Origin: Desmodesmus armatus
Taxonomy: Eukaryota > Chlorophyta > Chlorophyceae > Sphaeropleales > Scenedesmaceae
Assembly (NCBI GenBank): GCA_007449985.2
Contig: VIIQ02000075.1
Location: forward strand, 331,501-395,500
DNA: 64,000 nucleotides
Reading direction: 5' to 3'
The translations under genes were made by a program, and so were the position numbers. Below the pieces are notes generated by a model. It did not search any database. It saw nothing but the letters and a program-made list of their open reading frames with translations, and was not told the DNA's origin. Positions 1-64,000 of the stretch are shown here, in pieces. Every line of letters begins with the position of its first letter. The stretch's first letter is position 1.

Positions 1-945
1 GCCTTTGAGGCCCTCTAGCAGGCTGGGGCCCAGGCCTTCCAGCTGGTCGCTGAACTGCCGTGCTGCCGTGCTGCTGCTGACGTTGAGGGTGCTGCTGGCT
101 GTGGCTGGGGTGCGGGCACTGCTGCTGTCTGCTGTGGCACTGCTACTGCTGTTGGTGCTGTTGGTGCTGTTGGTGTTGTTGGCTTCATCCATGGAAGATT
201 GTGAGCTAGTGCTGCTGGGTGTTGCACTGGTCCATTTCAGGAGTGAGCTTGGCTGCATGAGCTGCTTGATGGCATTGTTTATCCCGCCGACCAGCTCCTC
301 CACCTCCTGCGCTGCCTGCTGCATCTCCCTTGCTGCTGCTTCCATCTCTGCTAGAGTCACTGACATGGCCTGCAGGTACAGCACCACCACAGCGTTGACC
401 AGCACTACGTTGAGCTACTCAGCCAGAAGGCGTCTCAACAGCTGTGGCAGAAGCTCTCTCACACTGCATAGTCCAGCTGACCGCACAGCACAATTGGAGG
501 GAAAGCCACTGAGCTGGCCGTGGGACGATGCCAACAGCACAATCACCGAGGCCGCTGCTCTCCTGCTCACCTGCATGACAGGCTTGATGTAAAGCAGGAA
601 GCACGTGGTTGCTGCTGCTATCAGGCAGGTTGCTACCAGGCCGAGGACAGCAAGCAGGCCCGGAACGGAAACCGTGACAACTGCTCCAACTGCTGCCGGT
701 GGTGCTTGCTGCTGCTGCATGTACTGCTGTTGCTGCACAGCAGCTTGAGTAACTTGGGCAGCGGTGACAACAGCCTCTGCACCAGCAGCAGCTCTTGCCA
801 CACACTTCCGTCTGCGCTGCACAGGCAAGGCAAGTGCACGACAGCTGCATGGTCTCTGGAATGGAAGCTGCCCATGATGCCCACTTGTGATTCTGACTGT
901 GTTGGTGTTCATGATTACAAAGATGACAGCGGTAGTGATGGGCAC
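1..945 (-). CDS. Membrane protein of unknown function (weakly DUF948-like), 3' end outside window
   Basis: Two exons: 945-571 and 414 running off the left edge; the intron (570-415) has a GTGAGC donor and TAG acceptor, and both parts are in frame. The 263 visible residues hold an Arg/Ala-rich N-terminus (possible organelle transit peptide), a Gln-rich stretch near residues 75-90, and a long hydrophobic segment (about 92-120) ending in YIKPVMQ. A second hydrophobic stretch (NVVLVNAVVVLYL) follows just after the splice, then an amphipathic Glu/Gln-rich helix like a coiled coil (EMEAAAREMQQAAQEVEELV) and a Ser/Thr/Asn-rich low-complexity tail. A membrane segment followed by a long charged helix recalls DUF948 proteins, but I see no diagnostic motif. 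It is divergent from the DUF1826 gene, 217 bp away. Coding status is well supported; function is unknown. Confidence 0.6.
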
Positions 946-1162
946 AACAATACGTAGAGCAACAAAAGCTTGGGGAGTTGTGATGGCAGTTGTGTGGGAG
1001 GTTTCAAAAAGGTTTCAGCCTTGCAAGCAATGCTTAACGGATGCCGACTTATAGTAACTGATTGATGAACATTTTACTGGACATACCACCCGCGCACGTG
1101 GTGATCCAGCACTTTTCAGACACCAGCAGCAGCAGCACCAACACCCACGTGGTGCACCAGCA

Positions 1163-2428
1163 GTGCCACCCACACAGCTTTTTGGCCATAGCGACATGGC
1201 AGCCACAGCAGCTGCAGTAGCTGTCAGTGCATTGACAAACAAAGGCGTCCGAGTCAGCCATGACATCCAGGACCTGCGGTCCAGCTCTGTCAATGTTGTG
1301 CATGTGCAGCGACCACGCATGGCTGTCCATGATCGTGCAGCAGCGCTCCTAAGCAAACCTGGCCTTCAAGTAAGTAGCAAAGGCAGTATCTGCTACATGG
1401 CGAAGTGTGCATGTGGCCATGCAGGTTGTCACCCTGCCGTGCCTGATTCCTGGACTGAGGCCAGGCTGTGACTTGTTGGCTGGTGCTTATAAGGCCGTGC
1501 TGGTGCTGCTGCAGGCCGTTATAAATGTCAGCACGCCCGAGGCAGCCACAGAATACATCCTATCAGCGGTGCAGCAACCAGAGATGCAACAACAGTTGCA
1601 TGCGGACCTGATTCAGGCTGTGCAATTGATCAGTACCACCCTGAAATTGGATCATGTGCATGCCAAGCTGCAAGTGATACAGCAGCAGAGCTGCCCGAAT
1701 TGGCATGCAGACACAGTGGGGATGCGGATGTTGGCCACCTATGCAGGGCCCGGCACATGGTACATTGCCAACAGGTGTGCAGCAGCTGGGGCCCGAGGGG
1801 GTTGCAGCGGTGTGTTGTAGCAAGTAGTTTTGAATCAACAGAACAGTCCTGGGTCACAATGGTGACATGCCACAACGAACACTAGGCAAGTCAGTGCAGA
1901 GAGTGCTTGACATGGTGACCGCATGTGACGCTGTTTCCTGCAATTGACACCTGGGTTGCTGCTGGCTGTGTTGCAGGTATGTCAGGCGCAAGTACAACCC
2001 ACTCACTGGCGACGTGTCCATTGCTGGTGTGGACGAGCAGCATGGCATACAGACGGCAGCGGGCGACCTGCTATTCCTCAAGGGCAATGCTTTTCCTGGT
2101 CTATTTGGTGAGCACAGCTGTTGGCCAGCAAGACATGGTGACTAGAGTCAACACAGAGTCAAAACACACAGCAGGGCTGCTTGGTAGCTACTGCTGCAGC
2201 TGACCACTTTTTAGGCAGCGCCAGCAATGGAGTGCACAGGTCGGGTACAGGTCTATATCTTCTGCTTTAACTGCATGTAGTGTTGCTTGAAGAGCCTGCA
2301 GTGTTGGGTGAAGCGGCATGTCGTGTGGTGTGCTATGCTGTGCAGGTGCTGGAGCTGTTCACAAGTCACCAGAGTTGCTGGATGGTGGTACAAGGCTGCT
2401 GCTGACAGTTGATGATGCCTGCTGTTGA
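1163..2428 (+). CDS. DUF1826 family protein
   Basis: Four exons: 1163-1369, 1515-1774, 1977-2107, 2346-2428; 681 nt in one frame give 226 residues. An internal ATG at 1196 is an alternative start. DUF1826 hallmarks appear in order: an N-terminal strand ending in VHVQRPR, then CPNWHADTVGMRMLATYAGPGT (conserved Cys, His-x-Asp and TY-GPGT), GDLLFLKGNAFPG, and near the C-terminus AVHKSP followed by RLLLTVD. The His/Asp arrangement and late His look like a small metal-dependent, cupin-like fold, but the family is biochemically uncharacterised. In bacteria DUF1826 genes have been noted near zinc-homeostasis genes; nothing here tests that. A TGTAA signal lies at 2587-2591. Family assignment is firm, function open. 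Confidence 0.85.
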
Positions 2429-2586
2429 CTCTTTGCAGCTGGTACGTCTTTGCAGTTGGTATGAGTGGAATGGCTTGTGAAGCGGGTGGGCAGCGGGGCT
2501 GCATGCAGGGCTGGCACTGGTTGGTGACGTGCAGCAGCCCTTTCGGCGCTCCCATGCGATTCCGTGTGCATCTAGGTTGTTGCTGA

Positions 2587-2591
2587 TGTAA
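2587..2591 (+). terminator. TGTAA polyadenylation signal, DUF1826 gene
   Basis: TGTAA, the usual green-algal signal, 159 nt after the stop; a second one is at 2677-2681. Confidence 0.5.
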
Positions 2592-2666
2592 TTTGTTTGC
2601 AGGTAAATTGTTTGCGGGTTTGGGGAAGCAGGCTCTCATCACTGGATGGCCATCCAGCAGTGGCTG

Positions 2667-2671
2667 TTACA
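2667..2671 (-). terminator. TGTAA polyadenylation signal, RluA-extension-like gene
   Basis: Minus-strand TGTAA 72 nt past the stop codon, in the convergent spacer with DUF1826. Confidence 0.55.
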
Positions 2672-2742
2672 CTAGGATGTAACCCTTTTTGTGAACACAT
2701 GCGGCTTGTGAACACATGCGGCGAAGGCCTCCCTCCAAGGCG

Positions 2743-4153
2743 TCACAATGTTGGTGCACACAACATGGTGCCCAGTATGGCACAACACTTGTCACAAGGA
2801 CCGTACAGCCTGCAGTGCTGCCGGCTGCTACTGGGATCCAAAGCACCTCCCAGCACAGCAGCTCGGCCCTGCTTTGCCTTGCTTGCCGAGCGTGGCGCGC
2901 TGCCAAACCAAACCTCACACATGGCTGTAGGGGTCAACCCCTGCTGGGCAGCTGCATGGAGCAGCTTAGGCGCACAGCAGTCACCCACACCAGCAGGCAT
3001 CCCCACAAAACCCTTCCCGGCACGGGTGACGGGTGCGCTGGGATTGTACTTGTCCCTGTAGCTGGCATAGACGTCTAGCAACGACAGCGGCTGCCCGCCC
3101 ACCGTGGCAGTGTTGTAAGAGTGTTGAATTTGCTGCAACAGACGGTGTGAGAGGCAGCGCCGCCTGCGCTTCAGCAGCTGCCTCTGCTGCTGCTCAAAGC
3201 TGGCTGCATCCCCCTGCTGTTGCCTGTGCTGACTGCGCTTGCGTTGCCCGGGAGCCTGTGTTGTTGCCTGCCCAGCCTGCATGTGTTGTTGCTGCTGGTC
3301 GAGCTGGTGCAGGCGTGCTGACATGCCTTCAATGACGTGCCGTGTCTTGACATACACTGGAGACTCATTGATGATCCCCGCCACAGGGCCAACCCACCCT
3401 GCACAAATGGGCACCAGCAACTAGGTCAGCAAGCAGTCTGACAGGGTTCCCTGCAGCTGTTGGTACTATTCGTCTGCTGTGGGGTGTGCGGTGGTTGAAG
3501 GCCAACCCTTGGGTGTTCTGTGGTGTTGATAAGGGCCACAAAACAATTCCTACAGCAAAAGGCCAAAAAAAGGGCCAATACTGCATGCGGGTATGGGTAA
3601 CTGTAATCTAGGCCACTCACTACCACTACAAGAGGCCATTGCCGGTCTTACCTGGGATGTGCCAACTCTCGGTGATTTGGCCAGAGAATGCCTTGAGCAC
3701 ATGCTGCTGTCCCTGGCTGTCTGTTGCCAGCAGCATTCCGAGCATGCGGCCTGGCCCCAGGGTGAAAAGGTAGTCTAGGGAAAACCTGGGGTCCGGGGGG
3801 CCCACGCTTTCGTAATCCAACCTTTGATGCTGACAGATCAAGCTGAGCATTTCTTGCAAAGCAGTAACTGCTTCAGGAGAACATGCCAGAAAATGTGAGC
3901 CCCCACATATGGTACACCTGCCACCATAAGTTGGGTGAGCACCACTGATAGGCGCTGGACGGCGATGGAAAACAGCAGCAGGCTCAGGATAACAGCTGTT
4001 GGGTCCTTCAGTGGACTGTGCTGCACGTGAAAAAACCACCACCCGGCCACAGCTTGGCGATGCCATGTGGTGTGGGCTAGGAAGGTTGAGGTTGGGCAGA
4101 CACTGCCTGGTGCCTGGGTGGGTGAGAAGCACTCCTTTGCAGCTCATGTGCAT
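2743..4153 (-). CDS. RluA N-terminal-extension-like protein without a pseudouridine synthase domain
   Basis: Two exons, 4153-3652 and 3398-2743, 1158 nt, 385 residues; ATG codons at 4147 and about 4066 are alternatives. Exon 1 carries a CTICGG motif, then LGPGRMLGMLLATDSQGQ and LKAFSGQ; exon 2 opens with GWVGPVAGIINES, has a Gln/Arg-rich helical middle, then LLDVYASY, PAGVGDCCAPKLLHAA, AMCEVWFG and YGPCDKCCAILGTML. This order (GKMFGVL...AFSGK...FVPPVFD...GxGDCCAPKLL...EFWWG...C..KC.PIL) is what I know from the roughly 300-residue N-terminal region of long gammaproteobacterial RluA-family proteins. The catalytic RluA domain with its HRLD motif is absent, since a stop follows directly. Paired Cys residues suggest metal binding. 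A TGTAA signal is 72 nt downstream. A role in RNA modification is inference by association only. Confidence 0.7.
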
Positions 4154-4467
4154 TTACGTTTTACACTAACAAGGATACACGGCGTAAGGAGCTCAATGAA
4201 AGACAAGATGATGTTACTGCTGCTACAGCTGCCAGAGCAGAGTTTGCTGCTGCAGCCAGCCTGTCTGCTGTACAGCTGGTTGCTAAAGCCACGAAACGCA
4301 ACGGATATATATAAGAGAAGAGTATTGGGGTCCGGAAGCTGGTGTATATATATATATACACGAAACAACGTGGTTGTCGATGAGAATGGCTGTCCATGCT
4401 TCTCATCGTGAAAATGAATGGCTGCAGCTGGTGGTCAAAGTGACAACAAAGTATGTTGAAGCAGCCT

Positions 4468-4728
4468 GGGGTAGCGTTTTTTTGAAGCTGATACACCCTG
4501 TTCGTCTGACCGGGGGGGAGCGAGGAGCGATAGAACGGTTTTGGGCAGCTCAGGGGGGGGTAGCAACTGCAATGTGGCCTGATCTAGCCTGATCTGCAGT
4601 AAAACAGTGCTGGGAGGGGGGGTGAGCAAGGAGCACTTTGGCCCCTGAAACCATGCCCCCCGGGGGGGAGCAACTCCATCCCTGACACAGACGAACACGG
4701 TGTATCAGCTTCAAAAAAACGTTACCCC
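4468..4728. mobile_element. MITE-like element with about 40-bp inverted terminal repeats
   Basis: The left end (4468-4508, GGGGTAGCGTTTTTTTGAAG onward) matches the reverse complement of the right end (4688-4728) with two or three mismatches, through the shared core GAAGCTGATACACC. The 180-bp interior has G-runs and no open reading frame of note. A non-coding unit of about 260 bp with terminal inverted repeats is typical of a non-autonomous DNA transposon. I could not define a clear target-site duplication. Confidence 0.65.
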
Positions 4729-4840
4729 TGGGCATGTGTAACTTGCTGCTGTCCCTCTGCATGTCTGTTGGTGGTAGATCGATGCTTGCAACAGATTTAC
4801 CTTCAATCCCTACCTGCTCAACACAGTGAATGTGCACTGC

Positions 4841-4902
4841 GCACACCCCACATCTGTGCATGTGAGCACCAGCACACCCCACATCTGTGCATGTGAGCAC
4901 CA
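4841..4902. repeat. 31-bp tandem duplication
   Basis: Two identical 31-nt units (4841-4871 and 4872-4902), each starting GCACACCCCACATCTGTGCA. Spacer DNA; no function visible. Confidence 0.9.
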
Positions 4903-5387
4903 ACAAACCCACACCCTTTCAAGAACACCACTCCCGGCATGGGATGGCAGGCTGTCCTGCCCAGCAGAATATGTGGGCAGTACACATACAGCTAGGAAGT
5001 GATACGAACAATCTACCCTTATGCACTCTAGCTGAGGTGGCTCAACATGATGCTCACAGTCCACTGCAAAACAGCCACAGTCAACCCTGTCGCGATAACT
5101 AACCTGCCCTGTCCTACAAACGTTGTGCATCCAACTGCCTATGTGCAAAGCAAGTGCCAACCATTGCAGCCTGCAAAGTCGAGGTGAAGTTGCCCCTGTG
5201 GCAAAAGAGGATACAAGCAAAATGGTGCAAGCGCCTGTTTGACACAAGTTTGTGGCAGGCCGCCAACAAGCGACGCTGCAGCCGCCAGTGTCATGCTGTC
5301 TCGTTTCGTCATCAGCACCACTGGCAGATCAGACATACAAGACGGCCCCTGTCTGCAGGAGCCGTTGCCGCTTGTTGCGCAAGCATG

Positions 5388-8300
5388 CTACAGCTCCTCC
5401 TCCTCTTCCTCCTCAGCCAGGTGTAGCTTGTCAATGGCTGACTTGATGGAAGCACGGTCAGCAGCAGCAGGCTTCAGGTCGAGGGCTGCACACACACATC
5501 ACAGCCACACCCGCAGACATAATACAGTCAAACTAAAGCATTGGAACAAAAACCAACACTGTGAACCCAAAGTTCGAGCATCGCAGTCCAGCGGATGCTA
5601 TGCAGGGCTGCTTTTCTTGGTATGTTTGACAGACAGCAGCAGCAACAAAGGAGGACGGTGCTGATGCTGATGCGGGGGTTGTGCTGTGAGCAGCTCTGCA
5701 GCGTACCGGTGTTGAAGGCTGTCAGCGCTGCGTCTGGGTTGCGCAGGCGCTTGTGCAGGCGGCCCATCATAATGTGCACCGCAGCCTCCCGAGGCACGAT
5801 GCCCTGCAGCAACAGTGGCCAGGATGACATGCACAGCAGGCAAACATGCGGGTTGTGTTTGACAGCACGCCAGTTCGGAAAGGCATACGAGGGTCTTGGT
5901 TTGAACCATCCTGCAGAGTACTGCCATTGGCAGCTGTCATGGACGCAAGCAAGTGGCAGCTGACAACTCCAGCCAGTGCAGTGGAACAGGCATGCAATAT
6001 GGATGCTGGGCATTGCGCTGCTCATGCCGCGTACTCACCGCCAGCTCCTGCAGCTGCTGCAGCGCCTCTTCCAGCCGCTCCTGGGCCATGAGCACATTGG
6101 CGAGCTCAAACCGCGCCAGCGGGTTGCGTGTGTCGAGCGCTATCGCTGCCTGCGTCAACAAACCACGTCATGCAGGGGAGCATGTACGAATGTGCAGTGC
6201 TTACGACCAGACTCCAACAGGCGAGGCAACCCTTGTGATTTTGGGCTGTAATAAGATGCTGACAAAACCACACCAGGACAGATGTACCGTCCGGCCGCTC
6301 GCTGCCCCCGTGCCTACACACATGACAACCTGACTGATAACAGCATTCACCTATTGGAATGGTTCGTGTAAATGTCATCCACTGCCAGCGCACCTTGAGC
6401 TGCCGCACAGCTTCATCCAGCCCGCCCATCTTGTGCAGCGCCAGGCCGCAGCAGCAGCGCAGCACGCTGCTGGCGGGGTTGACCCTGCAGGCGAGCTCAA
6501 AGTGCCCCAGAGCCTCTGCATACTTCTCCTGCTTCATCTTGATCTGACCCAGGCCATACCTGCACGAGCCAACCAGGCAATCGGCAGCGCGTGGATTCAC
6601 TGGGTGAAAGGGCGATGGAATGCTCAGCAATGTCAGCATCACCTTATCTGACATGCTGCAGGCTCTGTCAAAAGCAACCAAGCAATAGTTGCTTGGACAA
6701 TGAAACAAGCTCCTAAGGCAAGGCTGGTGCACTGCATCTGCTGGGCAATAACTGGTGCGGAGGCTCGCAGTAGGCAAGCTCTGCGGCTGCCTCAGGTGGT
6801 GCTGCTTGTTATGCTCTGCTGAGTGTACCGAAACTCACAAGGCATGGTAGTGTCTGCTGTCACACCGCAGTGCATGCTGGTAGGATATGGCTGCTGCTGC
6901 CAGGTCATCATTGGCCAGCTGCTCATGACCCGCAAGGCTGGCTGAAGGAACGCAGGATGGGCAACCAGCACACAGAAGTTGTCAGGACCCCACTACCTCA
7001 AGCCAGCCGGTTGGCTTGGCAACATGCGTTGGGCGCCCAGCGCTGTACAAATCCATCCCCCGCACATGTTTTGTCTGTGGCTGCAGGCTGGGCAAGCGAA
7101 AGCAATGACCTGTGCTGACTGCTGGGAGCACCTGGGGTGGCTAGTCAGCATGCATGTAGCAGTGGCAATTGCCTGCGTGCCTGCCATGTAGTGAAGCTGC
7201 TGCACTTGCCCAATCACCTGCATAGGACACGTGTGGGTCCAGCTGCAACGCCCGCTGGAACAGCCGCACAGCAGCCTCATGCTCTCGCTGCAGGCTGAAG
7301 CAGTTGCCAGCAGCACACCTGCAGGTGCCGACACCAAGACGCTTGTGCTCAAGTCATTCCGTGCAACCTTCATCACCATCCATGCGAAGGACAAGCCAGC
7401 GGGTGGATGCAGTGTGCACAGAGCCAATCTGTCAAGTAATGTCCACAAGCACCAGTTGTCACTGCAGCCCTCACCATGCCTGCGGTGCCAGCCTGTCAGT
7501 TGCCAGGCAGGTCTGTGCCAGGTGTGCCAGCTCCACATCCTTCTTCAGGTGCCAGAGCACTGTGCTGTACAGCTCCATGTCCTGCATGAGACATGACGTA
7601 AACAGCACAGTCTAGGTCTTGAGGATGATGCGCCCAACAGCTAAAAACGCTGATGTGCTGTCTTGTGGTTGTGTTCCATTGATGATGATGCAATCAAGGC
7701 CCTTGCATGCTGTGACACCCTGCACAGTCCACACATCGCAGCAGGAAAGGCACTGGACATGTCCAGCATGTGCGATTCAGTAATCACCTTGAGCATGGCT
7801 GGTCGAGTGGTGACCTACAACCCAGCTTCCCCCACGAGCCTCAAGCCCCCCAGCATGTATGGCGAGTCCCCAGCGTTCCCAGTGGGCCTCACCTCCAGAT
7901 TTAGAGGGTCTGCTGTTCGTGCCGCCTCGAAAGCCTCTGCAGCGCGCGCATAGTCCACCAGCTCGTACAAGCAGCGGCCTATTAGCAGCAGAACCCCCGC
8001 GCTGCAGCGCTGGCTGGCTGGCAGCGTGCCCAGGGCCTGCAGCGCCTCCCTGCAATGGAACTGGCTGAGCTGGTGGTGCGCCAGCCGCAGAGGCAGGAAG
8101 ATGGACTGTAGCTGCGGACATCAAACACACACACACCCAACATGACCAACACACTCAGAAAAGGTTGTCCAGGTGCCTGCCAGGTGCGAAAATTTGTCAT
8201 TAGAGGCATCCATTTGCTTGTTGGGCATCAACAAGCAAATGGAACTTGACGCCCATACTGCTTGGGGCACATACAAACCTATCAGCGCCTGAACGCCACT

Positions 8301-11300
8301 TGGTGTCCATGTTCCTGCGACAGCCCTTTTGCACACCGACGCGCCATGCAGCCACAGGCAACATGCTGCTGAATGCAACATGCGCACAGGCACAGCGAAA
8401 CTCACTTGGTCCTGCTGCTGCTGTTGCAGAGGCGGCGGCGGCAACTTGAGCTGCTGCCATAAGTAGCTGCTGCCATGGAGCTGCTGCTGCTGCTGGTCGT
8501 ACTGCTGCTTGCCGACGCCTGCCACTTGGGTGTTCTCCTGTGCGTCATGCTCGCCGTCAGCAGCACCCTGACTGCCGCGCCGCTGAGGGCCCGGAGGCAG
8601 TACCGGGCTGGGCTGCTGCATCTGGTTGGGGTCCTGCCGCCCCAGGGGTGTTGGAGTCTCTCCATGCGCAGCAGCAAGCCGCGCACTGCGCCTTTGATGC
8701 ACATGCACACAGTGACAACAGCACAAGGAGAGGGGTTCGGTACCGCTGTCATAGTTGGGCTTGTGGCCTTACAAGGTGGGTGACACAAGTTCAGTAGAAC
8801 ATGGCAAAGGGCCATTCAAGCTGCTGACACTGCAGTAGCAGTCATGAAGAGATCTGCGTGTTCTTTCAAAACGCGCTGTTCGCAGTACACTGAGCACAGA
8901 GCGCATTGCCACCCATGGCAAGGTGCTGAACAGAGTGACCTGCTGGCAGGAAGCACCACACCTGGGCGTGGAGTTGTCAGTGGCAAACAGTCGCCCAGCT
9001 GCCTTGGAAGCCTTGCGGCCCCTGGGACCAGCACCTGCAGGACCGGCACCAACCCCAATGGTGCACATGCCCGCCTTCTGCTTGCCCAGCGTGGGTGTGC
9101 GGCTGCCAGCAGGAGGCTCAGGGAAGCCTGGGAAGAAGCCTGAGTGTGGCAACAGAGTAACAATCCAAACCTTGGCATCAGCCAGCACAATGCAGGCTCA
9201 CAAGCTCCTTGCAGTTGTGTATAAACCAGTGCCTCAGGTCGGGTTTGTGCGCGTCAACCGCCAGAGTGTCCAGGCAAGCATTAGCTGACGCATCCAGATG
9301 TGCGATGTCTCGAGCAACAAAAAGTGCATATGCTGAAGCACATACAGTACTGTGTAAGATGGATGCAGTCACATTGCAGCAGCGTGAGAGTGCTCTAATA
9401 TAGGTAATCTGTGGCTTTGGCACATGCTGCACAACGTGTACGAGCGTGCATTGCTCACCCTTGGGCTGTACTGCTGGTGGTGCTGCCGGCCCTGCTGTGG
9501 GCGATGGTGTGACAAATGTCAACATCTGGGGCGTGTGACCAGCGGCAAAGGCACCTGGCCCAAGGTTGCTGCAGGCACATCAGCAGACAGTCACTCGAAA
9601 CAAGGGCAACCGATGCACGTGCAATCGTGAGTATGTCTGCCTGAAGTCCCCGGCGGTGAGTGGTGCGACCATACGTCCCTGGTGCAATCATGGTCCAGCC
9701 CTGACATGGAACTTGTGCTGAAATGCTGCAAGTTTCGGTCCTGGCCTTGCTGGGCGTGGTGCGCTGCCTACTTGCATTGCGCCCTGCATGAAGTCATTCA
9801 TACATTGTTGCATGTGAGCAGCAGCCAGCACACCTGTTGTCTTCGCCTGGTGACGTTGACATGGGGGCAGCATCGCCTCCAGACCAGTCCATGCCTGGAG
9901 TCCCATCCGGCGGTGACTGCTGCTGCATGTGCGGCTGCTGCTGCTGCTCATGCCACTGCTGCGGCGGGTGATGGCTGCTGTGTGCGGTGTGCTGCTGCTG
10001 CTGTTGCTGCTGGGTCAGTCGCTCCTGCAGCGCTGACAGCTGGGCTGGGTCGCAGAACTGAGCAGTCTTCTCAGGGACGCCTGCAACAGGCAGGGGGCAC
10101 AGCCACAGCAGACAAAAACCAGAAACCCTCAGCAGCTGACATGACTGTCCTGCAGAGCCCAAAGAGTTTATTGCAGGGCCCCAAAAGTGTCCTGCAGCCC
10201 ATCAAGTGCATACCCGGTCTACTGCTGGTGCTGAACGCGCATTTCTGCACGCTGACACCAGGTGCCCGCCACGTGCACAAACGTAATTGATGCCCGCAAA
10301 AAAAGCCACCTGTTGGACCGTCCAGCATACACGCTCTGCCAGCAGCACGCCCTGCGCCCCACTTGCACTGCAGTAGACCACGGGGCGGTAGCCTGTGCTG
10401 GACCTCACTCAGTTGCAACCATTCATGCCTGCAGTACTTTGCGGCACAGCTGCTGCAGTACACTTTCACATTCCTCGCTTTGACACAACTCACCCAGCAT
10501 GCACAGCTCGGTGAAGGCCACCCACAGCATGGGGTCCAATTGCAGAGCTCTGCTGTAAAACTCCGCTGCCCTGCCTGGCCGCCCCGTCAGCCTGTTGATG
10601 CGCCCTAGCAGGTACCAGCCTGCAGCTCCGTTGGGCACCTGCATGCACCAGATGGGCCAGCACACACGCCTTTCGCCATGCAGGATCATCAGACACATGA
10701 GCAGGCTGACGATGCTGAAGTTCTGGCTGCCCAACAACCTGTGCATGTGTTACGTGCATCAAGGGCAGGATGCACTGTGGGTATGAACCATTGCTGGCTC
10801 GCAAGCACCGTCCCAGCAGCAAGCAATACTGCATGACAGGCAGCAAGCTGCTCACCTGTGCCTCTCCATGGCCGATCAGCACAGACTCTGCCTCTGTGTA
10901 CTGACGAAGATCCAGGCAGCAGAGAGCAGCCAGGTACCTACTGCTTGCACTGGCAGCACCTGCAGGGTGGTGTTCACATAGCATTCAGGCGTGCTGATGG
11001 AAGGCAAGCGAGGCAGCATGGGCTTTGTGCTGCTGATGTGCATGGTGACAAGTCACAAAACTCGCACCTTTGAGCAGCTGCACAGCCCTGTAGCCCTGGC
11101 CACAGTGCCGGTAGCAAGTGGCCAGCAGGTACTTGTGGTGCTGCAGGAAAGCAATGACGTGGACGAGCTCGTCAGCATCCAGGGCTGGCAAGGGCCCTGG
11201 CCACAGTTGCTGCTTCTGCGTAAGGTTTGCAGTGGGTGCTTTACCTCATCAGGAAACGGGCTGGTCGCCACAAGCCTTTCTGCTAGGAAGCGCGCATTCT

Positions 11301-11355
11301 CATGGAGACCAAGGGAGAGACTGCTGTGTACGGCATGCACCAGGTACTGCTCCAT
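5388..11355 (-). CDS. CDC27: Anaphase-promoting complex subunit 3 (CDC27/APC3)
   Basis: Sixteen exons: 11355-11245, 11209-11068, 10959-10856, 10638-10494, 10080-9834, 9568-9459, 9139-8962, 8691-8406, 8111-7893, 7581-7475, 7318-7218, 6941-6839, 6559-6394, 6149-6039, 5803-5707, 5485-5388. They total 2325 nt in one frame (774 residues), the usual CDC27 length. APC3 is a TPR scaffold of the anaphase-promoting complex, the cell-cycle ubiquitin ligase, and docks the C-terminal IR tails of co-activators. The N-terminal TPRs include ENARFLAERL, LLATCYRHCG and GWYLLGRINRLTG. The linker has a poly-Gln stretch and the conserved TPQMLTFVTPSP and TPRRSARL motifs. The C-terminal TPRs (about residue 442 on) include GNCFSLQREHEAAV, AGHEQLAND, YGLGQIKMKQEKY and NPLARFELANVLM, ending in a run of Glu residues. 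It is divergent from TRAP-alpha. No frame defect seen. Confidence 0.97.
8210..8242. repeat. Perfect 14-bp-arm palindrome in CDC27 intron 8
   Basis: Arms 8210-8223 (CCATTTGCTTGTTG) and 8229-8242 are exact reverse complements around a 5-nt loop. It lies inside a CDC27 intron away from splice sites. Confidence 0.85.
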
Positions 11356-11816
11356 GGGCTGACAGCCTGCTCACACAACCGAAGTCATCCTGCTTTAGCA
11401 ACTGCTGTTGGGTAAAGCTCTGCAGGCAGTCTAGGTTCAGTGGGTTCAGGAGAGGTGGGACTCTCTATCAGTAGATCAACACTCTGCTTTTCAATCTGGG
11501 AAGGCACGTCAGGGTCTGTCGTTGTCAACGACCGTTGAAAGCATGGCAGAACAAGGCTGACAGATACAACAAGCAACTCCTTCAGGTCACAAACAAAGTG
11601 TGATCAGCGGTTTAGCTGTTTCGTTCCGTTCTGTTTCATTAGTTGCTTGGTAAGGCTCACGTTGCATCCGCAGAACACATTGCTGTCTTTGCGGGTCTTT
11701 TTGTTGCAACGAGAGAGGTGTCCTGTCCGGTCTCACAGCTCAACCACCTTGGCCGCTGTGTAGGAAGCAGCGAACGTAGGAGGCTGTTTGCCCAGACGAC
11801 ACACAACATAAACAGC
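11356..11816. promoter_or_regulatory. Shared divergent promoter region of CDC27 and TRAP-alpha
   Basis: 461 bp separate the two start codons on opposite strands. It must hold both 5' UTRs and promoters. I see no TATA box or known motif that I could assign. Confidence 0.5.
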
Positions 11817-13871
11817 ATGGCTGGCAAGCAGACAATGAGCGCGCTGCTGCTACTGGCCGGGCTCCTGGCAGGTTGGTTGTGCAGTGGTTGCCCCTGGCTC
11901 ATCGCTGGCAGGCCCGGCCGTTGCTGACAGCTTGCTTCCATCAATTGCAGGTGCTATGGCGCAGTCAGCAGAGCTGCTGAACACTCTGCAGCCCCCTGGC
12001 GCTCTGACCACGGCCATCTACTTCCCAGACCACCCCACCAAGCAGTTCCCAGCAGGAGACATCGTGAGTTGCCGGATCGGAACGTTGGAGGGCTTGTTGG
12101 ATGCTTCCGAGGCTCTTGCTGATACAAATCACCTCCGCCTGCGTCCTGTCGCAGATAACTGCTGTGATCTCTGCACACAACGACAACGCCAAGCCATACA
12201 ACCTGACCGCTATCGTGGCCTCCCTGAACTCCCCTATGGACTTCAGCATGTACATCCAGAACTTCACGCACCGGGTAAGCAGCTGGGTGCACAGGAGCAC
12301 ACCCCAACCTGTCTACTGTCCCACAGACTGGGTGTGGGTGCCAACGATGCTCTCTTGACAACGATGCTCTCTGTTGGGTGTATCTGTCTGGAACAGTATG
12401 CGGTCTAGAATTAAAGCTGCACTTCTGAGGCCAGGCCCCACCTGACGCCACCCGGGCGGCGGTTGCAAGGGGGGTGGAGGGCTCCCCTGTCGGCCCTTCA
12501 CAGCTCCTGGCAAGTCTGCGCCTCTGCCCACTCTCACACTGGTTGTCACTCATCTTGCTTGCAGGTGTACTTCGAGGAGCTGCCCCCCGGTGAGGAGCGC
12601 ACCCTGGAGTACAAGTTCCAGTTGGCCCCTCAGGTACAGCAGCGGCCGTGGTTACGGGATTGACGAAGCAGCAGGCCTGATGGGGCAGAGAAATGTTACT
12701 CGCAGGCACAGTCGCCACACATCATTGGCATTGCCTACCAGGGTTGAGCAGGCTGAATGCTGATGCTAGTGCTCCTGCTATCACCTGCTAACTGCGATTT
12801 TGTTTGTAGAGCAGGGCTCTGATTTTGCGGGCATGGGGGTCAGCTCGCCTTGTGTCCCAACCATCTTGTGGCTGCTGTGGCTCAGGCAGCTTGTGGCCGG
12901 GCCCCTGCTGATGGAGGCTCGGTAACACCTAGAGGTTCAGCACATGGGCATAACCTCATCAACTAGAGCTGTGCCCCAGTTTGGGGCAGGGCCCCTGTTT
13001 GTCTGGGACCAGGCAACACCTCAGGGTTGACAAACTGCCCATATATTTGCATCCACGTGCAGGGCGTCCTTGCCATACCTGTGCTCTGTTCAGTGTGGCT
13101 AAGCAGCTGCTGTTATCTGCCGCCGCTACCTGCTCCCCAGGTGCCCACCCGTGACTTCCAGGTGGCCATCCACTTGATATACGAGGACGTGGGCTCCAGC
13201 GGCTACTACAGCAACGTGGCCTTCAACGCCACCATCGAGGTGGTGGAGAAGCCCAAGCTGGTGGACATGGAGGGCATCTTCATGTACCTCATGATCATTG
13301 CAGCCCTGGGAGGATCAGGTGGGTCGCTGCTGCTGCTGCCACAGACCAGCTTGTATGGCCTTGCAGTTCTCGTGGGGTGGTGGGGTGCAATTGCTAGTAG
13401 GTGTTCTTTAGTATACAAGACAGAAGTAGCTGAGCTGGGATAAGCCTTGCATAGCATCCTAGTCGCATCACCCCATGGTGTGATGGGTCCTGCAGTGCTA
13501 ACAGCAGCAGGGAGGTGTCCGCGCAGGTAGTGCTTTGGCGTGTGTCCTTTCCTTGCGCGGTCTGGCGGCGTTGAGCTCCTGTCTCTGCAGCAGTTGTGCT
13601 GGGCTCTCTGACGTCCAGACTGTTAGGGCAGCCATGTGCGCCAATCAAGCACACCGTCTCAAGCCGCCCGTGTGCCGCTGCATCCCTTCCCGCAGGCTAC
13701 TGGATCTTTGCCAACGCCACCGACAAGCTGGGCGTGAAGAAGGCAACCAAGAAGTCCAAGAAGGGTGACGGCAAGGCCGCCTCATTCGACGAGGACGAGT
13801 GGATCAAGGACACTCCCTACGCCGCCCAGCAGAAGAAGCTGGCAAAGGCAGCATCCACCAAGCAGTCGTAA
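11817..13871 (+). CDS. Translocon-associated protein subunit alpha (TRAP-alpha/SSR1)
   Basis: Six exons: 11817-11871, 11951-12063, 12155-12274, 12565-12633, 13141-13318, 13696-13871; 711 nt, 236 residues. TRAP-alpha is an ER membrane protein beside the Sec61 channel that aids co-translational import of some secretory proteins. Seen here: a short signal peptide (MSALLLLAGLLA), a lumenal domain with YFPDHPTKQFPAGD, NLTAIVASLNSP, YFEELPPGEERTLEYKF and DFQVAIHLIYED, a single transmembrane segment (about residues 164-186, GIFMYLMIIAALGG then YWIFAN), and a basic cytosolic tail (KKATKKSKKG). It lacks the long acidic N-terminal stretch of animal homologues. TGTAA signals lie at 14248-14252 and about 14474. 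Confidence 0.95.
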
Positions 13872-14621
13872 CTGCGTGTTGGAGCAGCCATAGGCAGCAG
13901 CAGAAGCAGCACACAACCGCGCCTGCCTGGCCTCCGCACTGCTGCCGAGCTGCAGCAGCAGTAACAAGCACAGCGGCCACGGAGTCGTGTACTATGTGTA
14001 CTGTGTTTGGGAGATGGGTGACGTGTGGTTTTGTTGGACCCTGGCTGGATGCATTTCGGGGTGGCAGGGAGGGTGTTGGGTGGGTTTGATGGTTGTGACA
14101 TGCCAGATGTAGGTCACTGTGGTGGGGACTGAAAGCATGAACCACAGTGCAGTGCTGTAGACCTTTGGGGGATGCGACCTGTGGCGACTGACGTTGTGCG
14201 TAGACAGCGCATTGCCTGTTTTCCTGGACAGTTTTGTTGTACCTGGCTGTAAGCCTGTGGCAGGGATGTGTGTATCGGACCGGACTTGTTCTGCTCTGTG
14301 TTGATGACAGCAGCCTGTCTAGGAGTGTGCATCGAGCTCTTGGTGCAGGGTTCTTGCTCTGCTTTTACGAGGTGCCGCGGGCACAGGCGGAACGTTGCGC
14401 ACAGGGCCGCAGCATTGGCTGCAGCAGCCATCCTTGACCGGGATGTACGTTGATGTTGTTATGTGTGATTGTAGTTGTAAACTTCGAAATCAAGGTGGTG
14501 AAATATGCTGACTCATTTACTTTGCCGGAAAGGAGACTGCCCTGTAGCTTTCTTGGGTGATACTGGGCACCTTCTTGCAAACAGCAACACGCCCACGAAG
14601 CTTGCGCACCTTCAGCTACTT
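13872..14621. other. TRAP-alpha 3' UTR and spacer
   Basis: No gene recognised. It contains the candidate polyadenylation signals of TRAP-alpha and, if the small minus-strand ORF at 14622-14924 is real, that gene's 3' UTR. Confidence 0.5.
14248..14252 (+). terminator. TGTAA polyadenylation signal, TRAP-alpha
   Basis: TGTAA 377 nt past the stop; another at about 14474 is the alternative. Confidence 0.45.
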
Positions 14622-14924
14622 TCACAAATCGTAAGCGTGGTCAATGATCAGTACATTCAGCTGCTTGCTGCCCGCAGCCCAGTCAGCATTTGCCCTCTTT
14701 GCAATCACTTGCACAGTGCCAGCTCTTGGTGAAGCCCTTGGCGGCCCCTCTTGTCGGGCTGGTGGCAGCAATGTCGCAAGTTTGTGGGCACATGCTGCAT
14801 AACTCAGCCAGCTGCGAAGACACTGCCTTGGATGGGGCTTGTCGTCATACAAACACACAATGTGAAAGGCATTTGTGTACTTGTGCGGTCCGCTGTACAT
14901 GTGCTGGGCTGTCATCGAAGTCAA
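14622..14924 (-). CDS. Possible small protein, 100 residues, not recognised
   Basis: A single uninterrupted ORF begins MTSMTAQHMYSGPHKYTN and ends LNVLIIDHAYDL. Composition is balanced and protein-like (mixed charge, a VQVIAKRANADW strand/helix stretch), unlike the Cys/Ser-rich shadow ORFs around it. It would be divergently placed against the 15.1 kb gene, the arrangement common in this window. I recognise no family. A shadow of non-coding DNA remains possible. Confidence 0.4.
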   Translation of the reverse strand: MTSMTAQHMYSGPHKYTNAFHIVCLYDDKPHPRQCLRSWLSYAACAHKLATLLPPARQEGPPRASPRAGTVQVIAKRANADWAAGSKQLNVLIIDHAYDL

Positions 14925-15062
14925 CCGTCGCTGCGCGCAATCCGTGCCACGGTCAGTTGGCCGGTAAGGCGGATACCAGAGGGCGAATCAGCGCTTTTTT
15001 TTATGTCTTTTGCATGGTTTGCCTGTTCGGTTGGACGAGATCGTCGCGCTAGCAACATCTTG

Positions 15063-16231
15063 ATGCAAATGCACATCATGATCAACCCCAACAAGTCGCT
15101 GGGAATGCGTCCTGCCCAGACATGGACCAAGTCATACCGATCTCGACTCAATGGCATTTGTAGCACGTCCAAGAGCCGTCAGCAGACAGCAGGGCTGCTT
15201 CACGCTAGGGTCAGCGCAGTTGGCAGCAATGCAGGGTCAGAGACAGCGGCCGAGCTCATTTGGGGCCTCCCTGCCACTGTGCACAAGCCCATTGTGCACG
15301 TGGTGACCATGCCACAGCTTGCAGTTACTGAAATTGTGCCGCTTGCTGTTGAGCGACTGCACCCAGACCACCTCACCAGCACCACCTTCGGCGAGTTCCT
15401 AACCCAGAACCTCATGACCCGTGCAGCCAAGCGCCAGGGTACCGTTGCACTCGTGCTATCAGCAGTGTACCTGCCCTCCCAGCTTGATGTCATGCACGCC
15501 TTGGCAGGCAATCTGCTTGTGCCCCCACTACTCACTGCCCCCACTACTCAGTGCACCTCAGCAAGGACAACAGCGCCATGCACGTTGTCTTTCACAAGGT
15601 ACAGGAGGGGCAGGAGCACAGCGCAGACGACCTCAGCAGCGCCCTAGAGGCAGCGCTTGGGCCGCTGCAGCCTTTGACTGCAGCCAGGCTGCAGCAGGCT
15701 CGCATGGCAGAGGGCAGCCTTCGGCACCAGCTTCGACTGTGGGATGCCGCCACCTGGGCCACTGTGCTGCAGCAGCGCCTTGAATTGCGCCACAGCACAG
15801 AATCCTGGCTGGCAGTGCGCAGCCTGATGGGGCCCCCAGCCCTTCAGGCAGCATGGAAGCTGGTGTCCAAGAAGGGGCTGCACTGGCTGGAGGTGCCAGA
15901 GGACCAGATAACAGCACTGACAGGCAACAGCAGCAGCACCAGCGCTAGCGCAGGGAGCAGGCGTAGGCCCGGGCGGCGTGGCAGCAGCACAACAGAGCAG
16001 GGTGTCGAGGCTGAGACTGTGACTGGCGAGCAGCAGGGTGGCGGTGACGTTATCGTAATCAGCACGTATGAGCTGACGGTCGAGGAAGCAGCTACGCTGT
16101 CTGCAGCTGCTTTCACTGACAGTGCGTTCAAGTTGGGACCAGCAGCCAACAGCAGCAGCAGCAGTGTGGTGCAGGAGGATGGTGGCAACGATGACTCGGG
16201 TGCCAGCTGGCCGATGATTTTTGGGCGCTAA
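15063..16231 (+). CDS. Unrecognised protein, about 374 residues
   Basis: Coding from ATG 15063 to 15507, then 15552 to a TAA at 16229-16231. The two parts are in different frames; joining them needs removal of 44 nt (15508-15551) that begin GCAATC and end CTCAG, i.e. a very short GC-AG intron, or else marks a frameshift. The N-terminal half has VHVVTMPQLAVTEIVPLAVE and FGEFLTQNLMTRAAKRQG; the second half has HLSKDNSAMHVVFHKVQEG, a helical Leu/Ala/Gln-rich section with WLAVRSLMG and KGLHWLEVPEDQI, an Arg-rich Ser-repeat linker, VIVISTYELTVEEAATLSAAAF and a poly-Ser tail ending WPMIFGR. I do not recognise the family. The amino-terminal boundary is uncertain. Confidence 0.6.
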
Positions 16232-16848
16232 AGGCAGGGGATGTGCTATGTGGTTGGTGTGTACCGAGGGCTGTCGTGGCTGGACATGTTTTGATGCAGA
16301 TGGCCATACCCGTGGGCCATACTGTGCAGGGGCGTTGAGTGGGCGCTACTTGCTGTGGATGTGAGCCCAGGATGGGGTGTTACAGGCAAAGCACTTTTTG
16401 ATCCAATGGCAGCAAGTTGTGGATGTTGCTTTCATGTTGCTCTGATGTTGACTTTCAAAACTAGTTAAAGACAGAGCGTATGTATTTCTATGATGTTGCG
16501 TTTATGAGCTAGCCGCAAGGGCAGAGGCACCCTGCAGTCAGCTCCTCAATTGATTGAAGCACCCAGCACACAGTACATTCGCGGCTCCTTCATAGCCTGA
16601 TTGGTGCCTTCTGCCCGCTGGCCCAAGCCATCATGATTGCTCGTAATTGGTAAAGTGGAATCAGCTGTTGCAAGCTGCGACAGCGACAGCCACTGGCATA
16701 CGTATAGGCAGGCACGGACACAGCGATCAAGGAATATGGGACACCTCAACACAGTCAAAGTAACAAGTCAACACAGTCAAAGTAGCAAACATGCAACAAA
16801 ACTGCTCAGCCGCAGTGTTGGCACCACAACGCTTCATTGCTGCTGCTG
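16232..16848. other. Convergent 3' spacer
   Basis: 3' ends of the plus-strand 15.1-16.2 kb gene and the minus-strand lipase face each other here. A minus-strand TGTAA at 16380-16384 suits the lipase. No further gene seen. Confidence 0.5.
16380..16384 (-). terminator. TGTAA polyadenylation signal, lipase
   Basis: Minus-strand TGTAA 465 nt past the stop. Confidence 0.4.
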
Positions 16849-19682
16849 TCACAACTTGTAAGGGTACTGCGGCCCCTCAGTCACTGGGAAGTCATAGCAG
16901 TAGGTGCCAACAGCAGGACTCCCAGCCTCCACTTCCCACAACTGGCACAACGTGTTGTTGTCTGGCACGTACTGAGACATGAAACAGTTGTAGCTGCACG
17001 TGTGTGTGGCACGCAGGAATCGACCCATCTCGCAGGGATAGATGTCTGTCAGCCGTGACCAAGCATCCGCCTGCTGTGGCATGCCATCAGGCTGCAGGAC
17101 AAAGTTGCCAGGGATTGAGGTGTACTGCCAGAGGCCCTTATTACGGGTGGTGGCTGTGGGGACCAATGCATCGCTGCAGCCAATCATGGTGGGAGTACAG
17201 GGGACCTGCATGCAAGAACACCACTCTCTCAGCTGGTGAAGGATTGTGGGTTGCGATGAACTTGTGTGATCCATGCTTGTTGTCTGGCAGCAGTCAAACG
17301 TGCTGGTGTGTTGTGCTGGTAGCCTCAGGCTGAGCCTCTGGCCCCCACCACACTGCAACTACTTGCAGCACGTACCCTGCAATCGATGTTGAAAGTGCAA
17401 GTTTTAATTTTTCTTTTGCAATGTCAGAACATGCTTCCCAAGGGGGCATCCTGCATGTCAATCAGCTGTGCAGTGCAGTCATACGCAGATTGACACTACG
17501 TGCAGTCACAACAGAGTTTTGACAACAGAGCACAGACACACCTGAGGAATGAGGTCATTCAGGAACTTGAAGCGGCGTGCATTCACTTTGCGGCCATACT
17601 TGGCTGCAAATGCGGCGTCGCCGGCATTGGGTGCAGCAAAGAGGGTTGCGCCAACTGTGTACCTTGACCCCAGATAGTCCTGCAGCAAAAAGAAACAGCC
17701 CGCCATGCATTAGAGTGCAACACATACTCGGTGAAGCACATCTGGAGCAATCCCAGGCTGCTATACACGACCTAAAGCAGCTCTTGCCAGTGTCACCCGC
17801 CATTGTGGGTCTGTCAGCCTTCATTATGTCCTGTCCTCAGGACAGGACATAATGTCAGCAGGAGGCTCCTGCTGACAGCGCACTTTCTCCGGGCGCCGCT
17901 CTGCTTTGGTCAGCCACGCACCTGCATGGTGTACGCGATCAGTGTCGCAACTCCAGCACCAAGGGAATGGCCAGACACGTACACATTGCTGATGGCACTG
18001 TGACTGTCCCCATGGCCATAGCTGTCGCCAGAGTGCCGGTGGTCTCTGCTGCCTGAGCCCAATAGCTCATTCAGTGCTGTGCGAAGGTGAGGCCAGATGC
18101 TGGCAGCAATAGATGCAAAGCCCTGGTGAACCCTGCCAGGCAGGCGAAGTGCACGCTGAGGAATTGTCTGATTGTAGTTGAAGTCTGCAGGCACGGTGGC
18201 AGCAACATAGGAGGTGCTCAGCAAGACTGGTCAAGCGTGTGCCATCGCTATCAACGACAGGGGCCCACCTTGCAGTAGCCTACTGCACAGCGGCTATATT
18301 TGTGCGTGGCTGCCAGCCAGTGGTGCTCACGAGCATCACGCGCATAGCAGGTGCAAATGTTAAAAGGCTGTCCTGTCTCCCCTGCTGGCTCTGGCCCATC
18401 ATGGGCCCAGCTGAGCTGGCATTGAAAATGCATGATAGCCACTGTAAATGGCCGCTGCCAGCTGCAAGCTGTTCAGGTTGCGATGCTGTATAGAATGCCC
18501 TGATTGTTTCTGCTTTGAATGACGCTACTACTCTGCTACTTACCACTCTCCCAGTCTGCCAGTGTCTCGGTGCCCCTGTGCAGCAAGACAAAGCAGCAGT
18601 AGTATTTTAGGTGAACTTCACCTTGAAGGTGGCACACGTTGCTGCCAGCAGTGCTGTGCTGTTGTGGTGGGCAACTTGTCTGTTGGGAAGGTCAACCAAC
18701 CGGCAGCACTGCTGGCAACCACACTGCAACGCTGGTTTTCAGTGGCGCTGCCATATGCAATGTGCTTGAAATGACACCTAGAGCACTGCTACTTGCTCGC
18801 ACCCACCTGACAAGGACAACCAAGCTGCTGCCTTTGTAGATAACAGTAGCAAACGGCCAGTACATGCCCAACTCAGTGCTCCCATCAGGCAGCCAGATAG
18901 TCGAGTGCACTGTCCATCCCTGTGGCACCATCCAGTCCCTGGTAGGGTCTTCTGTGGTTGGTGTGCCTGCTGTCACGGTCTGTGGGGTGTTGGTGGCGGC
19001 ACAGCCAGACCACCTTTCGAAGTTCAGGACGTTCTTCCACAGCCACGCGTATGAGGCACCTTCTTTGGCCAGCAGTTTGTTGGAGAGGGTGCTAAGCAGG
19101 GGGCGCTGGTCGCTCAAGGGGTATGGCAGGGGCCGACCTGCAGCAAAGTGCACCGCGGACAGCATGCAGCAGCTGTTGAGTGCAGGCACAGGATGCAGGC
19201 CTTGCTTCCAGAGGCGCATCGTAGTGATACTGGTGAGACCAATGAAGCTGGACAGTTTGGCAGCTCACCTGCATTTGATGTGTCTGCCGGTGGCGTCTGA
19301 GACGCTCCCAGGCAGATGCTGCTGGGTGAACCACCTGACAGGAGTGTGAGGCCCTTTTCTGTCAGACCCAAAAAGGGGCAGCTGCTGAGATCCTTGTCAA
19401 AGCCTGAAGTTTTGCAAAGGTTGTCCGACTTGACCTGCACAGGGGTGCTCTGACTGTCAGAAAAGGCAGCTGCTGAAATATTATTCAGCATGAAGCAGCT
19501 GCCTTCCCCACATCAGTATGCAGTACCTTTGGAATTGGCACCAAGGGCCCCAGAAATGTACAAAGCTCGTCGAAATCCTTGGCGGAAGAGGCCAAAGATG
19601 CTAGTTCATTGTTTGCAGCTGCAGAGCGAGCGATGTTTGCCAACAAAACTACACTCAAGAGGGCCAGCTTCATTTGCGTCAT
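16849..19682 (-). CDS. Class 3 (alpha/beta-hydrolase) lipase, secretory pathway
   Basis: Seven exons: 19682-19527, 19434-19269, 19137-18807, 18575-18544, 18184-17922, 17679-17542, 17205-16849; 1443 nt, 480 residues. An N-terminal signal peptide (KLALLSVVLLANIARSAA) points to secretion or an endomembrane compartment. The lipase core shows YKGSSLVVLVRGTETLADW, an oxyanion-region RGT motif of class 3 lipases, then VYVSGHSLGAGVATLIAY with nucleophile Ser about 302, and FAAPNAGD, which supplies the expected catalytic Asp region. The catalytic His is likely in the last exon (candidates near RATHTCSYNC), not certain. The final exon is Cys-rich, suggesting disulphides. Substrate cannot be told; acylglycerol or galactolipid hydrolysis is typical. 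Intron 5 carries a double palindrome. Confidence 0.9.
17822..17876. repeat. Two adjoining perfect palindromes in lipase intron 5
   Basis: The first has 16-bp arms (17822-17837 and 17839-17854, CATTATGTCCTGTCCT) with a one-base spacer. The second starts on its last base, with 11-bp arms (17854-17864 and 17866-17876, GTCAGCAGGAG), again with a one-base spacer. Confidence 0.9.
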
Positions 19683-20087
19683 GTCTGAGAGCGGTTGCAA
19701 GCTCTGGAACAATTTTACACAGTGATGAACTCGTAGCATGTGTTGGAGGCGTCATGCGCTCCGCGTATGTGACATGAGTAACATGAAAGACCTGGACCGC
19801 CGGCGGGACCCTTGATTATTCTTTCCGCATATGCGCACGGCGACAGCGCACATGCTCCTACTTATCATCGGTTCTGCAACTGAGTTGTTATGATGGACTG
19901 CTGCAGGGCATTGCTGCCCATATTTTAGGCCTCATCTGGCCCAATCATCCAAACCGTCGACTAGCCAAACCACGTCTGAGCCTTGCAAATACAGTGTGCA
20001 AGCACTCAAGATAAATTCAAGCTCTACTGTCACTTTTTGAGTGTGCCCTGTCTTATCTTGTACATACGTATGACCTATGCTGCAGGT

Positions 20088-20109
20088 GTGAGATCTGTAC
20101 AGATCTCAC
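20088..20109. repeat. 22-bp perfect palindrome
   Basis: GTGAGATCTGT is followed directly by its reverse complement, with no spacer. It lies in the lipase upstream spacer and could be a dimeric protein site or chance. Confidence 0.8.
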
Positions 20110-20933
20110 GTGTGGGGCTATGTTGTTCAGGAAAGCGCCACCTAGGCAGTTGCCCTGCCTTCCTACAGGCAAAAGTGCCTACCAATACAGGCAACCCTTG
20201 GCAAACTAAGCTGCACAGCCATGTCTGTGTGAAACCCGTACCTGCAAAGCTTTCTGTTTACATCAAGACCATGTAGGCACAAAGGACGTTACAGCCTCCA
20301 GCACCATCCCTGCAACTGTTGCACTGAGCCCGTCAGCGCAGGGAACAGCCACAGTGCTACTGTTGCTGCTGTGAGTGCCCATGACTTGACACCAACATTA
20401 TAACCGCACACTGCAAGCATGCTGTGGAACGCGCACCTGGCCAGACCAGGCAACAACAGCAGTTGTGTTGCACAGCAAGCAGCGACAAGCTGGCACACTC
20501 CACACATAGAGGGCATGCCCCAGCCGCTAGCCAAGTGGGCACCATCCCCCACCCACCTCTCGCCACAATGTGCTGTGGCACTCGCCCTGGGCAGAAAGTC
20601 TGACCGGCAGCATCCTGCAGCCATGTTGCCAGCAGCAACGGATGGCCAAATGTGGCAAAACAACACAAACCAGCGCCTGGACGGTCGCCACCAAATTGCG
20701 TTCTGCCAGTTCCCCACCTCAGTCAGTTGAACTCCCAGACAAGCCACACACAGAAGCTGTTTGTCAGGAATTGTGAACACAACAGCTCCAGTCAAGCACA
20801 CCAGCCTTCACATCAGGCCTGCAGGCTGACTCCCACAGCAATGCAACTCAGTACCAAGCGAGACACTCGCCACCTGGCGCTGCCATCACAACACGTCACG
20901 TGACACCAAGCACTGGTGTAGCGGGTGATACCC

Positions 20934-20938
20934 TTACA
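20934..20938 (-). terminator. TGTAA polyadenylation signal, C2/VASt gene
   Basis: Minus-strand TGTAA 321 nt past the stop. Confidence 0.45.
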
Positions 20939-21258
20939 CTGTCAGACGACACAGACCTTTTGCTGTGCTGGCACGCCACAACCTCTGTTGTGTTCTGAAC
21001 CCAATACTTTGTAAGCATGCGCAGCAGCTGATGACACCTTGACAAAGCGCCTGCATGTGCCGCACACTTATGCTTCCAGTCACACACACGACATTGAGCG
21101 CTCACACACGCTCAAGTCCATGAAGGCCCACTCCGGCCACAGTGGATTGGTTTCCCTACACTCTCAGACAAAAACAAAGCACCCATGTGCAAGCAAGGCA
21201 GGCCCAATCCAGCAGGCACTGTGCCCCATCTCTGCCCAGCACTTGACGTAATCACCCC

Positions 21259-24200
21259 TCACGCCATCTTGCACTCTTTCATCGCTGCAGTCAGTTGGCG
21301 CAGCTCTGAACTGATGCCACGACCTGCTGACACTATCGCCCACGCCAACAGCAGCAGTGCCAGGACAAGCCCCACCCGCAGCAGCACCTGCACATCGCCC
21401 TGCAGCCCCCACCCGCGCTTTCCAGCAGCCATCTGCACATCCGCTGCTGCTCCTGTCATGGCTGCTGGCTGCTGCTCCACCAGGGGCTCAGATCCTGCAC
21501 TGCTGCCCCTGCCGCTGCCTGCCGCGTGTTGGTTGAGGCGAGTGACCAGCGCTGCATAGCTGCGGCGAGCATCTGTCGCGGCACCGTTCTGCACCATGCC
21601 CTGGCCCCACGTCTTCTTGGTCCAGTTGAGCTGCGCAAAGTGACACCAGCAGCAGATACAAACAGTGCAATTAGTACAAGCTGAACATGGCCGAGCACTT
21701 GCTGTTGCACACATGCATCCTGAAGTTGGCACACATCATTGGGGCTCAGCAACAGAAGGTGTGACGTTGACAAAATGTTGACAGCCCCCGCAGCCATAGC
21801 AGCCATAACCAGTGGTGCCTACCTCCATGCTGACACGAAGCTTGCTCGCGTTGCTGTTGACGTACACACCGCAGATCTGCACGTGCGCCTCGAAGCAGTC
21901 GCCCTTCGGCGCGTCGTTCTTGCAGACGAGCAGCACCACCCAGCCACCGTCCTCCTTCACCATCAATCTGTGCTCCTCCCAAACGTGACACTTCTCAGGC
22001 GCCAGGGGCAGCGGGATGTTGAGTTTCTTCGTGTAGGACACGTTGCGAACACGCTGGTAGGTCGCCCCGGCAGGTGCAGCTTGCCAAGGTCCGATGATCA
22101 TCTCCGTGACGTCGTTTGCCGCGTTGTGTGCCTTCATGAGCTCCGAGCTGGCATCGATGACAAGCTTGTACAGCTGCTTTGCTCCGATGCCCTGCAGCGT
22201 GGACTCCTGGATGAGCAGTTCCAGCGCGGGTCCGGGCTCGATGGGTGTCGCTTGTGCCGCCTCTTCGTCGTCCTCCGAGCTGCTGCCCTCGCAGAGTTGC
22301 TGTCCAGCACCTGCAGGCCATGACGCAAAGTTAGTAAACATCTCTGCACAGCTCACGTTGCGAGCCGTATCTGTCTGCTAGCTTCCGTATTTGTCTACTA
22401 GCTGCCGATTTGGTGGATGGTGCTGTATCACTGTCTAGCCAGTGGAAAGTCGATGAAGATATTGCAGGTCTCAAGAGACAGATACACTGTGCAGCCAGGA
22501 GTGACACACTGACCTGCTGCCAAGCTGGTTGCCGTAGTCAGGCACCCCGCGCCCACCCTGTGCTCCACCACTGCCAGTGCCAGGGTGACCTCAAGGCTTG
22601 AGCCAGGGTTGGTGGGCACCTTTGGGTCCATGATCCTGCAGAAGGGCCTGCTGCTGCTGCGGGGGCTGGGACTGCTGGCAGCCTCCTCGTCATCGCTGCT
22701 TGTCACCTTGGTCGGCACCCAGCCAAGACGGTTGACCTGCAGGCACAGCGAGAAACAAACGATGATTGAGCCAGTGGCATTCGCCCAGCACACACATGTG
22801 CGGGCCGTGCCCGGCCAGGCACACCAGCACCTCAACACCCGCAGGATCATACTTCTCGCTTTTTCTCAATTGGCTTTGGTGGTCTGCATCATCAGCAGTG
22901 CTGCATTCAATGACAAGTTGTCCTGAGCCACCAGCAGCACTGGTCTCAGCTCAGTTGCATGGAAGCAGGCAAGCAACTACTGGAAAGGACGGACTGACAG
23001 TCCTGCAGGCGGGAAACTTACCTCACGTGGCGGCACAAAGATGGCCTTGAGTGGCTTCCTCAGCACGTTTGCCGGCGCGTCATGCATCTCAGCCAGGCCC
23101 TGCACCTTCCTGCCGTTCAACCCTGCAGGCGCATGCACGTGATGGCCGCGAGCACTGATGTAGGCCGTCACGCTATCCAGACTGCCCTCAACTGCAAGGG
23201 CTTTTCCTGCAGCATGGCCATTGCTTGGGCTCTCTGAACGCCCCAGCGCCATCGTGCTGGCTAGGCTGTTGGGGGCTGCTGCAGTGCCGTCAGCAGGGTG
23301 TGTGAGTGTGCTGGACAGGCTCTCAGGGGGGCTGCTGCTGCTGGTGCTGAGGTTGCTGCTGCTGCCTACCCAGCCGCCCAGTACGTTGAAGCGTTTGTGG
23401 ATGGTGGCGGACAGGCTGAAGGCTGCCGCTGCGTCTGTCTTGTGCGGCATGGGGCTGGCTGACTGCCCGGCCAAGGGACTGCCAGAAGCGTTTGGTGTGG
23501 CTGGGGCACAGCCGGCTTGAATGAGGTCGGCAGCTGCATGAACAGAAAGACAGTCATGTACATGGCAGCAGGGCAGTATGCTTGAGTCACTGGTGACCTG
23601 GGTGCATTTGATGTATCTGAGCAAAGTTCCAAACACACGGATCTGGTGCTCTGTCAGCACCAAGCGAAAACAACACCCAAATTGTACTCAGAGCAGTGTT
23701 CCTTCCCACCAGCAACAACCTGCTCGTGTATGCACACAGGAGAAGTTGTGCAGGCGCGTATGCAACTCCACTCTCAGCGTCAGCAAGCAGTACAGCCCCC
23801 AGCTTACTTGTGCCACGTGGAGTGCTGGGCATTGAGTGGCTCGCCATGGACATGCCGTCCAAGCCACCCAGCCCCTTGTGCATATGCATGCCGTCATGCG
23901 TGGAGCGCGGCGTGGCGGCCCCAGAACCCAGGTTGTACTCTGTTTGCATCGCTGCGATGGCTGAAGGGCAGAGGCTGCTGATGATTGGGACGGAGCTGAT
24001 GGGGATCTGGGTCTTGGCAATGAGGGTGTCTTCGCTCTTGAGGTACACCTTGATGTCAACCAGCTGCAAACACGGATTTTGCAAACAGGGGAACACATAA
24101 TCAGGGTTTTTGGGTTTTGCTCAGCGCTTTGCTGCCACTGGCTTCATTCATGTTGCGTTGCGTGGCCATATATCGGCTGCTGGTGATGGCTTGGCCTATT

Positions 24201-26607
24201 GGCTCCACAAACAAACGCGAGCGGCTTGGGTGGAGTTTCCTACCCAGTCTGGGGTTTGGCTAATGCTCGACAACCCTGCCCAAGCCTTGCTTTTTGAAGA
24301 AGTAACACCCCTCTCCTAGGCTAGAAGCAGCAGAGCGCTCACCTCATCCTTCTTGCGTGCCTTGAGTGGTGATGCCCGCACTGCAGGTCCCAGTGGGACA
24401 ATGACCTCCTCATTCACAGTGACCTCGTAGGCATCTGCACAGCTGCGCGGGCTGCCAGGCTCCAACCTACACAACAGAAGTACACACTACGCATGTTGAC
24501 ACGACTCATGTTGAAGTGCCGTGCAGAATGACTCACAGCCTCACAGCTGACCATCTGTTGAGGCCATGTATGTCACCCCAGAGGACGGAGCGTGAATGCA
24601 CATGCAAAAGGGCTGTGTGAGACGTCTCTGAGAAACTCCCCAAGATTGCAAGCAAGCAGGAGAGCAATGTGTGACGATGTGACAAAAGCCAATCTCAGCT
24701 TCCAGCAGGTACCAGTCACTCACTCAGGCACGAGGCTGCTGGGTATGGGAGATGGCAGCTGCTTCTCCAGGTGGATGCGGCCGTACTTGATGAACAGGGA
24801 CAGCTTTGGGGGGTGGTGCTGGTGACCTGGCTGCTCAGGGTTAGGGCCAAACAGGCCGCTGTTGATGAGACCATTGAGGCCTTTGAGTTGGATGTGCAGG
24901 GCCTTGCTGCTCAGGTGGGATGCCAGGGACTCTGAGCTCAGCTGCTCCTCCAGCTCAGTGGTCAACTGCAGGAAAGATTGAGAGGGGGTGGTGGCAGTTG
25001 GGCATCACGGCAGCAGGGCACAACATGGGGGTCAAGCTGACAGCCTGCCGGAGGAGCAATGATGGAGCATGAGCATGTCTTGGCTCTGGAATGGACAGCA
25101 CAGTGCAGCACAGGTTTGCAGTGCTGATGACTATTTGAAGGCCTGGTGTTGCATACTATGCCTAGGCTAGGCTGCCTGTCAACACAAACTGCGCATCCGA
25201 TGGAGGTCCACAGCCGGGCTGCTGCTGACAGCTATTCCACCGCACGGTGCGCTGGAGAAGGCAGGCCCGCTTGTCATGTATTCTCAGACCATGTTGCTGT
25301 CTAGTGTACCGTGCTGTGCTGTGCTGTGCTGGCAGCACATGGGCTCACCTGGCTGTGCTGCTGCTGGTCCAAGTACATCATCTCAAAGCCCAGGCACAGC
25401 TCCCCGTTGACCAGATCTGTCGAGCGCTGCTTGGACAGCACCAGCCAGTAGCTGCTCCTCTGGGCAGCATCTGCCTCAATCTCCAGTGTCTTGCCAAGGG
25501 TCATCATCACCTGCAGGTGGTGGCAGAGGTGGTATGGTGGTGGTGAGGGCAGCAACAGGAGAGGAGAAGCAGTGGTCAGCACAGGGTACAGAGAGGATGC
25601 ACACCAGCTGCTGCAACTGGCTGCTGGTACTGTTTGGGGTGCATGGGCAGGTGTAATCGCGCATGTCGTGCTGTATGGCGGCTGCACTGCATGTGATGCG
25701 CGTCGTGGTGAAATCACCTGTTGCTTTGGCGCGCTGACCCACAAGATATAGCACATCTCATGACGCATGCTCTGATGTGCATGCTTTTCAAAGCTCACTG
25801 CTTACCTGGCCCAGGAACTCCTTGCTGTTGAAGTCTTTGTCAAACAGCTCGATGCGCAGCGGCTCAGCCTCAGACAGACCGTCCACAGGAAACACCAGCC
25901 TGCAGGCGATAAGGGACAGCATGACAACAGACATTAGTTGGGGCTCAGGTCTGCGACAGTGTTATTGGTGCCAAGGGCCCTATCATATCAGCAGAGATAG
26001 CTGAGCTGATGTGGATCCTCGGTAAGCAGGGTGTGTATATACACACTATATGTGGGGGGGGGGACGACGACGACGACGACGACTGCGTAAGAGCAGCAGC
26101 TGCAAGTGTGCTGACTCACTTCTGTTCCCACATGGGGTGGCAGTTCCTGAAGATCACTCGTGTCTTCTTGGACAGTGCTCCCAGGGTGATCTTGACAAAC
26201 CTGCAGCAGTGAATTCAACAAGGTGTCAGTCACACACCCCTTCTGTTCTGTTGCTGCTGGGATCCCAACAGCACCACCCCCCACCACAGTGGGTGGTTAC
26301 AGCGTGTAAGGATGGAGATACCCTGCATAGGAACTCACGGGTCAGAACTGTGTGTGTCGTAGTCTTTGGCCACCAGGTTGCGTGCCTCCAGCACTGAAAT
26401 GGCCAGGTACTTGCTGGGGAGGGGGTCAGCAGCAGCTGGGTCCATAGCTGCTTCCACCTGTGACCTGGGCGACGAGCACTGGCTCCCTCCGCCGGCAATA
26501 GACATGGTGTTGGTAGTTTCATCAGTTCTGCGTGTCTCTCGGGAAGCTATACCATGCAGCTTCAGCTTTGATTTCAGTGGAAACATTTGGCTCGCATGCA
26601 AGACCAA
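21259..26607 (-). CDS. C2- and VASt-domain membrane protein (lipid-transfer type)
   Basis: Eleven exons: 26607-26339, 26200-26120, 25899-25806, 25510-25349, 24965-24724, 24466-24343, 24063-23808, 23533-23022, 22736-22514, 22310-21823, 21630-21259; 2823 nt, 940 residues. ATG 26505 (MSIAGGG) is an alternative start. The N-terminal C2 domain reads YLAISVLEARNLVAKDYDTHSSDPF, then TRVIFRNCHPMW and FDKDFNSKEFLGQ, with Asp residues placed for Ca/phospholipid binding. The middle is Ser/Pro-rich. Exons 10-11 (about 675-845) give a VASt-type domain: IIGPWQAAPAGATYQRVRNVSYTK, then CHVWEEH and GDCFEAHVQICGVYVNSNASKLRVSMEV. One transmembrane segment (about 899-920, VLLRVGLVLALLLLAWAIV) follows. Plant C2-GRAM-VASt proteins and sterol-transfer proteins at ER contact sites are the nearest analogues; I see no clear GRAM domain. 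Confidence 0.88.
26054..26082. repeat. G-run followed by (GAC)n microsatellite
   Basis: A run of about ten G is followed by about seven GAC units, inside an intron of the C2/VASt gene. Confidence 0.85.
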
Positions 26608-26855
26608 GAAGGGTGTTCTCCGTCTCTTCAGTCCTAGTATCTACAAAACAGCTACAAAAAAGCTTGCAGGAGGTCCAGGTGGCAATCATGGACTGCCACC
26701 TGTCAGTTCCCGAGACCTAGGGTCCGAACAATTGGTTTGCAGGCGCGAAAGCAGCTCTGAGCATGCAATAATGCTTTTTTCGATTGACTGATGTTTTTCC
26801 AATCATCTGGTAAACAAGGCAACATCATAAAGTACATTGTAGTGGACGCAGCACA
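26608..26855. promoter_or_regulatory. Short divergent promoter region
   Basis: 248 bp between the start of the C2/VASt gene (minus) and the apparent ATG at 26856 (plus). Both promoters and 5' leaders must fit here. No motif assigned. Confidence 0.45.
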
Positions 26856-28551
26856 ATGGATGCAGACAGCGCACCGGAACATGTGGAGCCCGCAAGTCAG
26901 GATACATAACCATTAGCAGATCCAGTAGAAAGCACCCAGGCTGCTGCAGACGGAGCAATCCAGCAGCCTGCAGACCAGGAGGCAGTCGTCGCTGCTGCAC
27001 CAGCAGAGGGGGCAGCCCAAGCCCTAAGCAGCAAGCCCAGCAGCGCCAGGGCATCAAAAGCAGATGCAGACGCAGCTCAGCAGCTCCAGGCAGCTGCTGC
27101 AGACCCCCTGGCTGAACAGCACCATGAGCAGGAGCAAGAGCAGGCTCCTGATGCAGCACAGGACAAGACAGCAGACGAGGCAGCTGACGCCACCCCTGAG
27201 CCTGCAGATGCAGCTGACATGGCAGAGGTGGAGAACCATGGTCAGCCAGTGCAGGAGACAGCAGCAGAGGAGACCAATGGCCCAGCAGCTGAGGGGCAGC
27301 ACAGGGTGAGCAACAGTGCACCCCAGGCAGAGCCTGAACCAGCAGAGGCACCCGCCAACGGCCCCAAGGAGAGTGAGGGTGGAGCAGCAGAAGCCCCAGC
27401 AGTCTCACCTCCCGCAGCTGTGAAGAAGGCACCAGTGGCTGCAAAGCCTGACGAGGAGGAGGAGCAGCTGCCTGCAAAGGTAAGCACCAGCTGCCTGGTT
27501 CTCTTCATACTTGGGCAGCCTCTCAATCTCACAGTAAGATACAACTTATGCCGGGCAGCAACCCTCACCCAAAAGTGTCCTGGTGAAGGAGTGCTGGCCT
27601 TATTCACACACACAATGCTGTCATGTCTGCATGTTATGTGGCATGCACAGTTTGAGGACAGCTTGTGCGTGCATGCATGTCTGCAGGTTGCATCACCCCG
27701 ACACAAGGAGACCGCAGCTGAGCGCCTCACCACCCCCACGGCCATGCGCATGCTGAAGACACTGGAGCAGACACAGGTAAGATGATGACAGCTGCTGGCA
27801 GGGGGAGGCAAACCCAAGGTCGTTGGCTTGTTTCAGTGGGAGCACTTTGCCTTGGTATTATGGGAGGTTTGAAGCCCACCTACCAGGAACATACATTTGT
27901 TCCTGTCCCTAGACATGTTCTGACAGGCAACAGCAGTGGCAGATTTCACTGACAGGATGCGTTGTGTCTGTTGTCTCGCCCCAGGGTGGCAAGTCTGAGT
28001 GGCACATTGCCACTGGTGTTGCCTTCAAGAGCAAGAGGCTGGGCCCTGACGAGATGTCAGCCATGGTGGACAGGCTGTGCACACCCAAGCACGCAGAGGA
28101 CAACATGCCACCCAAGCTGCATGTAAGGCTGTGCTTGTGTGTGACTTGCTGCTGCAGTGAAGTGCTGCTTCAGTGGCAAAATGATGCTGCACCGCCATAC
28201 ATGCTGTGCTGCCCAGTCTGCCAACTGTTGTGAGGGATAGTGCCCAGAAAAGGAACACGCTGCCAGGATCTGTACTGAGTGTTGTTTGAGCCCCTGCATG
28301 TGTGTCCTGCATGCACCCCTGCTCACAACCCTGCTCTTGCCCGTGCCATGCTGCTGCAGGCTGTGAAGCTGACCTTTGAGGGCAACAAGGAGGTGCTGGT
28401 GCCTGTCAAGGAGTCCACAATCGAGGAGAACATACAGTACATGGCAAGCCTGTATGAGCGCTGCCAGGAGACACGCGCAAAGACCCAGCAGACTCTGCAG
28501 GAGAAGTGGCTGCAGCCACTCATCAAGCCAAAGCAGGCTGCAGCAAAGTAG
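26856..28551 (+). CDS. Acidic Ala/Gln/Glu-rich protein, unrecognised, with in-frame stop near its 5' end
   Basis: Exons: about 26856-27479, 27687-27776, 27985-28122, 28360-28551, frame kept throughout. From ATG 26856 the frame reads MDADSAPEHVEPASQDT, then TAA at 26907-26909, then continues with the same acidic, Ala/Gln-rich composition to MAEVENHGQPVQ (ATG 27219) and on. If translation starts at 27219 the product is about 226 residues. The C-terminal part is better ordered: TAAERLTTPTAMRMLKTLEQTQ, SEWHIATGVAFKSKRLGPDEMSAMVDRLC, VKLTFEGNKEVLVPVKESTIEENIQYM and a basic end. I do not recognise the family. A TGTAA signal sits at 28644-28648. Coding status of exons 2-4 is good; the 5' end is doubtful. 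Confidence 0.7.
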
Positions 28552-29857
28552 GCCACTCAAAAGCAAAGCATCAATTTATGTGAAAAAGCGCTATTTCAAC
28601 CCCAGCAGACCCAATGGCTCATGCTGTTCCAGCATGTGGGAAATGTAAGCACTGATGTGGTGTGTCATTTGACATGGCCAATGCGCAAGCCCTGACCCTG
28701 GCTGCCAAGCGTGTGACCCTTTGAATCCATACTTTGCCTGAGCAGCTGTCAGCTGTTTGTGTGGAACATGGCCAGCTGTACACGAGTGTACTGCCCCAGT
28801 CCCTGTGTCTAGCAGGCACAATTGAAACGCCAAGGGCAACCGCTGCCACAATGGGTGGTATTTGTGACTGTGATGTAATTTTTCGGATACCAAGTGCAGT
28901 TGAAGTTTATGCCACATTGTTACCGTACACTTGAAAAGCACCAGTCAGCACAGGCTCTGGACAGCTTGCTCAACAGCGCAACGCCAGCCAGTTGCACAAC
29001 ACCAATCACAGGGGCTGGTTGCATTTCATCTAGGGAAAAGGCATGGGCACGGCAAACTGTTGCTGTATGTGGACACAACTCTGAAGCAAGCCACAAGCAG
29101 CAAAACAGTGAAATCAACTGGCCATGGCACAACTGGCCATGCTTTGTACCGCACAGGGCACTAACTTGAAGGAGCTCACAAGCAGACCTCTGGCATCTTG
29201 CTGGCACTCAAGCCAACAAACAACATGCTGAGCACCTTTGCACATCACCTACTCTTGATCCTTTGAGACATACCCATACTGCTGCCACGAGGCAGCACCT
29301 TGCCACAATCAGCCCTAACCCAGTACACTGCCTGCTGAGGCGTTATGCAGGCTATAGCCTCAAGCACTAAGTAGGGAGCGCACTGGCACATCCCTTTGCC
29401 TGTGAAATACATCCTGCCTTCAACATGTCTTGGGCGCATCAATATGCATACAAGCTGCCTGCACATCCTTGGGACTCGACACTCAATAGGGAGTACAGGC
29501 CCTAAGTCACACACACATCACAAGTTAATGAATGAATCACAGCTAGTCAGGCCTGCACAGATGGGGTGCCAGGCCACACTCGTTTGTGCCTGACAGGCAA
29601 CTTGACAACATTTGCACAGATAGTCGAGGGACAAGGCTGATGTCGCGCGTGCAGATGGCACAGCAGACATACAGATGCGGCATCACGATACCAAAGTCAT
29701 GCACATTGCCAACGGACGCACACAGGAACTCTGCTTGCAAGTGTGTGCCGCCTGCACCGCTGTTATTCCCAGGCCTACTCTTGCGCATGCTGCCCACTGC
29801 CCAAACTGCTGTGCGCAAACTCGCCATGATGGCCTGTCCCCTGCTTGGCTGGCCCGT
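28552..29857. other. Convergent spacer, no gene seen
   Basis: 1.3 kb between the ends of the 26.9 kb gene and the dynamin gene. Apart from the TGTAA at 28644-28648 I find no coding pattern, RNA gene or repeat of note. Confidence 0.55.
28644..28648 (+). terminator. TGTAA polyadenylation signal, acidic protein gene
   Basis: TGTAA 93 nt past the stop. Confidence 0.55.
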
Positions 29858-32800
29858 CTACACCGCTGCGCGCATGACCTTCATGGCCTGCTCCAGCATG
29901 TCCTTGCGTGCAGTGAGGGAGGCACGGCGTGCTGCCGAGGCCTCGTCCTCAACCAGCATGGAGGCAACAGACTCTGACGACAGGTTCAGCAGAGCAGTCG
30001 CCAGGCGGGACCTGCACAGCACACACACGGCACACACGGCAGCAGTACGCTCTCAGGCAAGGCAAAGTCATTCACAAGATCCTTGACTCTGCTTGTTCGG
30101 GTGACACACGGATTGCAGCAAACAAGCCACAACGACCCTCCGAGATCGGCCAGAACATTCTCTGCCCGAGTGGCAGCATGCTTGCAAAGCAGCCGGCAGG
30201 CACACACGTGTGTCCGTCCAAAGATCCCTTTACCTGAAGCGGGTAGTGAAGGCTGTGACAAGGTGATGCATGATGCTCATGGACACAGTGTCTGACAGCC
30301 GGCGGCACGCCAGGGAGTAGTACGTCAGCGCAGCCGCCATCATCGACAGCAGCTCAGGAGTGCCAGTGGCAGTGGCAGGGATGGGCCCCAGCACGATGCC
30401 CTGGCTGGCTAGTGCAGCATCATACAGCCCCGCATGCATCTGTCCTGATACTGCGACAGGCAGCAGCTTGGGGTTACTGGCACTGCCGTCGCTGCTGCCA
30501 CCTGCAGGCGTGCTGATGCCGGCCCCTGCTGCCTCGCCGATGGGCGAGCCCTGTGGGCTGGTGCCCAGGGAGGGGCCGCTGAAGCTGGTTGCCAGCAGCA
30601 TGCGCAGGCCCTCCAGGTGCTGGCTGCTGGCCCTGCTGAACTCACGGCGGCTGACTGCAAATAGGGTGCCTGACATCTCCATGGCCACCAGGCTCTCCAC
30701 TGCTGCTGTGGTCTCGCTGTTCAGCTCCTCCAGCAGCTCGGTGGCCAGGTCCCTGCGGTGATCCCAACATCAGCACAGATGGTGAGGACCCAATTCCTGC
30801 CGACACAGGAGCCAGATGCTCATGAATATTCTTGCACATGCGTGCACTTATATTTGCTGGTCCGTTTGCCGGCTACAGCTTACATTCCTTCAGCAGCCAC
30901 AGCGCCTTACCTGATGTGCTCAGCAGCTGCCGGGAAGCGTGAGAAGGTGCGCGCCACATGCAGCAGCACCAGCTGCAGGAGCTGCCGGTGTGCTGCCGCA
31001 ACGCAGTCTGCTGCTGCTGCCGCCCAGCCAGTCTGGTGCCTGCTGACCAGCTCCTGCACAGCACTGTATGGGCTGAAGCCTGGCAGCTCAATGGAGTGGT
31101 GGCGCTCAACCAGCTGCCGCACATCCTCCAGGGTGAGGCCGCGCTTGGCTGCAGGGTCAGGCAAGAAACGGCAGTGTTGAGCAGTGATGCAGGAGAGGTC
31201 AGAGATGCAGGGTTGCAGAGCAAGCCACACAGGCAGCAGGGGTACGGCACTGCTCAGCAGATGTGGCACAGAGGTATGCTAGCAGCGCTGCACATCCGCT
31301 CTGCCTTACCTTCTGTCGACTCAGGGGGCAGCAGCACCTGGTGGGGTCCTGCTGCAACCACCAGCGCAGGACCCTGGCTGGCCACAGGGACCCCGCTGCT
31401 GCCGCTGCCACCCGCGATGAACACGCCCAGCCCCGGCTTGGTCCCGTTGGCAACAGAGTTGTTGCCAAAGATGTTGTAGCTGCCCAGCCGCCCGCCTGGA
31501 GGGCTGTTGCCGTTGCCGCCCTCTGAGTTACGGCCCTGAGGCCCTGCTGAGTCTGGCAGCGCCAGTGTCTGCTGGGTGAGGCACACATCATCTGCATGCA
31601 CCAGGTCGTCATCGAGTGCGCAGGACACTGCCAGGAGGCCGCCAGCAGCGCTGCTGTAGCTGCTGGTGCTGCTGTTGATGCCGGCGCGCGGCAGCAGGAA
31701 GCAGGGCCTGCTGGTGACGAGGGACGTCTTGAGGTGCTGGAACAGCATGATGAGGTGCTGGTAGAACTGCTTGCTCTGGCTGCGGGCCAGCACCTCCTCC
31801 TGCAGCCACAACATACGCACACACACGACATGCTTATCACGTTGGCATGACGAGCTATAGTCTGATATGGTGATGGCAGCTGCGCAATCATGTGGGCACG
31901 CATGCACACACCATTCGGTGGCCACACACACGCATGCACAACAGTGGTTCCAGTTGGTAGGCTTACTGCGCCAGCCTTAGCCATGCTATGCGCACGCGTT
32001 CAACATGTTGCTGCAATTTTGTGAGCTTCAGTGATGGGTGCATGTGTTCATGTTCTGGACTGCACAGCATACTTTCATGCACTGGGCAGGGCCAACCCAT
32101 GCTGCGTCGTGTGCATGCAGGCCTCTTTGGCCCTGCCCCTGCAAATTAGTGACCAGCAGTGACCGGGCAGGCTCACATGTATGTTGGCGCTGACATCATC
32201 GATGAGCCGCAGCATCTCAGCATGCCCGTCACCCAGCACAGCCACAGGCGGCAGGCTGGCCAGCTCAGTCCGCAGAGCCACCAGCTGCTCCTGCGCTGCT
32301 GCCATGAGGGTGGGGCGGGCTGTCGCTGCCATCTTGACCAGCTGCTTGCTCATCGCCTCACGCAGCCGCAGAGTGCCTGCAGGCACAGGGATGCAAGGCA
32401 GACGAACCCCATGGTCATGCAAGGAACACAACAATACCAACGTTGCTGTCTTGACGATTTATTTTGCATGTTGATGAAGTACTGAGCACTGTCTTGCTGT
32501 TGTCAAAAGCTGGAGAGGAGGGGTCGGCCCGGTGACTGGTACAGTGGTGCAGTGTGACCCGCAGCACAGAGCTGACAGCATGTGTGTCCTTACCCAGCCG
32601 CAGCCTCTGCTCTGACGTCATCCTGTTCCAGGGTGCTGCTGAGTCAAAGAAGCCATCCTCCTGCTGCCTGGCTGCCACACTGGAGGTGCCCCTTAGCAGC
32701 GCTGCCTGGTTGGGGTTCTTCACAACGTACCACCCCAGCTGCAGCGGGTACCTGCGCACAACAAGGCCGCAGGTGCGGGGCGCTGAGTTTTGCTGAACAT

Positions 32801-35274
32801 AATCAAGGGTTGGGTGTGGTGTACAGACAAGGTAAGCATGAGGCAGGTGTGCCATGCGGCGGTGCTGCACAAGCTGCTGTTAGCTGCTGCACACTTTCAG
32901 CGGCCGCTGCAGTGGCGGCACGGTGCACTGGTATTCTTGGTGCTGACTTGACACTGCAGGTGACCTAGCTAGTATATCACAGCCCACCAACTAGTATCAA
33001 CACCCCTACGCACCTCTTGCCCTGCAGGACCTGCAGCCACTGCCCATGGCAGCCTTCCTCCACCTGATCCGGCTTGGTCAGCACACCTAGCGTGCGCAGG
33101 CCCTTGGGGTCAGCCTCGCGGGCCATGCTCAGCACACCCTGCAGGTACGACACACGTCAACAACACAAAGCGCTCTCAGATATTTCACCAGCACACTGGC
33201 TATATCAGCTTCCTGCAGGCAGCATGGGCTGCAGCATGAGGCAACAGCTGGTGTGGTGTCCCACTGTGTGGGGCTGGAGACGCCTTGCAATGTTTTGAGA
33301 AGCAGCTTTTGTCCCATGTAGTTGCTGGTGCCGACCTCCTGCATCCTGGCATGGCAGGCCATGCATGCATGTCCAGCACAGTGCGCACGGCCCTCACCTG
33401 TGTGTCAATGTCAGCCGTGCAGGTGATGGTGCACACGATCACCACGCCAGGGCGGCGCATGTACCGATCAGCCAGGTCGGTGACGAGAGCCTTGTAGTGC
33501 TCATCCTCTGGGCGCTCAACATTGTGAATGATGCCTGCACAGCAGCAACCGCAGGCACACACATGCATACAGTGATGTCTGCATGTTTGGTCTTGCAGGA
33601 TGTTGCATGCTGCTGGCTTGGCCTGCACGATGCTATGTGCTTCTTTTCCTGCAGTGCCCTCATGGCTGCTGCGCTGAAGCCCGGTCGATAGAGGTGAAGC
33701 ACTGTGCATGCTGCTGTGTCAGCTGCTGTTGTGACAGACTGAAGCCCCTCACCTGGCAGGTCGATGAGGGTGAGGTCCACTGGGGCTCCAGACACCTCCA
33801 CAATCACAATGTCCCTGCTGAACTTCAGCCCAGCCTGCTGCCCTGCCTCTGCAGTCCTCAGGCTCAGCGCAGGATCTGCTGCTGCGGAGGGGCTGCCATG
33901 GCCAAAGCTGCCAACTGTGTGCAGTGCACCGCGCTTGCTGTTGTGGTCTGCGCCAGACCGTGAGCTGCTGAGAATGCATGCCTGGGCTGCAGACACGGCT
34001 GCTGGGAGGTCCTCCGGCCTAGCTATGCCTGCCCTGAAGACGGTCTCGAGGCTGTGCGCATCGCCCACCAGGGCTTCTGCTGGCTGCTCCATCATGGGCG
34101 CTGAGGGCTGCTGCTGCTGCTGTGGTGCCTGGCCCCCTGGGCTGGGTGAGCCGGGTATGGCTGGGTACAGCGTGCTGCCTGCTGCCTTGCTGCCGCCGCT
34201 GCCTGTGCTGCCTGTGTGTGATGGGTGGCGTCCTGACGACATGGGACTGTACATGCTGTTTGCCGCACTGCTGCTGTTCATGCTGTTGAAGGCATTGCCG
34301 TTGATACTGCTGGATTGGTGGAACAGGGCCCTTGCACCCAGGCTGTGCTCGCGGCGCAGCTTGACGGTTGCTTCCCAGAGCAGGCCGTTGCTGGGTGGCT
34401 GCTGGCTGAGGCGCACCTCTGTGGGGCAGCGCGTGCAGGTGTCTGCTGCACGGGGCAGGGGGATGCCACAAATGTTCTGCGCAGCAGCACACCAGGAAGT
34501 GTTTCATGCTGCGCTCCTGTTGTGTGCTGTGCTGTGCTGCTCCTCAGTGCCCCTTTCAGGTCAGCCCAACAGTGTAACAGCTGCTGCACAGCTTGCACTC
34601 ACAGCGTGCACTTGCACGGTGGCTGTGCAGCTGCAGGTTCAAGATTTGATTCCCCAGGACTACGTACCTCAACGACCGAGGACTTGCCAGCACTCTGCTG
34701 ACCGCACACCACGATGGTGGGCAGCTCCAGAGACACATCAGCACCTGCAGGACAGCATCCGCATGCACACTGCTGTCAGCACACATGGTCCACAGCGGCC
34801 ACTCAGCCTGCATTTGCTGCTTCGGCAAACCAGCTGAATGTCACGATGGCAGCTGCCGGCACTTCCAAGCAGTGTCCCTCCCTACTAACCTGTGGCACGA
34901 AGCTCATTCACCATGCGCAGCATCTTGCCAGCAAGGTTGGAGTACTGCAGCTGTGCCTGAGGCAGGGGTCCGTGAAGGTCATGCTTCTTGCCGTTGTCAC
35001 TGGAGGCAAGCCTGCTGACCACTGCCACAGGCATCGCAGGAATCTTGTCTGCCTCCTCTGTGACTACATCAGCAACCATATGAGGAAGCAGCTGCTGCTC
35101 CTTTGCGGCCACCTGATGGCCCAGCGTCAAGGGACCAATCTGTGGGGCTGATGCAGCACCCGTTGTAGTGGAGACTGGAGAGGCACATGCAGATGTTGGC
35201 CTGCTGGAGGTCTGCTGCTGCTGCTGCTTGCTACCAGTGAACGAACCCAGCCCCAGCGCGTGGAACTTGCCCAT
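29858..35274 (-). CDS. Dynamin-related protein (large GTPase)
   Basis: Eleven exons: 35274-34890, 34744-34668, 34476-33753, 33534-33398, 33138-33014, 32751-32594, 32376-32177, 31799-31310, 31148-30911, 30752-30234, 30011-29858; 3207 nt, 1068 residues. Dynamins self-assemble on membranes and cut or remodel them using GTP. All GTPase motifs are present: G1 GQQSAGKSS (about 143), switch Thr in TRCPTEVRL (about 170), G3 DLPG (about 393), G4 TKPD (about 462) and VKNP (about 494). The stalk shows SIELPGFSPY and HVARTFSRFP; the C-terminal exon has the GED-like SRLATALLNLSSESV. No PH domain or membrane anchor seen. It is longer than most because of Ser/Gly/Gln-rich insertions, chiefly about 150 residues between the switch Thr and DLPG. 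Which membrane it serves cannot be told. Confidence 0.95.
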
Positions 35275-37139
35275 GGTGTAACTGAGGTCACATAAACACG
35301 TTTGAAGGCCCTTACGAGTCTTCTTGGACTCTCGTTCCAGTGAGCTCTCGCTTGGAAATGCTGGACAGTCAGAAGGGCTTGCTAACAATAAGCTGGGCCT
35401 GGCGAAGATGACATCGTGCTTAATTAAGTGAACAATCAACGTCGATGGTCCTAACGTCCAGCCACGGTTATGTTATTGTACAGCCGTCCTGCCCCTCCGT
35501 AATACCGGCCACAGCGGTGGGGCAGGGGAAATGCATATGGCACGCCTTTCGATGAACAATCATGCAGATCCATTTGGCCCTTTGCTGGGCACGGCCCCTC
35601 GCTATCTGTGTGTGTGTGTGGGGGGGGTGCACGTTGCTGCGGAGTGCACCCTGCGTAGGTGCCAGCAAAAGTCAAGTAAGTTGGAGTCTCAAGTGTGTGC
35701 TTGTACCGATCTGATCGCCCTCTCACTCCCAAGGAAATTTTCAGGGTCCTCAGGTTGGGAAGCATCTTGTGACTGTCAGTCAGGGTGACGCATTGCCAGC
35801 ACCCCAGACCACCAGTGTAGTGACATGAATTGCATCGTCAGGAAAGACCGCTCAGCTGACCGTGTGCAACCAGGAACCCCTCTCCCATCAAACCATGCCA
35901 AAATGGTGCTGCCACATCGCGCTGTTGTCTGCGCACTCGGCAACCATTTGCAGCGTCATCAGCAACCTCATCACAGGTTGCACAGCTGCTCGTCTAAGTG
36001 CACAAGCGCACTGCAGCCCTACCGGTATCAACCACCTGGACACTGCAGCCCTATGCACAACAAACCACAGAGGGGCTTCCTGGTGACATGCACACAGGAC
36101 GGCGCACACTGTCGCTGGCGGCATGGCTTCCGCCTCCTCTAAGCCAGCACTCCACTTTACTTACTGCTGCTGGCAATTATTACAGTGCAACCCAAAAAGA
36201 ACAACATAGCGCAGTGACACCAAATTTCACACGGTCAATTCAGCAACAGAGATACACCACAGATACACCACAGTGGAGCCAGCTTGCCCAACCCAAACCC
36301 TCCTGCGGCATGCAACCCAGCCCACACAATGTGAGAGAAAAGTCCATTGCTGTGACGGTGGCGACAGCAACATTGCATACCAGCCCATTGCTGTGACGGT
36401 GGCGACAGCAACATTGGCACAAACGTGATGTTTGTCAGGTATCATTACCAGGAACGTCATGGAGGCCAACCTGATCTGCCTAGCATGAACCACCGGGGTA
36501 CATCCATGGTCGCGCAACAGGAGCACGTACACAACAGACCACCCTACATCATTTCTGCCTTGCAGCATACTTGTGCGGCTCACAGTCCATGCAAGCCGCA
36601 GCAATGCCACGAAAGGTGAGCGCGTAAAAGTCAGAGCAGTAACCCAGCAAATGTCCCACTAGCATGTAGTGCAAGTGGCACAAGGGACGTTGACAAGTAC
36701 ATTTGCAACAACACAGCATCCCTGCTCAACCACACCCGGTCAGCGTAGGTGTCAGCATAAGCAGGCGCCCCTTAATCTGTGTTGTGTGCTTCTGAGCGCA
36801 CCATTATTGATGCTGGGCCTGAAAGCGCTTGCTACCACACGGCCCAACCGGCACACCACAAAAACCCTGTGGGCGACCATAGTGCCGCTGCACCCTGCCC
36901 CAAGTCATCCGCAGGACAGGTTTCGGCTCGCTCGGCCTCAACGGCTGTAGCATCGCCACAACTGCTGTAGCAACTTTAGCCCACCACCATCTGCACGAGC
37001 CCCCACGTAACAACTGCATGTACTGGTCTCTCTCCTCTCTCCCCTCAGGGCTCAACCTGAATACCACAGGGCCCTGACGCGCCGCTGGGGATTCCATCAA
37101 CAACAGAACACAACCAGCCGCAAAGACCCCAGTTCAGAG
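35275..37139. other. Gene-free spacer with short duplications
   Basis: 1.9 kb upstream of the dynamin gene and downstream of the 37.1 kb gene. It contains a tandem duplication of about 40 bp at 36343-36418 (unit includes TTGCTGTGACGGTGGCGACA). No gene recognised. Confidence 0.55.
36343..36418. repeat. Tandem duplication of about 40 bp
   Basis: Two near-identical copies containing CATTGCTGTGACGGTGGCGA and ending in CAGCAACATTG lie next to each other in intergenic DNA. Confidence 0.85.
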
Positions 37140-40100
37140 CTACCAGGGCATCAGCTGCCTCAGCGAAACTGGCATTTGCTGCAACACTGGGAACGCCTGC
37201 AGCGTGTGTTCCTGCGCAAGCCTTGCCCCCATTGTGAAGGGCCCCAGAGCCATGGCCACGGGCAGCACCATCGCCACCAGCAACACCGACAGGCCGCTCT
37301 TCAGCTGACTGACCACTTTCACATTCAGCCACAGCTGCAGGCCACACCAGAACAGCCAACCCGCAAGCCACGGCAGGTATGCGCCCCCAAGGCAGTGCAC
37401 CACATGCGCACCCAGCCAGGAGCACACCACACCCTTCACCACCAACAGATCCAGTTGGAAGTAGTTGCTGGGATGCCCAGAGCTGCCACCACCACGCCTG
37501 AAGGATGCAGCACCAGACCAGCAGGCCCGAGCCAACATGTACAGCGCAAACATCCCGGCAAAGTGCAACCCTGCAAGCAACCGCGCAGGAAAACAAGGCG
37601 GGTTGATATCAAGCATGCAGTATAGCGGACCGGTAGGAACAGGTAACCCTGAAGTCGTGTGCTGCTGCAGAGCTGCCCCTACATGTTGCAGCTACCAGTG
37701 CAGCCAAGTGCTGTTACAATGAAGCATGCCCACGCCCGGTCTCAAAGCATGTGCAGCTGTGCGGATGACACTCCAGCTCCACTCACACCCCTCTTCAAGC
37801 GGCATGATGACTACTAGGAGAGTCTTTCAAACGAGTGACTCACCGAGCTGCTGTGAGCAGCACTTGATGTAGGAGAGAGCTCCAGGGATGAACTGCGTGC
37901 CAGCCACACGATGGGCAAAGCCCCACATGCCAGCAGACTGCTGCATGCCTGCTTGGCACATCTGGAGGACAGCATACACACACGCAGCCAGGCACACAGC
38001 CCTGTGAAACATTGAGCCAAGGGGTTTGATGTCCCCGCAACAAGCAGTGCGCTGCGCAGATCCAGACCCTGTGCCAAGCAGACTGCAACAACAGCCGAGT
38101 GTAAGGCACAATCGACAGCGCCAAAGCCACATTGACTCTGATGATGCTGGGTCACTGTTCCCACCCGCGCAATTCATGAACGTCATGACCCGCCTCCAAC
38201 GTCAGCATAGAGGCACGTACTCTGCTCCTCAGGAGCATCATTGACATATCAGCGCACAACATAAATCAACCCAAAACAGCCTATAGCACACTCTCTCTCT
38301 TCACGTACCTGGTGCACCTGTGACAGCCGCCCAGCCCTGAGTGCCACCAGCCCCATCACACACAGGCACAGCAGCTGACCAAAGTGCCCCGCACTGTCCA
38401 GCAGCTGCTGCTGGGCCGCCAGCCGCTGTGCTGCGTCCTGCTCAGCTGACTTGCGCACCCAGCGCTGAGAGAAGTCTGCGATGTGCCTCAAGCTGTCCCC
38501 CACTTCCCTGAAGGTGCTGCAGCAGCAACAGGGAACAACAAGCACAGCAGTCAACCAAGAGAGTAAACGAACAGCAGAACAAGGACCAGCAGGTGGCAGC
38601 ATAACAGAAGGCTGGGAAGTAGGAATAGGCACACAGCCAGTCAGCAAGACCATGTTTCTTTGGGTTGATTTGCATGCACAGGCCCTAGTTGTCCGTGAGC
38701 AGGCACGGTGCAGCAGTGTCAGTTTGGGTCAAATAGCTGTAGTGCAGATGCAGCTCTGGACAGCAGGCGCAACTGATTTTGAAAGCTACTGTTCTGTATT
38801 TCTCCGATCCTCCGCTCCTTTACCTGCTGCCCTGCCCACCGCTGCAAGTAGTGCAAAGCACCAATGCATCATCCTCAAAATGGCGTTGCCCCAATGCAGG
38901 ACACTGTTCTCCAGCAGTAACAGACAAGTACATACTACACATCCCACATACAGGACCAGCCACAACACTTACTGGACAACGGGCGCCAGCACCTTGCCCA
39001 GCCCCTTCCCGTCGATGTTCACGTTGATGATGGTGCCAGCAACCTGGTAGCCACCGGGGTGCTGCATGCCCAGCTGCTGCGCGATCACTGCATGCCCGCC
39101 AACCGGCACCAGCACCGCATTGGCGCTATCACCTGCCGCAGGAACCTCCTGAGCGCCAGCAGCATCCAGATCAATGACGTCCCCATCTGGTGCAACCTGT
39201 GCGTCCCCGGCGCCGTCTTCAACCGCCGCAGCAGCAGCACGTGCTGGAGGGTCGAAGCCAGCTGCGCCTACCGGTGCTCCCAGCCCTACTTCCCCTGCAG
39301 CACTGCTGCGCCTGCTGCCATCCTCAAAGGACTCTGCCTCTCGCAACACCACATAGCTGCCTGCATCGCTGGCTGCTTCACTTGCAGCATCATCCTCTGC
39401 ATTTGCTGCCTCCTGGCCGCCTGTCTCACCCACTGCTGCTGCTGCAGCGCGGTCAGGGTCCCAGGAACCTGACCTGGAGAAGTGCTGCTGATCCCCAGCA
39501 GGCGCAGCAGCAGCGGGGGCACCACGCTGTTGCCTCTCAGCTGGTGCGGTGGGGTCAATGCGGAGCTGCCTGCTGCTCCCTGCGGCCGCTGCAGGCATGG
39601 GGCGGGCAACGACTGTGCTGCTGGAAGCCCCTGCAGCCGCTGCAGCTGCAGGCATGGCGGCGGCAACATTCCTGCTGCTGGAGGGACCTGCGGCCCCTGC
39701 AGCCACTGCAGCTGCAGGCACAGGGCGGGCGGCAGTCCCACTGCTGGAGCCCCCTGCAGCCACTGCAGCCGCTAAAGCTGCAGGCATAGGGCGGGCACCA
39801 TTCCTGCTGCTGGAAGGCCCTGCAGCCGCTGCAGCACCCCCAGGCTGTACCTCAGGACGCTCCTGCTGCTGCAGCGTCCTGTGTGCTGGCAAGGCCTCAG
39901 CCTCCCTGGCATCTGTCTCAGCCGGCTGTTGCGAAGCTGGCTGGTTACCAGTGCCGCTGAATCGTCCTCGCAGCCACCAGCCAAAGCACATAGCTGCCAG
40001 GTGCGTCCAAATGCGCGCCCAGCCGGATGATTTTGATGCTGATGATGTCCCCTGGGTTGCAGGTATGGCGGGCTCCTGGGTCTGCTGTGTGGTGTTGCCG

Positions 40101-40947
40101 CTGTCTGGTGCTGCTGCTGCTGCTGCTGGGTGCTGTGCTGTTTGGTCCTTGGAAGCCTTGGCGGCTTGCTGCTGCAATGGCTTGTGTGGAGGTTGAGGTG
40201 CTGAGGCAGGTCGGCTGGCATGAGCCTTCGTGCTGCCGGCCGCAGCAGCAGCTGCAGGCGCAGGGTTGGCGGTGCAAGACTTGTCAGCATTCACATCGCA
40301 CTCCTGGGCTGGTGGGAAGGCGGCGTCTGTCAGCTGCCGAGCCTCGTCTTCCAGCTGCTGCTGCTGCTGAGCGCTCGGTGTGTCGGTGTAAGAGGCCTTG
40401 GCTGCCCGGGCTGCTTTGGCTGCCTCCCAGGTCCTCTGACTGACCCTGCATGCACACACACACAACCACATCATCATTTTGGTATCCAGTCACCAACGCC
40501 TCTGCATTCACTAGTCTACATTCACTACCTGATACATGTGGCACCTGTAGTGAAAGCACCTGCATTTCAACACCGCATCCATGCCAGTTCCAACAGTCAT
40601 TTGACAGCACTGAGCGCTGGCATTGAACAGCCCTATGCTGATGAGATCCAGAACCAGCAACTCCACCACCCACATCCCATGCCCTACCTGCGTGCATTGC
40701 TGCTTGCTGCCTCCACAGCAACCTTGCCTGCCTTGATGCTGGCTGCTGCTGTGCCAGCTGCTGTCTTGCCGAGGCTGCTAGTGGCCTTGACCCCTGCCTT
40801 GATGGCTTTGCCACTTGCCTTGCCTGCCTGTCTGCTGTGCTTGGCCGCTGCCCTAACAGACTTTTTCAGCAGTGCTGTGGGTGTGTGTGCTGCACACAAG
40901 CTGCCACAGAGCAGAAGCAACAGCAGCAGGGCGTATGGGCGCGCCAT
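37140..40947 (-). CDS. Secretory-pathway Ala/Pro/Ser-rich membrane protein, function unknown
   Basis: Six exons: 40947-40688, 40445-38973, 38516-38309, 38193-38165 (a 29-nt microexon), 38082-37844, 37570-37140; 2640 nt, 879 residues. The microexon is inferred because only it restores the frame. The protein begins with a signal peptide ([20 protein letters not shown]), then a basic Lys/Ala-rich helix, poly-Gln, and a long low-complexity region with tandem imperfect repeats of the type GPSSSRNxARPMPAAxAAA. Next come an acidic Ala-rich segment and GTIINVNIDGKGLGKVLAPVV. The C-terminal third is ordered: EVGDSLRHIADFSQRWVRKS, then several hydrophobic segments, including LAGLHFAGMFALYMLA and SGLSVLLVAMVLPVAMAL, so it is probably multi-spanning. 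I recognise no family. It is divergent from the 41.4 kb gene. Confidence 0.7.
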
Positions 40948-41359
40948 GCCCCTGTTTTGGTTGCTGGTGCCCACTAAGCTCTAATACCTTTATCTTATGT
41001 TTATAATGATTGTAGAATAGTGCACACCGCACACTCAATGCAGCTGCCAGATACGTTGCTTGCTACAGGCAGCTGGGGACAGCTGGCAGGCTTGTCTTCT
41101 CTCCAGATCGTCAATTGTGGTGTCCGAGGTGGTGCAAGCGCATTTTATGGCTTGTATTTTCTCATAAATGCGCAATGAGGGCGCCTGGACTCTCATTGTG
41201 TGCACAGGCGGAACGGTGTGTCATGCCACCTGGCATAACGTCATTCTTGGCCAAAGGAACGCAATGACTTCGCAATTTCGTGCACTTGGGCTGCATCTCT
41301 GTTTTTATCACGCTGGGCACGCAGCCTGACAGCTTTGTTGTTGGTTCAACCTGCAGATC
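40948..41359. promoter_or_regulatory. Shared divergent promoter region
   Basis: 412 bp between two opposite start codons, AT-richer than its flanks near 40979-41010 (TTATGTTTATAATGA). It should contain both promoters; a TATA-like role of the AT stretch is a guess. Confidence 0.45.
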
Positions 41360-43547
41360 ATGAAGTTGCAATGCCATTGTTTGTTGCTTGTGGGTTGCCT
41401 GGTTTCCATCCTCACAGAACCATCGTTGGGCTCCAATGCTGCGCATCAGCAGCCCAGCTCACAAGCAGACCAACAGCAGCATGTAGCAGCACAACAGCAC
41501 AACAGTGCGGTTGCAACAGCAGCACCAGGTGTCCTTGCAGACAGCAGCCTGCAGCCCCCCATCTGGCCGGAGCAGTTCAAGGCTGTGATGTTTCAGAACC
41601 GCACCAACAAGCTCGCACTTGTGCAGCTCTACTATGACTGGAAGTTGGGAGCCAACCTCAACCTTATCGCCTCTCAGCTTGGATCAGCAGGACCTCCTGT
41701 CTGGGACCTGGAATGGAACAACGGTATGGTGCACATCAGGGACATGACGCTCGAGGGCTGAGGAACCGTGATAGATAGTAGCTTGACACCACACTGCCTG
41801 CCCATAGTGTCATGTATAGATCTGCATGTTGATGGTGTTGAGTGGGCGCACGACAACAGCAATGTGCTCTGCTGCACCCTGCGTGATGGCGCAGGCACGT
41901 CCTTCATCTTCTCTCGTGACCAGCCTGTGTGCAAGACACTGCACTTCGATGTGGGCATCCTCACACCCGACTGGCTGAAGGACTCCAAGTACTTGGGCCA
42001 GACAGCAGCAGACAACTTTGTCACAAACGTCTGGACCAAGGCCAAGTTCATCAACTACTATGCAGACAAGGTGAGGTGTTGCAGCCGTTACTTACAGGCT
42101 CTTTGTGTCACTGTCACAAGATAGCTTGATAAGCCTGCGGGAAGGCAACGGTGCTCGCCTCATAAGGCACCAACTTGGTAGTTGTGCATGTCAGCGAACC
42201 TTGCAACAACACCTGGTCTCGGCAATCGTTGAGCTGCAGCAGCAGACATGAACCATCAAGGAAAATGCTTGCAGTGGAGCGCAAAGGGCGTGCACAATTT
42301 GAAGGCCAGCCAGCAGATGCTGTCAGCAAATAGCCCACTACGCTGGTTGTGCTTACCGATTAGGCATGCCTCTGGCTTTCTAGCATATGGGGACCTGTTT
42401 GCCCCCCTCTGCGGCCCACCAGACGGGCTGGCCTCAGCAGCAAGCAGCCACAGTATCTGGATGCTAGCAGGCAGATTGATGGCCTTTTGGTCATCACAAA
42501 TAGGAAGTCGCCCCTCACATTCCCTAAGCAGTGTCCAACCCCACAGAACTTCAGTGGCGAAGGCACTAGGGCACGCACGGTCCCACCTAGGGTCTTGGGG
42601 TCCCGGTACCAGCTGGCCTAATGCAGGAGGTGCCCCCAACAAGAGATAACAGAGGGGTTTCAACTCGTCACTTTTGCATTGTGCTGCACTAGTGGCACGG
42701 GTGGCCTGCACTCATACTGTTGCACCACATACAATCGCCTGCCCCCCTTGTCGATTAAGCAAGCAGTGCAGGGCCTACTGAAAGACGTTTGTGCGCACTG
42801 TACGCTTGAAGGTCTTGTGTGTGTTCCTGCTGCGGCCTTTCTGCCAACCCTTGCATGCTGTGCCATGCCAACTCACCATGTGTCCACTTCATGCCTGCAT
42901 GCATACATGTAACCCTGCTGCAGGAAACTGCTCGGCCGGTGCGCTGGACGTTCCTGTGGAGTGGTGCAGAGTTCCACACGATGGAGTGGGATGAGGGGGC
43001 CACCCTGGACAACAAGATGTGGCAGGCACCAGACTACTGCTTCAACCAGCCCAGCCCTGACCCCCCATCGGGTAAGGCGTGCTGAATTGTTCTTAACCTC
43101 CTTGGGGGCAGGGGTAGCCGGCACTTCTTTGCTATGGTTGGCTGTGTTGATCTCGACCTAGTGGTTCTTTGCTGTGCATAGAGGGCCTTGTGCATGGCTA
43201 CTCGGAATATCGTGTCCATTGACTGGACCGCCCAGTATCATCAAGCTTGCAGACCATTTCGTGCCTCACAAGCACGCACACCTCTCATCAGCCTGGCTTT
43301 CAGATCCCGAGTGACCTATGCCTGTGGTCACATCACGTCCCTATACAACTGGTACCATGCAGCGCACGCATCTGGGAGTGATGTGTGTGCTCCATTTGTT
43401 GCTTCAGGTGGTCCCAGCATCCTGGACAACCCCATTGCTACGGGGCGCATCATGCGGCTGACTGCTGCAGACGAAGTGCAGCAGCAGGCAGAGCACCTGA
43501 CCCTACAGGGGCAGCAGCAGGCAGCTGACAAGCTGCCCACCAGTTGA
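41360..43547 (+). CDS. Secreted protein of an uncharacterised plant/algal family
   Basis: Four exons: 41360-41723, 41808-42070, 42924-43071, 43408-43547; 915 nt, 304 residues. It starts with a signal peptide (LQCHCLLLVGCLVSILTEPSLG), then a Gln/Ala-rich stretch. The conserved core reads PEQFKAVMFQNRTNKLALVQLYYDWKLGANLNLI, DLEWNN, CKTLHFDVGILTPDWL, YLGQTAADNFVTNVWTKAKFINYYAD, RPVRWTF and MWQAPDYCF, in the order I know from land-plant secreted proteins of unknown role (YYDWPxGRN, VWTK/VWEK, WQAPxYCF). The exon 1/2 junction is the least certain. No enzyme motif is visible. A TGTAA signal lies at 44102-44106. The protein likely acts outside the plasma membrane or in the endomembrane system. Confidence 0.8.
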
Positions 43548-45019
43548 GCTCCTACATGACATCGCAGCGGCATTGTTGACAGCGGCAGCGACATTGGTTC
43601 GCCAGTCTCACACCTATATCAGCCGCTTGAGTAGCTTGTATTGGGCCTGACAAGGCAAATAGCTCTGGCGGCATGCACCGGGGTATCAGCCTATTGCTGC
43701 TGCACCTTGTGCGGTGTGTGCTTTGCAGTGCAGCCTTCTGGCACTGTCGGGCCAGCCTCAATAGTGTACCGCACTATGTATCCCAGCTTTGCTTGCAGAT
43801 GCGTGATTGTTCTGCATAGTGGGCAAGCGCCCATGAATTTTGCGCCCCATTTCTTGTGGGACTGTACCATATCAGCATGTGCCATATGCAGGATGCAGTT
43901 GGGTTGAGATGCTCCACAGTCACAGCAGTTTTGTACTGCAGTTGCTGAAAAGTGTGGGTGCGCTTGCTTCACAGCTATGTGGTCATGTGCAGTATATGCA
44001 CAGGAAGTAGTTCGCAGGAACAGGACAAGGGTTGCAGTTCATGCCATGCCGTGTTGACTTCACGTGTGTGATTCTTCGGCATGCACTACGGCCCGGGATG
44101 ATGTAAATTTCTGGGTTTGCTGTTGGTGTATAGGGAGGCGGAGGGCGTGCTTGTGTGCCTTGGGTGTGAAGAAGGATGTTACTGCTAGGTGCAGCCCCTT
44201 TTAGAAAGAGCGAATCCACTGCCTCAGCAGGGCTTGCCTACTGCCATCCAGCTGCTTTATGAAACCCTAGCTGTTTGCATATTGCGTCGGTGATCACGTT
44301 GCAGGGAAAGAGCCTGTGTCGTCCCTACTGTCCTATCGCCCCTGTTCTTCAACGTCAGGCATGGAATGTGCACTAGCCAAGACAACACTGATCAACGGGT
44401 GGCCGCAACGGCTCAAGTTCTGTACATCTGATGTGGTCGCCAGGCTGCTGCCAAGCAACTCACTGCAACACAGCAGCTGGTGCACACGACCAGCAAATGC
44501 ATCAAGGGGGTTCGGCAAGTGCCATACACCACCTGGCCGATTGCATTACTCCAGCACACTTGAAACAAGTGGCCTGTCAGCCTTGAACAAAACCCAGAAC
44601 AGAGCAACAAGGTTCAGCTCCCCAGGCGGTGAAGCTTCGCGAGATCATGCATTGAGCACCTTTGATGGCATGTTGAGCTGCCACAGTCACAGCCTGACTG
44701 CAGTGAGTGCCTGCGCAGCACATGTACATGTCACATAGACACATGCGTGTATTTGCTGCCAACCAGCGCTAGAAGAAACACTGACAGAGTGCTGCTGGCA
44801 CAACAGCATCCTCAGTGTATTTGGTCACACAGACATTGCAACTGACTGGGACACTCGTCTACTTCTTCTGCTCCACACGATCACACCCCATACCTCCACC
44901 CTGTCACTCTCAGGTCTGACAGCCATGAGGCTAGGCTTGCACCAGCATTCTAGACCTCTGCCGTGCCCTAGCCGTCGCTGCTGCCACCGTGCTTTCAACA
45001 TACTTCAAAGCCTCCACTA
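43548..45019. other. Convergent spacer, no gene seen
   Basis: 1.5 kb holding the 3' UTRs of the two flanking genes, including TGTAA at 44102-44106. No coding pattern or repeat I could support. Confidence 0.55.
44102..44106 (+). terminator. TGTAA polyadenylation signal, secreted-protein gene
   Basis: TGTAA 555 nt past the stop. Confidence 0.4.
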
Positions 45020-47910
45020 TCAGCGCCCTATACCGTGGTGGTCACCACCACGGGGGTGGCTGCTGCCGCTCTGAGCCACCAGCTGTTTCACTCCACTGGC
45101 ATATGCACTGTACACTTGGCCAGCTGTCCTGCTGTATGTGATGGGGTCGGAGGATGGGTGGGCTAAGTTAGCTACCAGGTGGTCATGTAGGGCTGACAGT
45201 AGCGCCTGGGTGGGAAGTGGGAGCAGGCTGGCGTCTGCTCCTGAGGCACCCCCTCCTGGGCACCTGCAATGCACACACGGCGCAGGGGCAAACAACCACA
45301 CACCGATGCGCCTGAATTGCGGAATGGCCAGAAGTCAGCGCACACACAATGCGCCCATCAAACAGCTGCAACAAATGATGCAAGCCCCACAAAATATGCA
45401 AGAGGGGACGGGCCTTGCTGGGCCATCACACCTCAAAATTCTCTGTCAAGGTTCTGTGACGGCTTGCAGTGCCCACGTACCAAACTTTGGTGGTTGTGCA
45501 CCCCTCTCTAGAACCTGGCTAAGCAAACAGCTTGCACAAACTCATGCTTGTTGTACCGGGCGCCTGTTGCTGTGGGTGGTGCTGGTTTTAAGTGCACTGT
45601 ACCTGCTGAGCCAGTGTGCGGCTTGGGAGGTAGCCAGCTGCAGGGTTCAGCCAAGAGCGCCGCACCGTTGACGACTGTGCTGTTGTTGGCTGCATCATCG
45701 GCAGCGGCATGCAGGCAATGGCTGCCTGTTCTTGCACCTGATTGGAGGTGTGCCAGGAACTGCTGCTGAAAGAGGTCGGGGTTTGGCACTCGCACACCTT
45801 GGACACCTGCAGTTTGCAGTGACACAGCATTTGACTATTGGAACAGGGCAGTTAAGTCAAAAAGCCGACAGGCAGCCAGTCAGTACTAGTGCTGTGGTTT
45901 GGTTTGGTGTGGTGGGGTGTGCAGAGGTGTGTTCAGGTGCAGGCAGGTGTGAAGAGGACTGAGGTGCCTTGTATGCAGAATTTGGCGGGAAAAGCTTATG
46001 TTTTCTTCTTGAAACACCTTCCTTACCTGCTGCTGTGAGGTGTTGGGCGAGCACCTGGGTGAATGCCTCAACCAGTGGCGGCTGCAGCACACTGCTCGGC
46101 AGGATGATGGTGGGCACTCCAAAGCAGGCCTGTCACGCAACACAGCAGCATATTACGGAGACTGAGCCGGCATGCGGTCACCGGCCGTGCCGGCACCACA
46201 CCTGGCTGGTGGTGGATAGACACATCCAGCAGCCACTAGTGCTGCTGTAAGTGGCAGTTGGTTTTCAGTAGCGACTGAAGACCAACTGCCACTTACAGCA
46301 GCACTGGTGGCTGCTGGATGTGTCTATCATTGCTGGAAATGGGCCAGTCATTGCTGCCTCAAACAGACGGTCAGCCATTCAGCTACACCATATGACTATG
46401 GCTGTGCCAACCTGAGGTGCCACGTCACACTCAAACCACCACGCACCCAGACAGCAGCTGGCACAACTGGTCAGGCCCATCAACATAAACCAGCTATTGT
46501 GCACGTCAAAGGAAAGGGCACTGTTGCTCTTACATGCAAACCATTTGGGCAGTCAAGGCAGGGCGTAAAGCGTTTCAACTTAGGCGCTGAAGTCTGAAGG
46601 TGCCAGCGGAGATGTTGTCATGATGCTGCTGCTGCTCGTTTGCCCACAGCAACCTTCAGGCTGAAGGTACCACCTGAATGCACCAACCTTGAGTGAAGAC
46701 AGGGTGGCGTTGGTCCACCGCTCCAGGTGTGTAGCAGCACTGACCTCCAGCTCCCCACTGCCACTCAGCTGCTGCTGTTGCCGCTGTAGCTGCCGCTGCT
46801 GCTGCTCCTCTGCCAGATGCTGCGCCAACTTATGCGGCTGCATATCCACCACTACAACACACACTGGAGACTCCAACTGCTCAAGCCACAGGGGCGCCAG
46901 CCACGACAGCCTGGGGTCTTTGAGCAGCCAGGGTTTATGTTTGCCGAGGTATTTGACAATGCCGCTGAGCCTGTCCTGGTAATAGTCTGTCTCATCTTTT
47001 GTGAGGGCGCTGACGTGGAAGCCTCGGGCTAAGTGGTGGGGCAGGCCTGGGCTGGAGTGCTGCTGCAGCATCCTGGGTGCGGGGAAGGATTGGGTGGGGG
47101 TTTGAGGTGGCAGCAACAGCAGAGGGGTGGAAGTGGCTGAGGGAGACGACGAGGCTAGAGGGGGACCAGGGAGAGAGGGGTGTGAACGTCATGGAGAAAA
47201 TGTGCTGGGAGGTGTTGAGAGGTGAACCCTCACCCTAAACCCTGAACCCTAACCCAAAAGCCTAGACTAGTTCTGGCGAGGCGTTCACAGGTGGCGAGGT
47301 GGCCAACGGGAGATATTAAGGACTTGGGCCCAGCACAATGCAGTTGCTGTGTTGCTGGTGTGCTGGTGGTGCTACTTACAGGTCATTGAGTGTTGTCAGC
47401 TGGTGCAGCTCCCACCCACGCAGCTTGTCATCGGCATCTGCACCAAAGTAGAGGTCGTCCAGCAATGTCAGCACAGGTCAACAGAGGCCTTGTGCCGGAT
47501 TTGACTGCCGCTTTAGGGGACTATGTCCCCACTGCGCTTTCGTACGCACCAATGCGCAGCTTGGAAGCTTCGCCCGCATAGACACCACTCAGCATCAGCA
47601 ACCGCGCTGCGAGGGATGCTTTGGAGGCATAGTAGCTCAGCACAAGCAGCTGACTTGGCCCTGATGCAGCAGTGCGAGGCCATAAACCCTCTTTGGGGCC
47701 GTATAGCTGCTCTAGATCTGGTAGGGACCCGGACTGGGCTGCTGTAGGGTCAGACTTGCGGGCCTGCTGTTGCAGCGCTGCTGCTCTGTACAGGGTCCAA
47801 GCAAACACCAGGACGCAGGCAACTATCAGGAGGTTGGATACATTGACTGAGGAGTGATGGTGGTGCTTTGGTGGGTGGAATCTCGAGCGCACCGCGCGAA
47901 CTTTCTGCAT
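45020..47910 (-). CDS. Sulfotransferase-like type II membrane protein
   Basis: Six exons: 47910-47550, 47437-47380, 47072-46688, 46129-46027, 45806-45738, 45255-45020; 1212 nt, 403 residues (an in-frame ATG at 47979 would add 23). The N-terminus is basic, then His-rich, then one transmembrane segment (about 26-43, NLLIVACVLVFAWTLY), the layout of Golgi type II enzymes. The lumenal part has LLVLSYYASKASLAARLLMLSGVYAG, in the place of the PAPS phosphate loop, and later KPWLLKDPRLSWLAPLWLEQLESPVCVVVVDM, very like the KDPR...LP.W block of sulfotransferases. The usual RSGT/S loop is degenerate, so catalytic competence is uncertain. Intron 3 contains a long hairpin; intron 2 has telomere-like repeats. 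It is divergent from NAD synthetase by 448 bp. Confidence 0.7.
46215..46328. repeat. Long near-perfect hairpin, 55-bp arms, 4-nt loop
   Basis: Arms 46215-46269 and 46274-46328 are reverse complements except for two positions, around the loop AGCG. Both mismatches would be G:U pairs in an RNA copied from the plus strand. It lies within intron 3 of the minus-strand sulfotransferase gene. Confidence 0.92.
47224..47255. repeat. Short interstitial telomere-like repeats
   Basis: About four degenerate units, CACCCTAAACCCTGAACCCT and so on, match the plant/algal CCCTAAA-type telomere repeat. They sit in intron 2 of the sulfotransferase-like gene. Confidence 0.6.
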
Positions 47911-48358
47911 TCCATACAGGCAGTGGCACCAGGGGTGACTCTCTGGTTGGCTCCAGCCTAGAGCGACTGTGTGCAACAAATGGCGTTGCTCACACTATGC
48001 ATACATCACACAGCAGGCCACAAAATGGTGCGGTCGCCCAGTCACTGTACTTGCACAGAGTTTGAAATAGTTGGTTGAGAGGGGCCAACGCCCTGGCGTT
48101 AACGCCTGATAGGCATGAGAGACATTGATTGATTGCTGCAGGCTGTTTTGAACTGTTTTTCAGTACCCACATTTCCACTGCTGACTTTGGGAAGTTGCGG
48201 TATGTGCTGACGTCTCATTGGCAAAACCAGCGCAAACAGGGGCCTTGCTATACTCATCAATCAACTTCCTATCTATCCATTCCGGCCCCAACGTGGAAGC
48301 AGGCCCACGCAGCATCGGACCTTGGCAACAGTAGGGATCAACTTGCAGGGTGGCAGTC
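47911..48358. promoter_or_regulatory. Shared divergent promoter region
   Basis: 448 bp between the sulfotransferase-like gene (minus) and NAD synthetase (plus). It must carry both promoters; no motif assigned. Confidence 0.45.
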
Positions 48359-51300
48359 ATGAGACGCAGGCTGGCCACCCTGGCCACATGCAGCCTGAAC
48401 CAATGGGCCATGGACTTTGAGGGCAACCTCAAAAGGATCCTAGACAGCATCAAAGCCGCAAAGGAGGCTGGAGCCACGTACAGAGTAAGCTCACGCCAGC
48501 AACAGCGCCAGCAAGGGCCCATGCAGGCAGCAGCTACTTGCATGCCAGTCTTGCAGATAAGTGATGCATGCATACTCGATTCTCAACGCATGCATCCCAT
48601 CTGCAGCTGCTTTCACACCTCATACCTGGTGGCCAGCGATGCACTGCAGCAGCGGGGGTTCTGAACCTTGGACAGGGCTGATCTGGGTGCAAACGTGGTG
48701 CTCGTAGGTTGGTCCCGAGCTGGAGGTGTGTGGCTACGGATGTGAAGACCACTTCAATGAGTTGGACACAGTGGAGCACTCCTGGGAGGTGCTGGCAGTG
48801 AGTGTGCAGGCTTGGGCCTTGAGGAGGGGGTGTGAGCAGCAGGGATGTCAGCACCTGGGGATGTGCTTGGATGCACCAGCAGTGACAAACCAACTGGAAA
48901 TGCCATAAGGGATGGTGCAGTACCAAGCGTTTAGGCATAGGGATTGAGCAGGTTGGGGCAGCAGCTGAAGCACCAGTGGTCACTGTGCCAGCACGCTGCA
49001 GTAGTGTTGCTGCCTGCGTCTGCTGATGGCATCAGAATGTTACATGCACGGCTGTGAGTGCGAGCAGCACCTGTCGTGCTGCTACTTCTGCTGCTGTTGT
49101 GTTGCAGGACATCCTTCGGTCAGGGGCCACAGAGGACATGCTATGTGACATCGGCATGCCAGTCATACATAGGGGTGAGTCAGCGCTGCTGCACCGCCTG
49201 TGTGTGCGCACTCGTCAGCACACGTGCACACCCAGTGCCCAGATGCAGAGATTGAATGCCTGGGCTATAGCTGGTTGTGGTGTGAGATGGACGCTGTCTT
49301 TCAGGCATTTACGCACGTGCGCAGCATGCACAACACAGCCTGCCTGCCTGAGCAGCAACAGCAGCATGGTGCTGCAAGCAAACTGGCAGGAAGGCATGCA
49401 GCGCATGCTGCGCATGTGCAACACAGCCGGCCTCCATGAGCAGCAGCAGCAGCCCAGTGCTGCAATGCTGCAAGCAAACTGGCAGGAGGCATGCAGCAAC
49501 ACAGCTGGGGCATGCCTAGTAGCAACCGCTTCCAGCAGCGTCGGCAATTAAACCACAGCAAGTGACGTACTAGCTTTTATTCAGCTGACGCACATGACAA
49601 GACCTACACTGGCCACAGTTAACTCCCAGTGCAGCTGTCTGCTCGTGTGTCCTTTTTATGTGGCTTGATGCTGTGTCTCCTGCCCTGCTTTGGCTGCTCT
49701 CTCACAGGTGTGATGTACAACTGCCGTGTGATCCTGCTCAACAAGAAGGTGCTGCTCATACGGCCCAAGCTGCACCTGGCCAACGACGGCAACTACAGGG
49801 AGACACGGTGAGGGTGCCCTAGGCCCTGGAGTATTTTTGAAACAATGCTGCTCAAAGAACCCAAACTAAACCACACTTCAGGGGGGTGGTAGCGAGGCTG
49901 GCATGGCAGACATTGCATGCCTGCCTACACATCCTGAGACAGCTGCCACTCCGCCTGTTGCAATGGCAGTATCACCAAGGAACCCGCTCTCGTCCTTGCA
50001 CGACGACTGCGGTTGATGCACCCCATTCCCCAATGCATCACGAGCACGTCCACATGTTGCACGCCACCCACCAACCTTGTCCATTTCGACAACATACCCC
50101 GCTGTTTGCCTGTAAACCCTGAAGTCCACTAAACCCAAAATTCAATTGTGTCTGGCTTCAACCCTTCAGGTACTTTGCCACCTGGAAGCACAAGGGTCTG
50201 CTGGAGGAGCACGGCCTGCCTGCTGATGTGGCAGAGGTCACGGGGCAGCAGGTGGTGTCATTCGGTGATGGCGTGCTGCGCCTGAATGATGGACTGCTGG
50301 CGTCAGAGACCTGCGAGGAGCTCTTCACCCCACAGTGAGCACAGCAGGGCAACGAGGATAGGGTGGGGGGGGGCTGCAGGGACGTCAGCTGAACAATTGT
50401 GCAGGAGCTGGGTTGCGTGTTGTCGTGTGAAGAGCTGTTCACCCCACAGTGAGCACAGCAGGGCAACAAGGATGGAGGGGGCACAGGGTTGTGAGCTCAA
50501 CAACCTTGAAGGACCCATAGGGAAGTGGGTTGCGTGTTGTTGTGCGAGGAGCTTTCACCCTGCAGCGAGCACCGCAGGGCGACATAGCTTGATGCATGCG
50601 CAGTGGTCGACGGGGGCTGCGCAGGCTAGGAATTGCATCAGCAGGGCCCATGAAGCGCCTTGGTCACAGCACTGTTGGTGCCTTGGTGCATGCAATCGGC
50701 AAAGCAAGCACCAAATGTCCACTGTACGTGTGTGCATGAGCTGATCATGGGGATAAGCATGGCCGGTGCAGCGCACAATTGCTGCTGAGGGCCACCCAAC
50801 ATGCCCCTGGTGTTCTGCACTCAAGTCGTCATTGGTTAGGACACTATCCGGGGCAAGCATTATATTTATTTGTGGTGAGGTCAAGGTATTTAACATCCTG
50901 ATTGGGCACTGCCATTGCTGCTTGGGGTTGGCCAACATGCGTGTGGTGTTGTGCTGGCTGTGCAGGGCGCCTCACATCAGCCTGGCTCTGGCTGGTGTTG
51001 AGATCATCAGCAACGGCAGCGGCAGCCACCACCAGCTGAGAAAGCTGGACACACGGCTGGACCTCATTCGAGGGGCTACCTCCAAGGTTGGTGCTGCATA
51101 ATGCCTGCGCATGGCATATTGCTATTGGACAGGACCGCCCAGCGCTGGAAGTATCCGATTGCAACACCCCCTCCCATATATACGCTGACTCACGACCCTT
51201 GTGGCCTGTGTACGTCTCTACAACTAGTCCCAAAAGCTTCACAGCTGACTTCAGCCGGGTCGACAGGACAGTCCGGGTTTGGGGGGGGGGTGAGGCGCAC

Positions 51301-54300
51301 CAGGTGAAAGCAGGGTTCCATGAAAAGACAGGACACATGGCTATACCCATGATGGGTGTGGTTGCATTGGTGTCGCATCTGCGCCCCCATCACAACCCCA
51401 TGCACAACATTTTGCACCCACAGCCACGATTATAAACCTTTGACCCTAGCAATCACTCAAGTGGCAAGCTTGTGTTGCGCTCCAGGCATTGACTTGCTCT
51501 TGGGCTTGCGCTTGTTCTTTGCCTCTGGCGACACACGTTGATGTGTTGCCAGGGACACAGCGCAAGCTCAAGAGCCGGTCAAGGCCTGAAGTATACATAA
51601 GCATGACACTTGAGTGCCTGCTAGAAATCAGGGTTTGTAGCTTGTGCTGTGCGGTCTGAAATAGAAGCCACATTACCTGCTGCATTCCCGCTATATCATC
51701 CTTCACTGAGACACAGCGCAAGCCTTGAGTAACGCTGTGTGCTAGACACAACAAATCATCTTGTCGATCATGTCATGTCTGTGTTGTTGACCAGGGGGGG
51801 CTCACCTGCAGGGCTGCCATATGATGGCATCATGTTGTTCCTGAAAGCCGTCTTGAATTCTTCTGCTGCCCCGCAATTGTTATGTTATGTTATGTCAACC
51901 CTGTGCTGTCTGTGATGTGGTGTTTTCCAAGGCGGGCGGCATCTACCTGTATGCCAACCAGCAAGGCTGTGATGGCGGGCGGCTCTACTTTGACGGCTGT
52001 GCCTGTGTGGCGGTCAACGGCCAGCTGGTGGCTCAGGGGAGCCAGTTCAGCCTGTCAGATGTTGAGGTGAGCCAGAACATCAACTGTTTACTAATACTGA
52101 TGCTGGTTGGGACTGCCATTGTGGAAGGTGATGAGGTTGTGTCCGTCAGTGCCTTCACCAACATGCTTTTCACTTGCACCCAATTGTCTTGCACCTTCCG
52201 GGTTCTATGTACTTCTTCCCTCTCCAGAGCAACCCACTCACACAATTACTCACCAGCTTCCCTCCTGTTGACGCATGGCCCCTGTGGCACACACTCAACA
52301 CCATACACATGTCCCTTGCGTGCATGAACCTTGCAGGTTGTGACTGCTACCGTGGATCTGGATGAGGTTGTGTCGTTCAGGGCGTCTATCAGCAGTCTGA
52401 GGGAGCAAGCATCCAGCACAGTGCAGCCCGCCTTTGTGCACGTGGATTTCAACCTGTGCAGGGCATCGAGCCTCGTGGACCCTCCCAAGCCTGTCAGGGT
52501 AAGCACCATGACAGTCCTCATGTCCTGTAGGATCGGCTTGCAGAGAATTTTTACGCTGGGCCCCGCCTGTGGCTGTTCCTGAAGTGCCTGACTGACATAT
52601 GCATTACCCTTCCGGTTATGTATGATCCCCAAATCACCACACACCACCCCCTGCTGTGTTGTGTTGACCCCCCCCCCTTCCCCACTACAACCCACTACAC
52701 CCCCCCCACACACACACTACAAATCGTGCCACCTTGCAGTTCCACTGTCCCGAGGAGGAGATAGCGTTGGGCCCCGCCTGTTGGCTGTGGGACTACCTGC
52801 GGCGCTCTGGTGCCTCTGGCTACCTGCTGCCCCTGTCTGGTGGTGCTGACAGCAGCTCTACTGCAGCGATAGTGGGGTCAATGTGTCAGGTGGGTGAGAG
52901 GGCAGGTCTTGGCTACCATTGTTTGCCTCCTCTGTTGTGGCAGCAGTGTTGCATGCAGTTGCAGGTTTGCACGGCATGTATGGAAAGTCTGCCTTGGCGT
53001 GAGGGTGTGCAGGGTGCGACTTATGCAGACTTGAAGATTCTGGATGAATTGTTAACAATGCACAGGTGATGTAAGGCCTCAATATGGCACAGGTGGAAAC
53101 AAGACACAGGCAACTGCTATGCTGTGGTGTTCTGTTGCACTACTTGGATGCTCAGGACACATATATGCTCAGCCTTGTGCTGCATTGTGCTGTTTCGTGC
53201 TGTGTTGTGCTGTGGTGTGGTGTGCTGCTGCAGCTTGTGGTGCGTGCAATCAAGGCTGGTGACAAGATTGTGCTGGCAGATGCCCTGCGGATTGGTCAGT
53301 ACAAGGAGGGGGAGGCTGTTGAGGTTCAGGACCTGGCCAACAGGCTGTTTCACACAGTCTTTATGGGAACGGAAAACAGCAGCGGCGACACACGCAGCAG
53401 GTATGTACAGGGTGTATGATCAAGGTCGGGCGAGGTTTTTTTGTTTTCCCCCCCCAAGTGATCAGTAACTGTGGCTGGACCAACCAATGGTCAAGGTTGG
53501 GCGTGTTCTCTTTGGTTGGGATCAAGGTTGGCGTGTGCTTTTGTGTGTGGCCTTGCACCATCAGGGGGGTGGTCCAGGCAGGGTTGGTGTGTGGTGCTTT
53601 GCTGGTCCAGTCCATCAAGTTGTGCCTTGGTGCCTCTTTCCCCAAGATTGGTTTTGATATTCGAGGCACATGGGGGTTCCAAACGTGGCAGCATATGGCT
53701 AGCAATCCTTTTTAGGGGCTGCCTGCAGTCAGTATTTTTTTAGTTGGCTATTTCGCCAAATTTGGCTAATTTCAGGATATTCCTTTAGCTAAAAGGGAAA
53801 ATTGCATTGCACTTGTCGCCAAATTCTGTAGCCAAACAAAATTCAGGGGTACCCCAAATTTGTAGCCAAATTCAGGGGTACCCCAAATTTGTAGCCAAAA
53901 TCAGGGGTACCCCAAATTTGTAGCCAAACAATATCCATAACGGTGCTGTGTGTCGCCAAACGTCCAGCTGCGCAAAAATGCCAGGCAGGGCCACGCTGCC
54001 GCGTGACCTGTTACCTGCCTGGTACTGTTACTTGCTACAGCCTGACCACCAACTGCTGGCACGGCAAGCTTGCTTTGGTGCTCCCGCAAGCATAACAGGC
54101 AGCAAAAGCAGGAGTCAAGGGGACTTTGTCGCGGTGTCACCAGATTATATTGGGGTGGGAGGCTGTTGTTGCCAAAAACAGGTGTTTCACTGTACTTGGC
54201 TTTGTCGCCAACTTATTTGGGGTGGGGTGGCCTTGGCGCCAAATCTGTAGCCAAAATCAATTGGCCACTGGGATTTTTTCGCCAAGTATCGCCAAGGGTC

Positions 54301-56809
54301 CAAACCTTAAAATAAACACTGCAGGCTGCAGTGTCTGGGGTCGTCGGCATATGCATCCCCATCCCACGCGTACCCGCCATTGCCTAAACCCTTGACCTCC
54401 ATGCAGGCATCTGACGCATCTGACGCATCTGAACCCTTGATCTCCATGCATGCATCCCACGCATCTAACTCCTTGATGTGCATGCATTCTTTTTGCACAG
54501 GTCCAAGGCCCTGGCCCATCAGATCGGCTCCTACCACCTTGACATCAACATTGACAGCCTGGTGAGCTGTGTGGTGGCCCTGTTCACATCCATCACCAGC
54601 AAGACACCACGCTTCAGGGTGGATGGAGGGACGCCAGCAGAGAACCTGGCCCTGCAGAACATACAGGTGAGGGCCACGTGTTTTTTTTGCGTATGTTGTG
54701 TATGTGACTTGCACAGTCACAGATTATTTGATGAGCAGCTGTGGATGCGTTCCCACATGCCGACTGGATGCCGCTGCTGCCGCCGCACACTAACCAAGTC
54801 TGCCTGCCTTGGCTGCTCCCTGCACCTGCACACCTACGTTGTATTGCAACACCCAGCATCATGTACTGCCGATCCTGCTGCTGCTGCTGTTGCCTTGCTG
54901 TCGTCTCTTGTTCTTTGTCGAATGCGTCCCCTGCCTGTGATGCCCAAACGTGTCTCATGCAGTCTGATTGCTGCGCAACACTTCTTTCGACCTCTTTTGC
55001 GTTCTCTATTGCGTCTCGCTTGTGTGTGCGTGGTCCTGCATACGGACGTACGCAACCCGCTCGCAGGGGCAGTCTGCGCAAACCCGTCTTCATCCGTGCT
55101 CCCACTCATGCACGCTACTGCTGTCTTTTCCCTGCAGGCCCGTCTGCGCATGGTGATGGCATTCCTGCTTGCCCAGCTGCTGCCCTGGGTTCGTGGCAAG
55201 TCTGGCTTCCTGCTGGTGCTGGGCAGCGCCAACGTGGACGAGGCCCTGCGCGGCTACCTCACAAAGTATGACTGCAGTGCTGCTGACATCAACCCCATCG
55301 GGGGCATCAGCAAGGCGGATCTGAGGCGCTTCCTCAAGTGGGCTGCGGTGAACCTGGGGTACAGTCACCTGGCGGAGGTGGAGGCAGCACCACCCACTGC
55401 TGAGCTGGAGCCACTGAGGTGGGGGTGCTGTCTGTTGCCTGGTAGTATCTACCTCGTGTGATGAGTAAGGTAGTTTTGGCTTACTCATCACACAATTGCA
55501 CTCGAAGCAAGATCACACACTCCCTCACCACCACCACCTACTGCTGAGCTGGCGCCACTGAGGTGGGGGTGCTGTCTGTTACCTGGTAGTTTTCGCTTAC
55601 TCATCACACAACTGCACTCGAAGCAAGATCACACACTCCCTCACCACCACCTACTGCTGAGCTGGAGCCACTGAGGTGTGTGTTTGGCACAGAGGTTGCA
55701 TGTGTAGCTAGCAAGTCAAGCAAGCAATCAGTAATTGGATGTTACACAGGGAAAAAAGCAATCTATAAGGCATAACAACATAGTTTGCGTGTTGTTTGTT
55801 GCTTAGCCGTTTGCTGACTCACTCCCTCACTGGTGAGGTGGAGGCGGCACCACCTACTGCTGAGCTGGAGCCACTGAGGTGGGGCTGTGGCTTGTTGGCC
55901 TGGTCCTTTTCACTCCCTCCCTCTCTCCCCACCAGACCTGTGCTGTATGTATGAAGGTTTGTTGATCGAGACTTGTGCGCCAAAACTAATGCACTGGCAC
56001 AGTTCAGCCACTGTGTGCCGCATTTCCTCGTCATATGGCTGAGCAGGAAGCGATCCCGAGCCCCAGACAACAAGGCAAACAACCGTTTTTTTTGCGCTGG
56101 CTCCTTATATCATTACGCTGGTGCGGTTGTCGTGTGCTGCTGTGTGCAGGGAGGGTGTTGAGCCCCAGAATGATGAGGCGGACATGGGCATGAGCTACGA
56201 CGAGCTGGGTGTGTACGGGCGCCTGCGCAAGGTGGTGCGCTGCGGGCCTGTGGCCATGTTCAGGCACTGCTGCCAGCTGTGGAGGGACAAGTACGCGCCA
56301 GAACAGGTGGCGGAGAAGGTACGTGGCGACGGGCGGGGGGGGGGGGAGCACTCAGTAAGCGACCGCAGCATCCTACAATATGGCTTATGACATCTAGGAT
56401 ATGTTGGATGGGAAAGCAGCTGTGGCGATGCCGTGATGCCGTGATGCCAGAGATAGTTGAGTCATATTGAGGGTAGGCCAGGATGATATGTCACTTTGCT
56501 TGAACTTGAAAGGGACCGTATGTCTAGTGTCTGTTGTGAGGGGCCCTGAGCCCTGCTCAAGGTTGCCATGTTGCGTGCTGTGCTGTGCTATGCTGTGCTG
56601 TGCTGTGTGGTGCTTAGGTGAAGTACTTTTTCAAGTTCTACGCCATCAACCGCCACAAGACCACAGTGCTCACGCCCTCGTACCACGCGGAGAACTACTC
56701 CCCAGACGACAACCGCTTCGACCACAGGCAGTTCCTCTACAACTACGCATGGCCCTGGCAGTTCAAGCGCATTGATGAGCTCACGGCAGCACTCTCAAGC
56801 AGCAGCTAG
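48359..56809 (+). CDS. NADSYN1: Glutamine-dependent NAD+ synthetase
   Basis: Fourteen exons: 48359-48484, 48708-48797, 49108-49174, 49708-49807, 50170-50334, 50966-51086, 51932-52066, 52337-52498, 52740-52889, 53234-53400, 54501-54666, 55138-55418, 56150-56318, 56618-56809; 2091 nt, 696 residues, typical eukaryotic length. It amidates nicotinic acid adenine dinucleotide to NAD+ with ATP and glutamine, the last step of NAD synthesis. The N-terminal nitrilase-type glutaminase has [16 protein letters not shown], Glu about 48 in [10 protein letters not shown], Lys about 115 in [16 protein letters not shown] and the nucleophile Cys about 236 in [10 protein letters not shown]. The synthetase domain has the ATP-pyrophosphatase loop LSGGADSSS (about 354-362), [43 protein letters not shown] and [18 protein letters not shown]. 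Both active sites look complete. Exons 5, 12 and 14 are each followed by tandem copies of their own 3' ends. Confidence 0.97.
50312..50590 (+). repeat. Tandem copies of NAD synthetase exon 5 3' end plus donor
   Basis: The exon 5 end (TGCGAGGAGCTCTTCACCCC, then CACAGTGAGCACAGCAGGGC) at 50312 recurs at about 50426 and 50543, a period near 115 bp. Copy 2 keeps the GTGAGC donor; copy 3 has decayed to GCGAGC and lost a base of coding frame. Confidence 0.9.
53740..54300. repeat. AT-rich block with 29-bp tandem repeats in NAD synthetase intron 10
   Basis: Three 29-nt units start at 53845, 53874 and 53903, each with AGGGGTACCCCAAATTTGTA, which contains the palindrome GGGGTACCCC. The motif GCCAAA/TTTGGC recurs on both sides up to about 54300. 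The base composition differs sharply from flanking intron and exons. Probably an inserted element; no ORF. Confidence 0.75.
55396..55890 (+). repeat. Four copies of NAD synthetase exon 12 3' end plus donor
   Basis: ACTGCTGAGCTGGAGCCACT, followed by GAG and GTG, occurs at the true exon end (55396) and again at 55540, 55653 and 55856. Copies 1 and 2 share the downstream intron sequence too, including TTACTCATCACACAA. All four keep the GAG/GT splice junction. Confidence 0.93.
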
Positions 56810-57260
56810 GTTCTGGTGAGTGGGTGGTGCAGGCAATAGCAGTGGCCTGTCTTGTAGCAGCACCTGGCAGCAGCACTGTCAGGCAGCAGTTTGGGGCTCT
56901 GTTTCTGACAACTCAGAGCCATTCTGGCTGCTGCGTTAACCCGGCAGCAGCACTCTCAAGCAGCAGCTAGGTTCTGAGGAGTTGGCGGCGCAACTGGCAG
57001 CTGCAGGGGCCTGTTCTGCTGGAGTGTGCTGCTGCAGATTAACCTGCAGCAGCTAGGTGCGCTGGTTCTGATGACTTCGTGGTGCAGCTGGCAGCTGCAG
57101 TGGCCTGTCTTGTAGCAGCACCTGGCAGCAGCACTCTCAGGCAGCAGCTAGGGGCTCTCTGGTTTTGACCAGACTGCAGCTGTTCGTGGCGCAGCTGGCA
57201 GTGCAGAGGCCTAGCAGCAGCACTCTGCAGCAGCAGCTAGGGGCTCTTGTGCTGAAGGGT
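56785..57260 (+). repeat. Degenerate tandem copies of the NAD synthetase stop-codon region
   Basis: The last coding bases and stop (GCAGCACTCTCAAGCAGCAG, then CTAG) recur with drift at about 56862, 56943, 57033, 57122 and 57208, each followed by related GGTTCTG/GGGCTCT and CTGGCAGCTGCAG blocks. Period is about 80-90 bp. Confidence 0.85.
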
Positions 57261-59000
57261 TGGGCTGTGTGTGGCGCAGCTGGCAGGTCTGCCGGCCTGG
57301 TCTTGCGGCAGTGCCTGGTGGTTGTTCTACTGGGGTGGCTGCAGTCTCACGTTGCAACTAGCAGCGCTGAAGGCTGGAGACTTGCTGCTCTGTGTGTGGC
57401 GCAGCTGTGCAGGTCAGGCTAGGTGTTGTGGTCAGGGGTGGCCCTGGCAGTTGTGCAGGTCAGCGCAATTTGCATTTCTGCGGATCAGCGCAGATTCGCA
57501 GGTCAGGCTAGGTGTGGTGGCAGTGGCAATTCAAATGCATTTGCACATTGGCAGCAAGTAGTCTCAGGCTTGCAGCTGGTAGCGCTGCCTCTAGCTGGCA
57601 ACTGCAGGCAAAGCGTCGTGCTACACTTTCAGATGGCAACTTGCTGTTTGATTGTTTGGTGCACTGGCTCTAGCATGTGTGGCTCAAGTAAGGTGCAGAG
57701 AGCGGCTGTGCCAGGGCGTTTGCATAGGAGTGGAGGGTTGTGTGTTTCGTCTGGCTGGGGTCTGTTGTCCCTGTGGTGTCCTTTGTTGCAACCAGCTGCC
57801 AGCAACCTGTGTCAGCAGCAACCTTTGGGGTAGTGGATTGATGGCAGGCCTTAGCCAAATGGGGCATCCTTCACACATAGCTGTTGGTGGTTAGGAGAGT
57901 AGGTGTCGCAGCGTTCCCAACATTCCTGCAAGTGTATTCTTTTGTGTGCAATGGCACAGCGGGTGATTTGCAGTCAGTCCTTGTTATTGGTTGTTCCATG
58001 CACACGGGACTGCTGGCCTTGAGGGGTGTGAGGGTTGGCAACACTGGCTGAAATGAGGTGGCAACCCATGTACCGCTGGCCTGTGTTTGCAGGTAGCCAT
58101 GGCATGTGTGACTGTATGTCTGCACGATCACACGCATGCAGCGTCAGGAGTGAAACGTGGTGTGTGCCGCTATTGTGTGTATACCCTTCATTGCCTCTGT
58201 GATGTGCAGCCTTTGCACCTTCGACACTGCAATGGCCAGCGTGGTTTGTTTTTGTATAGACCACTATGGTGTGTCGGCAGTTTCGTGATAGGCGGTGATC
58301 TGGTTGGTTCCATGCTGCAGGGATGTTCCATGTGTTTAGCACTTGGGTGATACCATGTGAGCTGCAGGTGAGAAATTCTGCCAGAGGGTTCTTTGTAACA
58401 ACAGAAGGTCATGCTGCCGTCAGCGGTACACAAGACTCGAGCAGATGCATCTGCATGTCACATGTGTGTGTTGACAACACAATTATTCAGTGACCAAACC
58501 TGCTGGGGTTTGGTTGATCCACCACAAAATTGCCAACACCAACTACATGATGCTGATGTGTTGGGGCGGGATGACAAAACAGGGCACAATCAAATATGAA
58601 AACTTCAGGTGGTTCCAACTTTCCTAACACCACAGGAAGCTTTAGGCTGTTTCAACTTCAACGACAGCAACAACCACAGTGTGCAACTTGCACACACCAA
58701 CAACATGTTCACAATCTGCCCTGTGCTTATTCCCTCTTTGTACCAGCCCTGTCTGAAACAAAGAAGTAGCAACCCAGCCCATGTGTGACTGTACAACATC
58801 ACTCCACTGCAGGAGAAACACCAGCAAGAATTGCAACCCGCCCTGTGCTTATTCCCTCCTCTTCCAGCCCTGTTCAAAAACAGAGAGGTAGCAACCACCT
58901 TCACGCGGCAGTCCACAACATCACTCCACTGCAGGGAAACGGAGCAACGTACTGTTGATAGTAGGCAACTTGAAGTAAAAACACCTGCCATACCATTCAA
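57261..59000. other. Repeat-rich spacer, no gene seen
   Basis: The first part continues the decayed NAD synthetase 3' repeats (blocks such as CAGGTCAGGCTAGGTGTTGT at 57411 and 57501). From about 58640 to 58970 there is a tandem repeat of about 125-150 bp, with shared CCCTGTGCTTATTCCCTC and ACATCACTCCACTGCAGG at both copies. No coding region recognised. Confidence 0.6.
58640..58970. repeat. Tandem repeat, two copies of about 125-150 bp
   Basis: Both copies contain CCCTGTGCTTATTCCCTC, a CCAGCCCTGT...AGTAGCAACC-like block, and ACATCACTCCACTGCAGG in the same order. The second copy starts near 58838. Confidence 0.8.
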
Positions 59001-59039
59001 CACTCGACCTCAGCACTAAGGTGGCCCCCTCCCTGCCTG

Positions 59040-59760
59040 CCACAACACTGCTGCTTGCAAGCTGGCTGCAGCTAGAAGTGCTCTGTCTCAACCCCCTCCA
59101 TCAGCTCACCATTCGTTGCTGCCTCCACACCCCCCTGCACTCCCCCCACCCTCATCACAGCAGTCTGTGGACCCCAGAAGACACGCAACTCTGTATCCCC
59201 AACCCCATCTGGCCCCCCTCCTGCCTGCCACAACACCGAGTCCTGCCACATTGCCAGCACAAGCCACAGCCTGCTTGCCCCCTGTCCACACACACCCCCC
59301 CCTCATCACAGCTGTCTGAGGGCCCCAAAAGACATGCACAGCTCTGTATCCCCAACCTCAGCTGGCCCCCCTCCTGCCTGCCACTGTGCCAGCACAAGCC
59401 GCACCCTGCTGGCTGCAGCTAGAAGTGCTCTGTCTCAACACCCTCCATCAGCCCACCACTCGCTGCTGCCTCCGCACCCCCCTGCATTCCCCCAGCCCTC
59501 ATCACAGAAGTCAGGAACCCCAAAGACACATAAACCCTGACCCCCACCCCCGCCTGGCCCCCCTCCTGCCTGCCCACAAAACAAAACTGAGTCCTGCCAG
59601 TTTGCCAGCACAAGCCGCACCCTGCAGGCTGCAGCTAGAAGTGCTCTGTCTCAACGCCCTCCATCATCTCCCCACTCGCTGCTGCCTCCGCACCCCCCTG
59701 CACTCCCCCAACCCTCATCACAGCAGTCTGTGGGCCCCAAAAGACACGTGAACCCTGACC
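59040..59760 (-). repeat. Tandem copies of the HEN1 3' coding end and flank
   Basis: On the minus strand the last residues of HEN1 (TAVMRVGGVQGGAEAAASG, then a short acidic end VETEHF and stop) occur in the gene itself (about 59740-59635) and again, with the stop preserved, ending at 59419 and at 59072. Intervening flank (GCCAGCACAAGCC, CTGCAGCTAGAAGTGCTCTG) is repeated as well. Confidence 0.88.
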
Positions 59761-59902
59761 TCCACCTCCACCTGGCCTTCCCCTTGCTCCAGCACCCCTT
59801 CCCCCTCCCGCCCCTGCCTGTACACCCTCTTTCCCCACGTTGCCTCTCACACCCTCCCCAGACGGTGCCGTATCAGCTGCTGCTGCTGCACCCCCCTGCT
59901 GC

Positions 59903-59952
<50 letters not shown>

Positions 59953-60118
59953 GTCAAGCAGCGTGAAGACAGCAGCCTGTGAGGCACCCCCCAGGCCGCT
60001 GTCACCCCCCAAAGCAGCGATCTGAAAGGGGTCCTGGAAGGGGTCCTGCATCACATGCACCTCCTGCTGTGCTGATGGCACTGCTGCTGCTGCTGCCGCA
60101 TGTTGCTGTGCTGACGGC

Positions 60119-60150
<32 letters not shown>

Positions 60151-60444
60151 ATCACCCTGCTGTTCTGTTGCCATGGTGCCTGCAGCTCCCACATCCGCAA
60201 GCAAAGCCCGCTGCTGCTGCTCCTGCTGCTGACCAGCCTTTCCCACACCCTCCAACACAGCAGCAGCACCAGCAGCACCACCCCCTGCCTCCAATACAGA
60301 CCCCACCACAGCCGCCGTAACCGCCTCAGCTGCTGCACTAGCTGCCCGGTCCCCTGACCCCCCTGTCACAGCAGGCAGTGCTGTCAATAAGGCTTCTGCA
60401 GCGGTCTCCGCTGCCGCAGCAGCTGCTCCAAGCCCCTCTAGCTT

Positions 60445-60490
<46 letters not shown>

Positions 60491-62215
60491 CTGAGGGTAT
60501 CCAGGGCCTGCTGTTCCTGCAGTGCCCTGCCAATATTCACAAACTCCACTGAGTAGCCGTGCTGCTGTGCCATGGATGCAGCCCAGCCCCTGAACTCAGC
60601 CCGGGTCCACTCAAACTTGTGGTCGCCATGGCGCAGGGGCTGGCCGTCCCTGCCTGGGGGGCCGGCCATGACACTCCTGGAATTTGAAGGAATGAGGGCG
60701 GTAAAGTGAAGTTGGTGCGGTTGTGGGAGTGTGGGTGTGGGTGTGGGTGTGTGTGTGGAAAGGGGGGGGGGGGGGGGGGCTGGCCGTCCCTGCCAGGGGG
60801 GCCGGCCATGCCACTCCTGCAATTTGGAGGATGGAGGGCAGGAGAGTTGAGTGGTTTGTGTTAGTGTGGGTGTGTGGGTGAGGGTATGGAGGGGGGGGTG
60901 GCGGGAGGGCTACAGGTCAGCCAGAGGTGGAGAACAGTGAGGGTGCATAGGTGCAAGGGAGGGAGTTTAGCATGTTGCGCCCCAGCACGTCAACTGGCTG
61001 CGGCTCCAGATGCTCCAACACCTCAATGCACTCACTTTACACACATATGGTTTGAATCAGAGCCCACGGCGCACCCCCTGCCCTCCTGATAATACCACCC
61101 AGATGCCACCCACCCCCCCAGAGACCCCCCGTCTCCCCCCCAGTCACCTGCATTCATGGCCCGTAGGACACAGTTGTACTGTTTCAGTTAGGTGTTGTGA
61201 ACACAGCCACCCTGGGCCTCAACCCACCCAGCACATCAACTGCCTGCGGCTCCAAAACCCTAGCCATGCTGCCAAGTCTACACACACACAGGGCCAAGTA
61301 AATTACAGCCCACTCTGTGCACTTCCTCCCTCCCTAACCAGACCACCCGGATGCCCCCATCCCCCCCTCCCTCCGCCCCCCCCCCTCCCTCCGTCCCCCC
61401 CCCCCCCTGACCCACCCCTCCCACTGACCTGTATTGATCGCCCGCAGGACACAGTTGTACTCCCAGTTAGGTGTTGTGAACACAGCAACCCGGGGCCTTA
61501 GCCCTCCCAGCACATTATGCCCCAGCACATAAACTGACTTCAACTCCAGATGCTCCAACACCTCGATGCATGCAGCCTAATCCACACACGGGCTAATGGC
61601 CTCACACCCATTCACCCCCCCCCCCCCCCCGTCGTGTTTGCCCCTCCATAAAAGACCCTCAAATGCCTGCCCTCCCCCCCCCCAAGCCATGCCCCTCCAC
61701 CACACTCACCTGCATTGATTGCCCGCAGGACACAGTTGTACTCCCAGTTTGGTGTGGTGAACACAGCCACCCGGGCCTCAACCCACCCAGCACGTTGTGC
61801 CCCAGCACATCAACTGACTGCGGCTCCAAATGCTCCAGAACCTCGATGCATGCAGCCAAGTCCCACACACCCAGGCTGTAGCCCCTGGTCCCCCCACAGC
61901 CCTGGGCCGTTATCCCCGGGCTTGGCCCAGTTGACGGCAGCCCTGGCCCAGTTGGCCTCGAGCCTGGCAGGCCTGCCCAGACTGCCCCATCTGGCCCACC
62001 TGGCCCCAGATCTGGCCCAGCTGGCCCCAGGCCTGGGCTTGTGAGGTCCCCTTGCAGCAGCAGCAGTTGGACAGCCCAGCTGGCCCCTCCATCTGGCCCC
62101 CCGCCAGATGAGGATACCGTCCCAGTGTAGAGTCCTCCCTGCCCCTGCTGCCCACTTTGCTGCTGCTGCTGGTCCTGCTGCAATGCTGCTGCTGCTGCCA
62201 GGGGATCCTTTGCAC

Positions 62216-62254
<39 letters not shown>

Positions 62255-64000
62255 ATGAAGCGTGTGAGGTCGTGTGAGGAACATCAGTGAAGCTGTTTGC
62301 TGTGCCCTGGAAGACTGAAAAACCCTCTGACAGCCCCATACCACCCTCTGACGCCTCAGACAGCCCCCCATCCTCAAGCCTCAGGCTAGACCCTGGCGCA
62401 TTCACAGAGGGCGCTCCCCTGAGAGCCTGGCACCAACAACCCCAGATATTGATATCGTACTGCCCTCCCCTTCAAACGCTGCCAAACCAGGCCCCTCTGC
62501 CGCTACACACCAGCAGGTGCTGCTGCTACAGCTGCACCCCTTTCTGGATGCATCCCTACCATCCCCACTGCCTCGCCACTGACCCCAGCAGCAGGGATTC
62601 TGCTGCAGCTGCACCCCCACCCCCAGCAGCACCCCCACCCCCACCCCCAGCAGCAGCAGCACCCCCACCCCCACCCCCAGCAGCAGCAGCACCCCCACCC
62701 CCAGCCGCAGCAGCAGCAGCATTACCGCACCCGCAGGCCCAGAACCTCATTTCCGGAGGGTTCTAGGGTCATGCGTGTGCTCTGCATGCCTTGCAGTCGC
62801 CTTGCAGCTGCTGCTAGCTCCCGCTGTGAGAGGTCCCACCCCCACCAGCCGCTGCAGGGGTGTGAAGGCACACTCACACAGCAGGTGCTTCAAGAGGCCG
62901 CCATCACCACAACCGAGGTCCAGCACGGTTGACATGCCGCAGCGGCTGACCAGCTCTGACACCAAGCGACGACGCTGGAGGCCTGTGATTTTTTGGGGCG
63001 GCGGGGGGGGGGGAGTGAGGGTTGAGGGGCACGCCAGGTGAGTGAGTGAGTGAGTGAGTGGGTGATTGAGTCTGAGTGAGTGCAGATACAGCACTCGCAC
63101 AGCAGTGCTTCAAGAGGCCCGCCGTCACCGCAACCGATGTCGAGGACGGTTTTACATGCCGCAGCGGCTGACCAGCTCTGACACCAGGCGGCGACGCTGG
63201 AGGCCTGTGTGTGTGGGGGGGGGGTGAGGGGGAGTGAAGGTGGACGGCACACTAGCTGAGTGAGTGAGTGAGTGAGTGAGTGAGTGAGATATTGAGTCTG
63301 AGTACGATAGCACAGCAGGTGCTTCAAGAGGCCGCCGTCACCACAGCCAAGGTCCAGCACGGTTGACATGCCGCAGCGGCTGACCAGCTCGGATACCAGG
63401 CGGCGACGCTGCAGGCCTGTTGTGAAAGTGGGTTGGGGTGGGGGGAGAAATGAGGGTTGAGGGCACACCAGGTGCCACCTGGTCACGGTGAGTGAGCAAG
63501 GGAGTCGTTGAGTATGAACAGGTATGAAAGACACTGGCACAGCAGGTGCTGCAGGAGGCCCGCCGTCACCACAGCCAAGGTCCTGCACGGTTGACATGCC
63601 GCAGCGGCTGACAGCTCGGACACCAGGCGGCGACGCTGGAGGCCTGTGTGTGTGTGGGGGGGGGTGAGGGGGAGTGAAGGTGGACGGCACACTAGCTGAG
63701 TGAGTGAGTGAGTGAGATATTGAGTCTGAGTACGATAGCACAGCAGGTGCTTCAAGAGGCCGCCGTCACCACAGCCGAGGTCCAGCACGGTTTGACATGC
63801 CGCAGCGGCTGTCCAGCTCGGACACCAGGCGGCGACGCTGGAGGCCTGTGTGTGTGTGGGGGGGGGGGTGAGGGGGAGTGAAGGTGGACGGCACACTAGC
63901 TGAGTGAGTGAGTGAGATATTGAGTCTGAGTACGATAGCACAGCAGGTGCTTCAAGAGGCCGCCGTCACCACAGCCGAGGTCCAGCACGGTTGACATGCC
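59635..64000 (-). CDS. HEN1: HEN1-type small-RNA 2'-O-methyltransferase, 5' part outside window, exons tandemly repeated
   Basis: HEN1 methylates the 3'-terminal ribose of small RNAs and protects them from uridylation and decay. Seen on the minus strand: a SAM-binding exon (62982 down) with QRRRLVSELVSRCGMSTVLDLGCGDGGLL and, after a one-base frame break, LSQRELAAAARRLQGM; an exon with WDLAACIEVLEHLEP (to about 61724), giving the ExxEH metal ligands; and a clean copy of that exon, 61576-61429, through FTTPNWEYNCVLRAINT. The last exon is 60653-59635 (acceptor at 60676 also possible), with GDHKFEWTRAEF (third metal His) and YSVEFVNIG, followed by a long poly-Gln/poly-Ala tail. Exons 61576-61429 and 60653-59635 join in frame. 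Other copies carry frameshifts. The family is secure; whether this locus gives an active enzyme is not. Confidence 0.8.
59904..59951. repeat. (CTG)16 run encoding poly-Ala in HEN1
   Basis: Sixteen CTG units; on the minus strand the frame reads GCA, giving a poly-Ala tract in the HEN1 tail. Shorter runs of the same kind lie at about 60123-60149 and 62221-62253. Confidence 0.95.
60451..60489. repeat. (CTG)13 run encoding poly-Gln in HEN1
   Basis: Thirteen CTG units; the minus-strand frame reads CAG, giving a poly-Gln tract directly after the methyltransferase core. Confidence 0.95.
60630..60845 (-). repeat. Duplicated start of the last HEN1 exon, split by a poly-G/C run
   Basis: GGCTGGCCGTCCCTGCC plus the following exon start and intron end (through about 60710) recurs at 60779-60845. 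The outer copy keeps a TTGCAG acceptor but is cut off after about 40 exon bases by an 18-base homopolymer (about 60761-60779). Confidence 0.88.
60965..61865 (-). repeat. Four copies of the HEN1 metal-ligand exon
   Basis: Minus-strand copies: about 61865-61724 (joined to upstream coding sequence but one C short after LGGLRP), 61576-61429 (frame intact), about 61285-61148 (degenerate, TGA after TTPN) and about 61025-60965 (5' fragment only). They share ATCGAGGTGTTGGAGCATCT-type sequence and GACACAGTTGTACT near the donor. Confidence 0.9.
62590..62725. repeat. GC-rich minisatellite in HEN1
   Basis: Repeated blocks of CACCCCCACCCCCAGCAGCA type, period about 30 bp. They lie between the SAM-binding part and the next HEN1 coding part and read as Gly/Ala-rich in one minus-strand frame. 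Confidence 0.85.
62868..64000 (-). repeat. Array of at least six copies of the HEN1 SAM-binding exon
   Basis: Exon acceptors (CACAG or similar before GCCTCCAGCG) lie at 62982, 63204, 63416, 63643 and 63845; a sixth copy is cut by the window end. Spacing is 202-227 bp. Copies 1 and 3 are in frame and the visible part of copy 6 too; copy 2 has a TAA after RCGM, copy 4 lacks one base, copy 5 has one extra A. Introns between copies carry G-runs and (TGAG)n. Confidence 0.93.

Follow-up and report, generated by a model that had tools for sequence, protein, structure and literature searches.

The start of the catalytic exon of a putative HEN1 gene of Desmodesmus armatus is present in six head-to-tail copies on the minus strand. 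The repeated unit joins the 3' end of an intron to the opening 106-107 nt of an exon some 1.28 kb long; it is not the whole SAM-binding exon claimed in the initial annotation of this DNA. We read the array, with a probability of about 0.7, as a series of intronic echoes of an exon end, which would have arisen by tandem duplications across an exon border, tolerated in introns and expanded by unequal exchange. The window analyzed here was a stretch of 64,000 nucleotides (C71:331501-395500) from an assembly of 115.8 Mb in 831 contigs. The contig extends to 435,309 bp, well beyond the window edge, and the assembly letters read there (stretches L009 and L010) contained no N.

Judged by its predicted protein, the gene is HEN1. 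A composite query, typed from the exon frames of the array region, matched 3htx_A 'HEN1' with an E value of 4.2e-17, the methyltransferase domain being best matched by HEN1. Residues 5-145 of the query aligned with residues 698-844 of 3htx_A, including the SAM motif, EVxEH and TPNxEYN, and the last two motifs are found downstream of the SAM motif in the gene. The 3htx entry is, we assume, the Arabidopsis HEN1 protein. The other six hits of this query were named Hen1, small RNA 2'-O-methyltransferase or methyltransferase type 12. In a genome search with the HEN1 query the 13 best of 18 matches fell at the HEN1 locus and no second clear HEN1 match was found in the assembly; with the best match elsewhere at E 0.017 and 34% identity, a second HEN1 locus was rejected as the source of the divergent copy 5. 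The catalytic exon (61705-62983, minus strand), running from the SAM motif DLGCGDGG to EVLEHLEP and TTPNWEYN, was recognised by tblastn with P0001-P0003 and is bordered by the acceptor ACAG/GCC and the donor GCAG/GTGAGT. The last coding exon (59638-60672, minus strand) was recognised with P0026 and also with P0005; against P0026 it aligned at E 7.75e-87 and 53% identity over 342 unbroken codons (60663-59638), with the stop at the same place. The relatives P0001-P0004 and P0008 came from a protein search that gave 27 hits, in which the 7996 candidates sharing most words were scored.

The coding sequence of HEN1 is interrupted by frame changes in two exons. All five of the relatives P0001-P0004 and P0008 (297-336 residues) carry the SAM motif and the metal-binding motif in a single open frame. 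Compared with relatives, the catalytic exon here changes frame three times: near 62840, somewhere between 62503 and 62441, and again at 61773. Across the low-complexity stretch 62755-62503 no relative could be aligned by tblastn in a single frame, and a further frame change, between 69075 and 68961, affects the exon at 69188-68605. Those changes that can be placed by eye look single-base, and wherever relatives align in the right frame no nonsense codon was seen. At 61773 both echoes of the exon end, described below, hold one base more than the live exon. Among 312 matches to other protein families in the genome, read by eye, no two neighbours less than 100 bp apart lay in different frames, and the sequence examined held 26 non-overlapping ORFs of at least 300 codons; frame breaks are therefore uncommon in this assembly. 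Against this, stops occur, by our own count, in 41 of the 312 matches, some of which are surely read-through introns. The frame changes of the live exons may be consensus errors or true damage, and since they are possibly the former we name the locus HEN1 and do not claim an active enzyme. The HEN1 of Chlamydomonas is described as poorly characterised (PMC6129010). Piwi domain exons were found on three contigs (C329, C545 and C666) and PAZ exons on two of these, with two sets of each on C329; as far as the domain matches tell, these are several Argonaute-like loci. Inside a HEN1 intron, on the opposite strand, there is an Rfam tRNA match of 36.9 bits (L009 1552-1620) for which ARAGORN makes no call; by eye we take it to resemble a shortened tRNA-Ala(AGC). 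The window also contains a 29-bp tandem repeat of 3.1 copies with 98% matches at 53839-53928.

All six copies of the array open at an acceptor ending in ACAG, reach through DLGCGDGG and six codons more, and close just past GLLKHLL. They are numbered here in gene order, and all lie on the minus strand. Copy 1, the outermost intronic echo, lies at 63939-64044 (L009 1139-1244) and crosses the window edge at 64000; its frame is intact. Copy 2 (63739-63845) has a one-base shift and copy 3 (63538-63643) has one-base shifts. Copy 4 (63311-63416) is again intact and ends in GTGCT, and copy 5 (63098-63204) has a stop and one-base shifts and retains a donor-like GTGCG. Copy 6 (62877-62982) is the start of the real exon and the sole copy to which the remaining exon is attached (CECAFTPLQRLVGV...). 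Copies 1, 4 and 6 are open in the HEN1 frame, reading LQRRRLVSELVSRCGMSTVLDLGCGDGGLLKHLL, so the earlier statement that some copies are intact and others broken was accurate. Any two copies share 86-102 identical columns of 106-108, and the TRF scores at the array (1355 and 814) exclude chance. At least six copies had been noted initially; alignment recovered six, and extension along the contig showed the set to be complete. Similarity is over by 64071 and the intron preceding copy 1 is unlike the spacers, hence the array ends at six and an open-ended repeat was rejected. The proposal that it continues past the window holds for the outermost copy, which straddles the edge, and for nothing further: that copy ends 44 bp beyond the window, where the contig continues. 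Distances from start to start are 221, 213, 227, 201 and 200 bp, near the 202-227 bp given before. The spacers, of 93, 95, 121, 106 and 115 nt, carry a four-base microsatellite (TCAC). Three of them are identical apart from gaps although the adjoining copies differ, as unequal exchange would leave them. Copies 1-5 sit, with no continuation of the exon, in the intron that starts after FDPPLG/GTGAGT (L009 2186).

The differences between copies are enriched in synonymous changes. In a hand count that omitted single-base indels, 13 of 18 were synonymous against 30% expected (p 0.0003). All four changes shared by copies were synonymous, as were both of those private to copy 6 and seven of the twelve private to copies 1-5 (p 0.04). 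Synonymous changes made up 8/8 between copies 6 and 4 and 6/6 between copies 1 and 4. Automatic counts against copy 6 gave synonymous to non-synonymous ratios of 4:0, 5:1, 7:2, 8:0 and 12:5 for copies 1 to 5, the last being inflated by the shifted tail of copy 5. We chose the pairs ourselves, and the tests depend on one another. If all echoes had decayed freely from the time they split, such an excess would not be predicted, which counts against the reading as echoes. It would be predicted by two hypothetical processes, conversion by the live exon and exchange between alleles that had diverged. In our reading the excess reflects conversion by, or exchange with, live exons and does not prove that the copies are used.

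Duplication at this locus is not limited to the SAM motif: the other end of the exon that carries it and further borders of the gene are also repeated. The end of the catalytic exon, with its metal-binding and TTPNWEYN motifs, has an array of its own with a period of about 281 bp (60959-61870). Its first echo (61424-61582) has a donor-like GTCAGT and a stop near the 5' edge, the second (61146-61290) is decayed and the third (60959-61030) is a fragment (CIEVLEHLEPQPVDVLG). Synonymous to non-synonymous counts for the echoes of this end were 10:10 (p 0.03, but with the frame lost once the missing base is passed) and 3:10. An echo of the start of the last coding exon lies at 60776-60911, where MAGPPGRDGQP can be read by eye; it matches 60636-60781 at 79% over 146 columns. 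The end of that last exon has two echoes, one at 59278-59625, which also takes in sequence downstream of the exon, and a second at 59016-59274 (FWGPQTAVMRVGG...EGVETEHF). All these echoes are on the minus strand. Thus the catalytic and the last exon are each echoed at both ends, the start echoes sitting upstream and the end echoes downstream. Further clusters of repeats were found up-gene at 65039-65817, 66425-66722, 66841-67567 and 69313-69607, giving eight in and just past HEN1; we take these up-gene clusters (65039-69607), from their translations, to be probable exon borders.

Local repeats occupy 4091 of the 10,263 bp of HEN1 (40%; 59638-69900). Their share is 87% in the intron between the catalytic and the last exon and 54% in the one that precedes the catalytic exon, but 23% and 19% in the catalytic and the last exon themselves, respectively. 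The first 55,000 bp of the window hold 712 bp of repeat and the region 70000-82800 none. Downstream of HEN1, at 55375-58940, local repeats with offsets of 122-460 bp were observed. Since the repeats continue there, the hot stretch is regional: it covers about 14 kb (55375-69607) and reaches past HEN1 on the 3' side. Twenty segments of 10 kb were sampled at round coordinates on 20 other contigs, which were taken from a list of search hits and not drawn blindly. They held 0-2733 bp of repeat (mean 503 or 5%, median 110 or 1%), with local repeats present in 11 and absent from 9. The 10-kb segment of HEN1, with 3944 bp, was the highest of the 29 examined, nine of which came from C71. The repeat process is therefore widespread but patchy in this genome.

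To find the same arrangement elsewhere, six family lists were scanned by eye for neighbouring matches covering the same profile positions: Piwi (8 matches), PAZ (3), Helicase_C (87), Cpn60 (50), Pkinase (141, from 120 of 685 candidates scored) and ABC (23, from 19 of 185). Three pairs overlapping by at least 15 positions were seen among the 312 matches, and one of the three was a true duplication. It concerns an exon of a helicase (L044, C616:342351-343200), presumably HELQ/POLQ-like. The start of this exon is echoed upstream at 81% over 94 columns, and its end, together with a donor, downstream at 91.5% over 176 columns; synonymous to non-synonymous counts were 10:2 for the end echo and 7:8 for the start echo. 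The other two pairs were rejected: the chaperonin matches of C571, overlapping by 29 positions, showed no DNA duplication, and the kinase matches of C5, overlapping by 18, yielded no more than 31 bp matching at 84%. L028 holds an apparent last exon whose end is echoed downstream, and a stop is read in the echo. Most other sampled repeats do not look coding, so the crossing of exon borders is not typical of local repeats here. Three overlapping repeat pairs at L021 9761-9997 show a strong synonymous excess (9:1, 8:2 and 19:5) and are probably a repeat within a protein. A codon-usage exon finder gave the right frame in 192 of 274 windows and for this reason was used only to rank ORFs; nine repeat-overlapping ORFs from the 23 ranked, the L028 product included, had no Pfam match above the cut-off.

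Both ends of C71 (L047 and L045) lie in local repeats with exon-like units, LLFDDFELNDKLTRLVTALT before ATGTGAGT at its start and units about 232 bp apart at its end, which suggests that arrays of local repeats break the assembly. A repeat at threshold was present in none of four other contig starts and in 24 of 280 internal windows of 700 bp. At one of these four starts, that of C613 (L051), inspection by eye showed an exon end (LLAAASGHGSIHIF) followed, about 165 bp further down, by an echo that is weak, decayed and below threshold. A subtelomeric position of the locus was rejected, as neither the last 2000 bp nor the first 1500 bp of C71 contain a telomere array. Upstream of the exon in P0001 and P0003 no array copy was found within about 105 and 69 nt, a reach that falls short of the 115 nt separating copies 5 and 6. 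Searching with copy 4 plus flanking sequence led to 33 candidates of which none was scored, the length limits of this search omitting proteins of the size of P0001-P0004. Among viral and prokaryote contigs, scanned in a way that detects close relatives only, the array was not found, and no report of comparable exon-end arrays in green algae was found in the openly licensed literature.

The following origin is proposed. A short tandem duplication took in the 3' end of the intron and the first 106 nt or so of the catalytic exon, as the anatomy of the copies shows. The copy attached to the remaining exon would have stayed whole, and a transcript spliced there could still encode the enzyme; an additional acceptor with an exon start would thus have cost little within the intron. 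Unequal exchange between copies, perhaps aided by the TCAC microsatellite of the spacers, could then have raised their number to six. Unequal exchange was one of three meanings offered initially for the array and is the best supported of them, with the addition that it would be an expansion step after the initial duplication. The same process would have affected other exon borders of HEN1, and echoes of starts upstream and of ends downstream are what is expected if only duplications leaving one full exon survive. We consider it probable that the HEN1 array is a locally intense case of a process that also acts elsewhere in the genome and has no function of its own as a catalytic array. That duplications crossing exon borders are the main builders of some introns, with echoes kept near-coding by exchange or conversion as a reserve of splice sites and motif-bearing exon ends recruitable as new exons or introns, is a broader idea that we hold to be unlikely.

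The other two meanings offered, alternative exons and an assembly fault, fared less well. If the cell could pick which copy is joined downstream, it would obtain variant SAM-binding sites or a way to switch the enzyme off. The C-rich tract and acceptor ending in ACAG of all six copies are compatible with this, as are the intact copies 1 and 4, which differ from copy 6 by synonymous changes only (4/4 and 8/8). However, copies 1-5 are without the remaining 1.17 kb or so of the exon, and it does not hold for each copy that it is a whole exon whose acceptor and donor agree in phase. With GTGNG as the donor, a pattern read off the few donors visible in the exons recognised here and not a trained model, copies 5 and 6 alone end in one, and copy 5 is broken by a stop; the intact echoes 1 and 4 end in GTGCT instead. 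In copies 1-4 a GTGNG comes next at 42, 46, 69 and 58 nt inside the spacer, so copies extended that far do not share a phase; nor, given the spacer lengths and the four-base microsatellite, would longer versions of the copies keep a common one. An insert of 103-104 nt ending at the GT of the copy end would shift the frame. Such a choice of exons is hardly credible. Another alternative is a gain of introns, in which the upstream copies would be spliced as small extra exons and the duplication would create new introns, as in the potato RdRp gene. The unit is the same as there, an intron 3' side with an exon 5' side, as PMC4974935 describes it, and a donor-like GTGYGAG lies inside the exon where the copies end. 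Yet only one of the five echoes retains the donor, and including a single echo would shift the frame; nor could an AGGT, which the Rogers model as described in PMC4974935 requires in the duplicated exon segment, be seen by eye in the copy-6 stretch. We hold this alternative to be quite improbable.

A falsely expanded repeat would account for the array as an artefact of assembly. Single-base differences in short G, C or A runs and the frame changes of the live exons could be long-read consensus errors, and both ends of C71 lie in local repeats. Against this, the copies differ by 4-20% of columns and some spacers diverge much further, no N interrupts the contig where it was read, and an unrelated gene, that of the helicase, shows the same arrangement of echoes; a fault in copy number is thus very improbable. 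Decay of HEN1 as a pseudogene, in which arrays would accumulate without opposing selection, deserves more weight, and we regard it as possible, at odds clearly below even. It would fit the frame changes, at least four in exons where relatives stay in frame (three of them in the catalytic exon, another in the exon at 69188-68605), the further stretch 62755-62503 without a clean frame, and the lack of close neighbours in different frames among the 312 family matches elsewhere. It fits poorly with the 342 unbroken codons and conserved stop of the last exon, with right-frame alignments in which no nonsense codon was seen, with the single-base look of the placeable changes and with the presence of Piwi and PAZ domain exons in the genome; the repeats, moreover, are also found downstream of HEN1. 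Intronic echoes of an exon end remain our preferred reading, under which an apparent array of catalytic exons would be a readable record of intron growth, made of partial exon copies of different ages at several borders. Motif searches in such genomes may count broken exon ends as exons.

Tandem exon-like units of similar sequence in one intron are known from mutually exclusive exons of the Dscam type. The units described here differ in being incomplete exons, four of the five echoes having no GTGNG donor at their end. The algal gene shares the SAM motif, EVxEH and TPNxEYN with the HEN1 of 3htx, but its catalytic exon has a long low-complexity insert and, in this assembly, frame changes. A published parallel is the potato RdRp gene, where, according to PMC4974935, tandem duplication of a unit spanning an intron-exon border made a new intron. 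The unit in HEN1 likewise joins the 3' side of an intron to the 5' side of an exon. In potato, as described in that paper, there was one duplication and the new intron was detected, whereas here six units, both sides of exons and several borders are involved. Proven recent intron gains are few according to the same paper, and many border-crossing duplications in one genome would therefore make the tandem-duplication models of intron growth and gain testable in numbers.
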